Shown: positions 1-64,000 of the stretch, one piece after another
How positions within the stretch are numbered: position 1 is the stretch's first letter
How the letters are laid out: each line of letters begins with the position of its first letter
NCBI GenBank assembly: GCA_017410365.1
Contig: JAFQQY010000035.1
Coordinates: forward strand, 90,790 to 154,789
DNA from: Prevotella sp.
Lineage (GTDB): Bacteria > Bacteroidota > Bacteroidia > Bacteroidales > Bacteroidaceae
DNA length: 64,000 nucleotides
Reading direction: 5' to 3'
The notes under the pieces: model-generated
Seen by the model: the letters and a program-made list of their open reading frames with translations, nothing else
The model's database searches: none
What the model was told of the DNA's origin: nothing
Translations under genes and position numbers: made by a program

Positions 1-1203
1 CAGCATGTAGCAAACAAGACCAGAAACGATGAGAATCAATAATGGTGACCACTCTGCAAACGGAATGCTCTTAACGGCATTGGCTGCAAGACCAGAGGCA
101 TTGAGACCATAGCCGAGGGCGAAACCACCGGCAACCATCCAGAGCACACTCCAGTTGATTTCTTCAAGGTCGTACTTAGTGAGCACGCCTGTAAGAGCAA
201 ATACTGCCACTGGCACCATGGCCACTGTATATGAGTTGATACCTGTGAGCTTGTCAGTGAGCCAAAGCAATACGGTAACAATGAATGTCACTATAACGAT
301 ATATGTCTGACGATCTTTCTTCATCTCGCCTTCAATCTCAAGCTGGATAGTCTTCTGACTGAATGGGAAGATTGACTTGATGATAAACCAGCTGATGAAA
401 AGCAAGGCTATTGTCAGCGGAGCCATGAATGCCATCCACTCGCCGAAACCTAATGCCATGTTCAGTCCTTCAGGGTCGTTAAGATATTTCAGTGCGATAG
501 TGTTTGGAGGAGTACCGATTGGCGTTGCCATACCACCGAGATTGGCAGCTACAGGGATAGACATTGCCAAGGCAATACGGCCCTTGCCCTCTGGCGGCAA
601 CTGCTTGAACACAGGAGTCAAGAAAGCAAGCATCATGGCTGCTGTGGCAGTGTTGCTCACGAACATTGAGAAAAGACCTGTGATGAGCAGGAAACCGAGA
701 AGAACGTTCTCGCTCTTTGTACCGAACGGCTTCAGCAACACCTTGGCAAGTACTGCATCGAGACCTGTCTTACTGGCCGCAATGGCAAGCACGAAACCAC
801 CGATGAACAGCATGATAACAGGGTCAGCGAAGGTTGCCATGATTGACTTGTGCGACAGCAGTGGACCTACTACTTCCTTGTCGGTCATGAAGTTGATACC
901 ACTGTCGGATGTGAAGAGCAGCATCAACACGATGATTGCCAATGAAGTCGCCCATGAAGAAACGACCTCAAGCACCCACATGAGCGTTGCAAAAGCGAAA
1001 ATGGCAATTACTCGCTGCTGAACAACAGTCAGTCCTTCGATGCCGAAACTGTCTGAAGGGAGATTCCACAGAGTGAGGGTTACAATTAGAACAAAAGCTA
1101 ACTTCAAAAGCTTTTTTGTCCATGCACTTGGATGATACTTCTGCGCATGACGATTCTTGTGGTAGGCTTCCAAGAGATGGAAACCAGGGAAAATTTTAAA
1201 CAT
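1..1203 (-). CDS. SLC13/DASS-family sodium:anion symporter, 3' end beyond the window
   Basis: Secondary transporter expected to bring divalent anions (dicarboxylate or sulfate) across the inner membrane with sodium. The frame is open from an ATG at 1203-1201 to the window edge, so about 401 N-terminal residues are present and the C-terminus is missing. After a short basic cytoplasmic segment there are repeated hydrophobic helices. Both halves of the family signature are recognisable: an SNT motif (FVSNTATAAMM) and a TPIGTPPNTIAL loop, which form part of the substrate/Na+ site in this family. A full Bacteroidota promoter lies 50-80 bp upstream. Substrate (citrate/succinate versus sulfate) cannot be decided from this portion. 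Family assignment is secure; the substrate is unknown. Confidence 0.9.
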   Translation of the reverse strand, partial: MFKIFPGFHLLEAYHKNRHAQKYHPSAWTKKLLKLAFVLIVTLTLWNLPSDSFGIEGLTVVQQRVIAIFAFATLMWVLEVVSSWATSLAIIVLMLLFTSDSGINFMTDKEVVGPLLSHKSIMATFADPVIMLFIGGFVLAIAASKTGLDAVLAKVLLKPFGTKSENVLLGFLLITGLFSMFVSNTATAAMMLAFLTPVFKQLPPEGKGRIALAMSIPVAANLGGMATPIGTPPNTIALKYLNDPEGLNMALGFGEWMAFMAPLTIALLFISWFIIKSIFPFSQKTIQLEIEGEMKKDRQTYIVIVTFIVTVLLWLTDKLTGINSYTVAMVPVAVFALTGVLTKYDLEEINWSVLWMVAGGFALGYGLNASGLAANAVKSIPFAEWSPLLILIVSGLVCYML

Positions 1204-1251
1204 AACTTAATTACTGTATCTTAAAAATAAAGAGTATGCTAAAAAACGATG

Positions 1252-1282
1252 CAAAATTAATAAGTTTTAATGAATGGGCAAA
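1252..1282 (-). promoter_or_regulatory. Bacteroidota promoter of the SLC13 gene
   Basis: On the minus strand TTTG (1282-1279) is followed after exactly 19 bp by TAATTTTG (1259-1252), matching the Bacteroidota primary-sigma consensus TTTG-N19/21-TAnnTTTG. It lies about 50 bp before the transporter ATG, giving a 5' leader of roughly 40 nt. Confidence 0.75.
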
Positions 1283-1328
1283 ATCATTCAAGTCAATATT
1301 TTCTGCATATTATCACATAGCATACAAA

Positions 1329-1362
1329 AATCATCCTTTGCATAAAAATACAAAGGATGATT
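1329..1362. other. perfect 12-bp inverted repeat in a 410-bp intergenic stretch
   Basis: AATCATCCTTTG and its exact complement CAAAGGATGATT are separated by 10 A/T-rich bases. It sits upstream of the SLC13 promoter and far from any stop codon, so it is more likely a regulatory or relic element than a terminator. Apart from this hairpin and the promoters at both ends, I see nothing supportable between 1283 and 1577. Confidence 0.5.
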
Positions 1363-1577
1363 GATATGTGGAGTTTGCAAATTCAAGCCATGGTCTTAAC
1401 AGCACATCAGCAGGGTGGAATCTATAATTGCGACATCCTTTAATAAGTAATGTTGAATTTATCAGTGCCTACATGATTTGGATTTAGAAGACTTAGTTAT
1501 GGAAAGGAAAAGGATATGTATATAAGTAGATTTACATTTTTAATACTTTTAATTACTCTATAATCAAAAAGAATTTA

Positions 1578-1585
1578 TATCTTTG
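1578..1585 (+). promoter_or_regulatory. -7 promoter element before the antitoxin-like gene
   Basis: TATCTTTG matches TAnnTTTG and lies 28 bp before the ATG at 1614. No good TTTG box is found 19-21 bp upstream, so this is only a half-match. Confidence 0.4.
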
Positions 1586-1613
1586 TAATCGAAACGTTTC
1601 AATTATTATAATT

Positions 1614-1757
1614 ATGGCTACAGTAACATCAAGACTTAAAGCATCACAGATGATTATACGCCGCTCTATCAACAAAGCACGCCGTGAATATGAAAACGGC
1701 GAAACCATCACATGCAGCACTCCAGAAGAGATGCAGCGCTATTTCGATAGCCTATGA
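1614..1757 (+). CDS. small antitoxin-like protein, 47 aa
   Basis: A 47-residue basic N-terminal region (MATVTSRLKASQMIIRRS) is followed by an acidic tail (PEEMQRYFDSL). Its stop overlaps an ATG (ATGA at 1754-1757), the classical coupling of antitoxin and toxin genes. The role is inferred from what follows: a fragment with the conserved C-terminus of Txe/YoeB-type mRNA-cleaving toxins. I would therefore expect it to bind that toxin and autoregulate the promoter. The protein is shorter than YefM-type antitoxins, so it may itself be a remnant or belong to a different small family. Confidence 0.55.
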   Translation: MATVTSRLKASQMIIRRSINKARREYENGETITCSTPEEMQRYFDSL

Positions 1758-1868
1758 TATACTTATTCGCGCCACATTACAGCCCACGACCGTATAATCT
1801 ATGATATTTATGACGACCGCGTCACAGTGTTGGTAGTCCAAGCCGAGGAACATTACAACGACAAATAG
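1754..1868 (+). pseudogene. decayed Txe/YoeB-family toxin, C-terminal remnant
   Basis: Directly after the antitoxin-like gene, the frame beginning at 1758 reads YSRHITAHDRIIYDIYDD and ends VLVVQAEEHYNDK before TAG. This matches the conserved C-terminus of Txe/YoeB ribosome-dependent RNases (W-S-R-R-I-T..H-R-L-I-Y..H-Y-N-D-K). The expected 50 or so N-terminal residues are absent. The overlapping ATG at 1754 gives only MIYLFAP before running out of frame. An internal deletion with a frameshift explains both the retained start and the retained C-terminus. It cannot encode a full toxin, although the catalytic-end residues survive. Confidence 0.7.
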
Positions 1869-1912
1869 AATTTTTACTCATTCAACTCAACTCCGCCGAA
1901 ACAACCCCTCTC

Positions 1913-3493
1913 TCATTTAGAGGAACTGAGGTCCATAAAGTTTCTTACATCCTCCTTTATTCTTCTAATCTCTTCAGAATCTATTTTTATTTCTTTATTC
2001 AATATCATATCTGCCAAACGGTTTTGCTCTGAAAGATTGCCACTGCGACGATGAATTTTGTATATCTCATAAAGCGGGACAAATCTTGACGGACACATAT
2101 AATATGCTTGCCAGTAAAAAGCAATTGCACTTTTGCAGTTGCCTAATTCCTGTTCTATATCCCCACGCAAAAGGCACAGGTCATAGTCAGCCAATATTTC
2201 ACTGCACACCTTTGCTGTATTACCAGCTTCTTCATATCGTCCTGCATCAAATTGCATTGCTGCATAGTTGTATAGAAACAGATAGTCATCCGATTTCGTT
2301 TCGTACAATGCTGCATACCTCGGCAGCATCTTTCTTGCCAAACCATAGCCGGCCTTCTCCTGTATCTCTCCAAATTCCAATTCTTGTCTAATCTCTTTGA
2401 TATAATAATATGAACCAAGAGGAAGCAGAAACAAAACAACAATTGCCGAGTTCTTCGTAAACCTTATCTTATCCGAAAAGATGCACAGCAATGCAAAAGC
2501 AAGCATTATCCATGTAAAAGGATAGAGAAAAGGATAAGAGAAAAGTGAGAACAACATGATGCACAACAATACCGCCAACCCCAACTTTCCTGTTTCAGTC
2601 CTATGCTTCTTGTAATACATCAGCACTGCTATTGCAGCAAAAAAGACTATTGTCAACCCCAACAAACCGTATTCAACCGTAATCAACAGGATTTCATTTA
2701 GCGGATGCCTTACATTATCTGCAAGTATTGCGTATTCGCTATCTGGATGCTCTCTGAAATAGTCTGCCTGTCTGTTCATATAGTTTTCAAGGAATGCTCC
2801 TTTGCCCCATCCTGCAAACGGTCGTTCTGCAATCATTTCTATTGCCTGGCAATATATAAACCAACGTCCGCGACTTGAATTCGTCTTAACCGTAAGCGTA
2901 AGAACAACCATTACCGTTATTATTATTGGAATAGAAACAAGAAGCATCTTCTTGTAGTTGCGCAGCAAAAAGAGTGTTGTCATTACAATTAGGCAAACTA
3001 TTCCTATGCGTGAAGCAGACAATATAACAGCTATGGCACATATAGCTTTACATGACCAAAAGAAAACATTATATATCCGACCATACAAGCCAAGCAGTCT
3101 ATATCCAAGTGGAATGCTTAGGCATAAACATGAGGCAAAACCTGCCACATTGTCGAAACTGCCGGCAGTAAAACGTCCATAAGCAGAAATGACGCCAATT
3201 TCCTGCAAAAGAAACAGCAACGCCTGAGACGAACAGACTATCGTTGTGCTAATCTCAAATGCAGCGATAAGCCTGCAAGTCCTTAAACTTTCTTTTGAAA
3301 AGAGCGTGTTTAACGCCCATAGCAGCCCAAGAATCAAAGTTGCCAATCCTGCTGCAAACCACTTTGGTTCAATCATTGCATCAGGAAAACTCCTGCTAAC
3401 AGCAAACACAGATGCTGTCGGCTGGAGTAAACAAACAAATTTATGAATAAAATCTAAATAGTTTAGTGACGGTTTGATTGGTAGAACACACAT
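1913..3493 (-). CDS. Wzy_C/O-antigen-ligase-like membrane protein with C-terminal TPRs
   Basis: Polytopic inner-membrane protein of 526 residues, about ten hydrophobic helices up to residue 370, then a soluble part with TPR-like helices (roughly 400-510). The periplasmic loop of the Wzy_C family is visible around residues 225-285: GWGKGAFLENYMNRQ, then an H-P-L-N-E...E-Y-G-L-L-G stretch. This family includes WaaL O-antigen ligases, Wzy polymerases and the PglL/PglS protein O-oligosaccharyltransferases, all of which use undecaprenyl-linked glycan. The TPR extension is frequent in Bacteroidota members. It is the last gene of an apparent three-gene operon with two exported proteins (gap of 13 bp), which favours a protein-linked or envelope-glycan role over classical LPS synthesis, as no glycosyltransferases are nearby. 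Confidence 0.75.
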   Translation of the reverse strand: MCVLPIKPSLNYLDFIHKFVCLLQPTASVFAVSRSFPDAMIEPKWFAAGLATLILGLLWALNTLFSKESLRTCRLIAAFEISTTIVCSSQALLFLLQEIGVISAYGRFTAGSFDNVAGFASCLCLSIPLGYRLLGLYGRIYNVFFWSCKAICAIAVILSASRIGIVCLIVMTTLFLLRNYKKMLLVSIPIIITVMVVLTLTVKTNSSRGRWFIYCQAIEMIAERPFAGWGKGAFLENYMNRQADYFREHPDSEYAILADNVRHPLNEILLITVEYGLLGLTIVFFAAIAVLMYYKKHRTETGKLGLAVLLCIMLFSLFSYPFLYPFTWIMLAFALLCIFSDKIRFTKNSAIVVLFLLPLGSYYYIKEIRQELEFGEIQEKAGYGLARKMLPRYAALYETKSDDYLFLYNYAAMQFDAGRYEEAGNTAKVCSEILADYDLCLLRGDIEQELGNCKSAIAFYWQAYYMCPSRFVPLYEIYKIHRRSGNLSEQNRLADMILNKEIKIDSEEIRRIKEDVRNFMDLSSSK

Positions 3494-3506
3494 TCTTGTT
3501 GTCTAA

Positions 3507-4046
3507 TTATTGTTTTTGTCCGGCACCTCTTCTTATCAAATTCAATTCACTTTTCATTTCAGAACGAAGCATCTTCATCTTCTTCCAACGTTTCCAATCA
3601 ACCTCATAATTCTCGGCATTTATTCTTTGCAAGGAATCGCGGAATTCTTTCTTGGATACACGGTTCTTTCGATGCTTACGAAGTTCTTCCTTTTTCTCAT
3701 ATCTCTTTACAACCTCTTCCTTAGTGAGTGCAGGAGAATAAGCCAACATCATACCATCATCATCTACAAGCTTCACTTTATAACAACCAGTTGGTTTGTT
3801 TGCGAACCTTGCCAAACGTTTAACTTCTTTCGGAAGAGATTCTCTTGACAACGAATAGTTTTTAAAAGAATTATATTCTACAAATATCTCGCAGCCATTA
3901 GTCTGAGAAACACTATCTACATAATGGTTAAACTCTGATAGGGGTACCAACTTCTTGGTTGGCAAGCAAGAAGTTAATTGAACTAAAAACAATAATACCA
4001 ATAATATTGGGGATATCGGATTCTTAACCTTCTTCATCTTCCTCAT
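3507..4046 (-). CDS. putative lipoprotein, unknown function
   Basis: The frame extends upstream to 4094, but that would lie deep inside the preceding gene. The methionines at 4046 or 4037 place MKKVKNPISP directly before a hydrophobic stretch and a lipobox LTSC, so one of these is the real start. It overlaps the end of the upstream gene by about 20 bp, suggesting translational coupling. The mature protein is about 155 residues: a small mixed N-terminal region, then a very basic, helical, probably coiled-coil C-terminus rich in K, R and E. It contains D-S-V and D-S-L tripeptides, which fit the Bacteroidota O-glycosylation motif D(S/T)(A/I/L/V/M/T). I do not recognise the family. Confidence 0.65.
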   Translation of the reverse strand: MRKMKKVKNPISPILLVLLFLVQLTSCLPTKKLVPLSEFNHYVDSVSQTNGCEIFVEYNSFKNYSLSRESLPKEVKRLARFANKPTGCYKVKLVDDDGMMLAYSPALTKEEVVKRYEKKEELRKHRKNRVSKKEFRDSLQRINAENYEVDWKRWKKMKMLRSEMKSELNLIRRGAGQKQ

Positions 4047-4326
4047 CATTAGTTGGTGTATACTCTCTAAAAGAGGCAGAACAGAAACCTGCACATTCCG
4101 AATAATCTCCAGAAACGATGAAATGTTGTATACCTGTTGACATTGTTACTTTTAAAGTATATGAAAAAGTAATATTCAAATTATCTACGTCCCCTGTAAA
4201 TGCATTATCATTATTGACATTATTCTTTATAACAATTTTCAGTTCCTCAGCATTAACATATTGTTGGAACAAAGGTGCCATTAATGCCATAAAAGCAATG
4301 ACAAATTTCATTAGGTTTCTTTTCAT
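4024..4326 (-). CDS. small exported protein with acidic tail
   Basis: 100 residues with an N-terminal signal peptide (MKRNLMKFVIAFMALMAP, probable cleavage after VNA). The mature part is about 75 residues, beta-rich and Asn-rich, with a Cys pair (ECAGFC) and a strongly acidic end (NDEEDEEG). It is the first gene after a full promoter and is coupled to the lipoprotein and the Wzy_C protein. No family recognised. Its size, abundance-type promoter and position suggest a small secreted substrate or signal peptide for the neighbouring genes. Confidence 0.65.
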   Translation of the reverse strand: MKRNLMKFVIAFMALMAPLFQQYVNAEELKIVIKNNVNNDNAFTGDVDNLNITFSYTLKVTMSTGIQHFIVSGDYSECAGFCSASFREYTPTNDEEDEEG

Positions 4327-4357
4327 AGTCTTGTCCGTTTAATTAAAATTTACTTCA

Positions 4358-4389
4358 CAAAAGTAGAAAGTTTAAAAGAAACGGCCAAA
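4358..4389 (-). promoter_or_regulatory. Bacteroidota promoter of the small exported protein operon
   Basis: Minus strand TTTG (4389-4386), 20-bp spacer, TACTTTTG (4365-4358). The predicted start point is about 25 nt before the ATG at 4326. The -33 box overlaps one of two direct copies of AAACGGCC. Confidence 0.75.
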
Positions 4390-4401
4390 TAAAAAACGGC
4401 C
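4379..4401. promoter_or_regulatory. direct repeat AAACGGCC, 15-bp spacing, candidate operator
   Basis: AAACGGCC occurs at 4379-4386 and 4394-4401, touching the -33 box of the minus-strand promoter. A palindrome CTTTCTGAT-T-ATCAGAAAG follows at 4439-4457. Either could bind the divergently encoded TPR protein or another regulator; this is inference from position only. Confidence 0.35.
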
Positions 4402-4517
4402 TATTTTATTCCAATATTTCTGTTCCGAAAACGGGCATCTTTCTGATTATCAGAAAGCAAACATGATTTTCAGAGCGTTTTTAACAATCAAAATGTAACA
4501 TCGATGCGTGCCCTTAA

Positions 4518-4589
4518 AACAGGTTGACTTAAAAAAAAGAGAAAAATTAAACCTGTTGCATATTTTTATGAAAAAATAAATTAACTTTG
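4518..4589 (+). promoter_or_regulatory. promoter region of the TPR protein with an inverted repeat
   Basis: TAACTTTG at 4582-4589 matches the -7 element. AACAGGTT (4518-4525) and AACCTGTT (4550-4557) form an inverted repeat whose right arm overlaps the place where the -33 box should be (GTTG, 23 bp from the -7 box). This is a plausible operator for autoregulation. Confidence 0.45.
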
Positions 4590-4639
4590 TGAGAGTAATA
4601 AAAATTACATAAAGAAAAGGACAAGAAAAACAAAGAACT

Positions 4640-6238
4640 ATGCGAACATTCACTATGCTGCTGATTGCATCTACTATGCTATGGGGATGTAACATAAAGC
4701 AAAATGACACTATGATATTGCTATCGCAGGCAGACAGTATAATGGAGTTGAAGCCAGACTCTGCTCTTATGATATTGCAATCGGTTAAGGACACAACAGG
4801 TTTAGATGAAAACTCACGCGCATATTATCTGCTACTGCTCACACAGGCAGAATATAAGTGTGATACGGTACAGACTGTTGACACGCTGCTAGACTATAGC
4901 ATAGCGCATTATCGCAAGGTTGATGATGAGAGCCTGCTTGCGCGCTCGCTTTATTACCGCGGAATGACACAATTCTACAGAGGCAAGCCCGATGTGGCAC
5001 TAACTTATCTTATGGAAGGTGTTGATATTGCAGAAAAAATTGGCGACATGCTTCAGTTGTCGAAATATTATGAGAGTCTATTCCAAGTGAATTATAGTGC
5101 AAAGTATTATGAGAAATCATTAGAATTTGCGAGAATGTTCTTGGACAATTCTATAGCAAGAAAGGATACAAATTGCATTGTTCGTGGATATAGCCACATT
5201 TCATCAAATAGTAAACGAGTAGGAAAACAAGATAGTGTTCTTGTTTATCTGCAACATAGTTTATCATTGTTGCCATATACAAGCATATCTACCCAAACAG
5301 CAACATTAACAAATATCGGTGTCAGATATTACGAAATACAGAATTATGACAGTGCCAAAAATTATCTGCAAAAGTCATTAGCAATTAAACCACGTTACAA
5401 CACCAACAAAGTTCTTGGTGATATATACTATAAAGAAGGCGACATAAAACTGGCATCTGAGTATTGGGAGAAAGCACTGGATACTGACAATATCAGACTT
5501 AAGATATCTACATTGAAGTCTATATACAAACAAGTGCTGGAAACAAATGATTACGAACAGGCACATACATTATTAATTAAGATAAATACTCTGAATGACT
5601 CTGTTGAAAAATCATTAAAGACAAAGGAAATTGCCGAACTGCAATACAAATATGACGCAAGCAAAAAGGAGAAAGAATATTATCATGAAAAGAGCCGCTT
5701 ATATCTGTTGTTGCTTATCTTGCTTCTCATAGTCTTTACCTCCGTAATTATCATATTTTTCTATCGCCGCAGGATAAAAATGTACCTTGAAGAAATAAAA
5801 CAACATACAAAGAAAGCAGAGGATTTAGACAGGCGCATAGCAAGAAAAGAGCAGCAGATTAAGGCAAATGAACGCAGCATTAGGGAGTTGGAAAAAGAGA
5901 AAGGAAAGTTGATAAAGGAAAAGGAAAAAATTGTATTGAAACATAATGACAACTTGCGCATTGGAAACTGCATATACGACAGCATAAGAAACGGAGAACC
6001 AATACCCACAAATAATCCAAAGTCAGAGACTTGTCTTGTCGAATATTTTAAAACGGTACATCCAGAGAAAGTTACTGCATGGGATGAGCAATACGAACAG
6101 TTGACAAAACGCCAGACAGTTTATCTGATATTAAAAGATTTGCAATACGATGACAATAAAATAAAGGAAATATTGAGCTGTTCGGACAATGCTCTGAGAG
6201 TGATGAAGTCCCGAATAAAACTTATTCAAAAAGTTTGA
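4640..6238 (+). CDS. TPR membrane lipoprotein with DNA-binding-like C-terminus, putative signal regulator
   Basis: 532 residues. Signal peptide with lipobox LWGC (Cys17), then a periplasmic block of tetratricopeptide repeats (about 25-350), one strong transmembrane helix (about 355-375, LYLLLLILLLIVFTSVIII), a long charged coiled coil (375-440), and a C-terminal region around 480-530. That region ends KRQTVYLILKDLQYDDNKI..CSDNALRVMKSRIK, resembling a region-4/LuxR-like helix-turn-helix. The layout is typical of Bacteroidota TPR regulators that sense a periplasmic ligand and bind DNA in the cytoplasm. It is divergent from the exported-protein/Wzy_C operon, which is its most likely target. If the protein really is a lipoprotein, the topology with an additional TM is unusual. 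The 3' end overlaps the convergent gene by 17 bp. Confidence 0.7.
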   Translation: MRTFTMLLIASTMLWGCNIKQNDTMILLSQADSIMELKPDSALMILQSVKDTTGLDENSRAYYLLLLTQAEYKCDTVQTVDTLLDYSIAHYRKVDDESLLARSLYYRGMTQFYRGKPDVALTYLMEGVDIAEKIGDMLQLSKYYESLFQVNYSAKYYEKSLEFARMFLDNSIARKDTNCIVRGYSHISSNSKRVGKQDSVLVYLQHSLSLLPYTSISTQTATLTNIGVRYYEIQNYDSAKNYLQKSLAIKPRYNTNKVLGDIYYKEGDIKLASEYWEKALDTDNIRLKISTLKSIYKQVLETNDYEQAHTLLIKINTLNDSVEKSLKTKEIAELQYKYDASKKEKEYYHEKSRLYLLLLILLLIVFTSVIIIFFYRRRIKMYLEEIKQHTKKAEDLDRRIARKEQQIKANERSIRELEKEKGKLIKEKEKIVLKHNDNLRIGNCIYDSIRNGEPIPTNNPKSETCLVEYFKTVHPEKVTAWDEQYEQLTKRQTVYLILKDLQYDDNKIKEILSCSDNALRVMKSRIKLIQKV

Positions 6239-6653
6239 AACGGATTTCGGATGCCATACCTCCAATAAGTGGTTCTGTAGAACGAGGCAGAAGCGTCATT
6301 GTTCCTTTTGTTATATCATAAGATTTTATGATATAGTATATGAATTCATCCATTTGGGGATTGTATTTTACAATATAACATCCACTTGAAGATTTACCAA
6401 CTAATGTACTATCATACGATTGTGGCACATTATCCGTCAGATAATACAAGTATGTATATTCCAAAGTTTTATTACTTCCAGAAATAGAATACCAATAAAT
6501 CTCTTTATCAGAAAATGAATATATCATATTTGTATCGTCTAATCCTCCCGTAACTTTCCATGATGTATTTTTTAACTGCGACAAATACACCGGAACCTGA
6601 GCATTGCTATACAAACAATAAAGGAATATAAAGAAAACAATAATCCTTTTCAT
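6222..6653 (-). CDS. small exported protein, unknown function
   Basis: 143 residues with a signal peptide ending SNAQ. The mature part is rich in Tyr, Ser and beta-strand patterns and reads like a lipocalin-style or YopX-like single beta domain (starts LKNTSWKVTGG, as in domains that report deviation of a measured quantity). It converges with the TPR regulator and overlaps its 3' end by 17 bp. No promoter match was found upstream. I do not recognise the family. Confidence 0.6.
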   Translation of the reverse strand: MKRIIVFFIFLYCLYSNAQVPVYLSQLKNTSWKVTGGLDDTNMIYSFSDKEIYWYSISGSNKTLEYTYLYYLTDNVPQSYDSTLVGKSSSGCYIVKYNPQMDEFIYYIIKSYDITKGTMTLLPRSTEPLIGGMASEIRFKLFE

Positions 6654-6696
6654 TTAAAAACTTCATGAAATTGCAAAACAGCTACAGCAGTTTAGG

Positions 6697-6803
6697 ATTA
6701 CAAGATTTTTACAAGATTCTTGTAATGGTATTACACGGTGCGTGTAATACCATTACAAGGGTAGAATAAAAAGATTACACGGGCATTGTAAAAACAGTAT
6801 TCG
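6697..6803. repeat. 22-bp palindromic array, locus 1 (TTACAAG type)
   Basis: Units of 22 bp begin at 6697, 6719, 6741, 6763 and 6785. Each full unit has arm 7, loop 5, arm 7, linker 3: for example CTTGTAA-TGGTA-TTACACG-GTG and CGTGTAA-TACCA-TTACAAG-GGT. Units 6719-6740 and 6741-6762 are also mutually inverted, so 6719-6759 forms a perfect 19-bp stem with a 3-nt loop. The array starts 5 bp after the korB stop and could serve as its terminator, though there is no T-run. Confidence 0.8.
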
Positions 6804-6807
6804 TTTA

Positions 6808-7815
6808 TTACTTCACTTCCCAGGTATCATTTGTCTCAAGCAGTTCCATGAAGTTGTGATACTTCTTCTGACTGCTGACCTCTGCCAACTGCTCATGAAC
6901 GGCATCGTCGTAGGTCGGTGCTTCAACGTCGCGGATAACGCCGAGGGCTACAGGGAAGCCGCTCTCGTTGTCCATCATGGCAAGCTTGAGCTGGAGTGTG
7001 TTGTCCTCGCAATGGGCATCGTGAACAAGAACATCGTCAAGGGTATAGCCATCCTTGCCAATCTCAACGACCTTCAAGCCGAAACCTTCCTGAACGAGTC
7101 CAAACTCATTGTTCTCACCGAACACGAGCTTCTCGCCGTGGCGAACATAGATGGCGTTCTTCTTGCGACCTTCCTTGTTATATATCGGGTCGTAGCAACC
7201 ATTATTGAAGATGACGCAGTTCTGGAGAATCTCACATACAGACGCTCCCTTATGCTTATATGCCGCCTTCAGCACCTCAACGGTCTCGGCATTGTCAGTA
7301 GCCACCGAGCGGGCGAAGAAATGGCCGCGTGCGCCGAAGCACAGCTCTGCCGGACGGAACGGGTCTTCTACTGTTCCGTAAGGACTTGACTTGCTCACGA
7401 AGCCGCGTGGCGATGTAGGAGAGTACTGTCCTTTGGTAAGTCCATAGATACGGTTGTTGAGCAGAATCATGTTAAGGTCGATATTACGACGCATGGCGTG
7501 GATGAAGTGGTTGCCACCGATAGCCAGTCCGTCACCGTCGCCACTAATCTGCCACACACACAGGTTTGGGTTAGCCACCTTAGCACCTGTGGCGATGGCT
7601 GCCGCACGACCGTGGATGGTCTGCATTGCGTAAGTATTGACATAGTATGGCAGACGGCTTGAACATCCGATACCTGAGATTACTGCCATGTCGTGTGGAG
7701 CTACACCCACCTCCGCCATTGCCTTGTGCAATGATGCGAGGAAGAAGTGGTCGCCACAACCAGGACACCAACGTGGCTGTCCTTTTTTATAGTCTTGTGC
7801 TGTATATTCACACAT
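6808..7815 (-). CDS. korB: 2-oxoacid (probably 2-oxoglutarate):ferredoxin oxidoreductase, beta subunit
   Basis: 335 residues, the TPP-binding subunit. CPGCGDH near residue 18, GIGCSSR, then the TPP/Mg motif GDGDGLAIGGNHF followed by NNRIYGLTKGQYSPTS, all diagnostic for KorB/PorB beta chains. With KorA it oxidatively decarboxylates a 2-oxoacid to acyl-CoA and passes electrons to ferredoxin; run in reverse it fixes CO2, as used by anaerobic Bacteroidota in a branched TCA cycle. There is no separate ferredoxin-like delta gene nearby. korA normally lies directly upstream, but here a GxxExxY gene and tandem repeats intervene, and the repeats carry copies of this gene's start region. Confidence 0.92.
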   Translation of the reverse strand: MCEYTAQDYKKGQPRWCPGCGDHFFLASLHKAMAEVGVAPHDMAVISGIGCSSRLPYYVNTYAMQTIHGRAAAIATGAKVANPNLCVWQISGDGDGLAIGGNHFIHAMRRNIDLNMILLNNRIYGLTKGQYSPTSPRGFVSKSSPYGTVEDPFRPAELCFGARGHFFARSVATDNAETVEVLKAAYKHKGASVCEILQNCVIFNNGCYDPIYNKEGRKKNAIYVRHGEKLVFGENNEFGLVQEGFGLKVVEIGKDGYTLDDVLVHDAHCEDNTLQLKLAMMDNESGFPVALGVIRDVEAPTYDDAVHEQLAEVSSQKKYHNFMELLETNDTWEVK

Positions 7816-8124
7816 ATCTTTTTATTTTTTAATAATTCTACAAAGTATATTTTTTATATACACAACGAATTTAACTAATTAAACAAATTATTCTTTAGTT
7901 CTTTAATTCTATTGTGCTGTTCATTCACATATTTCTTTTTAGATTTAAACACAACGAATTTAACTAATTAAACGAATTTTTCTTAGTCCTTTAATTCGAT
8001 TGTGCTGTTTATCCACATATATCTTTTTATATTTATACACAACGAATTTAACTAATTAAACGAATTATTTCTTAGTTCTTTAATTCGATTGTGCCGTATA
8101 TTCACATATCTTTTATTTATAACC
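7796..8124. repeat. tandem 86-89 bp repeat carrying copies of the korB start region
   Basis: Three complete units (7861-7949, 7950-8037, 8038-8123) with partial units at both ends. On the minus strand each unit combines a sequence like the 3' end of the GxxExxY gene (TCGAATTAAAGAACTAAG, then period-9 ACGAATTAA-type DNA) with a near copy of the korB start region (AAAAGATATGTGAATATAC then GCACAA). In the copies the ATG is followed by TGA, or by a short frame ending in TAA, so they are decoy starts that cannot make KorB. Tandem duplication of the insertion junction is the simplest origin. Confidence 0.85.
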
Positions 8125-8583
8125 ACAACGATTTAAACTAATTAAACGAATTATTTTCATAGTTCATTAATTCGACTGAAATTGGGCAATCGCTCGAAAC
8201 GTAAAGACAATTCACCAAAATTAATCAATAAAGCCAATGGACTTTGTGATACCTTTGCGTAGTTTATCGCCTGTGAACGATGCATATCTTCCAATTCTTT
8301 TACCGCTTTCAATTCGACTATTATGCAATTAAAGCAAACAAAATCTGGCTTAAAAACAGATTCCAGCTTCTCGCCTTTATAAATCACAAACAACTCTGGT
8401 TCACGAACATATGGGATATTATTGTTTTTTAACTCAATCTCAAGGGCATCTTGATATACTTTTTCGGTAAATCCACATCCGAGTTCCCGATGCACACTCA
8501 TTGCCGCACCTATAATCTCATGGACTTCCATTCTATATAACAAATCCCCCATTATAATTCGTTTAATTCGATTAATTCGTTGT
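8125..8583. mobile_element. candidate mobile unit: GxxExxY gene between 30-bp inverted repeats
   Basis: The left end 8125-8154 and the right end 8554-8583 are inverted repeats matching at 27 of 30 positions (consensus begins ACAACGAATTAA and ends ACGAATTAT); similarity continues outward (ATTTATA) with a one-base indel. The only gene inside is a PDDEXK-type GxxExxY protein. The unit splits korA from korB. No target-site duplication is evident. Calling it mobile is inference from the inverted ends, operon interruption and a gene-less copy of the same end sequence at 48188-48258. Confidence 0.55.
8157..8552 (-). CDS. GxxExxY protein, PDDEXK_3 nuclease-like
   Basis: 131 residues. The family name motif appears as GCGFTEKVY near residue 25. 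The PDDEXK core is visible as an upstream Glu, then KPDFVCFN and VELKAV (D-x-n-E-x-K), so the metal-binding residues look intact. These proteins are widespread in Bacteroidota and Planctomycetes and have no settled function; a nuclease activity is predicted only from the fold. The last residues (SRINEL) are encoded by the flanking repeat sequence. It is bounded on both sides by inverted repeats and inserted in the same orientation between korA and korB, so it is probably co-transcribed with them. Confidence 0.85.
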   Translation of the reverse strand: MGDLLYRMEVHEIIGAAMSVHRELGCGFTEKVYQDALEIELKNNNIPYVREPELFVIYKGEKLESVFKPDFVCFNCIIVELKAVKELEDMHRSQAINYAKVSQSPLALLINFGELSLRFERLPNFSRINEL

Positions 8584-8591
8584 CGTATAAA

Positions 8592-10439
8592 TTAGTTGTT
8601 TAGAATCTCTTCAAAAGCACCAATAAGAGAACTTGTAGTGAAGGGTTGTCCCTTAACTTCATTAAACTGATAAGGTGCGAAGCCATCAACATTGGCACGG
8701 AGCCATGTAGCAAGCTGACCGAGGTTCTGTTCTGCCACAACCACCTTCTTGTACTTCTTCAGTACCTCTGCCGTGTTCTTTGGCAGCGGATTGATGTACT
8801 TGAACTGTGCCAGTGCAACCTTGTTGCCCTGCTTGCGCAACTCGTCCATGGCACTGTACAGATGGCCGTATGTGCTGCCGAAACCGACGATGAGCAGGTC
8901 GGCATCCTCGTCACCCTCAACCTCAAGGTCTGGTACAGGAATCTTTGCCACCTTCTCGGCACGCAGACGACACATCATGTCGTGGTTGTCTGGGTCGGTA
9001 GAGATAGCACCTGTCTTGCCGTCCTTCTCCAAACCGCCAAGGATATGTGTGTATCCTTCCTGACCTGGCACTGCCCAGTAGCGCACCTTGCTTTCCTCGT
9101 CGCGGAAATATGGGGTGTAGTTGCCCTTCATCTCCGGTGTGGCATAGTGAGGAGCGATGGCTGGCAGTTCGTCCATTGTAGGCAGTTTCCATGCAGCAGA
9201 ACCGTTTGCGATGAACGCATCTGTAAGCAGAATCACCGGTGTGAGGTGCTCCAGAGCAATCTTTGACGCAGCGTATGCAGCATCGAAGCAATCGGTTGGA
9301 CTGGTGGCTGCTATTACCGGCATCGGACTCTCTCCGTTACGGCCGTACAATGACTGCAGAAGGTCTGTCTGCTCGCTCTTTGTTGGCAGACCTGTTGACG
9401 GACCGCCACGCTGAACGTCGATAATAACCAATGGCAACTCGTCGATAACGGCGAGGTTGATTGCCTCTGACTTCAGACAGATGCCAGGTCCTGATGTTGA
9501 TGTGGCAGCCAGAGCACCGGCGAAAGCAGCACCAACAGAACTTGCACAACCGCTGATTTCATCCTCGCACTGTACTGTGATGACGCCACATGACTTGTGC
9601 TTTGACAGTTCGTGCAGGATGTCTGTTGCAGGAGTGATAGGATAAGAACCGAGGAAGAGGCGCAAACCGGCCTTCTCTGCTGCTGCTATCAATCCGTAGG
9701 CTGTTGCCTTATTACCGGTAATGTCCATATAGCGGCCCTTAACCTTGTCCTTTGACTCTATGCGATAGGTGTTTGGCACACCAGCATGTACGTTGTGACC
9801 ATAGTCATAGCCGGCCTGTACCACCTTTATATTATTCTCTGCTATGGCAGGTTTCTTTGCGAACTTCTCGCGAAGGAAATTGTTTACAAGTTCCAAATCG
9901 CGATTGAACAACCAGCACACCAAGCCAAGTGCAAACATGTTGCGGCACTTCAGCATTGCCTTGTTGTCCATTCCGCTGTCAGCAAGACAGTCCTTCACCA
10001 TCTGTGTGATAGGGCAAGCCACCACTCTATCGCTGTCGATGCCCATCTCGCCGAGATAATCCTCAGTCTTGAACTGAGCCTTCTCAAGGTCCTTCTGTCC
10101 GAAGCTGTCGGTATCGATAATGATTGTTGCCTGAGGCTTTGCAAATTTATACTGTGTCTTCAGCGCTGCTGCATTCATCGCAACGAGAACGTCGCACTTG
10201 TCACCAGGAGTATAAACCTTGCCTGCACCGATGTGAACCTGAAAACCAGACACACCCGTCAACGAACCTTGTGGGGCGCGGATGTCTGCCGGATAGTCCG
10301 GGAATGTAGAAATACCATTACCTACGGTTGCAGAAACCGTAGAAAAGATGTTACCTGCAAGCTGCATGCCGTCGCCCGAGTCGCCCGAGAAACGAACAAC
10401 AACCTGTTCCAATTCTTTTACTTCCATTTTTTCTGCCAT
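8592..10439 (-). CDS. korA: 2-oxoacid (probably 2-oxoglutarate):ferredoxin oxidoreductase, fused gamma-alpha subunit
   Basis: 615 residues, the usual length of the Bacteroidota fused form. N-terminal gamma domain (about 12-190) starts RFSGDSGDGMQLAGN; then the alpha domain (about 220-450, GLRLFLGSYPITPATDIL and QCEDEISGCASSVGAAFAG) and the C-terminal domain (490-600, LLIVGFGSTYG). It pairs with KorB and hands electrons to ferredoxin. The start MAEKMEVKELEQ is supported by the beginning of the gamma domain 12 residues later. The stop lies 8 bp before the inverted repeat of the GxxExxY unit. No consensus promoter was found upstream, where two short-period repeat tracts sit. Confidence 0.92.
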   Translation of the reverse strand: MAEKMEVKELEQVVVRFSGDSGDGMQLAGNIFSTVSATVGNGISTFPDYPADIRAPQGSLTGVSGFQVHIGAGKVYTPGDKCDVLVAMNAAALKTQYKFAKPQATIIIDTDSFGQKDLEKAQFKTEDYLGEMGIDSDRVVACPITQMVKDCLADSGMDNKAMLKCRNMFALGLVCWLFNRDLELVNNFLREKFAKKPAIAENNIKVVQAGYDYGHNVHAGVPNTYRIESKDKVKGRYMDITGNKATAYGLIAAAEKAGLRLFLGSYPITPATDILHELSKHKSCGVITVQCEDEISGCASSVGAAFAGALAATSTSGPGICLKSEAINLAVIDELPLVIIDVQRGGPSTGLPTKSEQTDLLQSLYGRNGESPMPVIAATSPTDCFDAAYAASKIALEHLTPVILLTDAFIANGSAAWKLPTMDELPAIAPHYATPEMKGNYTPYFRDEESKVRYWAVPGQEGYTHILGGLEKDGKTGAISTDPDNHDMMCRLRAEKVAKIPVPDLEVEGDEDADLLIVGFGSTYGHLYSAMDELRKQGNKVALAQFKYINPLPKNTAEVLKKYKKVVVAEQNLGQLATWLRANVDGFAPYQFNEVKGQPFTTSSLIGAFEEILNN

Positions 10440-10454
10440 ATATGTTTATTTAAA

Positions 10455-10524
10455 GTTGACGAGTTAACAAGTTGACGAGTTGACAAGTTGATATATCTTC
10501 CTCTATCTTCTTTTCTCTCCTTTT
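10455..10524. repeat. 8-bp GTTGACAA array followed by an AT-rich TCTTC tract
   Basis: Five 8-mers at 10455-10494 (GTTGACGA, GTTAACAA, GTTGACGA, GTTGACAA, GTTGATAT), then ATCTTCCTCTATCTTC type DNA to about 10524. The first motif recurs inside the RNase R gene at 60064-60095. The second recurs as one arm of the inverted pair at 21023-21064. The tract forms part of the korA leader. Confidence 0.7.
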
Positions 10525-10589
10525 ATCATCATTCCCCCTCAGGGAATTAAAGGAGACTTCTTAACTTCTACTACACATTAATTATTTAA

Positions 10590-11150
10590 GGTTGCAAAGG
10601 TCGCAAAGTTTATCGAGAAAACAAAATGTTTTTAAATAAAAATGCAATTATCGATGCAAAAAGATACATTTTTAAATGAAAAACTGTATTTTTATTAATT
10701 TAAGCATGCATATTCTTGCATAACTCTGGACAAATAGTATATGAAATGTTTAAGGTAAGGACATTAAACCTAAATCGGTCATTTAGATTTGGGTCAAAGA
10801 ATTATTGGTACATTATGCCCCCAAGAAATATCCCTAGAAAATAATTTCATGATTTTCTCATACATCCTACATTTTTGCGCGTAACGCATTGTGCTACAGG
10901 TTATTTAGTGCAGTGTATGAGGATTTCAATCCTACATTTTTTGCCCTATTTTTGACCGTTTTTAGTAATTTTAACAATTTCCCATGTAAAGAAGACATAA
11001 GAAGTTAACGGAAGATATGATTCTCCAAACCGCCGTTTTACACTTCTTAAACGGCCGTTTGGGTATCGTAATTGGGCCTTTTGGGTATCAAAAGTGATGC
11101 ATTTAGGAGTGCTAACCGAACCACTTTCGTATAAGAAACGAAAGGGATAA
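10590..11150. other. 560-bp intergenic region with clustered hairpins, no gene
   Basis: No convincing ORF. Structures seen: CTCATACA (10857-10864) inverted against TGTATGAG (10914-10921), each next to ATCCTACATTTTT-type sequence repeated directly at 10864-10878 and 10929-10944. A 14-bp stem with one mismatch at 11025-11062 (CCAAACCGCCGTTT / AAACGGCCGTTTGG). A 6-bp stem CTTTTG-GGTAT-CAAAAG at 11078-11094 and a 7-bp stem CTTTCGT / ACGAAAG at 11124-11144. Origin unknown; relics of mobile repeats are likely. Confidence 0.5.
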
Positions 11151-11154
11151 AAGA

Positions 11155-11190
11155 AAGATATTGATTACACATATGTGCAATCAATATCTT
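11155..11190 (-). terminator. hairpin terminator of the flotillin gene
   Basis: Almost perfect 36-bp palindrome: arms AAGATATTGATT and AATCAATATCTT around CACATATGTG, 43 bp after the flotillin stop. Reading the minus strand it is followed by a T-rich tail (TTTCTTTTATCC). Confidence 0.6.
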
Positions 11191-11233
11191 CCATCGAATT
11201 ATGAAATTCTGAAACTATGATGTTAAGGAAGCA

Positions 11234-12610
11234 TTACTTCACTTCCTCAGCCTCTGTTGTTTCAGCATCCTTTTTCTTTGCCAGGTATTCAGGCAAGTTA
11301 AGGCCAGCCATATCGAAGAGGTCGTTCAATGGAGGAACAGACTTCATCAAGCCTGAAACGAAATTGGCTGTTGAACCTTTACCCTCGGCACCGTTGCCAC
11401 CGTCCCAAACAGTAACGTGGTCGATATTGATGCCCTTGACAGCCTCAACCTGTGTCTTAACAAGTTCTGGCAATTTCTCAAGCAACAGAAGCATGTAAGC
11501 CTTTGTAGCATCACCACCAGCAGCCGTAACCATATCCTTGTAACCGGAAGCCTGCTTTGTAAGCACCTCGTAGAGACCCTTAGCTTCAGCTTCCATCTTA
11601 GCGAAGATAGCGTCAGCATCACCCTTTGCACTTACACGGATCTTCTCTGCCTCTGCCTCTGCCTCGATGATACGGCGACGCTTCTCAATTTCCTGTGGCA
11701 CAAGGATATTGGCTGTCTGCGTTGAACGCTCACGCTCAGCACGAGCCTCTTCGGCAAGTTTCTGTGCTGCGTATGCCTCTTCAAGAGCCTTAGCCTCCTG
11801 AACCTTCTCTGAAGCAGTAGCCTTGCGCTGTGCTTCTGCCTCACGCTCACGACGGTAAGCCTCACTGTTGGCAATGGCAACTCTTGCCTCGTTCTCTCCC
11901 TTTACAGCCTCTGCATTTGCCTCTGCTGTACGGATACGTGTTTCACGGTCTGCCTCTGCCTTACCGATTTCACCCACCTTATCCTGTTCTGCCACGCGCA
12001 CCTTAGCCTCGTTGATAGCACGTGCAGCTGCTTCACGACCGAGAGCCTCGATATATCCAGACTCGTCCTTGATGTCGGTTACGTTAACGTTGATAAGGCG
12101 AAGACCGATTTTCTTCAACTCAACCTCGACGTTGGCAGAAATACTCTCCAAGAACTTATCGCGGTCGCTGTTCAGTTCCTCGATACTCATCGTAGCGATA
12201 ACCAGACGCAACTGACCGAACAAGATATCACGTGCCAATTCCTGAATCTGCCCCTCTGACAGACCGAGCAGACGCTCAGCAGCCGATGTCATATACTCAG
12301 GGTCGGTAGAGATACCAACGGTGAAACGGCTTGGCACGTCGACACGGATGTTCTGACGAGACAACGCGTTAGTAAGATTGGCATCTATAGAGATTGGTTT
12401 AAGACTCAGATACTGGTAGTCTTCGATGATAGGCCATACGAAAGCACCGCCACCATGAATACACTTTGCCGAAGCCTTACTACTCTTATTTCCATAAATT
12501 ACAAGAATCTTGTCCGACGGACAACGGCGGTAGCGGTTGATAAGTGCAAGAACAGTTACAACAGCTACAACAACTGCAATAATAATTAAATGATAGCTTT
12601 CAAATTCCAT
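11234..12610 (-). CDS. flotillin-family SPFH membrane-scaffold protein
   Basis: 458 residues. One N-terminal transmembrane helix (about 8-25), an SPFH domain (about 28-190, including SLKPISIDANLTNALSRQ and the RDILFGQLRLVIATMSIEEL stretch), then a very long Ala/Glu-rich coiled coil (190-370, many EAEAEAEKIR-like heptads) and a short C-terminal region. This is the order of bacterial flotillins (FloT/YqiK), which cluster in the inner membrane as lipid-raft-like scaffolds and assist assembly of membrane complexes. Its partner, an NfeD-like protein, is encoded 33 bp upstream in the same operon, as is usual for the family. Confidence 0.9.
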   Translation of the reverse strand: MEFESYHLIIIAVVVAVVTVLALINRYRRCPSDKILVIYGNKSSKASAKCIHGGGAFVWPIIEDYQYLSLKPISIDANLTNALSRQNIRVDVPSRFTVGISTDPEYMTSAAERLLGLSEGQIQELARDILFGQLRLVIATMSIEELNSDRDKFLESISANVEVELKKIGLRLINVNVTDIKDESGYIEALGREAAARAINEAKVRVAEQDKVGEIGKAEADRETRIRTAEANAEAVKGENEARVAIANSEAYRREREAEAQRKATASEKVQEAKALEEAYAAQKLAEEARAERERSTQTANILVPQEIEKRRRIIEAEAEAEKIRVSAKGDADAIFAKMEAEAKGLYEVLTKQASGYKDMVTAAGGDATKAYMLLLLEKLPELVKTQVEAVKGINIDHVTVWDGGNGAEGKGSTANFVSGLMKSVPPLNDLFDMAGLNLPEYLAKKKDAETTEAEEVK

Positions 12611-12643
12611 AGTTTTATGTTTTTAATGATTAAACTTCCTATT

Positions 12644-13207
12644 TTACTTCACCCTAACAAGCGACTTGTCGATAACCTCTACCACAGTAACCTTGCTGCC
12701 CGATGGCAGTTCACCACCATCAGTAATAGCGGCTATCTCGTGGACAGAACCATTAACGCTTATCTGTATCTTTCCCTGTCCGCCACGGTTGGCAGGAATA
12801 CGAAGATAAACATCTGCTATCTTTCCCTCACAATTACTAATGTCAAATGCTCCGTTGCTTTCCAATCCACGCAATTTCTTGTAAAGAAACAGATAAAGCA
12901 ACGAAAACAATAAACCAACAACCAATGCTGCAATTACGAGCAAAGACTTGCTTTCGATACTGCTTGACAGGCAAACGCCACCCCATCCGAAACCAACGAT
13001 GAAATTGATGAGCGACTTGATTGACAACAACGACATACCGCCGCCGAGGTCCAATGTATCGCCTGTATCAAAATCCATGTCAGCCACATCGGAGTCGATA
13101 CCAATGAGCATCAGTACCACTTGGACAACAAATATTGCTGAACCAACAATAGCGCATCCCCAGAAAACCTGCATCATCATAGGCAGGGCAGAAAACCAAT
13201 CTAACAT
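12644..13207 (-). CDS. NfeD-like/OB-fold membrane protein, flotillin partner
   Basis: 187 residues. N-terminal TM helix (about 12-36), a loop rich in Asp and Gly, two further hydrophobic segments (about 65-112), then a soluble beta-barrel domain (about 118-187, CEGKIADVYLRIPANRGGQG ... KVTVVEVIDKSLVRVK), the OB fold of NfeD/YqiJ proteins. These pair with flotillins and are thought to help localise or regulate them. It is the first gene of the two-gene operon, with a -7 promoter element about 32 bp before the ATG. Confidence 0.82.
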   Translation of the reverse strand: MLDWFSALPMMMQVFWGCAIVGSAIFVVQVVLMLIGIDSDVADMDFDTGDTLDLGGGMSLLSIKSLINFIVGFGWGGVCLSSSIESKSLLVIAALVVGLLFSLLYLFLYKKLRGLESNGAFDISNCEGKIADVYLRIPANRGGQGKIQISVNGSVHEIAAITDGGELPSGSKVTVVEVIDKSLVRVK

Positions 13208-13238
13208 AGTTTTTATTTAATTAATAGTTTATCAAACA

Positions 13239-13246
13239 CAAAGATA
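13239..13246 (-). promoter_or_regulatory. -7 promoter element of the nfeD-flotillin operon
   Basis: Minus strand TATCTTTG matches TAnnTTTG. No clear TTTG at the -33 position, so this is a half-match. Confidence 0.45.
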
Positions 13247-13292
13247 ATAATAATTAAGGAGAATGGTGTCCCATTAACAAGAATTAACCTTA

Positions 13293-13382
13293 TTGGGCTT
13301 ATAAGGCCCATAAGACTAATGGGACCAATGAGGCCAATGAGGCCAATGGGACCAATGAGGCTTATAAGCCCCATAAGCCCCA
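13293..13382. repeat. 9-bp tandem array, GGCCAATGA type
   Basis: Ten consecutive 9-mers: TTGGGCTTA, TAAGGCCCA, TAAGACTAA, TGGGACCAA, TGAGGCCAA twice, TGGGACCAA, TGAGGCTTA, TAAGCCCCA twice. The array fills the gap between the kinase stop and the nfeD promoter. A sister array with the same consensus lies at 18925-19014. Confidence 0.85.
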
Positions 13383-13397
13383 AACCCTAATAGCCCC

Positions 13398-15065
13398 TTA
13401 ATACTTAAACGAGCTTCCCCCAAGGAACTCCCTCAACAACGATGTCGGCGGCACCTGATTGGCTGGCAGCGGCTTAATGTAGCGCAGGAAGCGCAACAGG
13501 CGATACGCCTCGCTATACTGCTCACTATTCTCTGGAACCTGTTCCAGCAGCGGTTCTGCCTGTGTCTTTATGGTTGCCAGTTCAAAGAGCATGGCTGTGT
13601 TAATCATTGCATCGGCATTCTCCTGGAACGGGAATATCCATTTGTTCTCTCCTGCACGCACCGACGGCCAACGGCGTATGCTCTCCTGTGCCGATACGCC
13701 ACGATACTTATAGTCGCGTATGATGCGGCGCAACAGGCGGTTGTCGGTTGTCGGGATATAGTTGTGGGTGTCGAGCAATATGGATGTCAGTGCAGAGGCA
13801 TATACCTTATATTTCTGATTGTCAGGTATCTGCGAAGTCAGTTCGGGGTTAAGCGCATGTATGCCTTCAACCACCAGCACCTCGTTGCCGCTCAGTTTCA
13901 TCTTCTTTCCACTCCACTCGCTCTTGCCAGTCTGGAAGTTATATCGTGGCAGTTCCACCTCCTCGCCAGAGAGCAAGGCTTTCAGTTGCTGGTTGAGCAG
14001 AGGCAGATTGAGCGAATAAAGACTCTCGAAGTCGTAATCGCCCGAAGCATCGCGCGGCGTCTTGTCGCGGTCAACGAAATAGTCGTCAAGTGACAGCGGC
14101 ACTGGGCGAATGCCATTAGCAACAAGTTGGATGGACAGACGCTTGCAGGTAGTGGTCTTTCCGCTTGACGACGGTCCGGCAATAAGCACCATCTTCACTC
14201 CGCCACGCGCAGCAATATCGTCAGCAATGTTCACAATCTTCTTCTCCTGTAACGCTTCTGAAACATTTATCAGTTGGGTAGCGTTATCGCTTACTATGGC
14301 TTCGTTGAGGTCGCCTATCGTCCGCAGTCCCAGCACATCCTGCCAACGATGATGCTCCTTGAATATCTCGAACATCTTGTCCTGACGGGTCAGTTCTGCC
14401 AGTTCGCCAGGATTAGTACGCGACGGCAGACGCAACAGCAAACCGTCGTAATACTTCACCACATCAAAGAGATACAGCTCAGACGTGTTTCTAAGCAGTG
14501 AGCCATAGTAATAGTCGTAATAGCCATCGATGTCGTAATAGACAGTATAGAGACGACCCGTACTCTGCATGAGCTTCACCTTAGAGGCATCATCCTTTTT
14601 CTTGAACAGTTGCAACACCTCCTCAGTAGGCTTATGGTGGCGGCGCACAGGAATGGCAGCCTTCACAATCTCCTGCATCTTTGTGCGAATCTTTTCCACG
14701 TCTGCCTCTGTCACGTCATGCCCGATGCGCAAGTCGCAGTAGTAGCCGTTTGATACCGGAATGTCAATCATCACCTCACCTTCAGGATATAGTTCGTGTA
14801 CAGCCTTGCACAGCACGAAGAACAAAGTGCGGGTGTATGCCCTCTGACCAGAAGAGGAGTACATATCAAGAAACTCCACATCCTTATTATTATATACGCG
14901 GAACTGCAAGCCCTCGACCTTGTTGTTTACCTTTGCACTTATCGGTCCGTACTTCATGTCAAGACCTGACTCACGGTACACCTCTCCAAGCGTGCTTCCC
15001 ACTGGCACACTCACGGTCTGCATGTTGTTCTTGCAGCGTATAATCACTGTTTCTTTCATAGACAA
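13398..15065 (-). CDS. TGS-domain uridine kinase-like nucleoside kinase
   Basis: 555 residues in three parts: an N-terminal TGS domain (about 5-65), a region like the second additional domain of threonyl-tRNA synthetase (about 70-190, with HELYPEGEVMIDIP and the H-x-H type RRHHK), and a uridine-kinase/phosphoribulokinase P-loop domain (about 285-500). The P-loop is AGPSSSGKTTTCKR and the substrate-binding PLSLDDYFVDRD follows it. This architecture is common in Bacteroidota and Firmicutes and is annotated as nucleoside kinase; phosphorylation of uridine or cytidine is likely but not proved for the fused form. It is monocistronic, with its own strong promoter and short-period repeats downstream. 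Confidence 0.88.
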   Translation of the reverse strand: MSMKETVIIRCKNNMQTVSVPVGSTLGEVYRESGLDMKYGPISAKVNNKVEGLQFRVYNNKDVEFLDMYSSSGQRAYTRTLFFVLCKAVHELYPEGEVMIDIPVSNGYYCDLRIGHDVTEADVEKIRTKMQEIVKAAIPVRRHHKPTEEVLQLFKKKDDASKVKLMQSTGRLYTVYYDIDGYYDYYYGSLLRNTSELYLFDVVKYYDGLLLRLPSRTNPGELAELTRQDKMFEIFKEHHRWQDVLGLRTIGDLNEAIVSDNATQLINVSEALQEKKIVNIADDIAARGGVKMVLIAGPSSSGKTTTCKRLSIQLVANGIRPVPLSLDDYFVDRDKTPRDASGDYDFESLYSLNLPLLNQQLKALLSGEEVELPRYNFQTGKSEWSGKKMKLSGNEVLVVEGIHALNPELTSQIPDNQKYKVYASALTSILLDTHNYIPTTDNRLLRRIIRDYKYRGVSAQESIRRWPSVRAGENKWIFPFQENADAMINTAMLFELATIKTQAEPLLEQVPENSEQYSEAYRLLRFLRYIKPLPANQVPPTSLLREFLGGSSFKY

Positions 15066-15088
15066 ATCCTTTAACGTTTCAATGGTTA

Positions 15089-15119
15089 CAAATTTAAATA
15101 CTTTTTCAGAGACGACAAA
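15089..15119 (-). promoter_or_regulatory. Bacteroidota promoter of the nucleoside kinase
   Basis: Minus strand TTTG (15119-15116), exactly 19 bp, then TAAATTTG (15096-15089). Full match to consensus, about 24 bp before the ATG. Confidence 0.78.
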
Positions 15120-15142
15120 GGGATTATGATTTTTTAAATGTT

Positions 15143-15240
15143 AGGTTATAAAAAATACAAGGGCCTTGTACGAGTAATACAAAACCCTTGTAAAAGCATT
15201 ACAAAGCACTTGTACGAATCGTACAAGAACCTTGCATGAG
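15143..15240. repeat. 22-bp palindromic array, locus 2 (CTTGTAC type)
   Basis: Units at 15165-15186, 15187-15208 and 15209-15230, with degenerate units on both sides (15143-15164 and from 15231). Clear examples are CTTGTAA-AAGCA-TTACAAA-GCA and CTTGTAC-GAATC-GTACAAG-AAC, both 7-5-7-3. The motif is closely related to locus 1. The array ends 2 bp from the stop codon of the upstream glycosidase gene. Confidence 0.82.
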
Positions 15241-15241
15241 A

Positions 15242-18200
15242 CTATTTACCTCCTAAAACTTTCTTTACCTGCTTGCCGTTGACGTTCAGCATTACGCCAT
15301 TGTTGCGCACTGCCTTGCGACCGCCAAGGTCGTAAACGGCTGTCGTGCTGCCATTTTCCGCCTCAACGCCTTCAATGCCGTCGGCATACTCTTCTGTTGC
15401 TCCTATGATTGGCATGGTCTTTCCTGCCCAAGAGTCATGAACAGGCAGTCCTACGGTCTTCATCAGGATTCCAGAATAGTCTTCCATATATGGACGGAAA
15501 CTTGAGGTTACACGCTGCCACTCACCGTTCTGCAGCACATAACTGTTCAGGCGTGCACGTGCAGAGGTTACGAAATTGCCTCGCAGATTAGCTTCGTCTG
15601 TTATGGCAGTCCTCACGGCATCGCCACTTTCAAAGAAATTAACCTCCGTATCAGTAGAGAAATAAACAGCCGGTTCGCCAGCAACCACTCCTGCCGTTTC
15701 CTCAAGGCAGAGGTTCTTATAGTCAGAAGTGATTCCTACAATCTTGTAAAGATGTGTATCTCCAGAAACGGTGATTGCTCGTGGCAGACAGATAACGCCC
15801 CAACCGCCAACCGGTGCTGCAACACGGTAGAGCGGACTATAACGGAGCACGAAATCAGTAGCGCACCACCAGCCCTCTCGCTTGTCGCCAGCGTATGTCT
15901 TGTCGCCAATGCGCCACCACTTATTGTCTGTTGCACCCAACTTTGAACCAACAAAACCGAACGAAACAGTGTCGCCGTCAGCCAGATAAACAGGAGCGGT
16001 GTGCAATGTCTGCCACATGGCAGCCTCAGCTATAGTAGGCAGGTCGAGGTAATCTGCGGCGAGGACAGGAGAAACAACTGTATCGTTGCCATGCACCATA
16101 TAAGCGTGCTGGTCGCTCAAGCAGAAATGCTGGGTTGCTGCCTTGCACTCCAATACATAGAGACCATGCTCGAAACCGCCTTCTATCGTCTGCCTTATCT
16201 CCATTGTCTTGCCTGTTCCTTCTGATGCATTCAAGCCCGACCACCATGCGTTCCATGCCGTCTTGCTGCCGTGAGTAGCCACACGCTGGTCACCACCGGT
16301 AAATGTTCCGCACTTAACGGTCCATCCTTTGTCACCATTGGCAAAGTCGCCATTCACCACCTTCACGCCAGAAGCAGAAAGAGGCATATAGCTGTCCATA
16401 GCCGAGCGCAAGGTAGAACAAGCATCGATATAATCGGACGAAGTAGAGCACTTCTCTATCTTGTCGAGTGCAGCACGCACCTCAACACATCCCGGCAAAC
16501 CGAAAAGCACGGTCTTGTTTGCTTGCTGACTCAATGAGTCGATAGTGCGCATGTCTTTCAATGCCTGAACAGCATTCATTACCACAGCATTCAGTTGCTC
16601 ATATTCAGCAACGTAATCAGTAACATCGCTCTTAACAGCCTCACGCAGTTCGGCAGCAATGCCAGGATAGTCTTTTTCCAGATATGCAGCCATTGCCTGT
16701 GCCTTTAGACCAACCTGCTCCAGACCGTCGGCGTATGCCTCCTCCTTTGTTTCAAACAAACGACAGAGCGTTAGCTTGTCTATCTGCGCGCCAGCAGAGA
16801 GCATGCGCAACGAAAGCTGTATCTTTGAGAAACTGCCGCTATTGAAGTTGGCCGACTGCATGAGCCATGTAGTACTACCGTTCATCATTGTTGCAACAGA
16901 ATCTTCCTTGTTATCGCCACTGGTAAAGCACAGACGCATCAATGGCAAGCCAGAGCATTGCGATGCACCAGAGAAATAGTAGTCGGCATACGGTTCGATG
17001 TCAAACACGTTGAGCACCGACTGCTCTTTCTTCGTACCGCCATCGCCATAAGCCTGCAGGTATGCACCACCGTCGTAGCCGCCTACCGACAATGCCTGGA
17101 AATATGGTTCTGACAACGGGGTGCCGTCGCCTGCCGTCCATGACATGAAACCGAGGTCAAAGTCGCCGTTCACAAAGCGATTGCCACCTGCATAGTAAAC
17201 CTTATTGTCAACAGACATTGCCATACCTGTTGACACCTTGCTTGGCACAGCCTTTACAGAGCGTGTGATATAGCTCTTGCCTGTAGCATCAATCATGTGC
17301 AGACGATACATATAGCCAGATACTGCAGATTGGTCAACAAACTCATAGTGAGCACCTTCTTCCTCAAATGCTATCTCTGCATAGTCTTCCCATTTCTTTC
17401 CGTCAGCCGAGCGCTGTATGGTCATCGACTCGTTATACTCTCCGTTTGGTTCATACCATGTTAGACTAGCCACGCCCTTGTCGCTATCGTACTTGATAGA
17501 GAAGTTTGACGGTCCGTACATCTTAGGCAGCTTTGGCACCACCTCATATCTTGAATCGTACGCTATATTAGATGGTTTGTTGGCATAGTATTTTCCGAAA
17601 GGAGTCAGCTGCATCTTGCCATCTATAACCATACGGCAGTCTTCTACCCAGTTGTATATAGCATAACGCTCCAGCCAAGGAGTTTCTTCCAAACCATCGA
17701 TGACAGGATTCATGTGCTGAGTCTGTATTGCATAGTTAGCATCGCTGCCAGTACGGTCACTTCCTGGCCATCCTGTCCAGTTGGCGCCGTAGTTCATCTC
17801 GGTAATCCATACAGGGCGGCCAGTGCGGTTGCGAACATTCTGAAGTGTGTTCTTCCAACTTGGCCAGTCGCTCAACCAATAGCAGTGCATCACTACAAAA
17901 TCGCAACGCCAGCCACGGGCATCGATTGAGTCAAAGAACTCATAAAGCCAGTTGAGGTTGCTTGCCATTGCAGGCGAACCAAGACGACGACCTGTAGCCA
18001 TCATCTCTGGCCATGTGGCAAGGACTTCTGCTACGCTATTCACCTGTTCACGGTCATCACCAGTATTGTCAGGTTCGTTGTTGCCAAGAATATTGGCAGA
18101 TGTTCCGTTATTACCTACATCGGCAATACCTGGCCATCCCTCATGGTGATGCTGTGTAACATACTCACGGTCGGTCCAAATGTTTATTCCAGCATCCCAG

Positions 18201-18901
18201 CTATAACACCATGTAGTGTTCAGCGGGTCGTTGTATGCAGGATCCCAACCGGCATAACCCTTCTTGCTGGCATCGTTCCACTTGCTGACACGCAGCGCAG
18301 AAATAGAATTGCTGAGGATAGTCGGCAGGTTGACTGATATCGGTTCTTTGTCGGCAATGAACACTCGGTTATATCCTTTGCCGTCGGCCTTAGTTGCAAA
18401 CCATGCCATATAGCCTCGCTTCAGGGTGAAACTCTTTATGCGGTTGTTCATAGGTGAGTTTCTCAGAGACTGGCGGGTGCTCACACCAAACTGCGCCGAT
18501 TCGCCCTGCTGGTCTTTCTCTGTATATACCGTCAGCGGTTTGCCTTCAGCATAAGGCAGCAATATGGCACCGTCGCCATGTATGCGTGCTTGACAGTTGG
18601 CAGCCGAAGCCTTCTGGCCGTTGATGCGTATGTTGCCATAAAAGCTGCTCACCTTTGATGGTTTCAGACTTGAGAAAACGATTGTTGCCTTCTCTGTATT
18701 TACAATATCCACAACTGCACCGCTGGCAAAAGGTGTTGCTGATGTAATGACATAGTCAACATCCTCGGTCAGCGTAACCGTTCCTTTCACCTGCTCTACA
18801 GTCTCTGTAGTGTTGCCGTAAGCAGAAAAGGCAACGGCAAGGAGCATCACGCTCCCCACCATTGCCTTTCTTGCGGCATTAAATATTAATTGCCTTTTCA
18901 T
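15242..18901 (-). CDS. secreted glycoside hydrolase with GH128-like (Asl1) catalytic domain
   Basis: 1219 residues from the methionine at 18901, where a signal peptide begins (MKRQLIFNAARKAMVG...AFSAYG). The longer frame to 18970 only translates a repeat array and is rejected. The catalytic domain (about 200-460) has LGNNEPDN near residue 272 (acid/base Glu) and WITEMNYG near 369 (nucleophile Glu), with VVMHCYW between, as in Asl1-like GH128 enzymes that cut beta-1,3-glucan. A fibronectin-like region (about 470-560) and two NGDF-type beta-sandwich modules (about 570-720, 840-1000) follow. The last 50 residues (YDLGGRKAVRNNGVMLN) look like a secretion/sorting tail. It is the last gene of the PUL. 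Substrate remains uncertain. Confidence 0.72.
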   Translation of the reverse strand: MKRQLIFNAARKAMVGSVMLLAVAFSAYGNTTETVEQVKGTVTLTEDVDYVITSATPFASGAVVDIVNTEKATIVFSSLKPSKVSSFYGNIRINGQKASAANCQARIHGDGAILLPYAEGKPLTVYTEKDQQGESAQFGVSTRQSLRNSPMNNRIKSFTLKRGYMAWFATKADGKGYNRVFIADKEPISVNLPTILSNSISALRVSKWNDASKKGYAGWDPAYNDPLNTTWCYSWDAGINIWTDREYVTQHHHEGWPGIADVGNNGTSANILGNNEPDNTGDDREQVNSVAEVLATWPEMMATGRRLGSPAMASNLNWLYEFFDSIDARGWRCDFVVMHCYWLSDWPSWKNTLQNVRNRTGRPVWITEMNYGANWTGWPGSDRTGSDANYAIQTQHMNPVIDGLEETPWLERYAIYNWVEDCRMVIDGKMQLTPFGKYYANKPSNIAYDSRYEVVPKLPKMYGPSNFSIKYDSDKGVASLTWYEPNGEYNESMTIQRSADGKKWEDYAEIAFEEEGAHYEFVDQSAVSGYMYRLHMIDATGKSYITRSVKAVPSKVSTGMAMSVDNKVYYAGGNRFVNGDFDLGFMSWTAGDGTPLSEPYFQALSVGGYDGGAYLQAYGDGGTKKEQSVLNVFDIEPYADYYFSGASQCSGLPLMRLCFTSGDNKEDSVATMMNGSTTWLMQSANFNSGSFSKIQLSLRMLSAGAQIDKLTLCRLFETKEEAYADGLEQVGLKAQAMAAYLEKDYPGIAAELREAVKSDVTDYVAEYEQLNAVVMNAVQALKDMRTIDSLSQQANKTVLFGLPGCVEVRAALDKIEKCSTSSDYIDACSTLRSAMDSYMPLSASGVKVVNGDFANGDKGWTVKCGTFTGGDQRVATHGSKTAWNAWWSGLNASEGTGKTMEIRQTIEGGFEHGLYVLECKAATQHFCLSDQHAYMVHGNDTVVSPVLAADYLDLPTIAEAAMWQTLHTAPVYLADGDTVSFGFVGSKLGATDNKWWRIGDKTYAGDKREGWWCATDFVLRYSPLYRVAAPVGGWGVICLPRAITVSGDTHLYKIVGITSDYKNLCLEETAGVVAGEPAVYFSTDTEVNFFESGDAVRTAITDEANLRGNFVTSARARLNSYVLQNGEWQRVTSSFRPYMEDYSGILMKTVGLPVHDSWAGKTMPIIGATEEYADGIEGVEAENGSTTAVYDLGGRKAVRNNGVMLNVNGKQVKKVLGGK

Positions 18902-18924
18902 GATGTTTTCTGTAATAATTATTA

Positions 18925-19014
18925 TGAGACCAATGGGGCTAATGAGTCCCATTGGGCTTATGGGGCTCATGGGCTCTATGAGGCTTATTAGTCTTATGAG
19001 CCCAATTGCCCATT
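18925..19014. repeat. 9-bp tandem array, second copy of the TGAGGCCAA type
   Basis: Ten 9-mers starting TGAGACCAA, TGGGGCTAA, TGAGTCCCA, TTGGGCTTA, TGGGGCTCA and ending TTGCCCATT. It overlaps the stop codon of the SusD gene and fills the gap to the glycosidase start. Because 9 is a multiple of 3, it stays open in several frames and creates a false N-terminal extension for the glycosidase. Confidence 0.85.
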
Positions 19015-20866
19015 ACTTCACCCCAATCTTTCCGTTCCAGTCAAGATACCAGTTGGCTGGAGTATAGAGGTCTTTCTTTATCTCGCTCTTCATCGCGTCT
19101 TTGTTTTCCTCACCACGACGCATATAGATACGGTCAGCAAGATAAGCAGGGTCGTTGCGACGGAGAGCTACACGCATGAGGTCGTAGAAGCGAATGCCCT
19201 CGTAAGCAAACTCCAGTGCGCCCTCGTCAACAATCATGTCCTCTACCTTGTCCATCTGGTAAGCAATCTGCTCAGCACTCAACTGGTCAACAATCATAGT
19301 ATCTCTTTCAACACCGTCAACAATGTATTTTGCAGCAACCTTCAATGTTGTGTCAACCGGCATAGCATAGTATGGGTTGTACAAGCTCCATCCTGCACCG
19401 CGGTCGTGCAGACCCATGGTGTTTTCATTAGCCTGATTGGTTGTCGTGCGCAGATAATACTGGTTGTTAGGGAAGTTGAACGAGCGCAAGAATGTTGAAT
19501 CATTCTTGTAATAAGGAATAATGTCGCTCTCAATAACAGACCTGTTGACACCACCTGCCAATAATCTGTATGCGAAACGAGGATAACCGGCACGGTTCAG
19601 AGCCTCAGCCATGCGCAGATAAACCATTGCACGACGATAGATATGCACGTTGCGGGTTTCATACTTATTGCAGTACTGATATGGCAAGCGTTCGTTGTTG
19701 TGAACAACGAATGTGTTTAAAGCCCATGAACGCGAATAACGCAAGTCTCCGGTCCTATAGTTAGTAAGATTCTGAGGCGCTATGATTGTATCATTGCCTG
19801 TTGTGATATGACAGTAGTACTGAGACGAAGATATTTCCCAATGTCTCGTTGATGGAGAAAGCGATGGTCTGTACTCGTTCTCACTTGTTGAATTAAACGT
19901 ATTGCGCAACTCGCTATAATAACCTTCTGAAGGTATTGAGTCGCCTGGCAGAATAGTGATAAGTTCGCCGTTTGAATTATATCTTTCATTGCTATATTGT
20001 GAACTCCATAAATAGTCACTTAAACTTTGCCAGTTGGATGAGTTGTCACCCCATGCAACACGTGTTGTTCCTAAAGCATAAGGATTGTTCATGCCGTTGC
20101 GGGTGCTGATATACTTGTAATAGTTGGTTGCAGCATCCTTATAGTTACCAGCCCAGAGGTTCAGTTCACCCAACAGCAGATATACTGGAATGTTCATCAG
20201 ACGTGAGTCAACACCGCGAATCTCACCATACTGTGGCAGTACTATGTCGCCCAGTCCTTGCAAGTCGCGAACAAAGTATTCGCTGATGGCCTTGATATCC
20301 ATGCGAGGATAGTCGCGGTCTGCCTCTTCCTTGGTAAGAACAGGTTCTGTAACGAATGGCACACTGCCATAGTTGAGTGCCAACTGCAGGTATGTCCACG
20401 CACGGAACGCCTTAACGGCAGCATACTCCTTGAGGAATATCTTCTCGTTACGATTATTCTTCAGCGCGGTATCAACATGAGCGATAAAGTAGTTACAGTT
20501 GTTTATCACGGCATAATAGTCGCGTGGCTGATTGTACTTGTTCTCGCTGCCGACATTGAACAGAGCAACATCGCGCAAATCGCTGCTTGTTGTCTCGGTA
20601 ATGTCAACAAGGTCGCCACGAGCCTCACCCAACAGAATTGTCCTGTCGGCAACAGCCTGCATCTTATTCATGATGCCCACCACTGAATATATTGTGTCGG
20701 TTGCACCGTTCAGATGACTGTTCTCTGTGAATATCACATGCTTTGATTCTTGTTCAAAGAAATCGTCGCATGATGTCATCACAGCAGAAGCCGCTACGAC
20801 ACCCAGTGTGCCGAGAGCGATACGCACCGAGCGAAATATCTCATTTTTAATAATTCTTGCTTCCAT
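19013..20866 (-). CDS. SusD/RagB-family outer-membrane glycan-binding lipoprotein (pair 1)
   Basis: 617 residues. Signal peptide with lipobox MTSC (Cys33) followed by acidic residues DDFFEQ. The N-terminal SusD-like region (YYAVINNCNYFIAHVDTALK), the helical TPR-like core (AVKAFRAWTYLQLALNYGSVPFV) and the C-terminal RagB region (LEFAYEGIRFYDLMRVALRR) are all present. It should cap the SusC barrel encoded just upstream and deliver oligosaccharide to it. The 5' gap of 220 bp to SusC contains an inverted short-period repeat, so the two may be separated by RNA processing. Confidence 0.92.
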   Translation of the reverse strand: MEARIIKNEIFRSVRIALGTLGVVAASAVMTSCDDFFEQESKHVIFTENSHLNGATDTIYSVVGIMNKMQAVADRTILLGEARGDLVDITETTSSDLRDVALFNVGSENKYNQPRDYYAVINNCNYFIAHVDTALKNNRNEKIFLKEYAAVKAFRAWTYLQLALNYGSVPFVTEPVLTKEEADRDYPRMDIKAISEYFVRDLQGLGDIVLPQYGEIRGVDSRLMNIPVYLLLGELNLWAGNYKDAATNYYKYISTRNGMNNPYALGTTRVAWGDNSSNWQSLSDYLWSSQYSNERYNSNGELITILPGDSIPSEGYYSELRNTFNSTSENEYRPSLSPSTRHWEISSSQYYCHITTGNDTIIAPQNLTNYRTGDLRYSRSWALNTFVVHNNERLPYQYCNKYETRNVHIYRRAMVYLRMAEALNRAGYPRFAYRLLAGGVNRSVIESDIIPYYKNDSTFLRSFNFPNNQYYLRTTTNQANENTMGLHDRGAGWSLYNPYYAMPVDTTLKVAAKYIVDGVERDTMIVDQLSAEQIAYQMDKVEDMIVDEGALEFAYEGIRFYDLMRVALRRNDPAYLADRIYMRRGEENKDAMKSEIKKDLYTPANWYLDWNGKIGVK

Positions 20867-20926
20867 ATATTTTTACGTTTTGCAATTTAAATTTTGTTTT
20901 GCAAGTTCTCTGTTAAAGTAGTTATA

Positions 20927-21064
20927 GGAAGATATAAGAAGATAGAGGAAGATAAATGACAATAGCACTATTTTATACTAATGTTCAATACTATTTCTTC
21001 ACTCATCATTTGAATTGTAATGTCTTCTATCTCCTTATATCTTCTTTTATCTCCTTTTATCTTC
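20927..21064. repeat. inverted pair of short-period AAGATA repeats between SusC and SusD
   Basis: Left arm 20927-20960 contains GAAGATATAAGAAGATAGA (period 9). Right arm 21023-21064 contains its inverted relative (TCTATCTCCTTATATCTTC, period 10). They are about 60 bp apart and would form a long imperfect stem in the susC-susD mRNA. The right arm resembles the tract at 10487-10524. Confidence 0.65.
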
Positions 21065-21089
21065 AATAATTAACTTACAACCCTTGTTT

Positions 21090-24000
21090 TTACAGTTTAA
21101 TCTTCACACCAGCCACGATTGATGTACTGTTTGGCATACGTCCGAGGTCGATACCCTGACCGATAACGGCAGATGTCATGGTGAACTCTGGGTCGCTGCC
21201 AAGATACTTGCTGAATGTAAACACGTTGTTTGCCTGTACCCAGAACTGGAGTCCTTGCAGATACTCAGACTGCATTGGCAGGTCGTAAGACAATGTTACG
21301 GTCTTCAAGCGCAGATAACTGCCATCCTCAATCCAGCGGTCGCTAAAGCGTGCGTTGTTCATTGGGTCCAGGAACATTGCGCGAGGCATGTCGGTCTGCT
21401 GTCCCTCGACCTTCCAGCGGTTAAGCATGGCCGTTGTCTGGTTCATAAAGCGACTACCGCCTTCCAACTGTGAACGCATGTAGTTGTAAACATCATTGCC
21501 TAATGAATAGTTGAAACGAACGTCAAGCTTCAGACGCTTCCACTGCAGTGTGGTGAAGATATTACCATAAATATCCGGGTTAGGATCACCTATGATGGTA
21601 CGGTCGTCAGCATTTATCTCATGGTCGCCATTAAGATCGGCAAAGTGCATGTCACCAGCCTTGAAGTAATTCTTTGTCACACCGTTCTCAGCAAGTGTAT
21701 AGAGACCGGCAGCCTCTGCTTCTTCGGTCGTTGAGAACACGCCGAGTGCCTTATATCCGTAGAAGAGGTTTGCAGCCTGACCAATCTGTGTGCGTACAGT
21801 AGCACCGTAGATTTCATTGTCAACAAACTGCTGACCGTCTGACAATTCGGTAATCTTATTCTTATAGTGACCTACACTGGCGCCGAGTTGCCACTGCCAG
21901 TCTTTCATAGCCAGCACCTTTGCATTGAAAGCGAAGTCGAATCCTTGGTTCTCAAGCTTGCCACCGTTAGACCAGTTGTTCTCAAGTCCAGATACGAAAC
22001 CGAGCGACTGACTTGTAAGCAGGTTGTCTGTATTGCTCTTGAAGTAGTTAACGCTAAGGTTCAGACGGTTATCAATGAGGTTTGTTTCCAGACCTACGTT
22101 GAAGCGGCGTGTTGTTTCCCACTGAATCTCGGTGTTTCCGATACCGTCGAGAGTAATACCTGAGATAGCATTGAGGAACTTGCTTGCACGGAAGTAGCTT
22201 CTGGCAGCATAGTAGTCGATATCGTCATTACCGCTGATGTCATAGCCGGCAGTCAGCTTCAGATAGTTGATACCACGTACCTTGGCAAACCATGGTTCGT
22301 TAGAGATAACCCATGAAGCCTGAACAGATGGGAATACTGCCCATGCAGCATCAAGGAGCTTCAGTCCGTCAGCCTCTGTTCCGAAGCGTGAAGAACCTTC
22401 GGCTGTCAGATTTCCCTGAAGGAAGTAGCGTCCCTTATAGTTGTACTCTGCCTGAGCATACCATGCTATTGAATTCCAACTGTCGCTTGTTCCGAATGTC
22501 TGGGCATTCATCAGACCGGCATGCATGAACGGAGTCTTATCGTTACCTGTGTTATAACCAAGTTGTGAGTTGAGAGTGTATGTCTCCCAGTTGATGCGAG
22601 CACCTCCGAAGACGTGCAGGTCGTGTGCACCATAGCGGTTGTTCCAGTCGATACGCGTATCGCTGGTCACAGAGTTCTGCTTAGAGAACAACGCGCGTAC
22701 CTCGTTCTCACGATAAGCACTGACGCTCTTTACATAGTAGTCAGGCACACCATTAACTGGGATATAGTACTTTTCGTTGGTATTCACCAGATTATAACTG
22801 AAGTGCTCGCTTACATAGAGGTTCGGATTGATTTGGAACTTAGGCTTAACAGAGATGTTGAGCATTGAGTTCTCAAAACGGTTCTTTGTCGCAGCATCTG
22901 CATACTCGTTGAGAGCAGCAGGGTTAGCAAGCTTGTAGTTATAATTAGCGTGATGAGCAAGAGCCTCATCGAGATAAGTCTCGTCAGTAATTTCAAAGTG
23001 ATTGTCTGACAACAAACCGCGTCCGTAAGTATAAGGACTCAGGAACGGACTCTTTGCGTATGCAAGGAAAGCCGGTGATGTAGGCGTTCCCTCGTTATAT
23101 CCTTCTGGAGCACCGTCGTCACGCACGTTGCGTGTCTGGTTGCTGAACGAAGCGTCAAACTGAACAAACAGATTCTTAGTGATGTTGATGTCTGTATTGA
23201 AACGGATGTTCAGACGGTTAAGGTCGTTGTACTCAAGATTGCTCTCTGCTGCAGTGTAGCCAACAGAAAGGTTGTACATAGCCACGTTGTCACCACCTTC
23301 GATGTTGATACCGTAGTTCTGGCTGATGGCTGTGCGATATACATAGTCTTTCCAGTCGGTATTGTTGTGGTACTGCTTGTAGTAATAGTAGTTAGGGTCC
23401 TCGTTGAGGAACTTGAACTGGCTAATCTTTGTGCCTGTACCCTTCAGCAGTTCTGAAGCATAGTTGCGATACTGCTCGGCGTCCATCACATCGATGTACT
23501 TAGGCAGCATGGTAACACCTGCTGAAGCAGAAGCTGTGATACGTGTTGCCATAGACTTGGCACGGCGTGTCTGAATCTGGATAACACCGTTGGCACCTTT
23601 GGCACCATAAAGGGCTGTACCGTTGCGAAGCACTGTCACCTTCTCAATATCGTTGAGGTTGATGTTTGAGAGGATATCGTTGTGCAGACCGTCATGCAAC
23701 AGTGTACGGCTATACTGCTGGTCGATAATCACTCCGTCGATAACGATGAGCGGCTGGGCGTTCACGTTAAGAGAGTTAAGACCCTGCATGAACATTACAG
23801 CACCCACACCTGGAGTACCGTTGTAGTTAACTGTGCGTGCGTATGCACCGAGCTGCTTCTGGATTTCCTCCTTCACGTTGACAGCGTTTGAATACAGGAA
23901 GTCGGTAGCCGACTTGTCTGTGCTGCCATTCATGCCTTCTGTGTAGTCGGCGGTGAACTTTGCAGGATAAAGGCGTGCTATAGTCTGCTCAGTATCTTTT

Positions 24001-24338
24001 GACAAACCTATCACCACTGCATTGTAGTCAGGTGTTGATATGCGCAATGCGGAAGCGAAAACCGGTGTCTTCAATTCGTAATTTCCATTGTCATCTGTAA
24101 GCACACTGTAACCATCGATACCGTCTGCTGCCACGATAACACCGGCAATAGGATTGCCAGTTGTAGCGTCGAGCACGGTACCCTTTACCACGCGTGTCTC
24201 ATACTGCTTTTTCTTTGGCGCAATCTTGCGTACACCAGTCTCTGTCTGGTCGCCAAGAACCTCGTCCTGCGCCATCAGGCTCAGCGGGCAAGCCATCAGC
24301 AGTGTTATTCCGTATAAAATATATCGTTTCATATTCAT
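21090..24338 (-). CDS. SusC/RagA-family TonB-dependent transporter (pair 1)
   Basis: 1082 residues. Signal peptide to SLMAQ, a carboxypeptidase-D regulatory-like beta domain (about 50-130, VKGTVLDATTGNPIAGVIV), a plug domain (about 150-260) and the 22-strand barrel. The plug motifs are atypical: GAVMFMQGLNSLNVNAQPLIVIDG replaces the usual V-x-I-R-G form, but ALYGAKGANGVIQI is normal. It imports oligosaccharides together with the SusD protein downstream, powered by TonB. It lies 26 bp after a FAS1 lipoprotein gene in the same operon. Confidence 0.92.
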   Translation of the reverse strand: MNMKRYILYGITLLMACPLSLMAQDEVLGDQTETGVRKIAPKKKQYETRVVKGTVLDATTGNPIAGVIVAADGIDGYSVLTDDNGNYELKTPVFASALRISTPDYNAVVIGLSKDTEQTIARLYPAKFTADYTEGMNGSTDKSATDFLYSNAVNVKEEIQKQLGAYARTVNYNGTPGVGAVMFMQGLNSLNVNAQPLIVIDGVIIDQQYSRTLLHDGLHNDILSNINLNDIEKVTVLRNGTALYGAKGANGVIQIQTRRAKSMATRITASASAGVTMLPKYIDVMDAEQYRNYASELLKGTGTKISQFKFLNEDPNYYYYKQYHNNTDWKDYVYRTAISQNYGINIEGGDNVAMYNLSVGYTAAESNLEYNDLNRLNIRFNTDINITKNLFVQFDASFSNQTRNVRDDGAPEGYNEGTPTSPAFLAYAKSPFLSPYTYGRGLLSDNHFEITDETYLDEALAHHANYNYKLANPAALNEYADAATKNRFENSMLNISVKPKFQINPNLYVSEHFSYNLVNTNEKYYIPVNGVPDYYVKSVSAYRENEVRALFSKQNSVTSDTRIDWNNRYGAHDLHVFGGARINWETYTLNSQLGYNTGNDKTPFMHAGLMNAQTFGTSDSWNSIAWYAQAEYNYKGRYFLQGNLTAEGSSRFGTEADGLKLLDAAWAVFPSVQASWVISNEPWFAKVRGINYLKLTAGYDISGNDDIDYYAARSYFRASKFLNAISGITLDGIGNTEIQWETTRRFNVGLETNLIDNRLNLSVNYFKSNTDNLLTSQSLGFVSGLENNWSNGGKLENQGFDFAFNAKVLAMKDWQWQLGASVGHYKNKITELSDGQQFVDNEIYGATVRTQIGQAANLFYGYKALGVFSTTEEAEAAGLYTLAENGVTKNYFKAGDMHFADLNGDHEINADDRTIIGDPNPDIYGNIFTTLQWKRLKLDVRFNYSLGNDVYNYMRSQLEGGSRFMNQTTAMLNRWKVEGQQTDMPRAMFLDPMNNARFSDRWIEDGSYLRLKTVTLSYDLPMQSEYLQGLQFWVQANNVFTFSKYLGSDPEFTMTSAVIGQGIDLGRMPNSTSIVAGVKIKL

Positions 24339-24364
24339 TTCTGATATTGATTATTCATTATACT

Positions 24365-26086
24365 TTAGTTCTCACCATGCGGTTTAAGAATCAAACAATC
24401 CACACGGATAGTCTTCGTGTGAGTCTTTCTTGTGTTCGCTTCGGTATTTGATGCACGGTTGCTAATCTTAATGGCTGCCTTTGGTTTCTTGTCGTCAGTC
24501 AATCCGTAAGAACATGCTGGTAAAGTAAGACCTTCCTTGATAAGGATAGTGTCCATAACGTTTGCCTTTGTCTCATGTGAACTGAGGAGAACCTCGGACT
24601 TAGCTTCGCTTCCGTCTGCCTTTGTGTATTCAAGTTCTACCCTTATCTTGTTTGGCTTGCGCTGTGCCTCTGATGCCAGTGTGTCGCCGGCAATGGCAGG
24701 AGCAATTACAACGTATGCGTCGTAAGCCAGATTAGAGAATGTGTATGGCAGATAGAACTTTGCGTATGGGTGAGTACTTGGAGTAACAGGAGCAATCTCT
24801 ACGTATGAGTTGCTTGAAACCTTATTGTAGAATGGATTGCTGCTCTGAACACGTACTGTGTTAAGCGGTTCGATAGTCGCCTTGTTTGTTGTATCTTCTT
24901 TTTGATTGTAAACATATTCTGCCTCAATCTTTATTCGCTGATAGAATGTCTGGCGCTTGTCAATGTTCCATGTAGCAGCCTTCATCACCTGGCCGTTACT
25001 TGTTGTTGTGTTTTCTGTTCCATAGAACACACCACCTGGCATGAATGGCTTGAAGTACTGATAGTATGCTACATCAGTAAAGCCATAAGTATTTTCACGA
25101 TATTGATAAGGAATGGCATTTACAGACATTGCAGAGTCCTGAATAGCAGCATCTGGGTTGTTGGTGCGGCTGAACACAGCGCCATACAACATGAACAGAC
25201 GCGGATAAAGATAGCTCAGTGAGTCACGCTCACGCTTTGCTGCCTCACCCTCGCCCTTCTCAGGTGCATAGACAAAATAATTTGAATATTCCTCAACGAG
25301 GTTCTTCCATACTTCATTGGTTGGAGCAACCATCCAATAGGTACTGTCCTCTGAATTGATTCTGCCAATCTGGCGGAACAAATCATTCTGAAGCATGAAC
25401 ACTGAGTCAAGATATACAGTCTGTCCGTTAACAATTCCGCCCGGCACACTCTGTTCTGCATCAAACTCATAGATGCTATAGCCATGCAAGAAAGATGCTA
25501 CGCTATCCAAATCCGGATCTGTGCGCAGATACTCAAACACGTTAGGGAAGTACTTCACCTTGTCGTTCAATGTGAACAGCACTCCGTTGTTATGCAAAAC
25601 GTTTGCCTTCAGAATTTTCTGACCGCCGAAGGTGCTTGATGTAAGCACCGAGTATTTGCCGTTCATCATCACAATAGAGTCATTGCTGTTTCCTGATACA
25701 GAATAGTTATACAGGGTGATGTGGTTATGAATGAACTCCTTGATGGCAGCATTGTCGCGCTCAATCTTTCCTGTAGCCTTATCTGCCTGATAGATAGCTA
25801 TCACGCTGTCGGCCTGCGCCTCAGAGAAAGAGTCGTTTGTTGGCACGAAAGCGGTAAACATCTGACTGCTGTTCAGTGCCTTGTCGTATCCACAAGCCTT
25901 TACAACCTTGGCAAAGTTGCTCAGATTGTCTTGTGTAGAGATGGTCTCCCAAAGTGTGGCATCCACCCCGTTTTCCATACCGCTTGCTGCATCGTAGTGG
26001 TCGTTCCACGTGTCGGTGCAGGCGGTCAGTGACAGGGCAGCAAGTGCCACCCCAATCACTTTATTATATATATTATTGTATTTCAT
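24365..26086 (-). CDS. FAS1 (fasciclin) domain lipoprotein, PUL-associated
   Basis: 573 residues with lipobox LTAC (Cys23). Two fasciclin-like segments: about 45-180, with TAFVPTNDSFSEAQAD and FIHNHITLYNYSVSG, and a more diverged one around 190-360 (YWMVAPTNEVWKNLVEE). The rest is beta-rich. FAS1 domains are small adhesive modules; in Bacteroidota they occur as surface lipoproteins beside SusC/SusD pairs, where they are thought to hold glycan or glycoprotein. This gene and the next form a FAS1 doublet between the two SusCD pairs. Confidence 0.78.
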   Translation of the reverse strand: MKYNNIYNKVIGVALAALSLTACTDTWNDHYDAASGMENGVDATLWETISTQDNLSNFAKVVKACGYDKALNSSQMFTAFVPTNDSFSEAQADSVIAIYQADKATGKIERDNAAIKEFIHNHITLYNYSVSGNSNDSIVMMNGKYSVLTSSTFGGQKILKANVLHNNGVLFTLNDKVKYFPNVFEYLRTDPDLDSVASFLHGYSIYEFDAEQSVPGGIVNGQTVYLDSVFMLQNDLFRQIGRINSEDSTYWMVAPTNEVWKNLVEEYSNYFVYAPEKGEGEAAKRERDSLSYLYPRLFMLYGAVFSRTNNPDAAIQDSAMSVNAIPYQYRENTYGFTDVAYYQYFKPFMPGGVFYGTENTTTSNGQVMKAATWNIDKRQTFYQRIKIEAEYVYNQKEDTTNKATIEPLNTVRVQSSNPFYNKVSSNSYVEIAPVTPSTHPYAKFYLPYTFSNLAYDAYVVIAPAIAGDTLASEAQRKPNKIRVELEYTKADGSEAKSEVLLSSHETKANVMDTILIKEGLTLPACSYGLTDDKKPKAAIKISNRASNTEANTRKTHTKTIRVDCLILKPHGEN

Positions 26087-26107
26087 AAATCCTTCGATTA
26101 TTTGGTT

Positions 26108-28162
26108 TTACAAGTCGTCTTCCATTTCGCCTGCTGCAGCAACGCCGTAAACGCTCTTCGGAACGAGTTCCAGATAGTCGAGCATGAACTCGTTGTTGTT
26201 ACCGAGCTTGCTTGATGATGTACAACGGATGCGCAGGTAGTGGTCCTTGTTTGCATCGATGTTCACCTGACAGAGCACACGGCGATAGGTACGTGGGTTG
26301 GTAACGAACTCGTTTTTCACGTTTCCGTCACTATGATAACCTCCGTATGCGCCACGATAGTAGCCCTTGTTTTTCAGAATCTTCTGGTCCTGTGCCTTCT
26401 CCTCGTCAGTCATCTTGGTATAGTCCTTGTCACTGAAAGTAGAACCGATAACCGACTCGTGGTCAAGACGCTTACGCATATCGATAGGAATACCCTGTGG
26501 TTTGCCGTCGAAATAGATCTGAGCCACACCACGGGTGTCAAGAGCACAGAAACCGAGACGAATCTGATACTCACCGGTATATGGTACTGGCGGTATGCGG
26601 AAGGTGAAGTCATAGTCGCCGAAGAGGTTGAACTCGTCACCTTCGTATGACCAGAAGTTCCAGTGTGGACGGCGATATACGAACTGGCAGTTACCTGTCA
26701 GTGTAACGTTTGCCAGATAACCTTCCGGGAAGTAGTAGTTACGTCCGTACTTGTAGCTTTCGTCAGCCACACTTGAGTTGTCATCTTTAGTCGGGTCGCC
26801 GTTCAGACGGATATCGTTGGTCATCAACTCTGGGAAGATGGTTGAGAAGTCCATACGGATACGCATGTTCTGAACCTTGTCGCGCACGTCTGTACTGAAA
26901 GCCACGATGTCGTTAACGTAGAAGTAACGGCCATTTGGAGAGTCCTGAATATACTCCTCTTCAATGGTCTGTGCTATTTCAGCACCCTCAATCTGGTAAT
27001 CGTCATCATAACGGCGGTTGATATAACGCTCGTTCTTTGTGCCGTTGCCCAAATAGTTGGCCATTGTGAGCTGCTCGAACTTCATCATGGTGTGAGGCAG
27101 CAATGTCTCATACCAGTCGATAGGGTTCATCTTCTCCGTATGAATACCGATGGCTCCCTGAACAACACCCTGACTCATTACGAGCGGTGTCAGGTAGTCC
27201 CAACCCTTAACGTCGCGTGTCAGAATGGTATAGGCAATGAAACGGTTGAGCGGATTGCGACGGTCGGTCAACTGGTCAAAGCCATGATATGGCTGGTTGA
27301 CATCATCCGGATAAACAGCGTCGTAAATCTCGCAAGCCTTGTTGTAGAGTCCCTCCAGAGTAGTAATGCCATACTTCTCTTTCAGCACATCGTCAGGGGT
27401 GACAAAGGCTGTAAAACCATATTTCTTCGTATCAGGCACTGTTGCCACTTCCTTCCAGAAGTCAGATGTGTACCAATACTTAGGATATGATGAACGAATC
27501 TCCTCGTATGCCTCATCCTTCATAGGCATGATAGAGTCGCGCAGACCTGTAGCCGTCAGTGCTTCGTAATACAAGCCTACTCTTGGATTTTCTTTCAAGA
27601 TGTCAGCCACTGTACTGTTAGAACTTTCCAACACCATGTCGATAGGCTGCACGATACCGTTCTCTACCGAGTCGTCCTGCAAAGCAAAGTAAATCTTTGC
27701 CGAGCGGTTGAGCACAACAACGGCATTGCTGTCTGCATCGAATCCATGGGTAATCTGGATGTAACGGCGGTTCATATTGGCTGTATGGAGCGTACCGTCG
27801 CTCATCTCTATGGTTGAGTACATATTGCCAACCAGGTGGGTACGTGCGATTGTGTCGCACTCTTCATCTGTCAACTGGTCAATAGATGTCATACCGCGCT
27901 TCTGCAGGAATGTTGCAAAGGCGCTGTCTGATGGCAGGAAACAGGTATAGTGTCCGTAGGTTGACAGCAAGTCCATCAGATTGGCACGGGTGACAATCTG
28001 TGTGAAGTTGCTGTATTGCGGACGCGACTTGATATAGTCGCTCATCATCTCACCGGTAAAGGTGTAGTAGTTCTCGCCGTCCGGTTCGTCAGAACATCCT
28101 GAGACACAGAAGGCGCCGACTGCACAGAGCATGCTGATGAATAAATATCTGAATGTTTTCAT
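26108..28162 (-). CDS. FAS1 (fasciclin) domain lipoprotein, PUL-associated
   Basis: 684 residues, lipobox VSGC (Cys23), then an acidic SDEPDGE. A first FAS1 domain (about 45-185) carries HYTCFLPSDSAFATFLQKRG and IARTHLVGNMY, the H1/H2 motifs of the fold. A second, weaker one is at about 190-400. The C-terminal 250 residues form a separate beta-sandwich-like region (NYYFPEGYLANVTLTGNCQF ... DYLELVPKS), possibly a carbohydrate-binding module. Surface exposed by analogy with its neighbours. The gap to the SusD gene before it is 27 bp. Confidence 0.78.
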   Translation of the reverse strand: MKTFRYLFISMLCAVGAFCVSGCSDEPDGENYYTFTGEMMSDYIKSRPQYSNFTQIVTRANLMDLLSTYGHYTCFLPSDSAFATFLQKRGMTSIDQLTDEECDTIARTHLVGNMYSTIEMSDGTLHTANMNRRYIQITHGFDADSNAVVVLNRSAKIYFALQDDSVENGIVQPIDMVLESSNSTVADILKENPRVGLYYEALTATGLRDSIMPMKDEAYEEIRSSYPKYWYTSDFWKEVATVPDTKKYGFTAFVTPDDVLKEKYGITTLEGLYNKACEIYDAVYPDDVNQPYHGFDQLTDRRNPLNRFIAYTILTRDVKGWDYLTPLVMSQGVVQGAIGIHTEKMNPIDWYETLLPHTMMKFEQLTMANYLGNGTKNERYINRRYDDDYQIEGAEIAQTIEEEYIQDSPNGRYFYVNDIVAFSTDVRDKVQNMRIRMDFSTIFPELMTNDIRLNGDPTKDDNSSVADESYKYGRNYYFPEGYLANVTLTGNCQFVYRRPHWNFWSYEGDEFNLFGDYDFTFRIPPVPYTGEYQIRLGFCALDTRGVAQIYFDGKPQGIPIDMRKRLDHESVIGSTFSDKDYTKMTDEEKAQDQKILKNKGYYRGAYGGYHSDGNVKNEFVTNPRTYRRVLCQVNIDANKDHYLRIRCTSSSKLGNNNEFMLDYLELVPKSVYGVAAAGEMEDDL

Positions 28163-28189
28163 ATTATACTATTCTTATATCGTTTTTAC

Positions 28190-29932
28190 TTACTTTGCCG
28201 TATTGGTATAACTGTCATCCTCACCGCTACCGAACGCAGGGTTCTGAATAAGGTTCTTGTTAACCTTCAGTTCGTCGATATTGTAAGGCCAGAAGATAGC
28301 ATCCATCTTGGCAAGCTTGTTCTGCACTACAGAAGAGTTGCTGCTGTGCTTCTTGATTGTCTCTCTTGTAAGATAGTCGGTGTTGCCCTCACGCATAGAA
28401 CGGCGCACAAGGTCAAACCAGCGCTTGCCTTCGAACATCAGTTCGCGCTGACGCTCTTGATAAACGAGGTCGGTCATCTGAGTCTTAGAACTGTAGTTGC
28501 TATAGACAAGTGTGTCCTTGAGTGTAGGCTGACCCACAGAACGTTTGTTCACGGCATTGACAAGGGTAAATGCCTCGCGCAACTTGGCGTTGTTTGCCTC
28601 TATTGTTGCCTCGTCGTCACCGGTTAGCATTGTCTGGGTTATAGCCTCTGCCTTAAGCAGCATGATGTCTGTAAGACGGTAGAACATCCAGTTGCTCTTG
28701 TTCTTGTCCTTACCATAAATGCTGACCATCATTGAAACCTCACTTCCAGTTGTACCGCTGATGATTACGTCAGCCATTCTTCCTGTCATCTTCTGAATGC
28801 GGAAGGTTGAAGAACCCTCTGAAGCAATATTTTCATAATAGCGTACATCAAACTGGTTGTTGAATATAGCATAAATCTTATTGCTAACATCCTGACCTAC
28901 TGATGGTGATGGTGCGGCATATCCGATTGGTTTTTCAACATTGCCATAGAAAGCATTGACAGCACCGTTTGATGGCATATTGTCATCATCCATGAATGTC
29001 AATTCGAAAATTGACTCTGAGCTGTTGCCTTGTCCGAAGATATAATAGTAAGCTTGGCCAAAACTATTGCCACCTTCACGGTAAGATGAAGAGATAAGCG
29101 GGAAACCGTCGATGCCTGTACCTCTGTTCTGGGCAGAACTTGCACCATTGGCCTTCTTGTCGTTCTCTTCCTTTTCCTTCTTCTTGGCATCAATCACGAG
29201 GTCTGCATATCTGATACAGTTCTGATAGTCCTTCTTCCAGAGATACATCTCGCAAAGCATTGCATGAATAGCATCCTGTGTGATACGGCCTGTCTGATAG
29301 AGCGGCTGTGTTTCAGGATACTTCTTCACGGCATCAGGACGCACACGCTCAAGGTCTTGAATCAGACTGTCGAGCACTGCATCAAACTTTGTTGCAGGCA
29401 GATCCATCACCTGGTCGTCGCTAAGGAATGCCGTTGTAGAATAAGGCACGTCACGGAACGTACGGATAAGATAGAAATAGCATAGCGAACGAAGTGCTGT
29501 CATCTCGGCAATCGTTGCACGCAACTCACTCTCCGTAAAGCTGAGGTCCTTCTCTGCCACCTGTGGAGCAAACTGGATTACAGTGTTGCAACGATTGATG
29601 ACATTATAGAACTCGTCCCATGTTGTATAAACGTTTGAGGCATCGATGTTTGCCTTGAGCACATTGTCAAGATGTATGTCGTCGCTAATGTTCTGTCCAG
29701 CCACCACATTGTCGCTGCGGAACTCGCCCCACACCATCATGCGCTTAATTATTCCTTCCGACTGGAGCTTTGAGTAACATCCTGCCACGATGCCATCAAC
29801 GTCGGCCTTCTCGTTCCAGAAGTTCTCGTGGATAATCTCGTTCTGTGGTTCAATCTCAAGGAAATCACCGCATGACGAGAAACCGCAGATGGCACCGATG
29901 GCACACATTATATTATAATATATTCTTTTCAT
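28190..29932 (-). CDS. SusD/RagB-family outer-membrane glycan-binding lipoprotein (pair 2)
   Basis: 580 residues, lipobox FSSC (Cys21) followed by GDFLEIEPQ, a very typical SusD start. Core helices (ALRSLCYFYLIRTFRDVPYSTT) and the C-terminal RagB region (LVYQERQRELMFEGKRWFDLVRRS) are clear. It pairs with the SusC encoded 29 bp upstream. This pair is closer to the canonical form than pair 1 and may bind a different oligosaccharide from the same polymer. Confidence 0.93.
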   Translation of the reverse strand: MKRIYYNIMCAIGAICGFSSCGDFLEIEPQNEIIHENFWNEKADVDGIVAGCYSKLQSEGIIKRMMVWGEFRSDNVVAGQNISDDIHLDNVLKANIDASNVYTTWDEFYNVINRCNTVIQFAPQVAEKDLSFTESELRATIAEMTALRSLCYFYLIRTFRDVPYSTTAFLSDDQVMDLPATKFDAVLDSLIQDLERVRPDAVKKYPETQPLYQTGRITQDAIHAMLCEMYLWKKDYQNCIRYADLVIDAKKKEKEENDKKANGASSAQNRGTGIDGFPLISSSYREGGNSFGQAYYYIFGQGNSSESIFELTFMDDDNMPSNGAVNAFYGNVEKPIGYAAPSPSVGQDVSNKIYAIFNNQFDVRYYENIASEGSSTFRIQKMTGRMADVIISGTTGSEVSMMVSIYGKDKNKSNWMFYRLTDIMLLKAEAITQTMLTGDDEATIEANNAKLREAFTLVNAVNKRSVGQPTLKDTLVYSNYSSKTQMTDLVYQERQRELMFEGKRWFDLVRRSMREGNTDYLTRETIKKHSSNSSVVQNKLAKMDAIFWPYNIDELKVNKNLIQNPAFGSGEDDSYTNTAK

Positions 29933-29961
29933 ATTCTATATCTCCTATGTTTTATTACCAT

Positions 29962-32900
29962 TTAGAAGTTTACTGTCATACCAAATGTGTAAGAACGTGA
30001 ACGCGGTGTCTGGGCATTGTCCATAGCTGGGTCATAGCCATAGTTAACAATGTCTGGGTCAACACCAGAGTACTTTGTAAGTATGAATGGGTTGTTGGCA
30101 CTTGCATAGAGACTTATACCATTGATGCCGAGCCACTTCAGATGCTTAGCCTTGATGTAGTAAGACAACTGTGCATAACCCATACGCAGATAGTCGCCTT
30201 TCTCAACAAAGCGGTCGCTAATCAATGTATTATAATTGGAGTTGTTTCCATACATTGCACGTGGGATGCTTGTCACGTCGCCTTCCTTACGCCAACGATA
30301 GTTAACAGCCTCGCTCTGGTTGTCGTTACCTGTCATCGCCTCAGCATGCAAACGGGCAAGATTCAGAATCTTGTTGCCCACACGGTATGTGAACTGAGTT
30401 GTAAGACGCCAGTCACCATAGCGGAATGTGAAACCGAAACCACCGGTGAGCTTTGGCAGTGAGCTACCCAGATAAACGATGTCGAGAGCATTGATGTTAC
30501 CATCGTGATTTATATCCTCATAGATAGCGTCACCACCGCAGAACTTATATTCTCCTGCAGCATCGTTATCGTAGTGATATACCATTCTAAGCGGATTGCC
30601 TTCTGCATCGAGAACCACATTACCTGCTGCGTTCTTCACAATTGGAGCAGTCTTGCCTGCTGCAATAAATGCCGCACGCTCATCCTCGCTCATGTTCTTG
30701 AAGGTGTCGTAATTGTACTGATAAACACCCTTGTACTTGAAACCATAGATGGCACCCAACGGATTGTGCAACTGTACTCGGCGCAACCACTCGGCATTGT
30801 TATATCCGAAAGTAGAGTTGAGATTGTTGAGAATGAACTCATCCATCTCAAGTATCTCGTTTCGGTTGTTACCGAAGTTGGCATTCATGTCGAATGTGAA
30901 CTTACCTGTCTTGATAAGTGAGTTGGTAGAGATATGGAACTCCCAACCAGTGTCTCTTACCTTACCGCTGTTACGGTATGGCACTGTCATGTAACCTGCA
31001 TTTGAAGGGATGCGGTATCCTGCCGACAGAATGTCTTTTGTCGTTGCACTATATGCCTCAAGCGCAAACTTCAGGCGCTCATTCCATAGCCACAAGTCAA
31101 TACCAAGGTTATAACTTGTCTTTGTCTCCCATTTCAAGTCTGTCAGTTTGACGTTATTTGGACTTATAGAAGGCATATCAATATATGTACTTCCTTGATT
31201 ATATTTCAGGGTGTAGAGATATTCCTGGTTTGGCTGTCTACCCACGATACCCCAGCTTGGGCGGATGGCAAGCAATGACAGCCATGACTCTGTAGATTTC
31301 ATCCAAGACTCGTCACTGATAATCCATTTTGCAGAAGCTGCTGGGAAATAACCCCAACGGTTGTTAGGACCGAACTTGGTTGTACCGTCGGCACGCAGTG
31401 TAAAGTCTAACACATATCTCTCCTTATAGGCATAGTGGGCAGAGAATGTGAAGTACATTGAGCGCCACTCTGAATACCATGAGCTGAGACCTGTTACCAA
31501 GCCACCTGCATCAGGACTTTCAATACCGCCTGACGGCAAGTTCTTGCCGCTAACAGACTGTCCGCTTCTTGAACCGGTTGTCAACTCGAAACGTCCCATC
31601 GCCATCAGAGCATGGTCTTTGTTTGTGAATGCAGGTACAAGGGTAAGGGTCTGCTTTGTGTTGAACTGAACACTCTTTGAGCTACCAGAGTTAGAGGTAT
31701 TCACACCACCACCGTCTGACCATCTTGAAGATACCAGTTCGGCAGGATAGAAAGAGTCGTCATACTGGTTGAAGACAGACATGTTCACCTGTCCTCTCCA
31801 GTTCAACTGCCAATGGTCGTCGTCAAGACCGAGCAGACGATAGTCAAGTATAAGTTCTGGCATCAAGTCGTAAGTGCGCTGCTGGTTCTTTGCCAAGTTA
31901 GCACTTGCTACCGGATTAACGTATGCTTTCTGATTATCAACCTTTCCATTACTTGGATTAAACACACTTGAAGCTATGTTCTGGTCCATCTTATAGAACT
32001 CATCAGTATCTTCGCCTGTCAGCGGGTCTTGCTCATAGATTGCCATGTTAGGCATCTTCTTCATTGCTATATTAAGCAGGTTGTCGCTGTTACGGTCGTT
32101 CTTGGTATATGTAAGAGCGAAGTTGGTCTGAACCTTGATACGCTCACTGATATTATAGTCAAGAGCCACACGGGTAGAGAAACGACTCAGCTTCTGCTTT
32201 ATCATAGTACCTGTCTCATGGTCAAAACCACCACCGATACGGAAAGTTGCCTTCTCACCACCACCAGAAATCTGTACATAGTGGTTCTGACGAAGACCCC
32301 ATTGTGTAACGGCGTCGCGCCAGTCGGTATTGTTGTTGAACTGCTCATACTCAGAGTATGTAGGGTCGTAGTTCAACTCAGGAATGTTGCTTGCATTATC
32401 ACTCTGCTGCGGATTGAAGTATGACTCCTTAAGAAGCATAGTATAGTCGTCACCGCTCAACAGCTTATAACCGTCTGGTTGGAAAGTACCTGTCAGCTTC
32501 AGAGAGTAAGAAAGCTGTGGTTTGCCTCTTGTACCACGCTTGGTTGTAATTTCAATAACACCATTAGCACCCTGACTACCATAGATAGCTGTGGCACCAG
32601 CATCTTTCAGCACTGTAATGCTGGCAATGTCCTCTGGGTTGATATTCAGCAACTGTGAGAACTGCTCCTCGTTTGCTGTACTCAAGTCGAAGTTCGACAT
32701 ATCCACGTTTCTGGTATTGCCATCGACAACAATCAGAGGGTTGGCATCTGTAAGTGATGAGATTGACGATGAACCACGCAGACGCATGGTTGAACCAGAA
32801 CCAAGGTCACCAGAGTTACCGATGATGTCAAGACCGGCAATACGTCCCTGCAAAGCCTCATCGACAGAGGTGATACCCAGACCTTCAAATTCCTTCATTG

Positions 32901-33318
32901 AAATTGTCTGTGTAGAAGCTGCAATCTCTCGCTCAGGAATAGGCAGCGAGTTACCCTGCATACGCTTCTTCGCCTTTACAGTCACTTCCTTCAGCACCGT
33001 TGCCGAATTCATTGTCAGATTGAACGTTGTCTTGTTGATAGGCAATGTCAGAGTCTTCATTCCGACATAGCTGATACGGATTTTATCCTTTGCATTACGA
33101 ACCTTCATAGTAAAGTTACCGTTCATATCGGTAATCGTACTCTCTATGATACGTCCGTTGGCATCAATTTCACAAACAGTAGCACCCATCAATGGTCCCA
33201 TATCGTCGCTGACGGTACCATGAACAGATGTAATCTGTGCCTGCACTGCTGTTGCCACAAACAGGAGCAGTGCCATTGCCATAAAGCGGAGTCTATTTTT
33301 CAATATATTATTCTTCAT
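29962..33318 (-). CDS. SusC/RagA-family TonB-dependent transporter (pair 2)
   Basis: 1118 residues. Signal peptide to AVQAQ, a carboxypeptidase-D regulatory-like domain (about 28-115), a canonical plug (LQGRIAGLDIIGNSGD, STMRLRGSSS, NPLIVVDG, AIYGSQGANGVIEI) and a long barrel ending in an aromatic FGMTVNF. The start codon lies only 3 bp after the stop of the preceding FAS1 gene, so translation is almost certainly coupled. Imports oligosaccharides released at the surface. Confidence 0.94.
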   Translation of the reverse strand: MKNNILKNRLRFMAMALLLFVATAVQAQITSVHGTVSDDMGPLMGATVCEIDANGRIIESTITDMNGNFTMKVRNAKDKIRISYVGMKTLTLPINKTTFNLTMNSATVLKEVTVKAKKRMQGNSLPIPEREIAASTQTISMKEFEGLGITSVDEALQGRIAGLDIIGNSGDLGSGSTMRLRGSSSISSLTDANPLIVVDGNTRNVDMSNFDLSTANEEQFSQLLNINPEDIASITVLKDAGATAIYGSQGANGVIEITTKRGTRGKPQLSYSLKLTGTFQPDGYKLLSGDDYTMLLKESYFNPQQSDNASNIPELNYDPTYSEYEQFNNNTDWRDAVTQWGLRQNHYVQISGGGEKATFRIGGGFDHETGTMIKQKLSRFSTRVALDYNISERIKVQTNFALTYTKNDRNSDNLLNIAMKKMPNMAIYEQDPLTGEDTDEFYKMDQNIASSVFNPSNGKVDNQKAYVNPVASANLAKNQQRTYDLMPELILDYRLLGLDDDHWQLNWRGQVNMSVFNQYDDSFYPAELVSSRWSDGGGVNTSNSGSSKSVQFNTKQTLTLVPAFTNKDHALMAMGRFELTTGSRSGQSVSGKNLPSGGIESPDAGGLVTGLSSWYSEWRSMYFTFSAHYAYKERYVLDFTLRADGTTKFGPNNRWGYFPAASAKWIISDESWMKSTESWLSLLAIRPSWGIVGRQPNQEYLYTLKYNQGSTYIDMPSISPNNVKLTDLKWETKTSYNLGIDLWLWNERLKFALEAYSATTKDILSAGYRIPSNAGYMTVPYRNSGKVRDTGWEFHISTNSLIKTGKFTFDMNANFGNNRNEILEMDEFILNNLNSTFGYNNAEWLRRVQLHNPLGAIYGFKYKGVYQYNYDTFKNMSEDERAAFIAAGKTAPIVKNAAGNVVLDAEGNPLRMVYHYDNDAAGEYKFCGGDAIYEDINHDGNINALDIVYLGSSLPKLTGGFGFTFRYGDWRLTTQFTYRVGNKILNLARLHAEAMTGNDNQSEAVNYRWRKEGDVTSIPRAMYGNNSNYNTLISDRFVEKGDYLRMGYAQLSYYIKAKHLKWLGINGISLYASANNPFILTKYSGVDPDIVNYGYDPAMDNAQTPRSRSYTFGMTVNF

Positions 33319-33321
33319 AGC

Positions 33322-35979
33322 TTATTTCCCTCCTTCTTTAATTGCTTGCTCTACTTCATCCTTCCATTTCGTAAGCTGACTGTTGCTATAGAACAGAGGA
33401 CCGTCAATCTGATGCACTACAGCATCAGACGCTGCATAAATAACCTCATACATACCTGAACCCTGGAGCCATATATCACGGCAAAGCTGGTTGTACAATG
33501 CGTTGTCGGCAGTGTTCACACGACGGGTATTTCCAATCTGGTCTTTCAGCACGATTGCTTCCTTTTGCTCCTGGTTGACCTCAAGAGCGTAGAATCGCTT
33601 GTTTTCTGGGTTAAGCATCATGGTCTCGTATGAATTAACAAACTTGTAGTTACCTTGCTCGTCCTTGTCAGGAGCACCGTTTATGGCCACAGAGTGGTCT
33701 TGAACGTGATAGCGGACGAAGTTCATGATTCTGTCCTTGATTACCTTCTTGGCTGCCACAGCGTATGCACGTTCTGTTTCATCCTCAGTAACCTTGTATA
33801 TGCTGTCCTGCTCCTCGAAGTCAGTCCATGTAGGCAGCACGCCGTCGTCTATCAGCTGACGGATAGAAGCGTTTGTAGGAACATATACAGTGTAGTTATA
33901 GTTGTCAAACAAGCCCATATTGAAGTTGTCTGCCTTGTTTGGACAATAATACTGTGTACCGAGCTGGTTGAGCATAAGGTTCTCCTGCGGAGTTGCCTCG
34001 TCACCGCCAAGCAGCAGCTGCAGGAACTCAGAGAACTCCTCACGCTCTGTAAGTGTCATATATACAGACTTTGTTGAACCGAGTGGCATCATTGAGTCAA
34101 CCATATATGCCTTACCGTTACCTGTCATTGACATGTCGTAGATAGTGTCAACGCCCAAAGCCATGTTATGCTGGTCTTGCCATGCGCCGTTGATTACCAT
34201 CTGGCCTGCCTTGCCGGCATTAGCCACGCGCACGAAGTTACCTGCCTTTGTCTTGTAGTACTCATAGCCGTCCTCAACGTTGCCGATAACAATCATCTGG
34301 TTAACCATATCCTCCAGACGGTCGTTCTTCAGGTTGTCTGGTGCATCAGCAAGAATACGGTTGCCTAATGTTATCGTTCCGTCTTCAGCCACTGTTGCCA
34401 CATAAAGTTCTGCTGTCACCTCATTGTTTTCATCGAAGTAGAAGCGGAACACTCTCTGCTGAGCCTCACCATAGTGTGTAGGGTCAACATAGTAGCACAT
34501 GGCATTGTTGCTTGGCAGGATAAGACTGTAGTATGAGTCCATTGAGTTCAGATAAGGGGTGAACTCAAGGTTGTCGATAGCCCAGTAGATAGAGCTGAAT
34601 GTGCGCTGGTGAGCAAGTGCTGGGAAAGTAACACTTGAATACTCACGCGGCGGGAATACACGGTTCACAAGATAAACGAGTCCGTTACATCCCATATAGC
34701 TGCGCACCACATGCTCTTTCTTCAAGCCCAATGGCAACTTGGCATCGTCGGTGATATTGTCGAACTTAGAAGCCACACCCTTCTCTGTCATTGTCTCAAT
34801 CATGTTCACATTAATCAACTTTGACAATGTAAGCAGAGGAATAGCCTCCCAAGAGCCGTATTCATCCTGAAGCACCTTGCCGTCGTGCTCCCACCAGTAC
34901 TGCAATGCCTCGTTTGTAGGTACAATCATCATACCGGCATCATAGTGCATGTCGTTGCCCATTGTGTTAGAGTACATATACTCGTTCCAACCTGGGTCGA
35001 ATGTCAGAGCGGCAGGCACACGGTTTCCGTCAGGGTCCTGTATAAGCATTGCCTTGTTGTAACCTGCATTACTGAAATAACGCAATACGAATGCAGAGTC
35101 TTCATTGTTGTAAAGACGGTTGTACTCCTTTGTAAGATTAGCATCATAGTAAGGAGCACAGAAACGGTCAACAAGGAAAGACCACATCGACATCTCTGGT
35201 GTTGTTCGTATGAGTTCAGCCATGTTTGGCGAAGCCTCTATCACACCATCCACCTTATGTATATATCCGTTCTTGCAGGTAATATCGCGCTCGATGACCT
35301 TCTTTCCGTTAATCCAAGCCTCGCTTGCCGACAATGCCTCACCGTTAGTAAGCAGGTTCAGGTCGTCATCGGTAATCTTGTTGCGCTGCATAAATGCCGG
35401 CAGGAAGTGAATCATCGGCTGAGCGTTGTTGTCCTTGAACAGCACGATACCCCCCTTTTTCTCTCTATGCTTGTCCCAATAAGTGGTTGTAGGCATCTCC
35501 TCTGGCTTAATCACATAGATTGAGTCGTAAGGCGATGCAGCTGTTGTGCGTCGCATACACAAGCCTGTCTCCGGCGGATTACCGCTCACGTTTGACATAA
35601 GCTCAATCAAGTAGGCGTTGTTAATCATCGCACTGTTCAGGAGCAGTTTCTTCTGCGCCAATGACAGTTGGTCGTAACTGCGCACTCCCCACTTGTTGTT
35701 TGCAAACCACTCAGCGAACACATCGTCGCTTGCTGCAAACAGCGTTTTAGAACCTGTATGACTCAGCACTTCCGTCTGACCCAGGTCATCAATAAGCTTT
35801 AGCGTGGTTGTATAGTTACCCTCTTCTGTCAGTCGCTCATAGATAGAGTTTCCCAGCCATGAGGGTTGTCCCTCTGGCATCTCATCATCACAGGCATTGA
35901 ATGCAAATGCCGTGCTGAGCATCAATCCGACAGCGAAGAAAGGCTTTACAACCTTGTTTCTCATCGATTTGTGTTTCAT
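33322..35979 (-). CDS. large FAS1 (fasciclin) domain lipoprotein, PUL-associated
   Basis: 885 residues, lipobox FNAC (Cys30) followed by DDEMPEG. FAS1-like segments can be seen near 45-260 (LIDDLGQTEVLSHTGSKTLF, WSFLVDRFC), 340-480 (MIVPTNEALQYWWEH) and 660-830 (YTVYVPTNASIRQLIDDG, FVRYHVQDHSVAI), so three or four copies are probable. It is the largest of three FAS1 lipoproteins in the locus and is tightly linked to SusC pair 2 (3 bp) and to the GH51-GH43 enzyme (8 bp). Probably a surface binding protein. Confidence 0.78.
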   Translation of the reverse strand: MKHKSMRNKVVKPFFAVGLMLSTAFAFNACDDEMPEGQPSWLGNSIYERLTEEGNYTTTLKLIDDLGQTEVLSHTGSKTLFAASDDVFAEWFANNKWGVRSYDQLSLAQKKLLLNSAMINNAYLIELMSNVSGNPPETGLCMRRTTAASPYDSIYVIKPEEMPTTTYWDKHREKKGGIVLFKDNNAQPMIHFLPAFMQRNKITDDDLNLLTNGEALSASEAWINGKKVIERDITCKNGYIHKVDGVIEASPNMAELIRTTPEMSMWSFLVDRFCAPYYDANLTKEYNRLYNNEDSAFVLRYFSNAGYNKAMLIQDPDGNRVPAALTFDPGWNEYMYSNTMGNDMHYDAGMMIVPTNEALQYWWEHDGKVLQDEYGSWEAIPLLTLSKLINVNMIETMTEKGVASKFDNITDDAKLPLGLKKEHVVRSYMGCNGLVYLVNRVFPPREYSSVTFPALAHQRTFSSIYWAIDNLEFTPYLNSMDSYYSLILPSNNAMCYYVDPTHYGEAQQRVFRFYFDENNEVTAELYVATVAEDGTITLGNRILADAPDNLKNDRLEDMVNQMIVIGNVEDGYEYYKTKAGNFVRVANAGKAGQMVINGAWQDQHNMALGVDTIYDMSMTGNGKAYMVDSMMPLGSTKSVYMTLTEREEFSEFLQLLLGGDEATPQENLMLNQLGTQYYCPNKADNFNMGLFDNYNYTVYVPTNASIRQLIDDGVLPTWTDFEEQDSIYKVTEDETERAYAVAAKKVIKDRIMNFVRYHVQDHSVAINGAPDKDEQGNYKFVNSYETMMLNPENKRFYALEVNQEQKEAIVLKDQIGNTRRVNTADNALYNQLCRDIWLQGSGMYEVIYAASDAVVHQIDGPLFYSNSQLTKWKDEVEQAIKEGGK

Positions 35980-35987
35980 AATAGTTA

Positions 35988-38900
35988 TTATTTTTTGTTA
36001 TTGTTCTTTCCAAGATACCTCAGTTTGAAGTTATCAAAGCAGCACCAGTCGTTCTGAACATGTGTGCTCTTGCGGATGCCGAGCTTTAATTTCTCGCCTT
36101 CCTTCAAGGTCAGTTTGATAGTGCATGTATATTGATTCTTCTTGTTGAAAGCGTCGTTTGCCATCGCCACATTGTCTGGATAGCTGTAAGGCTGCATTGA
36201 ATAGCCCGTGATGCTCTTGTCATAAAGCCCAGTCACCGGCTGTGTCTTGCCGTTGGCATACACCACTGCATTTGGCCTGTATGCAGCAGCGTCTCTTGCG
36301 TTGCCCGTGCGATAGAAAGCCTGTACAGATACCTCGTACTCGCCTGCCGGCAGTCCTTCTATTGTCTGGTTGAAATCAAAGTTAGTATTGTAGTACTCTG
36401 CCACGCTGCCATTGGCTGCTGTGAAAGCAGGAGAAGCGGTCCATGAAGCAGCACCATTGCTAAAGTCGCCGTTGTCAACAAGCGGAGAAAGGTCGGTTGC
36501 CTTACCCGTCATGGCTTGCTCCAGCACAAATTTCTTTAAGTCAGGCATGTCGGCAGTTGTCTTTTGCAAGGCAGCAAGAATCTCTTTCATTGCCTTCTCA
36601 TTGGCATCGAAGCTTCCAGCATCAGTAGCCAGCACTTTCTCTGTCTGCGCTATAACTGTTGCTAACTGCTGCTCCTTGCTGACCTCATAAAGCTTCTTTA
36701 TATCCTCAAGCATGATAACCACCTTCTCCCAATTCTCCAGATGGCGGTATTCACGCTTGGTCAGTTTCACGAAAGAACCATGCTGAGCTGCCAACTTACC
36801 GTTTATATCCACACGATTGGCTGGAGCCATGCAGTGCTCGTCGAGCGACATCATTCGGTAGTTATATCCGTTGCTGTATTTCTGATAACCAAGTTTCCAT
36901 GTCTTCTGACCGATAAAGCGAAACATGCTCGGAGCCTCTATCGCCTGTCCCGGTTCGTCGATGCCGAAACCTTCAACCAGTGTCCACTGGCACCACCCTG
37001 TCTGCTTGTCGCCTGCCGGCACTATGGTCTTTGCCGTTGCCATGCTCAATGCACGGTCACCCTCACGCTTGAATATCATCTTATATTCCTTGTCAATGTT
37101 GTTCCACACGATGTCAGCATCAATAACATCAAAACCTGGCGCGAAGAACACCTTCGGTTCTGACAAGACATTGAGGTCTTCATCTATAAGAGTATAGTAG
37201 ATGCGGTGCATGTCGGGGAAGCCGACACTATAGTAAATAACATATTTCTCAGTAACAGGGTCGTAGATAATCTGTGGCGCCCATGCTGCAGTCATATCCT
37301 TTGCATCTGTAAGTCCGAGCGCCTTAAGGTTTTCCGGTGATTCAAGGTCAATGCTGATGTACTTGTCCCAATGCACAAGGTCGTTGCTGATCATGAAAGT
37401 CATCTTGTGGTTGCTTGTCCATCCCAGGCGTGAAGTCATGTCAGTACCTGCCAGCATGAACTTGCCGTTCTGTGTGCGATAGACAAAAGCGTCACGCATG
37501 CCGCCTGTGCTTGTGAACTTTGCTGCAGGGAACACCTCCTTACTGCCGAAGAGGTCTCGCCAGTAGTTACCGTTCTGACTCAACGCATAACAAGTCTTTT
37601 CCTCTGTCGTGTGCATGTGTGCATATAGATAGCCGTATTTGTCGGCATCCTCTTTGTCGTAGAGTGTCATTTCCTTTTTCTCCGCTGCCACATTGCTCAC
37701 CTTTATTCTATATATGCTGAGCGAATATGCAGGTGCGTCAAGCTGCATCGGATTGAATGTATATGCCTTCCAGTCAGTAGGTTTCACGTTCCAAGGTTCA
37801 TCCATGGTATTCTCGTCGAGTCCGCTTGCCGATACCAGACGCATCACCTTCGCCTCACCCATCTTCATGTTGCTTACATTGAGGTTAACCGTCTGCATCC
37901 TGCTTCCCGGATTGATGAGCTTCACTATCATCTCACCTGTCTTCTCGTCGAGCTGAACACTCTGATAAACAGCCTTTGCTTCAGGCATGGTTATCTCGTG
38001 AACCACCTTACCGTTAAGTTTGCAAACAACCTTGTTGCCAGCCACCTTTATCTCAATGTCGTACCAACGACCGGTCTGTATTCTTCCTCTTGCTATTGCC
38101 ACAGTTGACTTGCCGCCTTCGTTGCACATCTCTATGCCATGCTCGGTGTTGCCCCATCCTCCGAGATTCCACCACGCATAATTCCTGCTGTCCTTGCGGT
38201 TGAACATGATGAGGAAACCTTCGTTGCCACTGTCCTTTCGCGCACGAACCTTATATATATAATTACCGTCAACAGGCACGTTAAGCACAGCAGTACAGTT
38301 TTCTGCATGGGCGTTCTGGAACATCTCGCCGTGAGCCATGCCCCAAGAACCGTTGTCTGTTGACCATCTGTGCATTCCGTTGGTGAAGTCCTCATTGGCA
38401 ATCACATTTCCCTCAAGGTCGGTCACGCTGATGTTGTCGTAGGTAACAGCTGTGCCCCACGCACCAACGCCAACCTTCATTGCCGTCTTCTCGTTCTTCA
38501 CGGTGTTGCCAGTCTCTGTCCAAAGCAGGTTCTGTGTTCCCTGATTATTAGGAATAAGCTTCTGAACATAGTATGAAGGAGTAACGAAATTGTTGCTTGA
38601 GTTGAAATGAATCATGTCGTAATGCCAGCGCGGATCCATCTCGTGGGTGAAGATTGGTGCGAAAGAAGCCAGCTTCACCACATCACTGTTCTTCTCCATA
38701 CCCAACATGAAGATACCTTCGCCCAAGGCGCTGTTAAGATTTCCGTATCTGCCGTAACCGCCGGCATTGGCTGCATATTCGCCCACATACACGCCAATCT
38801 CGCGAGGATAACTGTCGTACTTATTGTAGTTGTCCTTCATCCAAGAATAACTGCGATAATAGTGTTCGTCAACCAGTTCCACGGGATAAGGATTGCGCCA

Positions 38901-40109
38901 TGTTGGATTGTCTGTACCCCATGCCTCCACGTTACCGATAGTTATGATGTCTGGATATTTTGCCTTGATGGCATCGTAGAACATCTTATAGCGCTCGGCA
39001 TACTGCTGACTCTGTGCATTAGGGTCGGTCTGATAGTTCTCGTTGCCTATCTCTATGAATTTCAGATTGTACGGTTCTTTGTGTCCGTTAGCGATACGCT
39101 TTGCGCCCCACTCTGTGGTGGCGTCGCCGTTGGCATATTCTATGGCGTCGAGTGCATCCTGCACCAGTTGTTTTGTCTCTTCAAGTGTGAATGTGTAGCC
39201 ATGACCAAGACCCACGTTAACCACGAACATAGGTGCAGCACCGAGGTCCTCGCTCAGTTGCAGATACTCGTCATAACCCAGTCCGTCGCACGACCAGTAT
39301 CTCCAGTTCTGGTTCATGTGTCCCGGACGCTCCTCTATCGGACCGATGGTCTTCTTCCACTGGAATGTCTGTTCGTAAGAGCCTTCGCCCTCAACATAGC
39401 ATCCGCCTGGGAATCTGAGGAATGTTGGTTTAGTATCGGCAAGCAGCTGCGCCAAGTCTGGCCTCAAACCGTTCTTTCTGCCCTTCCAAGTGTAAGGGAA
39501 CAGCGAAACCACATCTACATAAAGACGGCTGTCATAGCTCGTAAGCAATGCCAGCTGTCCTTTCTTATCAGAACCTGTAGCCTTGAGTGTTGCGGTAAGC
39601 TTTGTCCACTTGTCGCTTACCTCGCCTTTGAGTGTCGCCTCGCCGAGTACAGTATTGCCGTTGCTTGTTCTCAGCTGTGCCTTGATGTTATTAGTATAAC
39701 CCTTGTCGCCTCTTGCCCAGAGCGTAAGGGTGTAGGTAGAATCCTTAACTACGTTCATGCCCCAATAGCCGCTGTTCACCACGCCCATGGGCTTTGCCTG
39801 CGTCGCACCGCTGGTAGAAATCATCAGCGCATGCTTCTGCACTTCGTTAAGCAGCATGCTTTCAGTAATTTCAATCTTTGCACCGCCTATGGCTGTCCAT
39901 GCTGCCGTTCCTTCATCGAAAGAGCGGTTCTTCACGAGTTCGGCATAGAGTCCGCCCTCTCCTGCATGGTTTATCTCTTCGAAGAACAGACCATACTGAT
40001 ATTCACTCACCATCGGACCACGGCGTGTGGCGTCGATATTCATTGTTATCTGACCGAATGAATAGATTGATGTTGCTAATGCAATAGCTGTAGTTAGGAT
40101 AGCTTTCAT
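35988..40109 (-). CDS. secreted GH51-GH43 fusion, alpha-L-arabinofuranosidase
   Basis: 1373 residues with two catalytic domains. Signal peptide to YSFGQ. N-terminal GH51 part (about 21-800, with an inserted LamG/CBM-like segment near 535-720): FRFPGGCYVEG, acid/base Glu in IEIGNENYQ near residue 355, nucleophile Glu in VYVGEYAAN near 443. C-terminal GH43 part (about 815-1130): general-base Asp in GMRDAFVYR near 876, TAAWAPQIIYDP, and acid Glu in AIEAPSMFRF near 1061. A terminal NGDF-type beta-sandwich (about 1225-1370) resembles the modules of the neighbouring 1202-residue protein. Both halves belong to families that remove arabinose from arabinan, arabinoxylan or arabinogalactan, which gives the best clue to the substrate of the locus. 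Confidence 0.85.
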   Translation of the reverse strand: MKAILTTAIALATSIYSFGQITMNIDATRRGPMVSEYQYGLFFEEINHAGEGGLYAELVKNRSFDEGTAAWTAIGGAKIEITESMLLNEVQKHALMISTSGATQAKPMGVVNSGYWGMNVVKDSTYTLTLWARGDKGYTNNIKAQLRTSNGNTVLGEATLKGEVSDKWTKLTATLKATGSDKKGQLALLTSYDSRLYVDVVSLFPYTWKGRKNGLRPDLAQLLADTKPTFLRFPGGCYVEGEGSYEQTFQWKKTIGPIEERPGHMNQNWRYWSCDGLGYDEYLQLSEDLGAAPMFVVNVGLGHGYTFTLEETKQLVQDALDAIEYANGDATTEWGAKRIANGHKEPYNLKFIEIGNENYQTDPNAQSQQYAERYKMFYDAIKAKYPDIITIGNVEAWGTDNPTWRNPYPVELVDEHYYRSYSWMKDNYNKYDSYPREIGVYVGEYAANAGGYGRYGNLNSALGEGIFMLGMEKNSDVVKLASFAPIFTHEMDPRWHYDMIHFNSSNNFVTPSYYVQKLIPNNQGTQNLLWTETGNTVKNEKTAMKVGVGAWGTAVTYDNISVTDLEGNVIANEDFTNGMHRWSTDNGSWGMAHGEMFQNAHAENCTAVLNVPVDGNYIYKVRARKDSGNEGFLIMFNRKDSRNYAWWNLGGWGNTEHGIEMCNEGGKSTVAIARGRIQTGRWYDIEIKVAGNKVVCKLNGKVVHEITMPEAKAVYQSVQLDEKTGEMIVKLINPGSRMQTVNLNVSNMKMGEAKVMRLVSASGLDENTMDEPWNVKPTDWKAYTFNPMQLDAPAYSLSIYRIKVSNVAAEKKEMTLYDKEDADKYGYLYAHMHTTEEKTCYALSQNGNYWRDLFGSKEVFPAAKFTSTGGMRDAFVYRTQNGKFMLAGTDMTSRLGWTSNHKMTFMISNDLVHWDKYISIDLESPENLKALGLTDAKDMTAAWAPQIIYDPVTEKYVIYYSVGFPDMHRIYYTLIDEDLNVLSEPKVFFAPGFDVIDADIVWNNIDKEYKMIFKREGDRALSMATAKTIVPAGDKQTGWCQWTLVEGFGIDEPGQAIEAPSMFRFIGQKTWKLGYQKYSNGYNYRMMSLDEHCMAPANRVDINGKLAAQHGSFVKLTKREYRHLENWEKVVIMLEDIKKLYEVSKEQQLATVIAQTEKVLATDAGSFDANEKAMKEILAALQKTTADMPDLKKFVLEQAMTGKATDLSPLVDNGDFSNGAASWTASPAFTAANGSVAEYYNTNFDFNQTIEGLPAGEYEVSVQAFYRTGNARDAAAYRPNAVVYANGKTQPVTGLYDKSITGYSMQPYSYPDNVAMANDAFNKKNQYTCTIKLTLKEGEKLKLGIRKSTHVQNDWCCFDNFKLRYLGKNNNKK

Positions 40110-40132
40110 AGTTTTCAGGAGATTCCTTATGA

Positions 40133-40308
40133 GGAGTTCGGGAGTTCAGGAGTTCAGGAGTTCAGACAATAGTTTGTCACGCAATTCCTAACTTAAACTC
40201 TTCAATTCTTCAATCCTATAATCCTCTAATTCTTAAAACTAAGTTCGGGAGTTCAGGTCAGGAACCCAGACTATCGTCTGAACTCCTGAACTCCTGAACT
40301 CCTGAACT
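40133..40308. repeat. inverted pair of 8-bp GGAGTTCA arrays
   Basis: Left arm 40141-40167 and right arm 40276-40302 are perfect 27-bp inverted repeats made of the 8-mer GGAGTTCA; similarity continues about 8 bp outward. The 108-bp interior contains a period-9 CTTCAATTC tract (about 40196-40236). It lies between the 1202-residue protein gene and the GH51-GH43 gene and could form a stable mRNA hairpin. Confidence 0.82.
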
Positions 40309-40318
40309 ACAAGTTTCT

Positions 40319-43300
40319 TTATCTTACAATAAGTTTCTTTGTTACAACACTGCCGTCACTCATTGTTGACTTAACAATGTTGATGCCCTTCTGCAGACTT
40401 GAAGTCTTAGCACCGTTGATGCCGAAGAACTCAACCTTAACAGCCTGAACTGCTGCGTTGTCGATAGACTCAATACTTGTTACAGAGTCACCGCTAGGTG
40501 TCTGAGCACTGTTCTCACCGAAGTACTTCAACTGCCAGTTGTCCATGATTACCCATGAGCCAGTAACCTTAGTTGGCTTATTGATACCAATGCGGAGCTT
40601 GCCGTTTGTTACCTTAACGATAACCTTGTTGTAGTACAGACCTTCGTTAGCGAAGTAGTTCTTTGCAGAAACCATATCGTTTGGAACGAATACTGTCACA
40701 CCGTCGTTGTTCTCGTAGCTTGTGGTACCTGTGTAACCCTTATCCTCGCCAGCACATGCTGCATGGTGAGTCAGGTAAGCTGTTGCCATCTGTGTGCTGT
40801 CAGCATCTGGCAGAGCATAGAGCCAACCCTCGTTGAAGATAGGATCTGCAACGAATGCTGTATAGTCGTCAGCAGTATTACCGAAGCGGTCGAATGCATA
40901 AACACCTACCTCGTATGTACCGTTTGGCAGACCTACGAGATCCTGATACATATTGAATGTCTTCTCATAGAACTCGAGCAAGAGAGCACCCTTCTGAGTA
41001 TCGTCGTTACCGAAGTTGTAACCGTCTGTACCGCTCCAACCCTCTATAGAGTTAGCACCGTCTTTCTCGAAGCTTGGGTTAACGATAACTGAAGTCATGT
41101 CTAATGGAGTAGCGTCAGTTGCCTCGCCTGCAGGAATCTTCAGCTTAGTTGTCATCTCAGCAATCTTAACGAGCAGAGCGTCAACGTCAGCATTCTCGTA
41201 TGTACCTTCGTCGATACCGCCTACAATCTCTACATAGAGAGTTCCGGCAGCAGTAATAACATCCTGACTTGCAGCAGATGTCTGAGTTGCCTGATACATT
41301 TCGTTAGCCGCTGTTGAAAGTTTCTCGAAGAGTTCAACAGAAACAGAAACAGAATCGTTGGCACCATAGAGAGCAACAAGAGCGTCGAACATTACCTTGC
41401 CATCTTCCTGTGCAAGAGCAGCTGTACCTGTTGTTATAGCGTCTGCGAGGATAGTCTTAACTGACTTGCCCATAGCCTTAGCCTGATTAGCAGTTGCATT
41501 GTCAACAGCTTTCTGGAGTTCTGGCTTGATAATGTCAGCCTTATAACCCTGGTAAACCATCTTGAAGTTATCCCAGATAACCCATGTAGCACTCTGCTTC
41601 TTACCCTTCACACCAAGACGGAGTTCATCACCCTGCTTAGCAACAAGACCAAATGAAGAGGCCTTATACATACCTTTGGCAAATGCCTCGCCTGCACTAC
41701 CCATGTCGTTAGGGAAGCAAACAGAATCGTTAGGAGTTGCTGTCTCAAACTTGCAGTAGTTACCCTCTGCACCTGATGTTGAGCCTGAATAGAAATTCTC
41801 AACAGAACTTACAGGTTCGGTGAATACACAAGGAACCTCAGTCTCATTGTTGTTTACATATACGTGACCTGGACATTTCTGCTCACCGTTAGCCCACATT
41901 GTCCATGCTGTTGTACCACGAGCAACGCGATAGAAGCCCTGAAGAGATACCTCATAAACACCTACAGGAGCATCCTTAACAATCTGGTAAGCATCCCAGT
42001 CGCGCTCGTAAGCTTCCATACATCCGCTTGCAACTGCTGTCCAAGAACCGCTCCAGCCTGTTGTACCCTGGCTATAGTCAGGGTTAGTGAGGAACATGCT
42101 AGTAACATCAGCACCAACCTTAAGGCTGTTTCTGTTAACCTGGTCTATCATATCCTCAATTTTCTTAATCTCAGCCTCAATTTCTTCATTTGACAATGAC
42201 AGAGCTGAGAAGATGTCAGCAAGTTCAAACTCTACATAGTCAGCAAGAGCCATCTTGTCATCTGAATCAGAAAGGTCAGGGTTAGCAGCTGTTTCCTCTG
42301 CACGAACCTTTGCAGCTGCAAGTTTTCTCCAAGCAGCAATATTTGCGTCAACAATAGCAGCAGCCTCTGCAATAGCCACCTGTGCTGCGATAATATCAGC
42401 CTTTGTTGCGGCACCGCTAACAGCTTCAACGGCAGCCTTGTATGTATCAACAACACCGTTAGTTACGTATGTGCCCTCTGGCAGGTTGTCATAGTTAGGA
42501 GCCTGAGAAAGAACTTCCTGCATCCAAACCTTGAATGCGTCTTCCTTGCTTCCGTAGTATGTCAGTGTCCAGTTGTCCCAGAGTGTCCAGTCACCATCAA
42601 GAGTAACCTTCTTAGCCAAACCGATACGTGTCTTGTTGTCCTCTACAGAGAAGAACATCTTGTTGAGGAAACGGCCTGCCACGAAATAGTTGGCAGCTGA
42701 GTTCATATCGTTAGGTATATAATATGTAATACCGTCAGCTGTCTTGTAAGAACTTTCACCTCCTACGCCATAGGCAGCTGTCTCTGCACCAACGTATGGA
42801 TTCATGATAGCCACTGTGATGCTATCAGAACCTGACATTGCATAGATATAAGCATTCTTGTTGGTGTTGTTAATGAAGTTGTTGTATGAAACATCTGAAT
42901 AACCAGCACGGTAGAATGCCTGCAATGTGAGCATATAAACACCGTTTGGCAATCCTTCGATGTCCTGATAGGTGTCGTATGTCTTCTGATAGTGCTCAGC
43001 ATCTGTGTAGCTCTGGAATTCAGGAGCTGTTCCGCTCCAACCGTCATTGTTGTTGTTGTCGTAGCTTGCATTTGCAATCATCGATGTCTTGTCAACAGGG
43101 TTGTCAGCAGTTACGCCAGCTTCGTCAAGAGCAGCGATGGCTGCCTTTGCAGCATCGATAGCAGCCTCGAGTTCTTCCATTGTAGCAGCCTCGTTCTCAT
43201 AAACAGCCTGCTGTGCTGCAACGTCAGCACCCTTTGACTTACCTTCGTCGAGAATAATCTTCAGTTCCTCTGCCTTTGCATAGATATCAAGTGCAGTAAG

Positions 43301-43927
43301 GTGTGCATTGTAGTCCTCTACTGAGATAAGCTGCCAGTCAACGAAGTGAGCAGATGTACCTGCGAAGAGGTTTGCCCAAACGCGTGTGTTGCCGCCGCCA
43401 TCGAGTGTGTCGTTAACACCGACATACATGTCTGACTGGAAGTTTGTAAAGTTAGCAAATGGGTTAAGGTCGTTCACCTGCAGGCGATAGTCCTTACCTG
43501 TGTTAGAGATTGTCCAAAGCCAGTCAGGCTTGTTGTTGTTGTAGTCGGTATAGATGCTACCGAAACCTGCAGAACCGACTGCGTCTGTAGTGAACCAAGT
43601 CTTCAGCCACTTGCCTTTAGAGTTACCTGCCTCAACAGAGTCGGTCATAACTACGGTCTTCTCGTCCCAAGCACCGTCAACAAGATGCTGGCTGAACTTA
43701 ACCTTCCATCCCTTTTCGCCTACACTGGCGCGTGTGCCCCAGTCGTTTGCTCCGCACCAGAACATCTTTGAACCGGTGTTGTAGAAATAGTAGGCTTGAT
43801 CAAACTGCAGTTCCTGTGGATTAGCGGTGAAAACAGGTTTCTGTCTTACGCCGTCCACAATCTCAGCCATAGCATTGCCACCAATAAGCAGCATTGCTCC
43901 AAGAAAGAGTAATTTCTTAATTTTCAT
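40319..43927 (-). CDS. secreted multi-module beta-sandwich protein, putative glycan-binding
   Basis: 1202 residues, signal peptide to NAMA. N-terminal region (22-205) resembles a ricin/lectin-like beta domain. Three copies of one module follow, at about 279-465, 607-795 and 942-1137. Each starts D-x-T-S-M/V-x-x-N followed by a GW-S-G, has Y-Q-D/I...G-L-P-N-G-V-Y-x-L-x-x-Q-A-F-Y-R in the middle, and ends W-x-x-W/M-D-N-W/F-x-L-x-Y-x-G. Ala/Glu-rich helical spacers separate them (for example 250-275, 515-575). The C-terminus (VEFFGINGAKTSSLQKGINI...KLIVR) is a type-IX-like sorting tail. No catalytic residues recognised. As first gene of the operon, after the only promoter seen, it is probably made in quantity as a surface binding or scaffold protein. 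Confidence 0.7.
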   Translation of the reverse strand: MKIKKLLFLGAMLLIGGNAMAEIVDGVRQKPVFTANPQELQFDQAYYFYNTGSKMFWCGANDWGTRASVGEKGWKVKFSQHLVDGAWDEKTVVMTDSVEAGNSKGKWLKTWFTTDAVGSAGFGSIYTDYNNNKPDWLWTISNTGKDYRLQVNDLNPFANFTNFQSDMYVGVNDTLDGGGNTRVWANLFAGTSAHFVDWQLISVEDYNAHLTALDIYAKAEELKIILDEGKSKGADVAAQQAVYENEAATMEELEAAIDAAKAAIAALDEAGVTADNPVDKTSMIANASYDNNNNDGWSGTAPEFQSYTDAEHYQKTYDTYQDIEGLPNGVYMLTLQAFYRAGYSDVSYNNFINNTNKNAYIYAMSGSDSITVAIMNPYVGAETAAYGVGGESSYKTADGITYYIPNDMNSAANYFVAGRFLNKMFFSVEDNKTRIGLAKKVTLDGDWTLWDNWTLTYYGSKEDAFKVWMQEVLSQAPNYDNLPEGTYVTNGVVDTYKAAVEAVSGAATKADIIAAQVAIAEAAAIVDANIAAWRKLAAAKVRAEETAANPDLSDSDDKMALADYVEFELADIFSALSLSNEEIEAEIKKIEDMIDQVNRNSLKVGADVTSMFLTNPDYSQGTTGWSGSWTAVASGCMEAYERDWDAYQIVKDAPVGVYEVSLQGFYRVARGTTAWTMWANGEQKCPGHVYVNNNETEVPCVFTEPVSSVENFYSGSTSGAEGNYCKFETATPNDSVCFPNDMGSAGEAFAKGMYKASSFGLVAKQGDELRLGVKGKKQSATWVIWDNFKMVYQGYKADIIKPELQKAVDNATANQAKAMGKSVKTILADAITTGTAALAQEDGKVMFDALVALYGANDSVSVSVELFEKLSTAANEMYQATQTSAASQDVITAAGTLYVEIVGGIDEGTYENADVDALLVKIAEMTTKLKIPAGEATDATPLDMTSVIVNPSFEKDGANSIEGWSGTDGYNFGNDDTQKGALLLEFYEKTFNMYQDLVGLPNGTYEVGVYAFDRFGNTADDYTAFVADPIFNEGWLYALPDADSTQMATAYLTHHAACAGEDKGYTGTTSYENNDGVTVFVPNDMVSAKNYFANEGLYYNKVIVKVTNGKLRIGINKPTKVTGSWVIMDNWQLKYFGENSAQTPSGDSVTSIESIDNAAVQAVKVEFFGINGAKTSSLQKGINIVKSTMSDGSVVTKKLIVR

Positions 43928-44060
43928 AAGCGTTTATATATAAAAGTTAGTAAATAATTAGTCAATAATGCTACATTATAAATTATTATAGTTTCCGGTA
44001 TTGTATCTCCAGGAAAAGATTAATAAGAGTATTTTTTACAATTATTATTGCAATACGCCT

Positions 44061-44068
44061 CAAAGGTA
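44061..44068 (-). promoter_or_regulatory. -7 promoter element of the PUL operon
   Basis: Minus strand TACCTTTG matches TAnnTTTG, about 134 bp before the ATG of the first PUL gene. No good TTTG at -33, which would fit an activator-dependent promoter. The leader contains no recognisable riboswitch. Between 44100 and 44320 there is an 8-bp inverted repeat CATTGGTT/AACCAATG (44131-44138, 44169-44176) and nothing else I can support. Confidence 0.45.
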
Positions 44069-44320
44069 CGTAAATATTATATAATTATTACTCACCACCC
44101 TACCAATTTAAGAATATTTAACAGCAATAGCATTGGTTTTGATATATAGACATTGCATTATATGCATGAACCAATGTTTAACTTGGTAATATTGGCGTTT
44201 TATTATGGGATAATGAATCATAATTAACAGAGCATCCACTATATATAATAATGTAATAAACAGTATAAAGCAAATCTGATCAAGCCATTTTCTTACATCC
44301 AACTTCAACCATTTTAAAAT

Positions 44321-44386
44321 GGTATACAGGCAGTATACCATCGGTATACACGCTATATACCATCGATATACACGGCGTATACCAAA
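44321..44386. repeat. 22-bp palindromic array, locus 3 (GGTATAC type)
   Basis: Three contiguous units: GGTATAC-AGGCA-GTATACC-ATC (44321-44342), GGTATAC-ACGCT-ATATACC-ATC (44343-44364), GATATAC-ACGGC-GTATACC-AAA (44365-44386). The 7-5-7-3 layout is exact. An ACCATTTTAAAATGGT palindrome (44309-44324) joins the left side. It lies between divergent operons. Confidence 0.88.
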
Positions 44387-44482
44387 TTTGTATGGGTAAA
44401 CTAAAATGCTGTTTTCCACCACTCGTCAAGCAGTTGGAAAGAGAAATTTCACACTTAATACTAATATTTATTATTTTTTTAT

Positions 44483-44544
44483 TATTTTTGCAAACTGAAA
44501 GTTCAAAGTATTCGGAGTTCTCAGAGTTTTCGGATTATTCAGAA
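44483..44544 (+). promoter_or_regulatory. possible -7 element and 9-bp tandem array before the Na/Pi gene
   Basis: TATTTTTG at 44483-44490 matches TAnnTTTG, but this is an AT-rich stretch and no -33 box is present. Four 9-mers follow at 44509-44544: TATTCGGAG, TTCTCAGAG, TTTTCGGAT, TATTCAGAA. The array would form the 5' leader of the transporter mRNA. Confidence 0.4.
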
Positions 44545-44563
44545 TTATTTAAAAACTCAAAAT

Positions 44564-46264
44564 ATGACATTTGGAATTATCTTTCAGATTATCGGCTCAT
44601 TGGCTCTCCTCATCTATGGAATGAAGATAATGAGCGAGGCTCTGCAGAAGATGGCAGGCTCGCAACTGCGCCACATCTTGGGAGCAATGACTACTAACCG
44701 ATTCACCGGAATGCTAACCGGTATGTTCGTTACCTGCTCTGTACAGTCGTCATCGGCAACAACGGTTATGACCGTTTCGTTTGTAAACGCCGGACTTCTG
44801 ACGTTGGCACAGGCCATCTCCGTGATTATGGGTGCAAACATCGGTACCACGCTGACGGCGTGGATCATGTCGTTGGGTTACAACGTTGACCTCACGCTGG
44901 CTGTCTATCCGTCGTTTTTCATTGGTATCTTGCTTATCTATACACGCAGATTCAGATATGTGGGCGACTTCCTGTTTGGTATTGCGTTCCTGTTCTTCTC
45001 GCTCGTATTGCTGAGCGGAGCGGGTAAGGCCCTTGACCTGGCACACAATGCTGATGCAATAGCATTCTTCTCGTCGTTCGACACCAACAGTCATTTCTCT
45101 ATCATCATATTCCTGGCTATAGGTACACTCATCACCTGCATCGTGCAGTCATCGGCAGCCGTGATGGCCATCACCATCCTGCTCTGCTCTACCGGCGTAC
45201 TGCCAATACACCTTGGCATTGCTCTCGTAATGGGCGAGAACATCGGTACAACAGCCACTGCCAACCTTGCAGCTCTTGGTGCCAACAGTCAGGCACGCCG
45301 TGCGGCTCTTGCCCATTTGGTATTCAACGTGTTCGGCGTTGTTTGGGTGCTTTGCGTGTTCTTCCCATTCGTTGACTTCGTTTGCTCGCTCGTTGGCTAC
45401 AACCCAGCCGACACATCGCTCACCGATGCTCAGCGTGCAGCAATCCTGCCTATCGTACTGTCAATGTTCCACACCTGCTTCAACGTGTGCAACACCTTCG
45501 TGCTCATCTGGTTCATCCCTCAGATAGAGAAGGTGGTTTGCTGGCTCATCAAGCCAGGCACAAAGGAGGAGGAAGAGGACTTCCGCCTGCGCTATATCGG
45601 TGGCAACAACATCATGAAGACCCCAGAGCTCTCACTGCTTGAGGCTCAGAAAGAGATACAGTCGTATGCAGAGCGCACACAGCGCATGTTCGGATTCGTT
45701 CGCGAACTGCTCACCATCACCGACGGCGCAGCCTTTGCCAAGCTCTACTCTCGTATTGAGAAATACGAAAGCATCAGCGACAACATGGAGATTGAAATTG
45801 CCAAGTATCTCGACGGCGTGAGCGATGCCCACCTCAGCGACGACTCAAAGGCAAAGATTCGTGCCATGATGCGCGAGATTACCGAGATTGAGAGCATCGG
45901 CGATAGCTGCTACAACATTGCACGAACCATCAACCGAAAGATGGACGGCAAGGAGGACTTCACCGAGAAGCAATATGAGCACATCAACCAGATGATGCTG
46001 CTCACAGACAATGCTCTTACAGAGATGAACACCCTCATGCTAGGACGCAAGGACAACTATGACGCTAACCGCTCATTCAACCTTGAGAACGAGATAAACA
46101 ACTACCGCAACCAGCTGCGCAGCCAGAACATAAACGACGTGAACAGCCATGAATACACTTATGCCATGGGCACATTGTACATGGACATCATCAACGAGTG
46201 CGAGAAGCTGGGCGACTTCGTTGTGAATGTAGTTGAAGCTAGAAAGGGCATCAGAAAGAATTAA
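44564..46264 (+). CDS. Na+/Pi cotransporter family protein with PhoU-like C-terminus
   Basis: 566 residues. Two inverted Na_Pi_cotrans repeats, each with the QSS signature (VQSSSATTVMT near 60; VQSSAAVMAIT near 190) and conserved MGANIGTT / MGENIGTT loops, about eight membrane helices to residue 330, then a cytoplasmic PhoU-like helical domain (about 350-560). This is the NptA/YjbB type of bacterial family, moving phosphate coupled to sodium. The gene is 8 bp before the acyl-CoA synthetase and on the same strand, so the two are probably one operon; the functional link is unclear. Confidence 0.9.
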   Translation: MTFGIIFQIIGSLALLIYGMKIMSEALQKMAGSQLRHILGAMTTNRFTGMLTGMFVTCSVQSSSATTVMTVSFVNAGLLTLAQAISVIMGANIGTTLTAWIMSLGYNVDLTLAVYPSFFIGILLIYTRRFRYVGDFLFGIAFLFFSLVLLSGAGKALDLAHNADAIAFFSSFDTNSHFSIIIFLAIGTLITCIVQSSAAVMAITILLCSTGVLPIHLGIALVMGENIGTTATANLAALGANSQARRAALAHLVFNVFGVVWVLCVFFPFVDFVCSLVGYNPADTSLTDAQRAAILPIVLSMFHTCFNVCNTFVLIWFIPQIEKVVCWLIKPGTKEEEEDFRLRYIGGNNIMKTPELSLLEAQKEIQSYAERTQRMFGFVRELLTITDGAAFAKLYSRIEKYESISDNMEIEIAKYLDGVSDAHLSDDSKAKIRAMMREITEIESIGDSCYNIARTINRKMDGKEDFTEKQYEHINQMMLLTDNALTEMNTLMLGRKDNYDANRSFNLENEINNYRNQLRSQNINDVNSHEYTYAMGTLYMDIINECEKLGDFVVNVVEARKGIRKN

Positions 46265-46272
46265 AGATAAAA

Positions 46273-48174
46273 ATGAAAAAAACACTCATAGATCTGTTCG
46301 AGCAATCGGTAAAGAGATTCCCGAACAACACTTTCCTCTTGGAGAAGACAGGAAAGAAGTTTGAACCAACAACCTATACACAGGTGAAGGAGCAGGTTTA
46401 TCGCCTTGGCGCCGGTTTGCAGGCATTGGGCGTAAAGAAGGGCGACACCATGGCACTGCTCAGCGAGGGCCGCAACATGTGGGTGATAGGCGAACTGGCT
46501 ATGTTCTACGCCGGAGCCGTGAACGTGCCTCTGAGCATCAAGCTCGAAGAGAGCAACGACCTGCTGTTCCGCCTCATCCACGGCGATGTGAAGTTCATCA
46601 TGGTGAGCGGCACGCAGTTGCGCAAGATACGCACCATCAAAGAGCAGCTCACTGACGTTCAGAAGATTATCGTCTTCGACAAGCATGAGAGTTACGAGGA
46701 CAAGGAGATTGCTCTCGAAGAGGTATTGCAGATGGGTGACGAGTTCTTGAAGAGCCACACCATGGAGGAGTTCCTTCAGGTGGCAAACTCTATTCAGAAC
46801 GACGACTATGCCACCATCACCTATACCAGCGGCACGACAGCCGACCCAAAGGGCGTGGTGCTAACCCACCGCAACTATACAGCCAACGTGGAGCAGGCGC
46901 TCACACTTGTCGATATCAACGAGCACTGGCGCACGCTCATCATCCTGCCACTCGACCACTGCTTCGCCCATGTTGTGGGATTCTACATCATGATGTCAGT
47001 GGGTGCCACAGCGGCAACGGTACAGGTGGGACGCACACCTCTGGAGTCATTGAAGAACATTCCGCTTAATATAAAAGAGGTGAAGCCTCACTTTATCCTC
47101 AGCGTGCCTGCACTGGCAAAGACCTTCAAGAAGAACATCGAGCAGGGCATTCGTGCCAAGGGCAAGACCACATTGCGCCTCTTCAACTGGGGCATGAAGA
47201 TACGCCAGGTGTATTTCGGCGACAGCAGTCTCGACCCGAAGGGCTTGCGAATATTGCTGAAACCGCTAGTTGACTTGTTTGACAAGATTCTGTTCTCAAA
47301 GGTACGCGAGAACTTCGGCGGCGAACTGAAATTCTTTATCGGCGGCGGTGCGCTGCTCGACAAGGACCTGCAGAAGTTCTATATCGGCATCGGCATGCCA
47401 ATGTTCCAGGGCTACGGACTGAGCGAGGCAACACCGGTAATCTCTTCTAACGGCCCTGACCTATACCGTTTTGGTTCAAGCGGCAAGCTCGTAAAGCCTA
47501 TCGAACTGAAGATTTGCGACAGCGAGGGCAAGGAACTGCCAACAGGCGAGATGGGCGAGATAGTTGTTAAGGGCGAGAACGTGATGGCAGGCTATTGGAA
47601 GAATCCAGAATCAACAGCAGACACCGTTCGCGACGGCTGGCTCTATACCGGCGACCTCGGATATATGTCTCATGAGGGCCTGCTCTATGTCAAGGGCCGC
47701 TTCAAGAGTCTGCTCATCAGCAGCGACGGCGAGAAATACAGTCCGGAGGGCATCGAGGAGGCAATGGTAGAGAAATCGCCATATATCGACCAGGTGATGC
47801 TCTACAACAACCAGTCGGCTTACACCACTGCCGTTATCGTGCCTAACAAGGACCAGCTCACACGCAAGCTGAAGCAGCAGAACCTCACTCTGGCAACAGA
47901 AGATGGTCGCAAGGCTGCGCTTGAGATATTGGACAAGGCAGTGAACAAGTTCAAGAAGGGCGGCGAGTTTGAGGGTATGTTCCCTGAGCGTTGGTTGCCA
48001 AGCTGCTTCGCCGTTCTGCCAGAACCGTTTACCGAGCAGAACCAGATGATTAACAGTACTATGAAGATGGTGCGCGGTAAGATTGAGAAGGCTTACGCTG
48101 CACGCATCGAGTACATGTACACTGCTGAGGGCAAGCAACTGATGAATCAACAGAACATCGACAGTTTGAAGTAA
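46273..48174 (+). CDS. long-chain fatty acid-CoA ligase (AMP-forming)
   Basis: 633 residues. ANL-superfamily motifs: the P-loop YTSGTTADPKGVVLTHRNY (about 184-202), MFQGYGLSEATPVIS (about 376-390), GWLYTGDLG and GRFKSLLISSDGEKYSPEGIEE (about 456-500) with the hinge and catalytic Lys region downstream. Length and motif spacing match FadD-like long-chain acyl-CoA synthetases. It activates fatty acids to acyl-AMP and then acyl-CoA at the cytoplasmic face of the membrane. In this lineage it probably serves uptake of exogenous fatty acid into lipids rather than beta-oxidation, an inference. Confidence 0.9.
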   Translation: MKKTLIDLFEQSVKRFPNNTFLLEKTGKKFEPTTYTQVKEQVYRLGAGLQALGVKKGDTMALLSEGRNMWVIGELAMFYAGAVNVPLSIKLEESNDLLFRLIHGDVKFIMVSGTQLRKIRTIKEQLTDVQKIIVFDKHESYEDKEIALEEVLQMGDEFLKSHTMEEFLQVANSIQNDDYATITYTSGTTADPKGVVLTHRNYTANVEQALTLVDINEHWRTLIILPLDHCFAHVVGFYIMMSVGATAATVQVGRTPLESLKNIPLNIKEVKPHFILSVPALAKTFKKNIEQGIRAKGKTTLRLFNWGMKIRQVYFGDSSLDPKGLRILLKPLVDLFDKILFSKVRENFGGELKFFIGGGALLDKDLQKFYIGIGMPMFQGYGLSEATPVISSNGPDLYRFGSSGKLVKPIELKICDSEGKELPTGEMGEIVVKGENVMAGYWKNPESTADTVRDGWLYTGDLGYMSHEGLLYVKGRFKSLLISSDGEKYSPEGIEEAMVEKSPYIDQVMLYNNQSAYTTAVIVPNKDQLTRKLKQQNLTLATEDGRKAALEILDKAVNKFKKGGEFEGMFPERWLPSCFAVLPEPFTEQNQMINSTMKMVRGKIEKAYAARIEYMYTAEGKQLMNQQNIDSLK

Positions 48175-48187
48175 TTTATTTTTTACA

Positions 48188-48258
48188 ACAACGAATTAAA
48201 CGAATTTATTGTTGATATAAGACAAATAATAATTCACGTAATTCGTTTAATTCGTTGT
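48188..48258. repeat. gene-less inverted pair of ACGAATTAA repeats
   Basis: Perfect 19-bp inverted repeats ACAACGAATTAAACGAATT (48188-48206 and 48240-48258) around a 33-bp centre. The arm sequence is the same as the ends of the GxxExxY unit at 8125-8583. It sits 13 bp after the acyl-CoA synthetase stop and about 70 bp from the convergent gene, so it may double as a bidirectional terminator. Confidence 0.85.
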
Positions 48259-48326
48259 TTTTATAATATAATGTAATTCGCAAGCTATACTTGCTGTGTA
48301 GATTGATGATAGAAGAAGATAAATGA

Positions 48327-48977
48327 TTACAAGCAATGAAGGAGCATGTCCCAAACGGCAACAATATGACATATTGAGCCAGCCAACACAAAGAAATGGA
48401 ACACTGAATGCATAAAGCGACGCTTGTTTAGACAATAAAACACAGCACCCGTGATATAAAAAACACCTTCGGCTATAATCCATGAAACCGCAGCCGTGCT
48501 TACTGTATCAAGCAAAGGCTTGAACGCCACAAGCACTGACAGCCCCATGCCAACATAGCACAACGTCTCTACTATGCTATGTTCCTTTAATTTGCGGAAA
48601 GAGATAATCGTTCCAACTATGGCACAAAGCCAAACGAACGAGAAAAGACTCCATCCCCAATAGCCTTCTTGTCGCAATGCAACAAGTGTAATGGGCGAAT
48701 AACTCCCAGCAATATGCCAATAAATGGCAGCATGGTCCCACTTGCGCAGACGCTCCTTCCATTTTGAACGGCGTGGCAATGCATGGTAAATCGTAGATGC
48801 AGCATAAGAACCAAGCATACCGAAAAGATATAGCGACACACCCAATCCTGCCCAAACATGGTCGTAGTCAGAGCATATCACAAGGAATATGATACCTATG
48901 ACTACCCCCAATAATATTCCCCCCGCATGCGACCATGCATTCCAAAGTTCTTCCTTTTTTGTATATTTTATTGACAT
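48327..48977 (-). CDS. hemolysin III/PAQR-family membrane protein
   Basis: 216 residues from the methionine at 48977 (MSIKYTKKEELWNAWSHAGG). A longer frame to 49037 exists, but a -7 promoter element falls inside it, and homologues begin near the E-x-x-N-x-x-S-H motif. Seven hydrophobic helices. The PAQR metal-binding residues are present: the Ser-His in WSHAGG, YHAL with H later in KWDHAAIYWHIAGSYSP, and the C-terminal H-x-x-x-H (HSVFHFFVLAGSICH). Members may be hydrolases acting on ceramide-like lipids; the hemolysin name is historical and no toxin role is implied. Confidence 0.85.
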   Translation of the reverse strand: MSIKYTKKEELWNAWSHAGGILLGVVIGIIFLVICSDYDHVWAGLGVSLYLFGMLGSYAASTIYHALPRRSKWKERLRKWDHAAIYWHIAGSYSPITLVALRQEGYWGWSLFSFVWLCAIVGTIISFRKLKEHSIVETLCYVGMGLSVLVAFKPLLDTVSTAAVSWIIAEGVFYITGAVFYCLNKRRFMHSVFHFFVLAGSICHIVAVWDMLLHCL

Positions 48978-49001
48978 ACAACTAACATTATTCAGCGACT
49001 G

Positions 49002-49009
49002 CAAAGTTA
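49002..49009 (-). promoter_or_regulatory. -7 promoter element of the hemolysin III family gene
   Basis: Minus strand TAACTTTG matches TAnnTTTG, 25 bp before the chosen ATG at 48977. Its position decides the start against the longer frame. Confidence 0.5.
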
Positions 49010-49231
49010 ACATTTTTATTATATTGAGGTTTATCACCTTACTAAAAAGATAATAGCGATAAGTTATTTTATATTAAAACATGAGGCTAATTTGCAAAAT
49101 AATGCAAACAAAGCTAAAAAAACGGTCATTCTTTAAATTATTTTAAAATAAAACAAGTAATTTTATTTTTAAGGGATGTCTTAAAAAGACAAAACAAGAC
49201 GTAAAACCATCTATACTATTCTATAAACATC

Positions 49232-49849
49232 ATGGGATACCTAATAAACATAATCCAATTCTCTTTCAGCAGTCTGATATGGGGCATACTTATCGCACTG
49301 GCATGCATGGCGCTATTTGTCTTTATAATCAAAGGATGGTGGAAAAATGCCATGTTCACAATCTGGTCATATCTGATAGGTGCCGTGCTTTTCATTTTAT
49401 TATCATTCCAATGCACCATGATTGTAGGTTCGCTGAAAATCATAGATACGACAGACGAATACGAAAAGTATTTTACAACTTTGGTTAATAGTGCTTATGA
49501 AGGATGGGAGGAAGTAACAGAAGCAGATGCCGACATAATAATCAAAAAAGCTATTGCAGAGTACCCTTTGCTTGAATATTATATCAGCGGAGGAGAGTTC
49601 TACGGGCATAGCGCCAAGCAACTGCCGTCGGTAATGGCAGACGAGTTGCGTTCGTTCATGTGGGCATACATAACAAGACGTCTGCTTTGGTGCCTTGGAT
49701 TTGTGATTGTGGCTGGTGTTTTGGGCATCAAGACCTTGAACAAATACAACCAGACATCAAGAGCTCATAGACCATCTGCTACTGATAGGATGAGCAGGCA
49801 AAGACCAGGCAACTCACATCGCCCACATATAAGCACTAGAAGAAGGTAA
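49232..49849 (+). CDS. membrane protein, first gene of the tubulin-like operon
   Basis: 205 residues, no family recognised. Two N-terminal transmembrane helices (about 12-34 and 40-68), a soluble acidic segment of about 75 residues (EYEKYFTTLVNSAYEGWEEV), a third helix (about 149-168), and a very basic C-terminal tail (SRQRPGNSHRPHISTRRR). The tail is expected to be cytoplasmic and could touch the acidic surface or C-terminal region of the tubulin-like protein encoded 37 bp downstream. A membrane anchor or receptor for that protein is the natural guess. No consensus promoter was found in the 180 bp upstream. The third codon positions are visibly richer in A/T than in the 44.5-48.2 kb genes. 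Confidence 0.65.
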   Translation: MGYLINIIQFSFSSLIWGILIALACMALFVFIIKGWWKNAMFTIWSYLIGAVLFILLSFQCTMIVGSLKIIDTTDEYEKYFTTLVNSAYEGWEEVTEADADIIIKKAIAEYPLLEYYISGGEFYGHSAKQLPSVMADELRSFMWAYITRRLLWCLGFVIVAGVLGIKTLNKYNQTSRAHRPSATDRMSRQRPGNSHRPHISTRRR

Positions 49850-49886
49850 AATACATAAAGCATAAATCTAAAACAACAATACTATT

Positions 49887-52800
49887 ATGACAACTAAAAA
49901 GAGTTTTTGCAGTGGCAACCACATCCTAGTCGGACTAGGAGGTACAGGTGGTAAGATATTGCGCGCTTTTAAGATGCGCATGTTTGAGGAGTTTCCTACA
50001 GCAGAGGAACGCAAGACACTACCTGTGTCTTTACTCTACATCGACTCTACAGACGAGATGATGCCTGTGGGTGGAAGGGCACGCCCTGACTTCAGGGTTA
50101 TGGGTCAAGATGCATCCTTTACAAACAATGAGTTTCTAAACATCAGAGCTGTTGATGTAGAGCATATACTCGACCATATCGGAAACTATCCATCAGTAAA
50201 AGGCATTGTGGAAAACGTTGGGGCGGTAAAATCAGCTATAGGTTCACTGGATAAGGCCGCAGGACAAAAACGACGTGCAGGACGCTTGCTCTTTGCTGCA
50301 AATGCAGTTGGCTACGTGAATAGCCTTAGAGACGCATACGCACGTTGCGAAAGTGTTTCTGGCGACTCAGGCAAACTGAATATACATATCTTTGCGGGAC
50401 TATGCGGTGGAACCGGTTCTGGGTCTATTGTCGACGTAACAGTACAGACACGAAAGGCTTTCCCTGATGCAAAAATAAATGTATTTGCAATGATTCCCGA
50501 AATGAACCTGCCAAAAGCAGACATGGACCAGGGCAGATACTATCAGAATGGATATGCAGCAATGAACGAGCTGAACGCATTGCAGGCAGGCAGATGGAAT
50601 CCTCAAGACGTGACAGGCCAAGGAGAAGCTAAGCTATACAACGACCGAGTGAAAGGTGTCGCTGACGGTCTTTCTATATACAGCAACGTAAACGAAAACG
50701 GTCTTACAATCAACTCTTTGGTTGAGCTACCAAAGGTTGTTAGCGACTATATCTTCGCACGCATCTTCTTCGTAAACGAAGAGGACAATATAAACGGAGA
50801 TCTGATACGTGCATACAACTTTGAAAACATGGACGATTTCGCACTGGAATATGACGAAGCAGCAAACGCAGGCAGTGATGGAAGGATACCAGTGGCGAGA
50901 ACAAAGAAAGTAAATTCGTTTGGTATCAAGCGTGTAATGTACCCAGAACTTCGCGTATTGAAACACATTACTTATACTGTTGGCGAAAGCGTTCTTTATC
51001 AATTCAAATACAATAATTGGAGGGAAAATCAAGGTTTCGTCAACGAAGAGAGAAACAAGGATTATCGCAAAGACTATCTGAACCCAGACAATCTGCAAAA
51101 CTGGATGCTTGATGACCTGCACCTGACCATGGAGGTGAAAGTTCTAGAATCTGATACTGAATATCCTAGATTCAGCGACTACTGGCATGACAAAGCAATA
51201 GCATACGCAGAAGAGGCAAAGAAGGCAGACTGCCCACTTAATGAGCTAGACAACATCATGGGCGAATTCTATTTGAGCCATTTCCGTGAAGAGGGTGTCG
51301 AAGCTTTCTTTAACGGAAAAGCAAAAGCCATTCCAGAAATAGCAAAGGAAATACGCCATAAGATTGAGTCTGAGCTTTTTGATAAGTGGAAGCTAGGCGA
51401 CGTTTCAATAATAGAACTTCAGAAAGTGTCTAAACTTTTGCTTGAGCGTATGGGCGAAATAAGAACCGAACTGGAAGCAAAATCTAAGACAGCAAAGGAA
51501 GATTACGAGGCATACGATCAGGATCGCATGGACAATGTAACGGAATGGAGCCGTCTGGGTATCTTACAACGTATGGTTGGTGCCGGTGCAAGAAGATATG
51601 CAGACCATCAAGGAATACTTACCGACTATTACACAGCAAAGACAATGCTTGTAGCATGGGAGTTTGCAAAGCAGCTAGCGGCCAAAGTTTTTGTTGAGTT
51701 GGGAAAGATGGATGCAGATATTCTATCATTCAGTCAAAAGATTAACGAGGCTATTGAGGAAACCGAACGACTTATTACCGCTCAGCGCAAGGTGAACAAG
51801 GGTCTTGAAGACATGAAGGGAGCAATAATTGAAGTCAGCGAGGACGAGGCTATGACTGAGTTTGAAGTGGAATTGAAGACTGACAAAATAGACATGCCAA
51901 ACATTTCGCGCCAATTACGAGAGTCTATACTGCCACAAGAAGACTTCATCAACTTTGGAAGACTGGCTAACGATATCACAATTGACGACATAAAGGATGC
52001 ATTTGACATTAAGCTGTCTGAGATTGTCAAGGCTAAGCATGACGAAAAAGCAGACAGCGACAACAAGGTGCTAGGCTTGAACATTCTTACACAGTTGCAG
52101 CAGAAACTTAAGACAGACGATGACATCAAGTCATTCGCCCACAACATAGTTGCTCAGAGTGGCGTATTCCTAAAACTGAATAACGACCAAATACAATTGC
52201 ACCTGAGAAACAATGAAGGAAATCTGAGCCCTACAAATCCAGCTAGTATAAACAAGAAAACCATTCTTGTCTCTATTCCTTCTCCTGATGAAAATGAAGG
52301 TCTGAAACGATTTGCAGACAAGCTAGAAGATGCTTTCAAGAACTCATTCAACCAAAGCACAGCACGAACAACAATAACAGTGAACCGCAAGAGTCCACGC
52401 AAGGATGAATTAAGCATTATCACCGTTTCCTACTGCTTCCCAATACGTGCAATCGACTGGATGGGACCTTACAAGCAGCGTTACGAGCAGTTCCTCAACA
52501 CAGGCAACCCAAATACTGACGCAAGCAATGCAATATTGCTACACAGTGAGGGTAACGGAAGCAAGCTACCTTCACTATTTGCTCTAAGCAATGAAGAGAT
52601 AGAGGCTAGACTGGCATCAGAGGCTAATGCGCAAGCAACAGCAAACACAGGCTTGGGCATTAATGCTGGAACACCAGAAATAACAACAGGGCCAGGAATG
52701 CCACCAGTTATCAATACCGCTCCAACCCCACCGCCCGTTAATCCACAAATTAACTTGTTCTTAGCAATAGGAGGGCAACAGTATGGTCCATACAACATGG

Positions 52801-52988
52801 ATATATGCAAGCAATTGGTTCAAAACGGACAGTTGACACCTCAAACTATGGTATGGATGGAAGGTATGGCAACATGGAGTCCAGCTGGACAAGTTACTGC
52901 TCTGCAAACATTGTTTGCACCTCCGGCAATACCAGGAATGCCACCAATGCCACCAATGGGAGGTCCTACCCCACCTCCAATGGGATAA
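49887..52988 (+). CDS. tubulin/FtsZ-superfamily protein (Tubulin_2 type) with GYF_2 domain
   Basis: 1033 residues. The N-terminus has the Rossmann loop ILVGLGGTGGKILRAF (13-28) and the tubulin signature loop GLCGGTGSGSIVD (about 171-183), the counterpart of GGGTGTG in FtsZ, so GTP binding is likely. The remainder up to about 900 is a long, mostly helical region unlike FtsZ, with coiled-coil stretches around 510-660. A Pro/Gly-rich linker (about 925-950) leads to a GYF_2 domain (about 953-1010, GGQQYGPYNMDICKQLVQNG ... MVWMEGMATWSP), a fold that binds proline-rich peptides, and then a Pro/Met tail. Large bacterial tubulin-like proteins of this kind have been proposed to act in membrane remodelling; none is well characterised. 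Cytoplasmic. Part of an eight-gene operon. Confidence 0.8.
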   Translation: MTTKKSFCSGNHILVGLGGTGGKILRAFKMRMFEEFPTAEERKTLPVSLLYIDSTDEMMPVGGRARPDFRVMGQDASFTNNEFLNIRAVDVEHILDHIGNYPSVKGIVENVGAVKSAIGSLDKAAGQKRRAGRLLFAANAVGYVNSLRDAYARCESVSGDSGKLNIHIFAGLCGGTGSGSIVDVTVQTRKAFPDAKINVFAMIPEMNLPKADMDQGRYYQNGYAAMNELNALQAGRWNPQDVTGQGEAKLYNDRVKGVADGLSIYSNVNENGLTINSLVELPKVVSDYIFARIFFVNEEDNINGDLIRAYNFENMDDFALEYDEAANAGSDGRIPVARTKKVNSFGIKRVMYPELRVLKHITYTVGESVLYQFKYNNWRENQGFVNEERNKDYRKDYLNPDNLQNWMLDDLHLTMEVKVLESDTEYPRFSDYWHDKAIAYAEEAKKADCPLNELDNIMGEFYLSHFREEGVEAFFNGKAKAIPEIAKEIRHKIESELFDKWKLGDVSIIELQKVSKLLLERMGEIRTELEAKSKTAKEDYEAYDQDRMDNVTEWSRLGILQRMVGAGARRYADHQGILTDYYTAKTMLVAWEFAKQLAAKVFVELGKMDADILSFSQKINEAIEETERLITAQRKVNKGLEDMKGAIIEVSEDEAMTEFEVELKTDKIDMPNISRQLRESILPQEDFINFGRLANDITIDDIKDAFDIKLSEIVKAKHDEKADSDNKVLGLNILTQLQQKLKTDDDIKSFAHNIVAQSGVFLKLNNDQIQLHLRNNEGNLSPTNPASINKKTILVSIPSPDENEGLKRFADKLEDAFKNSFNQSTARTTITVNRKSPRKDELSIITVSYCFPIRAIDWMGPYKQRYEQFLNTGNPNTDASNAILLHSEGNGSKLPSLFALSNEEIEARLASEANAQATANTGLGINAGTPEITTGPGMPPVINTAPTPPPVNPQINLFLAIGGQQYGPYNMDICKQLVQNGQLTPQTMVWMEGMATWSPAGQVTALQTLFAPPAIPGMPPMPPMGGPTPPPMG

Positions 52989-53061
52989 AACAAAATGTGG
53001 GGACAAAACAAAGCCCCACATCTAGCATATATTTAAATAAAAACATAAAAGATAAAAGAAA

Positions 53062-53685
53062 ATGGCAACATCAAGTAGAGGAGAACGACTTCGTTACAGA
53101 TATGGATTATGCCTTAACGACGGATGTTCAAAATGCAAATCAAAAGAAGTACAACAGATTGCAGCGAGAAAAGAATTTATTTGTTCAGAATGTGGCAAAC
53201 CGCTTCGAGAGTGCCCACCACCAATGACTTTCTGGCAGAAGAACGGGAAATTAATAATTGCAGCTATCATTGTCGCTGTCCTAGCAGCCATAGGTATCGG
53301 CTATGGCATTTGGGGAGGCGACAACGACACCAAAGCAAAGAAGGCAGAACCAACAGTTGTCAATGACACCATAAAGAAAGACACAGTGGCTGTTGACACA
53401 CCAAAGGTGAAAGAACCTGTTAAGGTTGATCCTAAGCCAATAAAAAAGCCATTGAATGGACGCGGTACAGTATATCTCGACTACGGAAAGTACACAGGCG
53501 ACTTGAAGAATGGCAAACCTCATGGCTATGGCAAAATAACCTACACGACAACAACCAAGATTGTAAATTCAAAGGATTTCGTTGCCAATCCTGGCGACAC
53601 CTTTGAGGGCGAGTTCCGTGATGGAAGAATCAGCGGACAAGGTTATTGGACTCATGACGGCAATCAGACTGTTGTAAAACCATGA
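53062..53685 (+). CDS. zinc-ribbon, single-TM, MORN-repeat protein
   Basis: 207 residues. N-terminal zinc ribbon with Cys17, Cys22, Cys25, Cys41, Cys44 and Cys51 (CSKC and CSEC pairs). A transmembrane helix follows (about 62-84, LIIAAIIVAVLAAIGIGYGIW), then a Lys/Pro/Thr-rich periplasmic linker (90-130). The C-terminal MORN-like part (about 130-205) carries GRGTVYLDYGKYTGDLKNGKPHGYG, TFEGEFRDGRISGQGYW. The layout places the zinc ribbon in the cytoplasm and the MORN repeats outside, so it could connect the tubulin-like protein to the exported partners. Its stop overlaps the next start by 4 bp (ATGA). Confidence 0.75.
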   Translation: MATSSRGERLRYRYGLCLNDGCSKCKSKEVQQIAARKEFICSECGKPLRECPPPMTFWQKNGKLIIAAIIVAVLAAIGIGYGIWGGDNDTKAKKAEPTVVNDTIKKDTVAVDTPKVKEPVKVDPKPIKKPLNGRGTVYLDYGKYTGDLKNGKPHGYGKITYTTTTKIVNSKDFVANPGDTFEGEFRDGRISGQGYWTHDGNQTVVKP

Positions 53686-54791
53686 TAAGAAAGCATGCTA
53701 TAATAATGATGGCTGTGGCATTAGCAGCAATTGCTAATGCCCAGCCATCGTTTTACACAAAATTGCATGCAAAAATTGCTGAGGCAGCAAAACTAACGAT
53801 ACCGGACACACTAAATGCCAATATCAACAACGATAGTACTTGGGCATACAACGGACGAACCATAAGAATACGCACTAATGTATACGGAGAAGTATCGCAT
53901 ATAGGGTACAAACTATTTGACAATGGGATAATTGATGCATATAAATCTAACGACATATTAAATTTCATTGAACGCTACGCTCTTGAACTGGATTTAAAAA
54001 TTGACGAAAGAAGCGCTGCAGAGAGAATGAGTGTGGACAAAGTGGTATGCGGTTGTGGAAACATAAACATGCTTCGCAACGTCAGAACCAACACGCCATT
54101 CTCGCTGGAAGAAAAACAAAGAAGAATGTTTAGAGCGAAATGGGATTTTAATGGCAAAGAATTGTGCATTACTATACCTGCAGACTGCCAACTGATTAAA
54201 GGAGCAAATGCCATAGAGCTGGAAGAACTATTTGAAAAAGGTATAAAGCGTATTGTTCCCATATCTGGCGATGAATTAATTGATGATTGGTCTATGTTCA
54301 ATGTTTCGAAAGCAGGGGATTTTCTAGTAGCCAACAGCGACAGGTACCTGAGCGAAATGATAAGAAGCGATATTTATCTAATTGAGAAGAATGGGAAAAG
54401 AAAACTTGTCGCCGATGAAAAGAACCCATTACAAAGTCTGAGAAACATTATGCTTACGGGGCATTTCTGGAAAGACATACCAATGTGCATGACGCTAAAT
54501 CAATATGGCTATAAATCAAAGGACATAAACGTTACGTTACAACAATTTATTGCCTATTGCCAACAAGAAGGATGCAAATTATATTTTGGTGTAAAAACAA
54601 GAGACAGCAATAGCATCAAGGGCACACTGTTCGCACTTAATACAGCAAATGCATACAATCATGTGCTGAGTGTCGACTTTCCACTTAGTTTGTTAAAAGA
54701 CGGCACTGGCACAATAAAAAGCGTAGCGTATGTATATATTCCTCTCCACAATATTACTGAGAAATTTTTTACTGAAGGTCTAACTAAATAA
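53682..54791 (+). CDS. exported protein of the tubulin-like operon, unknown function
   Basis: 369 residues; signal peptide MIRKHAIIMMAVALAAIANA. The mature protein is mixed alpha/beta without a family I recognise. Notable are a Cys-Gly-Cys-Gly (VVCGCGNINML) near residue 120 and repeated short amphipathic helices (ERYALELDLKID). Overlap by 4 bp with the MORN gene indicates translational coupling and a shared function. It is not a lipoprotein by its leader; periplasmic or outer-membrane-associated location expected. Confidence 0.6.
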   Translation: MIRKHAIIMMAVALAAIANAQPSFYTKLHAKIAEAAKLTIPDTLNANINNDSTWAYNGRTIRIRTNVYGEVSHIGYKLFDNGIIDAYKSNDILNFIERYALELDLKIDERSAAERMSVDKVVCGCGNINMLRNVRTNTPFSLEEKQRRMFRAKWDFNGKELCITIPADCQLIKGANAIELEELFEKGIKRIVPISGDELIDDWSMFNVSKAGDFLVANSDRYLSEMIRSDIYLIEKNGKRKLVADEKNPLQSLRNIMLTGHFWKDIPMCMTLNQYGYKSKDINVTLQQFIAYCQQEGCKLYFGVKTRDSNSIKGTLFALNTANAYNHVLSVDFPLSLLKDGTGTIKSVAYVYIPLHNITEKFFTEGLTK

Positions 54792-54800
54792 AATTTATTT

Positions 54801-55487
54801 ATGAATAAAAAGTTATTATTATTGCCTCTTCTATTGTTCTTGGTGGCCATTGGGACATCAGCACAAAATAACAAAGAAATTAAGAAACAGATTAATAACG
54901 TAAAGAAAAGCAATTTGTACCTATACGGAGAGTCTACAGCAACGACATTGGAAGAAGCCAAGAGCCAAGCAGAAGATATACTCTATGAGAGGATAAACGA
55001 ATGGGTGGCAAATAAAAAAAGAATGCAAAATAGCAGAAACATCGTTGTAAACAACAGAAAAGAGATTCTATCTGAAGTATCAATGCCACGCGGAAACATG
55101 CAGCGCTCATTTATCTATGTAAAAAAGAGCGACATAATAGCTACAGACAATACCGAAATAATAAAGAACACGACAACGCTGATGCCAAAAGCTGCAAAGG
55201 TAGAAAATGTTCAGCCAGAAGCTGTCGTAACATTATGCACATGTACAGAATACAGTGATCTGGCAACCAAAATCAAGCACCTCAAAGCAACAGGCAAGAT
55301 AGAGAGTTATGCAAGATATGCATCACTCGACAATCCGGAAGAATACTATCTCGCTATATACAACACTGCAGGTAAGGTTGTTGCAATACTTAGCCCTGGT
55401 AATTCGCGTAAGAACGTAAAAACCAACCAAATAGATAACATCACAAACTATAGTGGTTGTGGGGCAATTGGATTTAAAGTTAAATAA
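54801..55487 (+). CDS. exported LPP20-like protein of the tubulin-like operon
   Basis: 228 residues, signal peptide to GTSAQ. A central region reads YGESTATTLEEAKSQAEDILYERINEWV, the pattern of LPP20/FlgT-N-like domains (a G-E-G/S-x-T-x-x-E-A-x-x-x-A helix). The remainder is beta-rich with a Cys-x-Cys (LCTCTEY). Such domains occur in outer-membrane-associated assembly factors. Similarity is by eye only. Gap to the previous gene 9 bp. Confidence 0.55.
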   Translation: MNKKLLLLPLLLFLVAIGTSAQNNKEIKKQINNVKKSNLYLYGESTATTLEEAKSQAEDILYERINEWVANKKRMQNSRNIVVNNRKEILSEVSMPRGNMQRSFIYVKKSDIIATDNTEIIKNTTTLMPKAAKVENVQPEAVVTLCTCTEYSDLATKIKHLKATGKIESYARYASLDNPEEYYLAIYNTAGKVVAILSPGNSRKNVKTNQIDNITNYSGCGAIGFKVK

Positions 55488-55504
55488 TATTTCACATAAA
55501 GTTT

Positions 55505-56521
55505 ATGAAAAATAAAATATTTTTTCTTGTTTTAGCTCTGTTATGCATAACTAGTTCTATAAAGGCAGAGTATGCACCTGTAACTGTAACACTAACTACA
55601 GATGAAGGTGTTAACAGACCAATGGCAATATCTAATGCAGAAAGAAATCTTGGCATTGTGCTTACTGAGATAAACAGAGCTCAGGAAGCAAAAACAATAC
55701 TGACTACAAAACATCTGCCTATGGATGACTTCTCACTGAAGTCATTGATACGCCTATGGGCGGTAACCCCATTTTATTGCGATGACGAGGAAATAGTAGA
55801 ACGCTGTTGGATTTTCAAAGATGGTTCAATGATGGTAAGTCATATACCACTGATTATCACCCCAGAAGGCGAAGACTTCGGTATGGGTACATACCAAGAA
55901 GCTGTTGTCGAATTTGACAGAAATGGTAAAATAACAGACTTCCGTCTGGCCCTTGATGCTCATACTGCAGAGAGTATGGAAAGATGCGGTTCTGTGGTTG
56001 AAAAGGAAAAGCAAATGATTATATTGCAATATATAGAGCGATTCCGCACTGCATACAACCAGAAAGACATTCAAACTATTGAGCAGATGTTCAGTGATGA
56101 TGCTCTGATTATAACTGGCAAGGTGGTAATGAGCAAGAGAAACGATATCGGCAGAAGCCATGCAAAAGTGGAATACACAAAGCAGAATAAGCAACAATAT
56201 ATAAGAAACCTTAAACGTGCTTTCCTCGTTAACAAATGGATTGACATCAAGTTCAGTCAGATTGGTGACAATGGCGAAAGTGGCGGTTGCGCAGGCATTA
56301 CACGTTCAAAGGTTGACCCTACAAAATATGGTGTCAGACTGCATCAAAGCTGGAAATCAAGCAATTATAGCGACGAAGGGTATCTATTCCTTCTTTGGGA
56401 GTTCCCTGAGAATGGCGGAGAGCCGATAATCCATGTTAGGACATGGCAACCTGAATGGGCTGGTGGCGAACGCCTACAACCAGACGATGATATATCTACA
56501 TTGGGCGGTTTTGACCTATAA
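55505..56521 (+). CDS. exported protein with NTF2/SnoaL-like segment, tubulin-like operon
   Basis: 338 residues, signal peptide to IKAEY. The N-terminal third again contains the helix NAERNLGIVLTEINRAQEAKT. The middle (about 170-290) has the look of an NTF2/SnoaL-like cone fold (IERFRTAYNQKDIQTIEQMF then ALIITGKVVM), usually a ligand-binding or non-enzymatic scaffold. The C-terminus has HVRTWQPEW and an acidic end. Function unknown; spacing of 17 bp to its upstream neighbour places it firmly in the operon. Confidence 0.55.
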   Translation: MKNKIFFLVLALLCITSSIKAEYAPVTVTLTTDEGVNRPMAISNAERNLGIVLTEINRAQEAKTILTTKHLPMDDFSLKSLIRLWAVTPFYCDDEEIVERCWIFKDGSMMVSHIPLIITPEGEDFGMGTYQEAVVEFDRNGKITDFRLALDAHTAESMERCGSVVEKEKQMIILQYIERFRTAYNQKDIQTIEQMFSDDALIITGKVVMSKRNDIGRSHAKVEYTKQNKQQYIRNLKRAFLVNKWIDIKFSQIGDNGESGGCAGITRSKVDPTKYGVRLHQSWKSSNYSDEGYLFLLWEFPENGGEPIIHVRTWQPEWAGGERLQPDDDISTLGGFDL

Positions 56522-56552
56522 AAAACATAGTGAAAATATATAAGTATACATC

Positions 56553-58178
56553 ATGAAACGTATTCTATATCTACTATTGGCTTTAATTACATGCACTACA
56601 GCCATTGCACAAACAGATTTTATTTCTGACAGCAGATATGAAGATGCCGACCGCTTGGGTAACCTTGAGGGAAATGCAGGTATCTTAATCCTGTCCGAGC
56701 ACAATGATATTGTTGTGACAATAACAAATGTGCCTAACGGGCAGAAACAACCAGAGATAACACCAAAAGGCAAGGGTAGTTTCGGTTTTTATGAATATGA
56801 GATTGTTATAGACAAGACACAGATTCCTGAACCAAAGGTTGAGGTACACCGCCGTGGAGATGTGAGAAGAACCAGTTTTGTTGCTAAGGTTAAAGAAAAT
56901 CTTTTTACGGCATATTTAATAGAAGAAGTAGCAAAAAAAATCGGGCAAGAAAGCCTGCAGTCTGCATCCGATAGTTATTTAAATGAGAAATACGCAGCAA
57001 TTGAGCTCACATCTTCCGTGCCAGGTTTGAATGTAAAAGTATCCCCAATGCTTCAAGCCGAAGTAAAAAGTGAACAGCAGAAAACAGACAACAATATCAC
57101 TATTTTTACTATAGTTATACCTATTACCGTATTCAACGAAATAGAAACCAGATATAATACGGCTATAGCTGGGCTCAAGGAGGCAGAGGATGCTCTAGAA
57201 AAAGCAGAAGACGAAAACGAAAAAGGAAAGTTGAAAGACGAAAAACTTTTGGAATACATGGATAATGTAGAAAAATGCGAGAAAATCGTCGAACAAGTAA
57301 TAAAGGATCGCTCTGAATTAAGTTCTATAATTCTCTACGCTGAAGGTACCAACAAGCTTATAATAGACATTGGCGAAAGACTCACCCCTAGACAAAAGTT
57401 ATGCTACGGCATTATGCCTCTTGAAAAACCTGTACATGTTTCTGAGTGCAGCGGATTCCTCAACGAGGGTGGTAGATTGTACGGTCTGCGCAAATACAAA
57501 GAGGCCAAACAAGCTTTCACTCAAGCCCTTACTGCAAAAGATACCCCTAAAGACATGGTTACGTCTATTAAAAGCAACATTGCCCAATGTGACACATGTA
57601 TACAATATGAGAAATTGGCAATGATTTCACTTACAAAAATGAAGGAAGCCCAAAATAGTGGGAACTTGAATCAAGAGGAGGTTGTGAAATATTCTTCAGT
57701 TGCACTTGAATTTATTGAAGTACTGAATAAATATAACCCATGTGAGTTCTACAGCAAAAGGGTTGACCAGCTGAACTCTATGATAAAAGACCTGCCGTTG
57801 GCATTAAGGTTCAATATTGTCAGATGGTTAAAGAGTGCTTCAGGCTTTAGCGAAGGCGGTCCCTTCCCCAATGTCAAAATATGGGCATATTATGGCTCAA
57901 GCATACCATCTAAAGATTCATACAAAAATGAAAATCGATTCAAGAAACTAACATCATCATACAATTTTGAGTGGATAGGCACTACAGGGCAAGATGGAAG
58001 CCATGAAGTTACACTTAAGAGAAGCAATCTGCCTACAGGGTTTATGTTCCATGCAGCAAAGACAAAGACAATGGAATGCAGCATCTCTTATTTCGATGCA
58101 GACGACATAATTAAAAAAGCCGAAGGCACATACAACAAACGGCAGTTTAGAATCAGATTAGCAGTAATTGAAAAATAA
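56553..58178 (+). CDS. exported coiled-coil/TPR protein of the tubulin-like operon
   Basis: 541 residues, signal peptide to AIAQ. Beta-rich N-terminal region (about 25-130), a strongly charged coiled coil (about 200-260, EAEDALEKAEDENEKGKLKD), then TPR-like helices (about 300-400, GGRLYGLRKYKEAKQAFTQA), and a beta-sandwich end (about 430-541, GPFPNVKIWAYYGSS). It resembles periplasmic adaptor or receptor proteins that assemble complexes. No family recognised. Confidence 0.6.
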   Translation: MKRILYLLLALITCTTAIAQTDFISDSRYEDADRLGNLEGNAGILILSEHNDIVVTITNVPNGQKQPEITPKGKGSFGFYEYEIVIDKTQIPEPKVEVHRRGDVRRTSFVAKVKENLFTAYLIEEVAKKIGQESLQSASDSYLNEKYAAIELTSSVPGLNVKVSPMLQAEVKSEQQKTDNNITIFTIVIPITVFNEIETRYNTAIAGLKEAEDALEKAEDENEKGKLKDEKLLEYMDNVEKCEKIVEQVIKDRSELSSIILYAEGTNKLIIDIGERLTPRQKLCYGIMPLEKPVHVSECSGFLNEGGRLYGLRKYKEAKQAFTQALTAKDTPKDMVTSIKSNIAQCDTCIQYEKLAMISLTKMKEAQNSGNLNQEEVVKYSSVALEFIEVLNKYNPCEFYSKRVDQLNSMIKDLPLALRFNIVRWLKSASGFSEGGPFPNVKIWAYYGSSIPSKDSYKNENRFKKLTSSYNFEWIGTTGQDGSHEVTLKRSNLPTGFMFHAAKTKTMECSISYFDADDIIKKAEGTYNKRQFRIRLAVIEK

Positions 58179-58202
58179 TATTAACTAATAAATAAAACTA
58201 TT

Positions 58203-58955
58203 ATGAAAAAAAACACATTAGTTAAATTGCTCATAGCAATTTCACTGCTTACTTTCAGTAGCAACGCAGAAGCACAAGGTTTTTTAAAAAAGTTATCAAA
58301 AGCCGTTGATAAGGGTTTAAACGCAGTTGACAAAGGTCTAGACGCAGCAGACAAAGGTTTGGATGCCGCTGACAAGGCATTAAATGCCACAAGCACCACA
58401 CCTAGCGACAGTACAAAAAAAATAAAATGGGAAGCCATACCTATTTACAAACCACAAAAAATATCTATTGTTGACGCAAACGGGCAACCAGTGTTAAATG
58501 AAGACGGCACTCAGAAATTCAGAATGGTACTGGTTGACCAGTTCGGAAAGGAACGAAGTCAGACAGCCGTAAAGGAGCAGAACAAAAAACTTTGGTCTGC
58601 TGTAGGTGCTATTGCAGGCAAAGTGGGTATTGGAGCTATTGCAGGCGGTGCGCTTAAGGGTGACCTTAAAGGTGCCGCAGTAGGAGCAGCTACAGGTGCT
58701 TTGGCAAGTGCCGACGACATAAAGATGGCAGTTGCCATGAAGAAAACACTGAAACAGCAGAAGAAACTGCTGGAGCAGATGGGTAAAGACTTTAACGAAG
58801 AAGGTGAGCCAAAAGATGCCAAAGTTGACACTTCAAGTTATAAAGATTACGGACTGACAGAAGACAACACCGTCTCAAAAACAGCAGAGGAATTGAAAAC
58901 TCTTATTGACAGCCCAGAATACAACACTACAGACGATAGTGCTTGGGAGTTTTAA
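58203..58955 (+). CDS. exported heptad-repeat/glycine-zipper protein, last gene of the operon
   Basis: 250 residues, signal peptide to AEAQ. Four nearly identical heptads (AVDKGLN, AVDKGLD, AADKGLD, AADKALN; 21-bp repeats at 58302-58385) form an amphipathic helix. A Gly/Ala-rich stretch near 145-172 (GIGAIAGGALKGDLKGAAVG) looks like a glycine zipper that could insert in or oligomerise on a membrane, followed by a charged helix (KKTLKQQKKLLEQMGKDF). The family is unknown. A hairpin-T6 terminator follows directly. Confidence 0.6.
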   Translation: MKKNTLVKLLIAISLLTFSSNAEAQGFLKKLSKAVDKGLNAVDKGLDAADKGLDAADKALNATSTTPSDSTKKIKWEAIPIYKPQKISIVDANGQPVLNEDGTQKFRMVLVDQFGKERSQTAVKEQNKKLWSAVGAIAGKVGIGAIAGGALKGDLKGAAVGAATGALASADDIKMAVAMKKTLKQQKKLLEQMGKDFNEEGEPKDAKVDTSSYKDYGLTEDNTVSKTAEELKTLIDSPEYNTTDDSAWEF

Positions 58956-58978
58956 TTAAATCAACATTTACCATAGTC

Positions 58979-59014
58979 GGCGGATAACTGAACAACAGCT
59001 AATCCGCCTTTTTT
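58979..59014 (+). terminator. terminator of the tubulin-like operon
   Basis: Stem GGCGGATAACTG / CAGCTAATCCGCC (small internal mismatch) followed by TTTTTT, 24 bp after the last stop codon. Classical intrinsic terminator. Confidence 0.85.
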
Positions 59015-59018
59015 CATA

Positions 59019-59060
59019 TTGAGACCGGAACTTATTCAATAGATATGATTCCGGCCTCAA
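59019..59060 (-). terminator. terminator of the RNase R gene
   Basis: Arms TTGAGACCGGAA and TTCCGGCCTCAA with one mismatch, loop of 18 nt, 22 bp after the rnr stop. In the minus direction the following sequence is not T-rich at once, so efficiency is uncertain. Confidence 0.55.
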
Positions 59061-59081
59061 TCTTTATGCAAAAAAAGGGAA

Positions 59082-61331
59082 TTACTTATCCAATACAAAA
59101 TCTATCTGTTTCTTTTCAAGATTTGTGCTAGCAACCTTTATGCGTATTGGGTCGCCAAGCTGGTATTTGTGGTGATGACGGCGACCAACAAGGCAGTAGT
59201 TGCGCTCATCGAAGTCATAATAGTCGTCGTCGAGGTCGCGCATTGACACCAGTCCCTCGCAATGGTTGTCGTCAATCTCACAATAAATGCCATAGCTCTG
59301 TATGCCACTGATATGGGCATCATAGACATTTCCCACCTTATCGCCCATAAACTCAACCATCTTGTATTTTATAGAGTCGCGCTCAGCATTAGATGCTATT
59401 ATCTCCATATCCGTGCTGTGCTCACATAATTCCTCTATGTGGTCTTGATTAGCAGAACGGCCACCCTGCTGATAGCGTGTGAGCAAGCGGTGGACAATTG
59501 TATCAGGATAACGGCGTATTGGCGACGTAAAGTGCGTATAGTAGTCAAACGCCAAACCGTAATGTCCGATGTTGTGGGTGCTGTATTTTGCCTTCATCAT
59601 AGCCCTCAAAGCCACTGTCTCAATCAGTTTCTGCTCTTTTCGTCCGTTGCAATCATCCATCAATGCATTCAGACTTCTTGATATGGCCCCCTTTGTTCCC
59701 GCCGTCTTCAGCTTGTATCCAAACTTAACTACGAACTCACGCAGCGTTTCAAGCTTAGTCTGGTCCGGTTGGTCATGAATACGATATGGCAATGTCTTTG
59801 CCTTAGTGCCCTTCTTAACCTTGCCTATTCCTTCTGCCACGGTACGGTTGGCAAGCAACATGAACTCTTCTATGAGTTGATTGGCATCGAGCGATTTCTT
59901 GAAATAGCAGCCAATTGGCTTGCCTGTCTCATCAATATCGAAACGCAATTCCTCGCGGTCGAACTTCACTGCACCGTTATTGAATCGTACCTCACGAAGT
60001 TTCTTGGCAAGGGCATCCAACTTCAACAGCATCGGGGTATTCTCGTCAAACGAGGTTTTAGCAGTTGACGAGTTGACAAGTTGACAAGTTGACAAGTTAT
60101 TTGCATCTGCTTGTGATGTGGCAGTTGACGAATTGTTAGAGTTAGGGGTGATACCTCTTTTGCTCTCATCAATCATCGCCTGCACCTCTTCATATGCATA
60201 ACGACGGTTGCTCCTGATGACGGTATGTACCAAACGCCAGTTATGAACCACAGCCTCATCGTCCATCTCGAAGATTACACTATATGCCAGTTTGTCTTCA
60301 TCCGGGCGTAAAGAACAGATGAAATTGCACAGGCGTTCAGGCAGCATCGGTATGGTGCGGTCAACCAGATAAACACTCGTGGCTCGTTTAAGAGCCTCCT
60401 TGTCTATTACAGAGCCTTCGGTGACATAATGAGAAACATCGGCAATATGCACACCCACTTCCCAATGACCATTGTCAAGAGCTCTCACGCTAAGCGCATC
60501 GTCGAAATCCTTTGCATCCTTCGGGTCGATAGTACATGTAAAGACATCGCGGAAGTCCTCACGCTCAGCCAGATCTTGTTCGGTTATCTCTGCATTTATC
60601 TTCTCTGCAGCCTCCTCCACATGTTTCGGATAGCGGTACGGCAGTCCATACTGAGCCAATATGGCATGCATCTCAACATCATTGTCGCCCTGCTCGCCTA
60701 ATACGTCAACCACCTCGCCAATCATATTCTTATGGCTACCGTCGGGCCACTGGGTGATTTTCACAACAGCTTTCTCGCCAGTTGTTCCGCCCTTCAGCTT
60801 GTTCTTAGGTATAAGAATATCCTGCGACAACAGATTGTCTTGTACTAAAAGGAATGCTATATCTGCCTCAACCTGCAGCTTGCCGACAAAAGTGTCGCGG
60901 GCGCGCTCTAAAATTGCCGTTACCATGGCCTCCTTCATGTGGCGGGTGCGTCGTGCCATGAAAGCCACCTGCACGCGATCGCCATCAAGCGCCGACATAG
61001 AGTTACGCTCAGCCACAAAAATCGGCAGACTGCCATCGTCTGGCACAAAAGAGTTCTTGCCGTTTGACTTACGTCGGAACACACCTTCCTGCAGCTGTGT
61101 CTTTGTATTCAGGCGATAGGAGTTCTCACTCACTTTGGTAAGATAATCATCCCACGCCATTTCCTCCATAATGTCTATAGCCAGCATCTTCAGAGGATGC
61201 GTATTCAGTTTCAACATCTTGAATATCTGCTTGAAACTATAAGTTTGTGACGGATTTGTCTGAAAGAAACTCTGCAGCACTGCGCTGAGGTCTTTCTTAT
61301 TCATTTTCTTACCAGCCTTTTTCTTTGCCAT
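59082..61331 (-). CDS. rnr: ribonuclease R (3'-5' exoribonuclease)
   Basis: 749 residues. N-terminal helix-turn-helix-like region (about 10-70), two cold-shock/OB domains (about 75-245), the RNB catalytic domain (about 255-610) with IDPKDAKDFDDAL near residue 275 holding the metal-binding Asp cluster, HIADVSHYV, HFTSPIRRYPD, and a C-terminal S1 domain (about 650-740). Degrades structured RNA processively. Odd: about 35 extra residues at roughly 390-425, rich in Ser/Asn/Thr (NLSTCQLVNSSTAK), encoded by an 8-bp tandem repeat of intergenic type and inserted in the RNB domain between two otherwise normal blocks. The frame stays open and all catalytic motifs are intact, so the enzyme is probably active. 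Confidence 0.93.
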   Translation of the reverse strand: MAKKKAGKKMNKKDLSAVLQSFFQTNPSQTYSFKQIFKMLKLNTHPLKMLAIDIMEEMAWDDYLTKVSENSYRLNTKTQLQEGVFRRKSNGKNSFVPDDGSLPIFVAERNSMSALDGDRVQVAFMARRTRHMKEAMVTAILERARDTFVGKLQVEADIAFLLVQDNLLSQDILIPKNKLKGGTTGEKAVVKITQWPDGSHKNMIGEVVDVLGEQGDNDVEMHAILAQYGLPYRYPKHVEEAAEKINAEITEQDLAEREDFRDVFTCTIDPKDAKDFDDALSVRALDNGHWEVGVHIADVSHYVTEGSVIDKEALKRATSVYLVDRTIPMLPERLCNFICSLRPDEDKLAYSVIFEMDDEAVVHNWRLVHTVIRSNRRYAYEEVQAMIDESKRGITPNSNNSSTATSQADANNLSTCQLVNSSTAKTSFDENTPMLLKLDALAKKLREVRFNNGAVKFDREELRFDIDETGKPIGCYFKKSLDANQLIEEFMLLANRTVAEGIGKVKKGTKAKTLPYRIHDQPDQTKLETLREFVVKFGYKLKTAGTKGAISRSLNALMDDCNGRKEQKLIETVALRAMMKAKYSTHNIGHYGLAFDYYTHFTSPIRRYPDTIVHRLLTRYQQGGRSANQDHIEELCEHSTDMEIIASNAERDSIKYKMVEFMGDKVGNVYDAHISGIQSYGIYCEIDDNHCEGLVSMRDLDDDYYDFDERNYCLVGRRHHHKYQLGDPIRIKVASTNLEKKQIDFVLDK
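60064..60095. repeat. 8-bp GTTGACAA array inside the rnr coding region
   Basis: Four 8-mers (GTTGACGA, GTTGACAA three times), then GTTATTTG, and another partial copy (GTTGACGAATTG) at 60124-60135. Identical in type to the intergenic array at 10455-10494. It explains the extra Ser/Thr/Asn/Leu residues of this RNase R. Confidence 0.88.
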
Positions 61332-61482
61332 ATTGCGAGTTTTTTGAGTTTGTAAGTTTATGAGTCTATCCTTATGCTTTCTGGTTTTTCTAATTGCAAA
61401 GTAACAAAATAAATCTGTATTATGGCGTATTTCAAATGATAATTTATTTTAACGTCTCAAAAATTTTCCGATTACATCGCTA

Positions 61483-61782
61483 TTGAAATATAGCCGTTGG
61501 ATGAATTAAAGTTGAGTAAACGTGAATTAAAAATAAGTATTAATCGATTCAACCCTTATCGCAAATAAGACTAATAGCAGACAACTATAATCGTTAAAAT
61601 ACAGTAATAATTAGTCCGAACGTGCTTCGGACTAACAGTCCGCGCCGTTCGGACTGACAGTATGTTCCCTTCTGACTGGTAGTCCGAACGCCACGGACTG
61701 GATTTAATAAGATATATTATTGCAGGAACTTTGAATATTCAGGGTACGTTGGATATTAATTCATCCAACGGGTTGAAATATA
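61483..61782. mobile_element. MITE-like element with 16-bp inverted ends and 10-bp direct repeats
   Basis: CCGTTGGATGAATTAA (61494-61509) and its exact complement TTAATTCATCCAACGG (61756-61771) bracket about 280 bp. Directly outside, one base removed on each side, the decamer TTGAAATATA occurs in direct orientation (61483-61492 and 61773-61782), the signature of a target-site duplication. No ORF inside. The interior carries the 22-bp array. It lies upstream of the -7 element of the epimerase gene. Confidence 0.65.
61613..61702. repeat. 22-bp palindromic array, locus 4 (AGTCCGA type)
   Basis: Units at 61613-61636 (24 bp, loop of 7), 61637-61658, 61659-61680 (degenerate) and 61681-61702. Examples: AGTCCGC-GCCGT-TCGGACT-GAC and AGTCCGA-ACGCC-ACGGACT-GGA. 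Same 7-5-7-3 layout as the other three loci with unrelated sequence. Confidence 0.85.
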
Positions 61783-61855
61783 TAATCACTCATCGTAAAA
61801 AACCACAACTGACGGAATAAAATAACGGAATGCCATGATAATCAGAGAAAAGTAT

Positions 61856-61863
61856 TACCTTTG
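61856..61863 (+). promoter_or_regulatory. -7 promoter element of the epimerase-PAP2 operon
   Basis: TACCTTTG matches TAnnTTTG, 20 bp before the ATG at 61884. No good -33 box. Confidence 0.5.
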
Positions 61864-61883
61864 CAGCAAAATTGTAACAGGCA

Positions 61884-62876
61884 ATGAATATTCTTATAAC
61901 CGGAGCGACTGGCTTTATCGGCGGATTCATCGTCGACGAGGCACTCAATAGAGGCATGCAAGTGTGGGTGGCTGTACGACCTACCAGCAGCAGAAAGTAT
62001 CTTACAGACCCCAGAATACAATTCCTTGAACTGAACCTTGGAAACAAGGAGCAGATGAAGGAGCGAATGGGTAATTTGAAATTCGACTACGTGGTGCATG
62101 CTGCTGGTGCAACCAAATGTCTGCATGCCGAAGACTTCTTCCGCAGCAATACCGATGGTACCAAAAATCTTGTGCAGGCACTCATCGAACTGCAAATGCC
62201 TTTAAAGCGCTTTGTCTTCGTGAGCAGCCTCAGCGTCTACGGTCCCGTGGCAGAAAAACAACCATACCGTGAAATCTGCCTCAACGACAAACCACAACCA
62301 AACACAGCATACGGGCGAAGCAAGCTGGCTGCAGAGCAATACATAGAGAGCCTAAGCAGTCTGCCATACGTCATCTTGCAACCTACAGGAGTATATGGTC
62401 CGCGCGAACGCGACTACTTTATGATGGCCAAGAGCATAAAGAGCCATACCGACTTCTCCGTGGGCTACAAGCCGCAAGACCTGACATTCGTCTATGTGCT
62501 CGACGTGGTGCAAGCCATATTCCTGGCCCTCGACTGCCAAAAGACTGGCGGCAAATACATGCTCAGCGACGGTGAGGTGTATTCATCACGCACATTCAGT
62601 GACCTGATACATCGAGAACTGGGAAAGCCGTGGCTTTTGCGCATCAAGGCACCTATATGGCTGCTGCGTATCATCACCTTCTGCGGCGAATACATAGGTC
62701 GCATGACTGGCAAGATATCTGCACTTAACAACGACAAATACAACATCATGAAGCAGCGCAACTGGCATTGCGACATCAATCCTGCCATAAAAGATTTGGG
62801 ATATAAGCCAAAATATCAGCTTGACGAAGGTGTCAGACTGACCATAAAATGGTATAAGGAAAACGGATGGCTATAA
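61884..62876 (+). CDS. NAD-dependent epimerase/dehydratase (extended SDR)
   Basis: 330 residues. Rossmann motif ITGATGFIGGF at the N-terminus, HAAGATK (about 71), SSLSVYGP with the catalytic Ser, and YGRSK (Tyr about 143, Lys four residues later). The substrate-binding half starts LQPTGVYGPRERDYF. Two hydrophobic patches near 250-275 (APIWLLRIITFCGEY) suggest membrane association, as in members acting on polyprenyl- or sterol-like substrates. The gene overlaps the PAP2 gene by 10 bp, so a lipid or sugar-lipid substrate is more likely than a free nucleotide sugar; the precise reaction is unknown. Confidence 0.85.
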   Translation: MNILITGATGFIGGFIVDEALNRGMQVWVAVRPTSSRKYLTDPRIQFLELNLGNKEQMKERMGNLKFDYVVHAAGATKCLHAEDFFRSNTDGTKNLVQALIELQMPLKRFVFVSSLSVYGPVAEKQPYREICLNDKPQPNTAYGRSKLAAEQYIESLSSLPYVILQPTGVYGPRERDYFMMAKSIKSHTDFSVGYKPQDLTFVYVLDVVQAIFLALDCQKTGGKYMLSDGEVYSSRTFSDLIHRELGKPWLLRIKAPIWLLRIITFCGEYIGRMTGKISALNNDKYNIMKQRNWHCDINPAIKDLGYKPKYQLDEGVRLTIKWYKENGWL

Positions 62877-63847
62877 AGACAGAACAAAGAATGAAGAAAT
62901 TTTTCCAATTAGAAAAGAAGCCCAAGAAGGGATTGCTGGCTGTAGAATGGGTGGCTATGGGCTATCTAGTGTTCACACTGATAGTAATGTGTATTGTCTA
63001 TCCAAAACTGGACAACCCCGTCGAAATGCTAAAGGGCAGACTGATGGTCGTCGGCGTGACACTGGCGGCATGGGGACTATATAGGCTGTTGCCTTGCCGA
63101 CTGACAAGGCTGGCACGAATATTGGTTCAGATGGCATTACTCTCATGGTGGTATCCAGATACATACGAACTGAACCGCACACTGCCCAACCTCGACCACA
63201 TCTTTGCACAATGGGAGCAAAGCTGGTTCTGCTGCCAACCCTCAATCCTTTTCTCACAGGTGTGCAGCCATCCGATATTCAGTGAACTGATGGATATGGG
63301 CTATTTTATCTATTATCCGCTGATAGCCGCTGTTGCCATCTACTATTTCTTCTGGCGATACAATGAGTTTGGCCGCGCGTCGTTCATCATTCTCGCCTCC
63401 TTCTTTGTATATTATGTAATATACGTCTTACTGCCTGTAACAGGACCACAATATTACTTCCCTGCCATCGGACTTGACAATGCGGCAGCAGGCATTTTTC
63501 CGAACGTGGGCGATTACTTCGCCACCCTGCGTGACGCCATAGAAAGTCCTGGATATAAAGACGGCATTTTCTATCAACTGGTGCTCGATGCCCACAATGC
63601 AGGCGAAAGGCCAACAGCTGCATTTCCCAGCAGCCATGTAGGAGTAACCACCATTCTCATGCTACTGGCATGGCAGTCGCGCTACCGCCCTCTGTTCTGG
63701 TGCATGCTGCCTTTCTATATCTTGCTTTGCCTGTCGACAGTCTACATCATGGCCCACTATGCAGTCGATGTGCTAGGTGGTTGGATTTCAGCCTTCGCCT
63801 TCTACTTCATGCTGAAGTATATATACAATAAATGCATTAAACCCTAA
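62867..63847 (+). CDS. PAP2-superfamily membrane phosphatase/phosphotransferase
   Basis: 326 residues, about six transmembrane helices. The acid-phosphatase motifs are visible: R-P-T near residue 249, FPSSHVG (about 254-260) and HYAVDVLGG (about 297-305) with the catalytic His. Members remove phosphate from phosphatidate or undecaprenyl pyrophosphate; Bacteroidota also have PAP2 enzymes that act as inositol phosphorylceramide synthases. The start at 62867 has AAGGA 8 bp upstream and overlaps the epimerase; a methionine at 62891 is an alternative start. Substrate undecided. Confidence 0.85.
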   Translation: MAIKTEQRMKKFFQLEKKPKKGLLAVEWVAMGYLVFTLIVMCIVYPKLDNPVEMLKGRLMVVGVTLAAWGLYRLLPCRLTRLARILVQMALLSWWYPDTYELNRTLPNLDHIFAQWEQSWFCCQPSILFSQVCSHPIFSELMDMGYFIYYPLIAAVAIYYFFWRYNEFGRASFIILASFFVYYVIYVLLPVTGPQYYFPAIGLDNAAAGIFPNVGDYFATLRDAIESPGYKDGIFYQLVLDAHNAGERPTAAFPSSHVGVTTILMLLAWQSRYRPLFWCMLPFYILLCLSTVYIMAHYAVDVLGGWISAFAFYFMLKYIYNKCIKP

Positions 63848-64000
63848 TCGTTCATTAGGCCGTAAATGTGATATTAAGAAATACTTTTTGCACTTTTGTC
63901 TATTCTTTTTGGCATATTTTTCATGTCTCTTCAGTCGTATAGCCCGCTATACTCCTTTAGAACACATAAAAAATCTTCTCAAAAATAACAAGACAAACGC
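63848..64000. other. window end, no gene seen
   Basis: 153 bp without a usable ORF. A small hairpin GTATAG-CCCG-CTATAC lies at 63937-63952 and could be part of a longer feature beyond the window edge. Confidence 0.4.

Follow-up and report, generated by a model that had tools for sequence, protein, structure and literature searches.

A tubulin-like protein of Bacteroidales as possibly one among several exchangeable switches in an envelope machine

The FtsZl1 family of tubulin-like proteins (Tubulin_2, PF13809) was predicted by Makarova and Koonin in 2010, with the observation that recognisable T6–H7 elements are lacking and with Bacteroides caccae named in the alignment legend (PMC2875224). 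Systems of the GAP1-N2 class feature zinc ribbon, GYF, PEGA, NTF2 and FGE-type domains, and a tubulin-centred version is reported there from firmicutes and actinobacteria (PMC7159879). Additionally, FlgP, Lpp20 and FlgT are reported to have a common fold, and FlgP and FlgT to form rings (PMC12222027). Searching the literature, we found the Tubulin_2 family described (PMC2875224, PMC7159879), no description of the operon presented below and no functional test of FtsZl1/Tubulin_2 proteins; this agrees with a preliminary description of the sequence, which had not recognised the gene set as a described system.

The window analysed here is a 64 000-nucleotide stretch of DNA from Prevotella sp., within which eight collinear ORFs (p1–p8) occupy positions 49232..58955 of the plus strand (Table 1). 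The preliminary description had proposed eight same-strand genes closed by a terminator, and all ORFs were found where it had placed them, with intergenic gaps from p1 to p8 of 37, 73, −4, 9, 17, 31 and 24 bp. The terminator was likewise borne out by its stem and T-tract. The region 58956–59060 has a folding energy of −28.8 kcal/mol (z −4.96), equalled by none of 200 shuffles, which derives in part from a second hairpin adjoining the convergent downstream gene. Hydrophobic N-termini, counted by a hydropathy heuristic rather than a signal-peptide predictor, are present in 74/77 ORFs of the p4 family, 68/70 of p5, 71/73 of p6, 50/50 of p7 and 44/44 of p8, which supports the five exported products; the membrane or envelope nature that had been ascribed to the gene set is upheld too.

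Table 1. Coordinates of the operon's features within the window
Feature	Position	Strand	Evidence or occurrence
p1: 205-aa membrane protein, three predicted TM (15–33, 48–66, 147–165)	49232..49849	+	hydropathy
p2: 1033-aa Tubulin_2 (FtsZl1-type), C-terminal GYF_2 and Pro-rich tail	49887..52988	+	Pfam search
p2 T1-like loop GLGGTGG, residues 16–22	49932..49952	+	invariant in 28 aligned homologues
p2 T3-like loop AAGQKRRAGR, residues 124–133	50256..50285	+	aligns with FtsZ GAG..PE.GR
p2 T4 tubulin signature GGTGSGS, residues 174–180	50406..50426	+	aligns with FtsZ GGGTGTG
p2 GYF_2 domain, residues 958–1006	52758..52904	+	3.8e-15
p2 Pro-rich C-terminal tail	52920..52985	+	sequence
p3: predicted transducer of 207 aa with zinc ribbon, PPP motif, a single TM (65–83) and periplasmic MORN	53062..53685	+	
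p3 periplasmic MORN part, residues 129–207	53446..53682	+	HMM of MORN part
p4: 369-aa exported protein	53682..54791	+	found in 72/73 loci with room
p5: 228-aa exported protein, LPP20-like through relatives	54801..55487	+	70/72 loci
p6: 338-aa exported protein, NTF2-like (DUF4440/Cds6_C) C-terminal half	55505..56521	+	70/70 loci
p7: 541-aa exported protein	56553..58178	+	42/65 loci
p8: 250-aa exported protein, glycine-zipper-like stretch	58203..58955	+	sub-threshold matches; 38/63 loci
Intrinsic terminator	58979..59014	+	GGCGGAT..ATCCGCC stem with six T

For comparison across genomes, 106 loci were entered, 104 of which contained p2; removal of 5 duplicates left 99, and 17 of these were set aside as not of the window type, although three (L116, L143 and L144) probably are and were cut by contig ends. 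Presence was counted in the 82 non-redundant window-type loci that remained, nearly all of them from Bacteroidales. Of 97 related stretches, the 80 best were kept, which amount to 73 distinct loci. Where the contig had room, p1 was present in 70/77 and p3 in 74/74 loci, p4–p6 were similarly constant and p7 and p8 variable (Table 1), and gene order was preserved in 72/72 loci. As this order recurs across dozens of species, the operon is beyond chance, and the neighbours of Tubulin_2 homologues are indeed related from genome to genome, an outcome in favour of the preliminary description, which had named unrelated neighbours as grounds for its rejection. At the level of sequence comparison, p1–p6 form one inherited unit.

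The assignment of the 1033-residue protein to the tubulin/FtsZ superfamily was upheld, with residues 13–369 of p2 matching Tubulin_2 at 5.4e-47 (161 bits against a cut-off of 27) and reaching 19 bits against PF00091, below its cut-off of 33. The T3–T4 region aligns with FtsZ at E 3.5e-05, compared with 0.048 or worse for five unrelated profiles, and GGTGSG (residues 174–179) is invariant in the 28 aligned homologues; T1 met its FtsZ counterpart only in a non-significant second match (E 0.054), and T7 and the filament interface were not identifiable in the profile alignment. With a mean column identity of 63 %, p2 is the most conserved of the six aligned families of the operon. We consider tubulin-type nucleotide binding by p2 very probable, and formation of a polymer slightly favoured. 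A role as a replacement for FtsZ was rejected, for a separate PF00091 FtsZ-type gene is present in 18/18 genomes searched, 15 of which are operon carriers. The C-terminal GYF_2 domain and Pro-rich tail had gone unmentioned in the earlier reading; the domain is the sole GYF_2 match in the genome as available, and at least six Pro fall within the last 25 residues in 27/28 aligned homologues.

Of the two membrane proteins, p1 has an Arg-rich tail predicted to be cytoplasmic, and p3 had been described as placing a zinc ribbon inside and MORN repeats outside the membrane. The MORN half of that description stands (5.9e-08 in the Pfam search), and its proposed function as a link is supported; zinc-ribbon models match p3 below cut-off only, with a four-Cys pattern in 58/75 homologues. 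A PPP motif follows the zinc ribbon in 52/63 loci whose p2 contains GYF, as scored by HMM, versus 0/10 loci without it; four of the 11 exceptions could not be scored by the pattern used and seven truly lack PPP, among them the early-branching L135 and L136. As GYF requires one change on the p2 tree, this covariation amounts to about one event, and the Fisher value of 6e-07 is therefore not counted as strength.

The exported proteins are far less constant: at a p2 identity of 80–85 %, median identities are 23 % for p4, 30 % for p5, 43 % for p6, 19 % for p7 and 21 % for p8, as would follow from exchange of the exported parts or from a turnover of the partners they meet; bins of lower p2 identity, which contain truncated or distant rows, were left out. 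For p4, neither a family nor a structure could be matched, its 34 members at E 0.01 giving no Pfam match, and PDB profile searches with p4, p5, p6 and p7 returned nothing usable. Of 31 p5 proteins searched, a single one matched LPP20 (PF02169), at E 0.0096, and it was not the p5 of the window, which has no match; in other loci p5 is fused to p6, and one such fusion (L190) matches LPP20 above cut-off (28.1 vs 25.9). The DUF4440 match of p6 (3.2e-4) and that of Cds6_C in the L190 fusion (0.0022) both lie below cut-off. The N-terminal domain of p7 is common to proteins that follow p6 in tubulin-less loci, and a few p7 homologues show TPR and CarboxypepD_reg-like signals. The p7 profile matches 52 of 98 genes that come after p6; 45 match no profile of the eight and one matches p6. 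Five window-type loci lacking p7 supplied 10 proteins for a domain search, in which PEGA exceeded cut-off in seven and FGE-sulfatase also in four of these. Such a succession of variable exported genes is what might be seen if p4–p6 were an exporter placing p7, p8, PEGA and FGE proteins on the surface, with the cytoplasmic heads merely regulating it; as p4 matches no family or structure and the Pfam search of p1–p8 revealed no recognisable channel or motor, however, we think secretion or surface display quite improbable.

Exported p4 and p6 were also found in 19 loci without tubulin, and in six of these the protein immediately upstream of p4 retains the MORN domain of p3 beneath a cytoplasmic head that is a kinase or kinase-like in four, TIR in one and another zinc ribbon in one. 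These were detected outside the training loci with an HMM built from the MORN part alone, excluding TM and linker, which matched kinases in L181 (7e-19) and L228 (2e-13), kinase-like proteins in L180 (3e-10) and L178 (1e-07), TIR in L231 (1e-19) and the zinc ribbon in L193 (6e-24), as well as two cluster kinases (L187, 3e-06; L186, 1e-04); the best unrelated match had E 0.017. The MORN part is thus common to kinase- and TIR-headed proteins. The other 13 loci have, upstream of p4, an exported protein (TPR/Sel1 or of another kind), an FHA protein, an unrelated gene or, in L177, a zinc-ribbon–TM protein that ends in a Sel1-like part where MORN would be and so breaks the association of MORN with p4. 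Only 8 of the 19 loci have a recognisable p5. The opposite swap was also seen, with a distant p2 relative followed by zinc-ribbon–TM–TPR in Paraburkholderia (L258) and by zinc-ribbon–TM–PBP–OmpA in L259 (full p3 HMM, 1e-10 and 4e-13), whilst a zinc-ribbon HMM matched L258 at only E 0.0068 and left the Cys-rich heads of L268–L270 unmatched. These comparisons show that the MORN domain usually accompanies exported p4 and p6 and the zinc-ribbon/TM part the tubulin-like protein, and that, at the p3 position of some tubulin-less loci, a kinase or TIR head stands in for the zinc ribbon. From both directions of swap, p3 has the look of an adaptor with two sides, the zinc ribbon facing tubulin and MORN the exported complex, and we regard the operon and this adaptor logic as likely to hold.

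The preliminary description had put forward a GTP-driven filament or scaffold on the inner face, linked to an envelope-spanning complex, and the data alter this picture, as the exported part is not tubulin-specific: p4 and p6 also adjoin kinase, TIR, FHA/PP2C or caspase genes. The same observation bears on the membrane remodelling envisaged by Makarova and Koonin, in which p2 would polymerise under the membrane and shape the envelope or vesicles, with p1 and p3 as anchors and p4–p8 as structural parts. Membership of the same family, whose operons are rich in membrane proteins (PMC2875224), the invariant GTP-loop residues of p2 and the LPP20-like relatives of p5 would suit this; filament remodelling is nonetheless a doubtful shared purpose for p4 and p6 beside such varied heads, and the Pfam search of p1–p8 returned no vWA, GTPase, protein kinase or OmpA match. 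We consider remodelling unlikely, a regulatory switch or signal output fitting the varied neighbours of p4 and p6 better than a dedicated filament.

Carriers of the operon include some gut bacteria and the cultured commensal Xylanibacter brevis ATCC 19188 (L072). In the class, p2–p3–p4–p6 occur in 3 of 295 genomes searched, all three from other orders. Within the genus the spread is patchy, Tubulin_2 exceeding cut-off in 15 of 100 genomes, eight of them window-type. Flanks, comprising 154 gene clusters across 87 loci, mostly differ between loci. In 7/87 window-type loci, two of which are the same contig, phmmer found an upstream kinase gene with the strand of the operon. Carriage by plasmid or phage was rejected, given one Paraburkholderia plasmid match at 26.8 % identity only and two weak phage matches, which involve a portion of the tubulin region in one case and GYF in the other. 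The patchy spread, the differing flanks and the fast-changing exported parts, together with the domains present in sister loci or other loci with Tubulin_2 (TIR, caspase, AAA, trypsin-like and FGE), might reflect conflict or defence, in which envelope sensors detect attack by phage or competitors and trigger a tubulin, kinase or TIR response; tubulin-containing GAP1-N2 systems have been proposed as conflict systems (PMC7159879). We hold this to be rather improbable, in that five products are exported, p1–p8 contain no recognisable killing domain in the Pfam search, and the flank differences, having no housekeeping control, may be ordinary rearrangement. Membership in a known anti-phage system was rejected, as only the p3 zinc-ribbon stretch matched in PADLOC (E 0.12 and 0.32).

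We tentatively prefer, with slightly more doubt than confidence, a transmembrane envelope machine for signalling or assembly that has interchangeable cytoplasmic drivers and here a tubulin-family scaffold as output. In such a machine p4–p6 would form a periplasmic or outer-membrane complex, since p5 is LPP20-like through its relatives and the LPP20-fold proteins FlgP and FlgT form outer-membrane rings; the complex would display or feed a changing exported set (p7/p8, PEGA or FGE-sulfatase proteins) and would be read or held by the MORN domain of p3. A change at the complex would pass across the membrane via p3, whose zinc ribbon and PPP would dock p2, partly via the GYF domain, with p1 as membrane co-anchor. 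The p2 NTPase would then assemble or disassemble beneath the membrane as a switch that clusters many transducers, playing the role of phosphorylation or TIR chemistry in sister loci. Outside-in and inside-out signalling appear evenly balanced, and the narrower reading, in which the tubulin-family NTPase is the cytoplasmic output of a modular receptor, interchangeable with kinase and TIR on the MORN sensor and p4/p6, is possible though somewhat doubtful.

What appears new, judging from gene content, is that exported p4 and p6 occur without tubulin and with other heads on the MORN protein. The operon provides a compact conserved partner set for FtsZl1/Tubulin_2 proteins and a sharp hypothesis, whereby the zinc ribbon would bind tubulin, MORN would bind p4–p6 and GYF would bind PPP. 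Should the exchange against kinase and TIR heads prove real, tubulin assembly joins the signal outputs, a surprise for specialists in both cytoskeleton and signalling, and a common exported Bacteroidota module is defined, for which we found no name; if the receptor-output reading is true, bacteria use cytoskeletal assembly as a currency for signalling across their envelope.

Amongst known systems, the operon resembles FtsZl1 in the N-terminal FtsZ-like GTP-binding region of a protein of about 1000 residues, the separate FtsZ in the genome and partners rich in membrane proteins. It differs in the absence from p1–p8 of a vWA, GTPase, protein kinase or OmpA gene, a majority feature of FtsZl1, in its fixed p1–p6 set with a zinc-ribbon–TM–MORN transducer, in the GYF_2 domain and Pro-rich tail of p2, and in having exported p4/p6 common to kinase and TIR loci; the long coiled-coil and helical C-terminal region of FtsZl1 is fitted by p2 in length only. 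With the GAP1-N2 systems (Kaur et al. 2020) it has in common a long-tailed tubulin-family protein in a membrane-linked multi-gene system, but the Pfam search of p1–p8 gave no GTPase (TRAFAC) or vWA match, and neither HSP70 nor GAP1 is apparent there. LPP20/FlgP/FlgT ring proteins are approached through the L190 fusion and not through the window's own p5. Finally, the closest solved chain to the p2 GYF domain is 7z3c, Adventurous gliding motility protein X (E 3.5e-07), which recalls GltJ/AgmX of Myxococcus gliding; membership of p2 in GltJ was rejected, as the full-length model gave 31.1 bits against a cut-off of 450, through the GYF part only. GltJ has a cytoplasmic zinc ribbon ahead of its TM and periplasmic part, whereas in the window GYF and zinc ribbon are split over two proteins, p2 and p3.

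The operon (p1–p8, in gene order) had been described as eight collinear ORFs that share a strand, lie no more than 73 bp apart and overlap once, by 4 bp, and an ORF check returned exactly these coordinates. The terminator said to close it was also confirmed as real, though it is absent from the list of a simple terminator scan. A Pfam search placed a HlyIII-family gene upstream on the opposite strand; downstream, in convergent orientation, lies a gene that resembles RNase R. The operon type is genuine and conserved, and is built on a known tubulin family.

Features of the operon and of related loci
Feature	Locus	Position	Description
Operon	window	49232..58955 (+)	p1–p8
p1	window		three TM segments, basic tail
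p2	window		1033 aa; Tubulin_2 (5.4e-47), then GYF_2 (3.8e-15), then Pro-rich tail (Pfam; sequence)
p3	window		207 aa; zinc ribbon, PPP motif, one TM, MORN, in that order
p4–p8	window		predicted exported (hydropathy)
p4 + p6 cluster	L187	4869-15292	caspase, LytTR, FHA, PP2C, kinase and FGE-sulfatase genes (Pfam)
p5–p6 fusion	L190	4548-6359	exported; LPP20 + NTF2-like
GYF_2 fusion	L263	2946-4037	with SPFH/Band-7 protein; another class of the phylum
Other Tubulin_2 locus kind	L044	636-11328	same genus; AAA ATPase upstream, 1175-aa papain-like protein downstream
Tubulin_2-like protein	L071	7728-9263	512 aa; source genome (contig C18); 26 bits vs cut-off 27
DUF6565-like small protein	L268	13980-14381
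	L270	14223-14615
	L131	9026-9433
	L044	11341-11739
Kinase near tubulin operon	L127	5528-7048	relatives in L098, L101, L049/L085, L086, L052, L133

We scanned contigs (73 loci from the best 80 of 97 stretches) and added further loci from genome searches; a six-frame HMM count gave 99 non-redundant p2 loci, 82 of them of the window's type. Where the contig had room, p1 was present in 70/77, p3 in 74/74, p4 in 72/73, p5 in 70/72 and p6 in 70/70, with p7 in 42/65 and p8 in 38/63 window-type loci. Gene order was collinear in all 72 loci holding at least three of p3–p8. Tubulin_2 exceeded its cut-off in 15/100 genomes of the genus and 15/393 of the order, eight being window-type in each survey. Three of 295 genomes of the class, all from other orders, carried p2-p3-p4-p6 in order, with no GYF match in their p2. 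Among 395 genomes of the phylum, long p2-profile matches occurred in the source genome, G204 and G841, and most remaining matches were to the GYF part alone. Two contigs labelled Clostridium (L125) and Lachnospiraceae (L136) are tentatively taken for mis-binned Bacteroidales.

Other kinds of Tubulin_2 locus exist: besides L044, which has TIR-like ORFs nearby (by eye), L063 adjoins vWA-like (below cut-off) and trypsin-like genes. Six other genomes of the genus have weak Tubulin_2 matches in ORFs of a size like that in L071, which may belong to the same family. A small lipoprotein-like protein (DUF6565-like, below cut-off) is common to window-type and other Tubulin_2 loci, and a kinase protein lies near the tubulin operon in 8/87 loci (two being the same contig), on the same strand in seven.

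In a single profile comparison with 20 FtsZ-type proteins, T3 and T4 of p2 aligned (E 3.5e-05) and T1 was a second match in correct order (E 0.054), whilst T7 was not found. Five unrelated operon profiles gave 0.048 at best, a value that the T1 alignment does not improve on, and we therefore call T1 solely from its invariant GLGGTGG. PF00091 scored 19 bits against p2, under its cut-off. A separate FtsZ-type gene was present in all 18 genomes searched, 15 of them operon carriers.

The four-Cys zinc-ribbon pattern was found in 58/75 p3 homologues. For the exported products, a Pfam search of 34 p4 members gave no matches, the LPP20 likeness of p5 comes through relatives only, and the NTF2-like half of p6 scores below cut-off. 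TPR and CarboxypepD_reg-like signals appeared in 2/26 and 3/26 p7 homologues, respectively, and p8 has a weak glycine zipper.

The exported module also occurs without the tubulin. Matches to p6, including a widespread p5–p6 fusion of ∼600 aa, were found in 33/100 genus and 48/393 order genomes, and of 34 stretches examined around p6 genes, p4 was present in 20 and p2 in none. One of the p4 stretches, L238, begins at a contig end, and the p2-p3 pair of its genome (G338) sits at a different contig end; L238 probably represents one half of a tubulin operon, so we count 19 tubulin-less p4 loci, with p5 recognizable in eight. Neighbours in tubulin-less p4/p6 loci include protein kinase, PP2C, FHA, LytTR, caspase and TIR genes; L185 carries caspase and Sel1, and L186 resembles L187 by eye. 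The fusion was also seen in L191, L233, L237 and L239, often adjoined by an exported protein of PEGA type (by eye). Window-type loci without p7 have other exported proteins after p6: of ten such proteins from five loci, seven scored above cut-off for PEGA, four of these also for FGE-sulfatase. In tubulin-less L182 the gene after p6 encodes an outer-membrane barrel protein. Over its N-terminal 220 residues p7 matches, by hhalign, a group of six proteins encoded after p6 in loci that lack the tubulin or are of other kinds (96.5 %, 9e-10); over 47 columns the PEGA-type group also matches, at 86.8 %.

Directly upstream of p4, 6/19 tubulin-less loci encode the periplasmic MORN part of p3 behind a TM segment and another cytoplasmic head: a kinase in L181 and L228 (both Pfam Pkinase), a short kinase-like head in L178 and L180 (by eye), TIR in L231 (Pfam) and a different zinc ribbon in L193 (Pfam matches below cut-off). 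The kinases of L186 and L187 match MORN more weakly and do not adjoin p4. Remaining MORN matches outside the training loci were L097 (a p3 of the window's type that its shortness had kept out of training), the three p3 of L268–L270 and one unrelated protein (E 0.017–0.018). In the other 13 loci the gene upstream of p4 encodes an exported protein (TPR/Sel1 or other), an FHA protein or something unrelated; that of L177 encodes a zinc-ribbon-TM protein whose end has Sel1-like repeats in place of MORN. The opposite swap follows two distant p2 relatives, where the zinc-ribbon-TM protein bears periplasmic TPR (L258) or PBP-OmpA (L259). This two-sided pattern is our main argument that the zinc ribbon of p3 would meet the tubulin and its MORN part the exported module, L177 being the exception; mechanistic steps inside the cell we infer.

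At 80–85 % p2 identity, median identities were 39 % (p1), 41 % (p3), 23 % (p4), 30 % (p5), 43 % (p6), 19 % (p7) and 21 % (p8), with wide 5–95 % ranges (p4 20–50 %), and rank correlation with p2 identity was low for p4 (0.25), p7 (0.01) and p8 (0.07). Judged from these alignments, the inside part of the system is held, and the outside parts are fast-diverging or exchanged.

GYF domains bind proline-rich ligands. The domain was present in p2 of 63/73 loci scored, and in these PPP followed the p3 zinc ribbon in 52, was missing in seven and was not scorable by pattern in four; none of the ten loci without GYF had it. Since one change on the p2 tree suffices for GYF, the association counts as one historical event. 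One further case, from another lineage, is L261 (G554): its p2-profile protein (1e-45) carries a separate GYF, and the protein that follows shows, by eye, zinc-ribbon-like cysteines together with a Pro-rich stretch. In the source genome (assembly 89.4 % complete) GYF_2 has a single match, for which 7z3c (Adventurous gliding motility protein X) is the closest solved chain (E 3.5e-07).

GltJ carries a zinc ribbon. In the portions of the literature accessible to our searches, including those on GYF, PEGA and GltJ, this operon was not found described. The proposal that p3 is a two-sided adaptor whose cytoplasmic head has been exchanged is new and testable. In related work, LPP20/FlgP folds and rings are known (PMC12222027), GAP1-N2 systems that contain tubulin are described (PMC7159879), Tubulin_2 is a divergent outgroup (PMC9871819), and the FtsZl1 family has been described with a predicted membrane role (PMC2875224).
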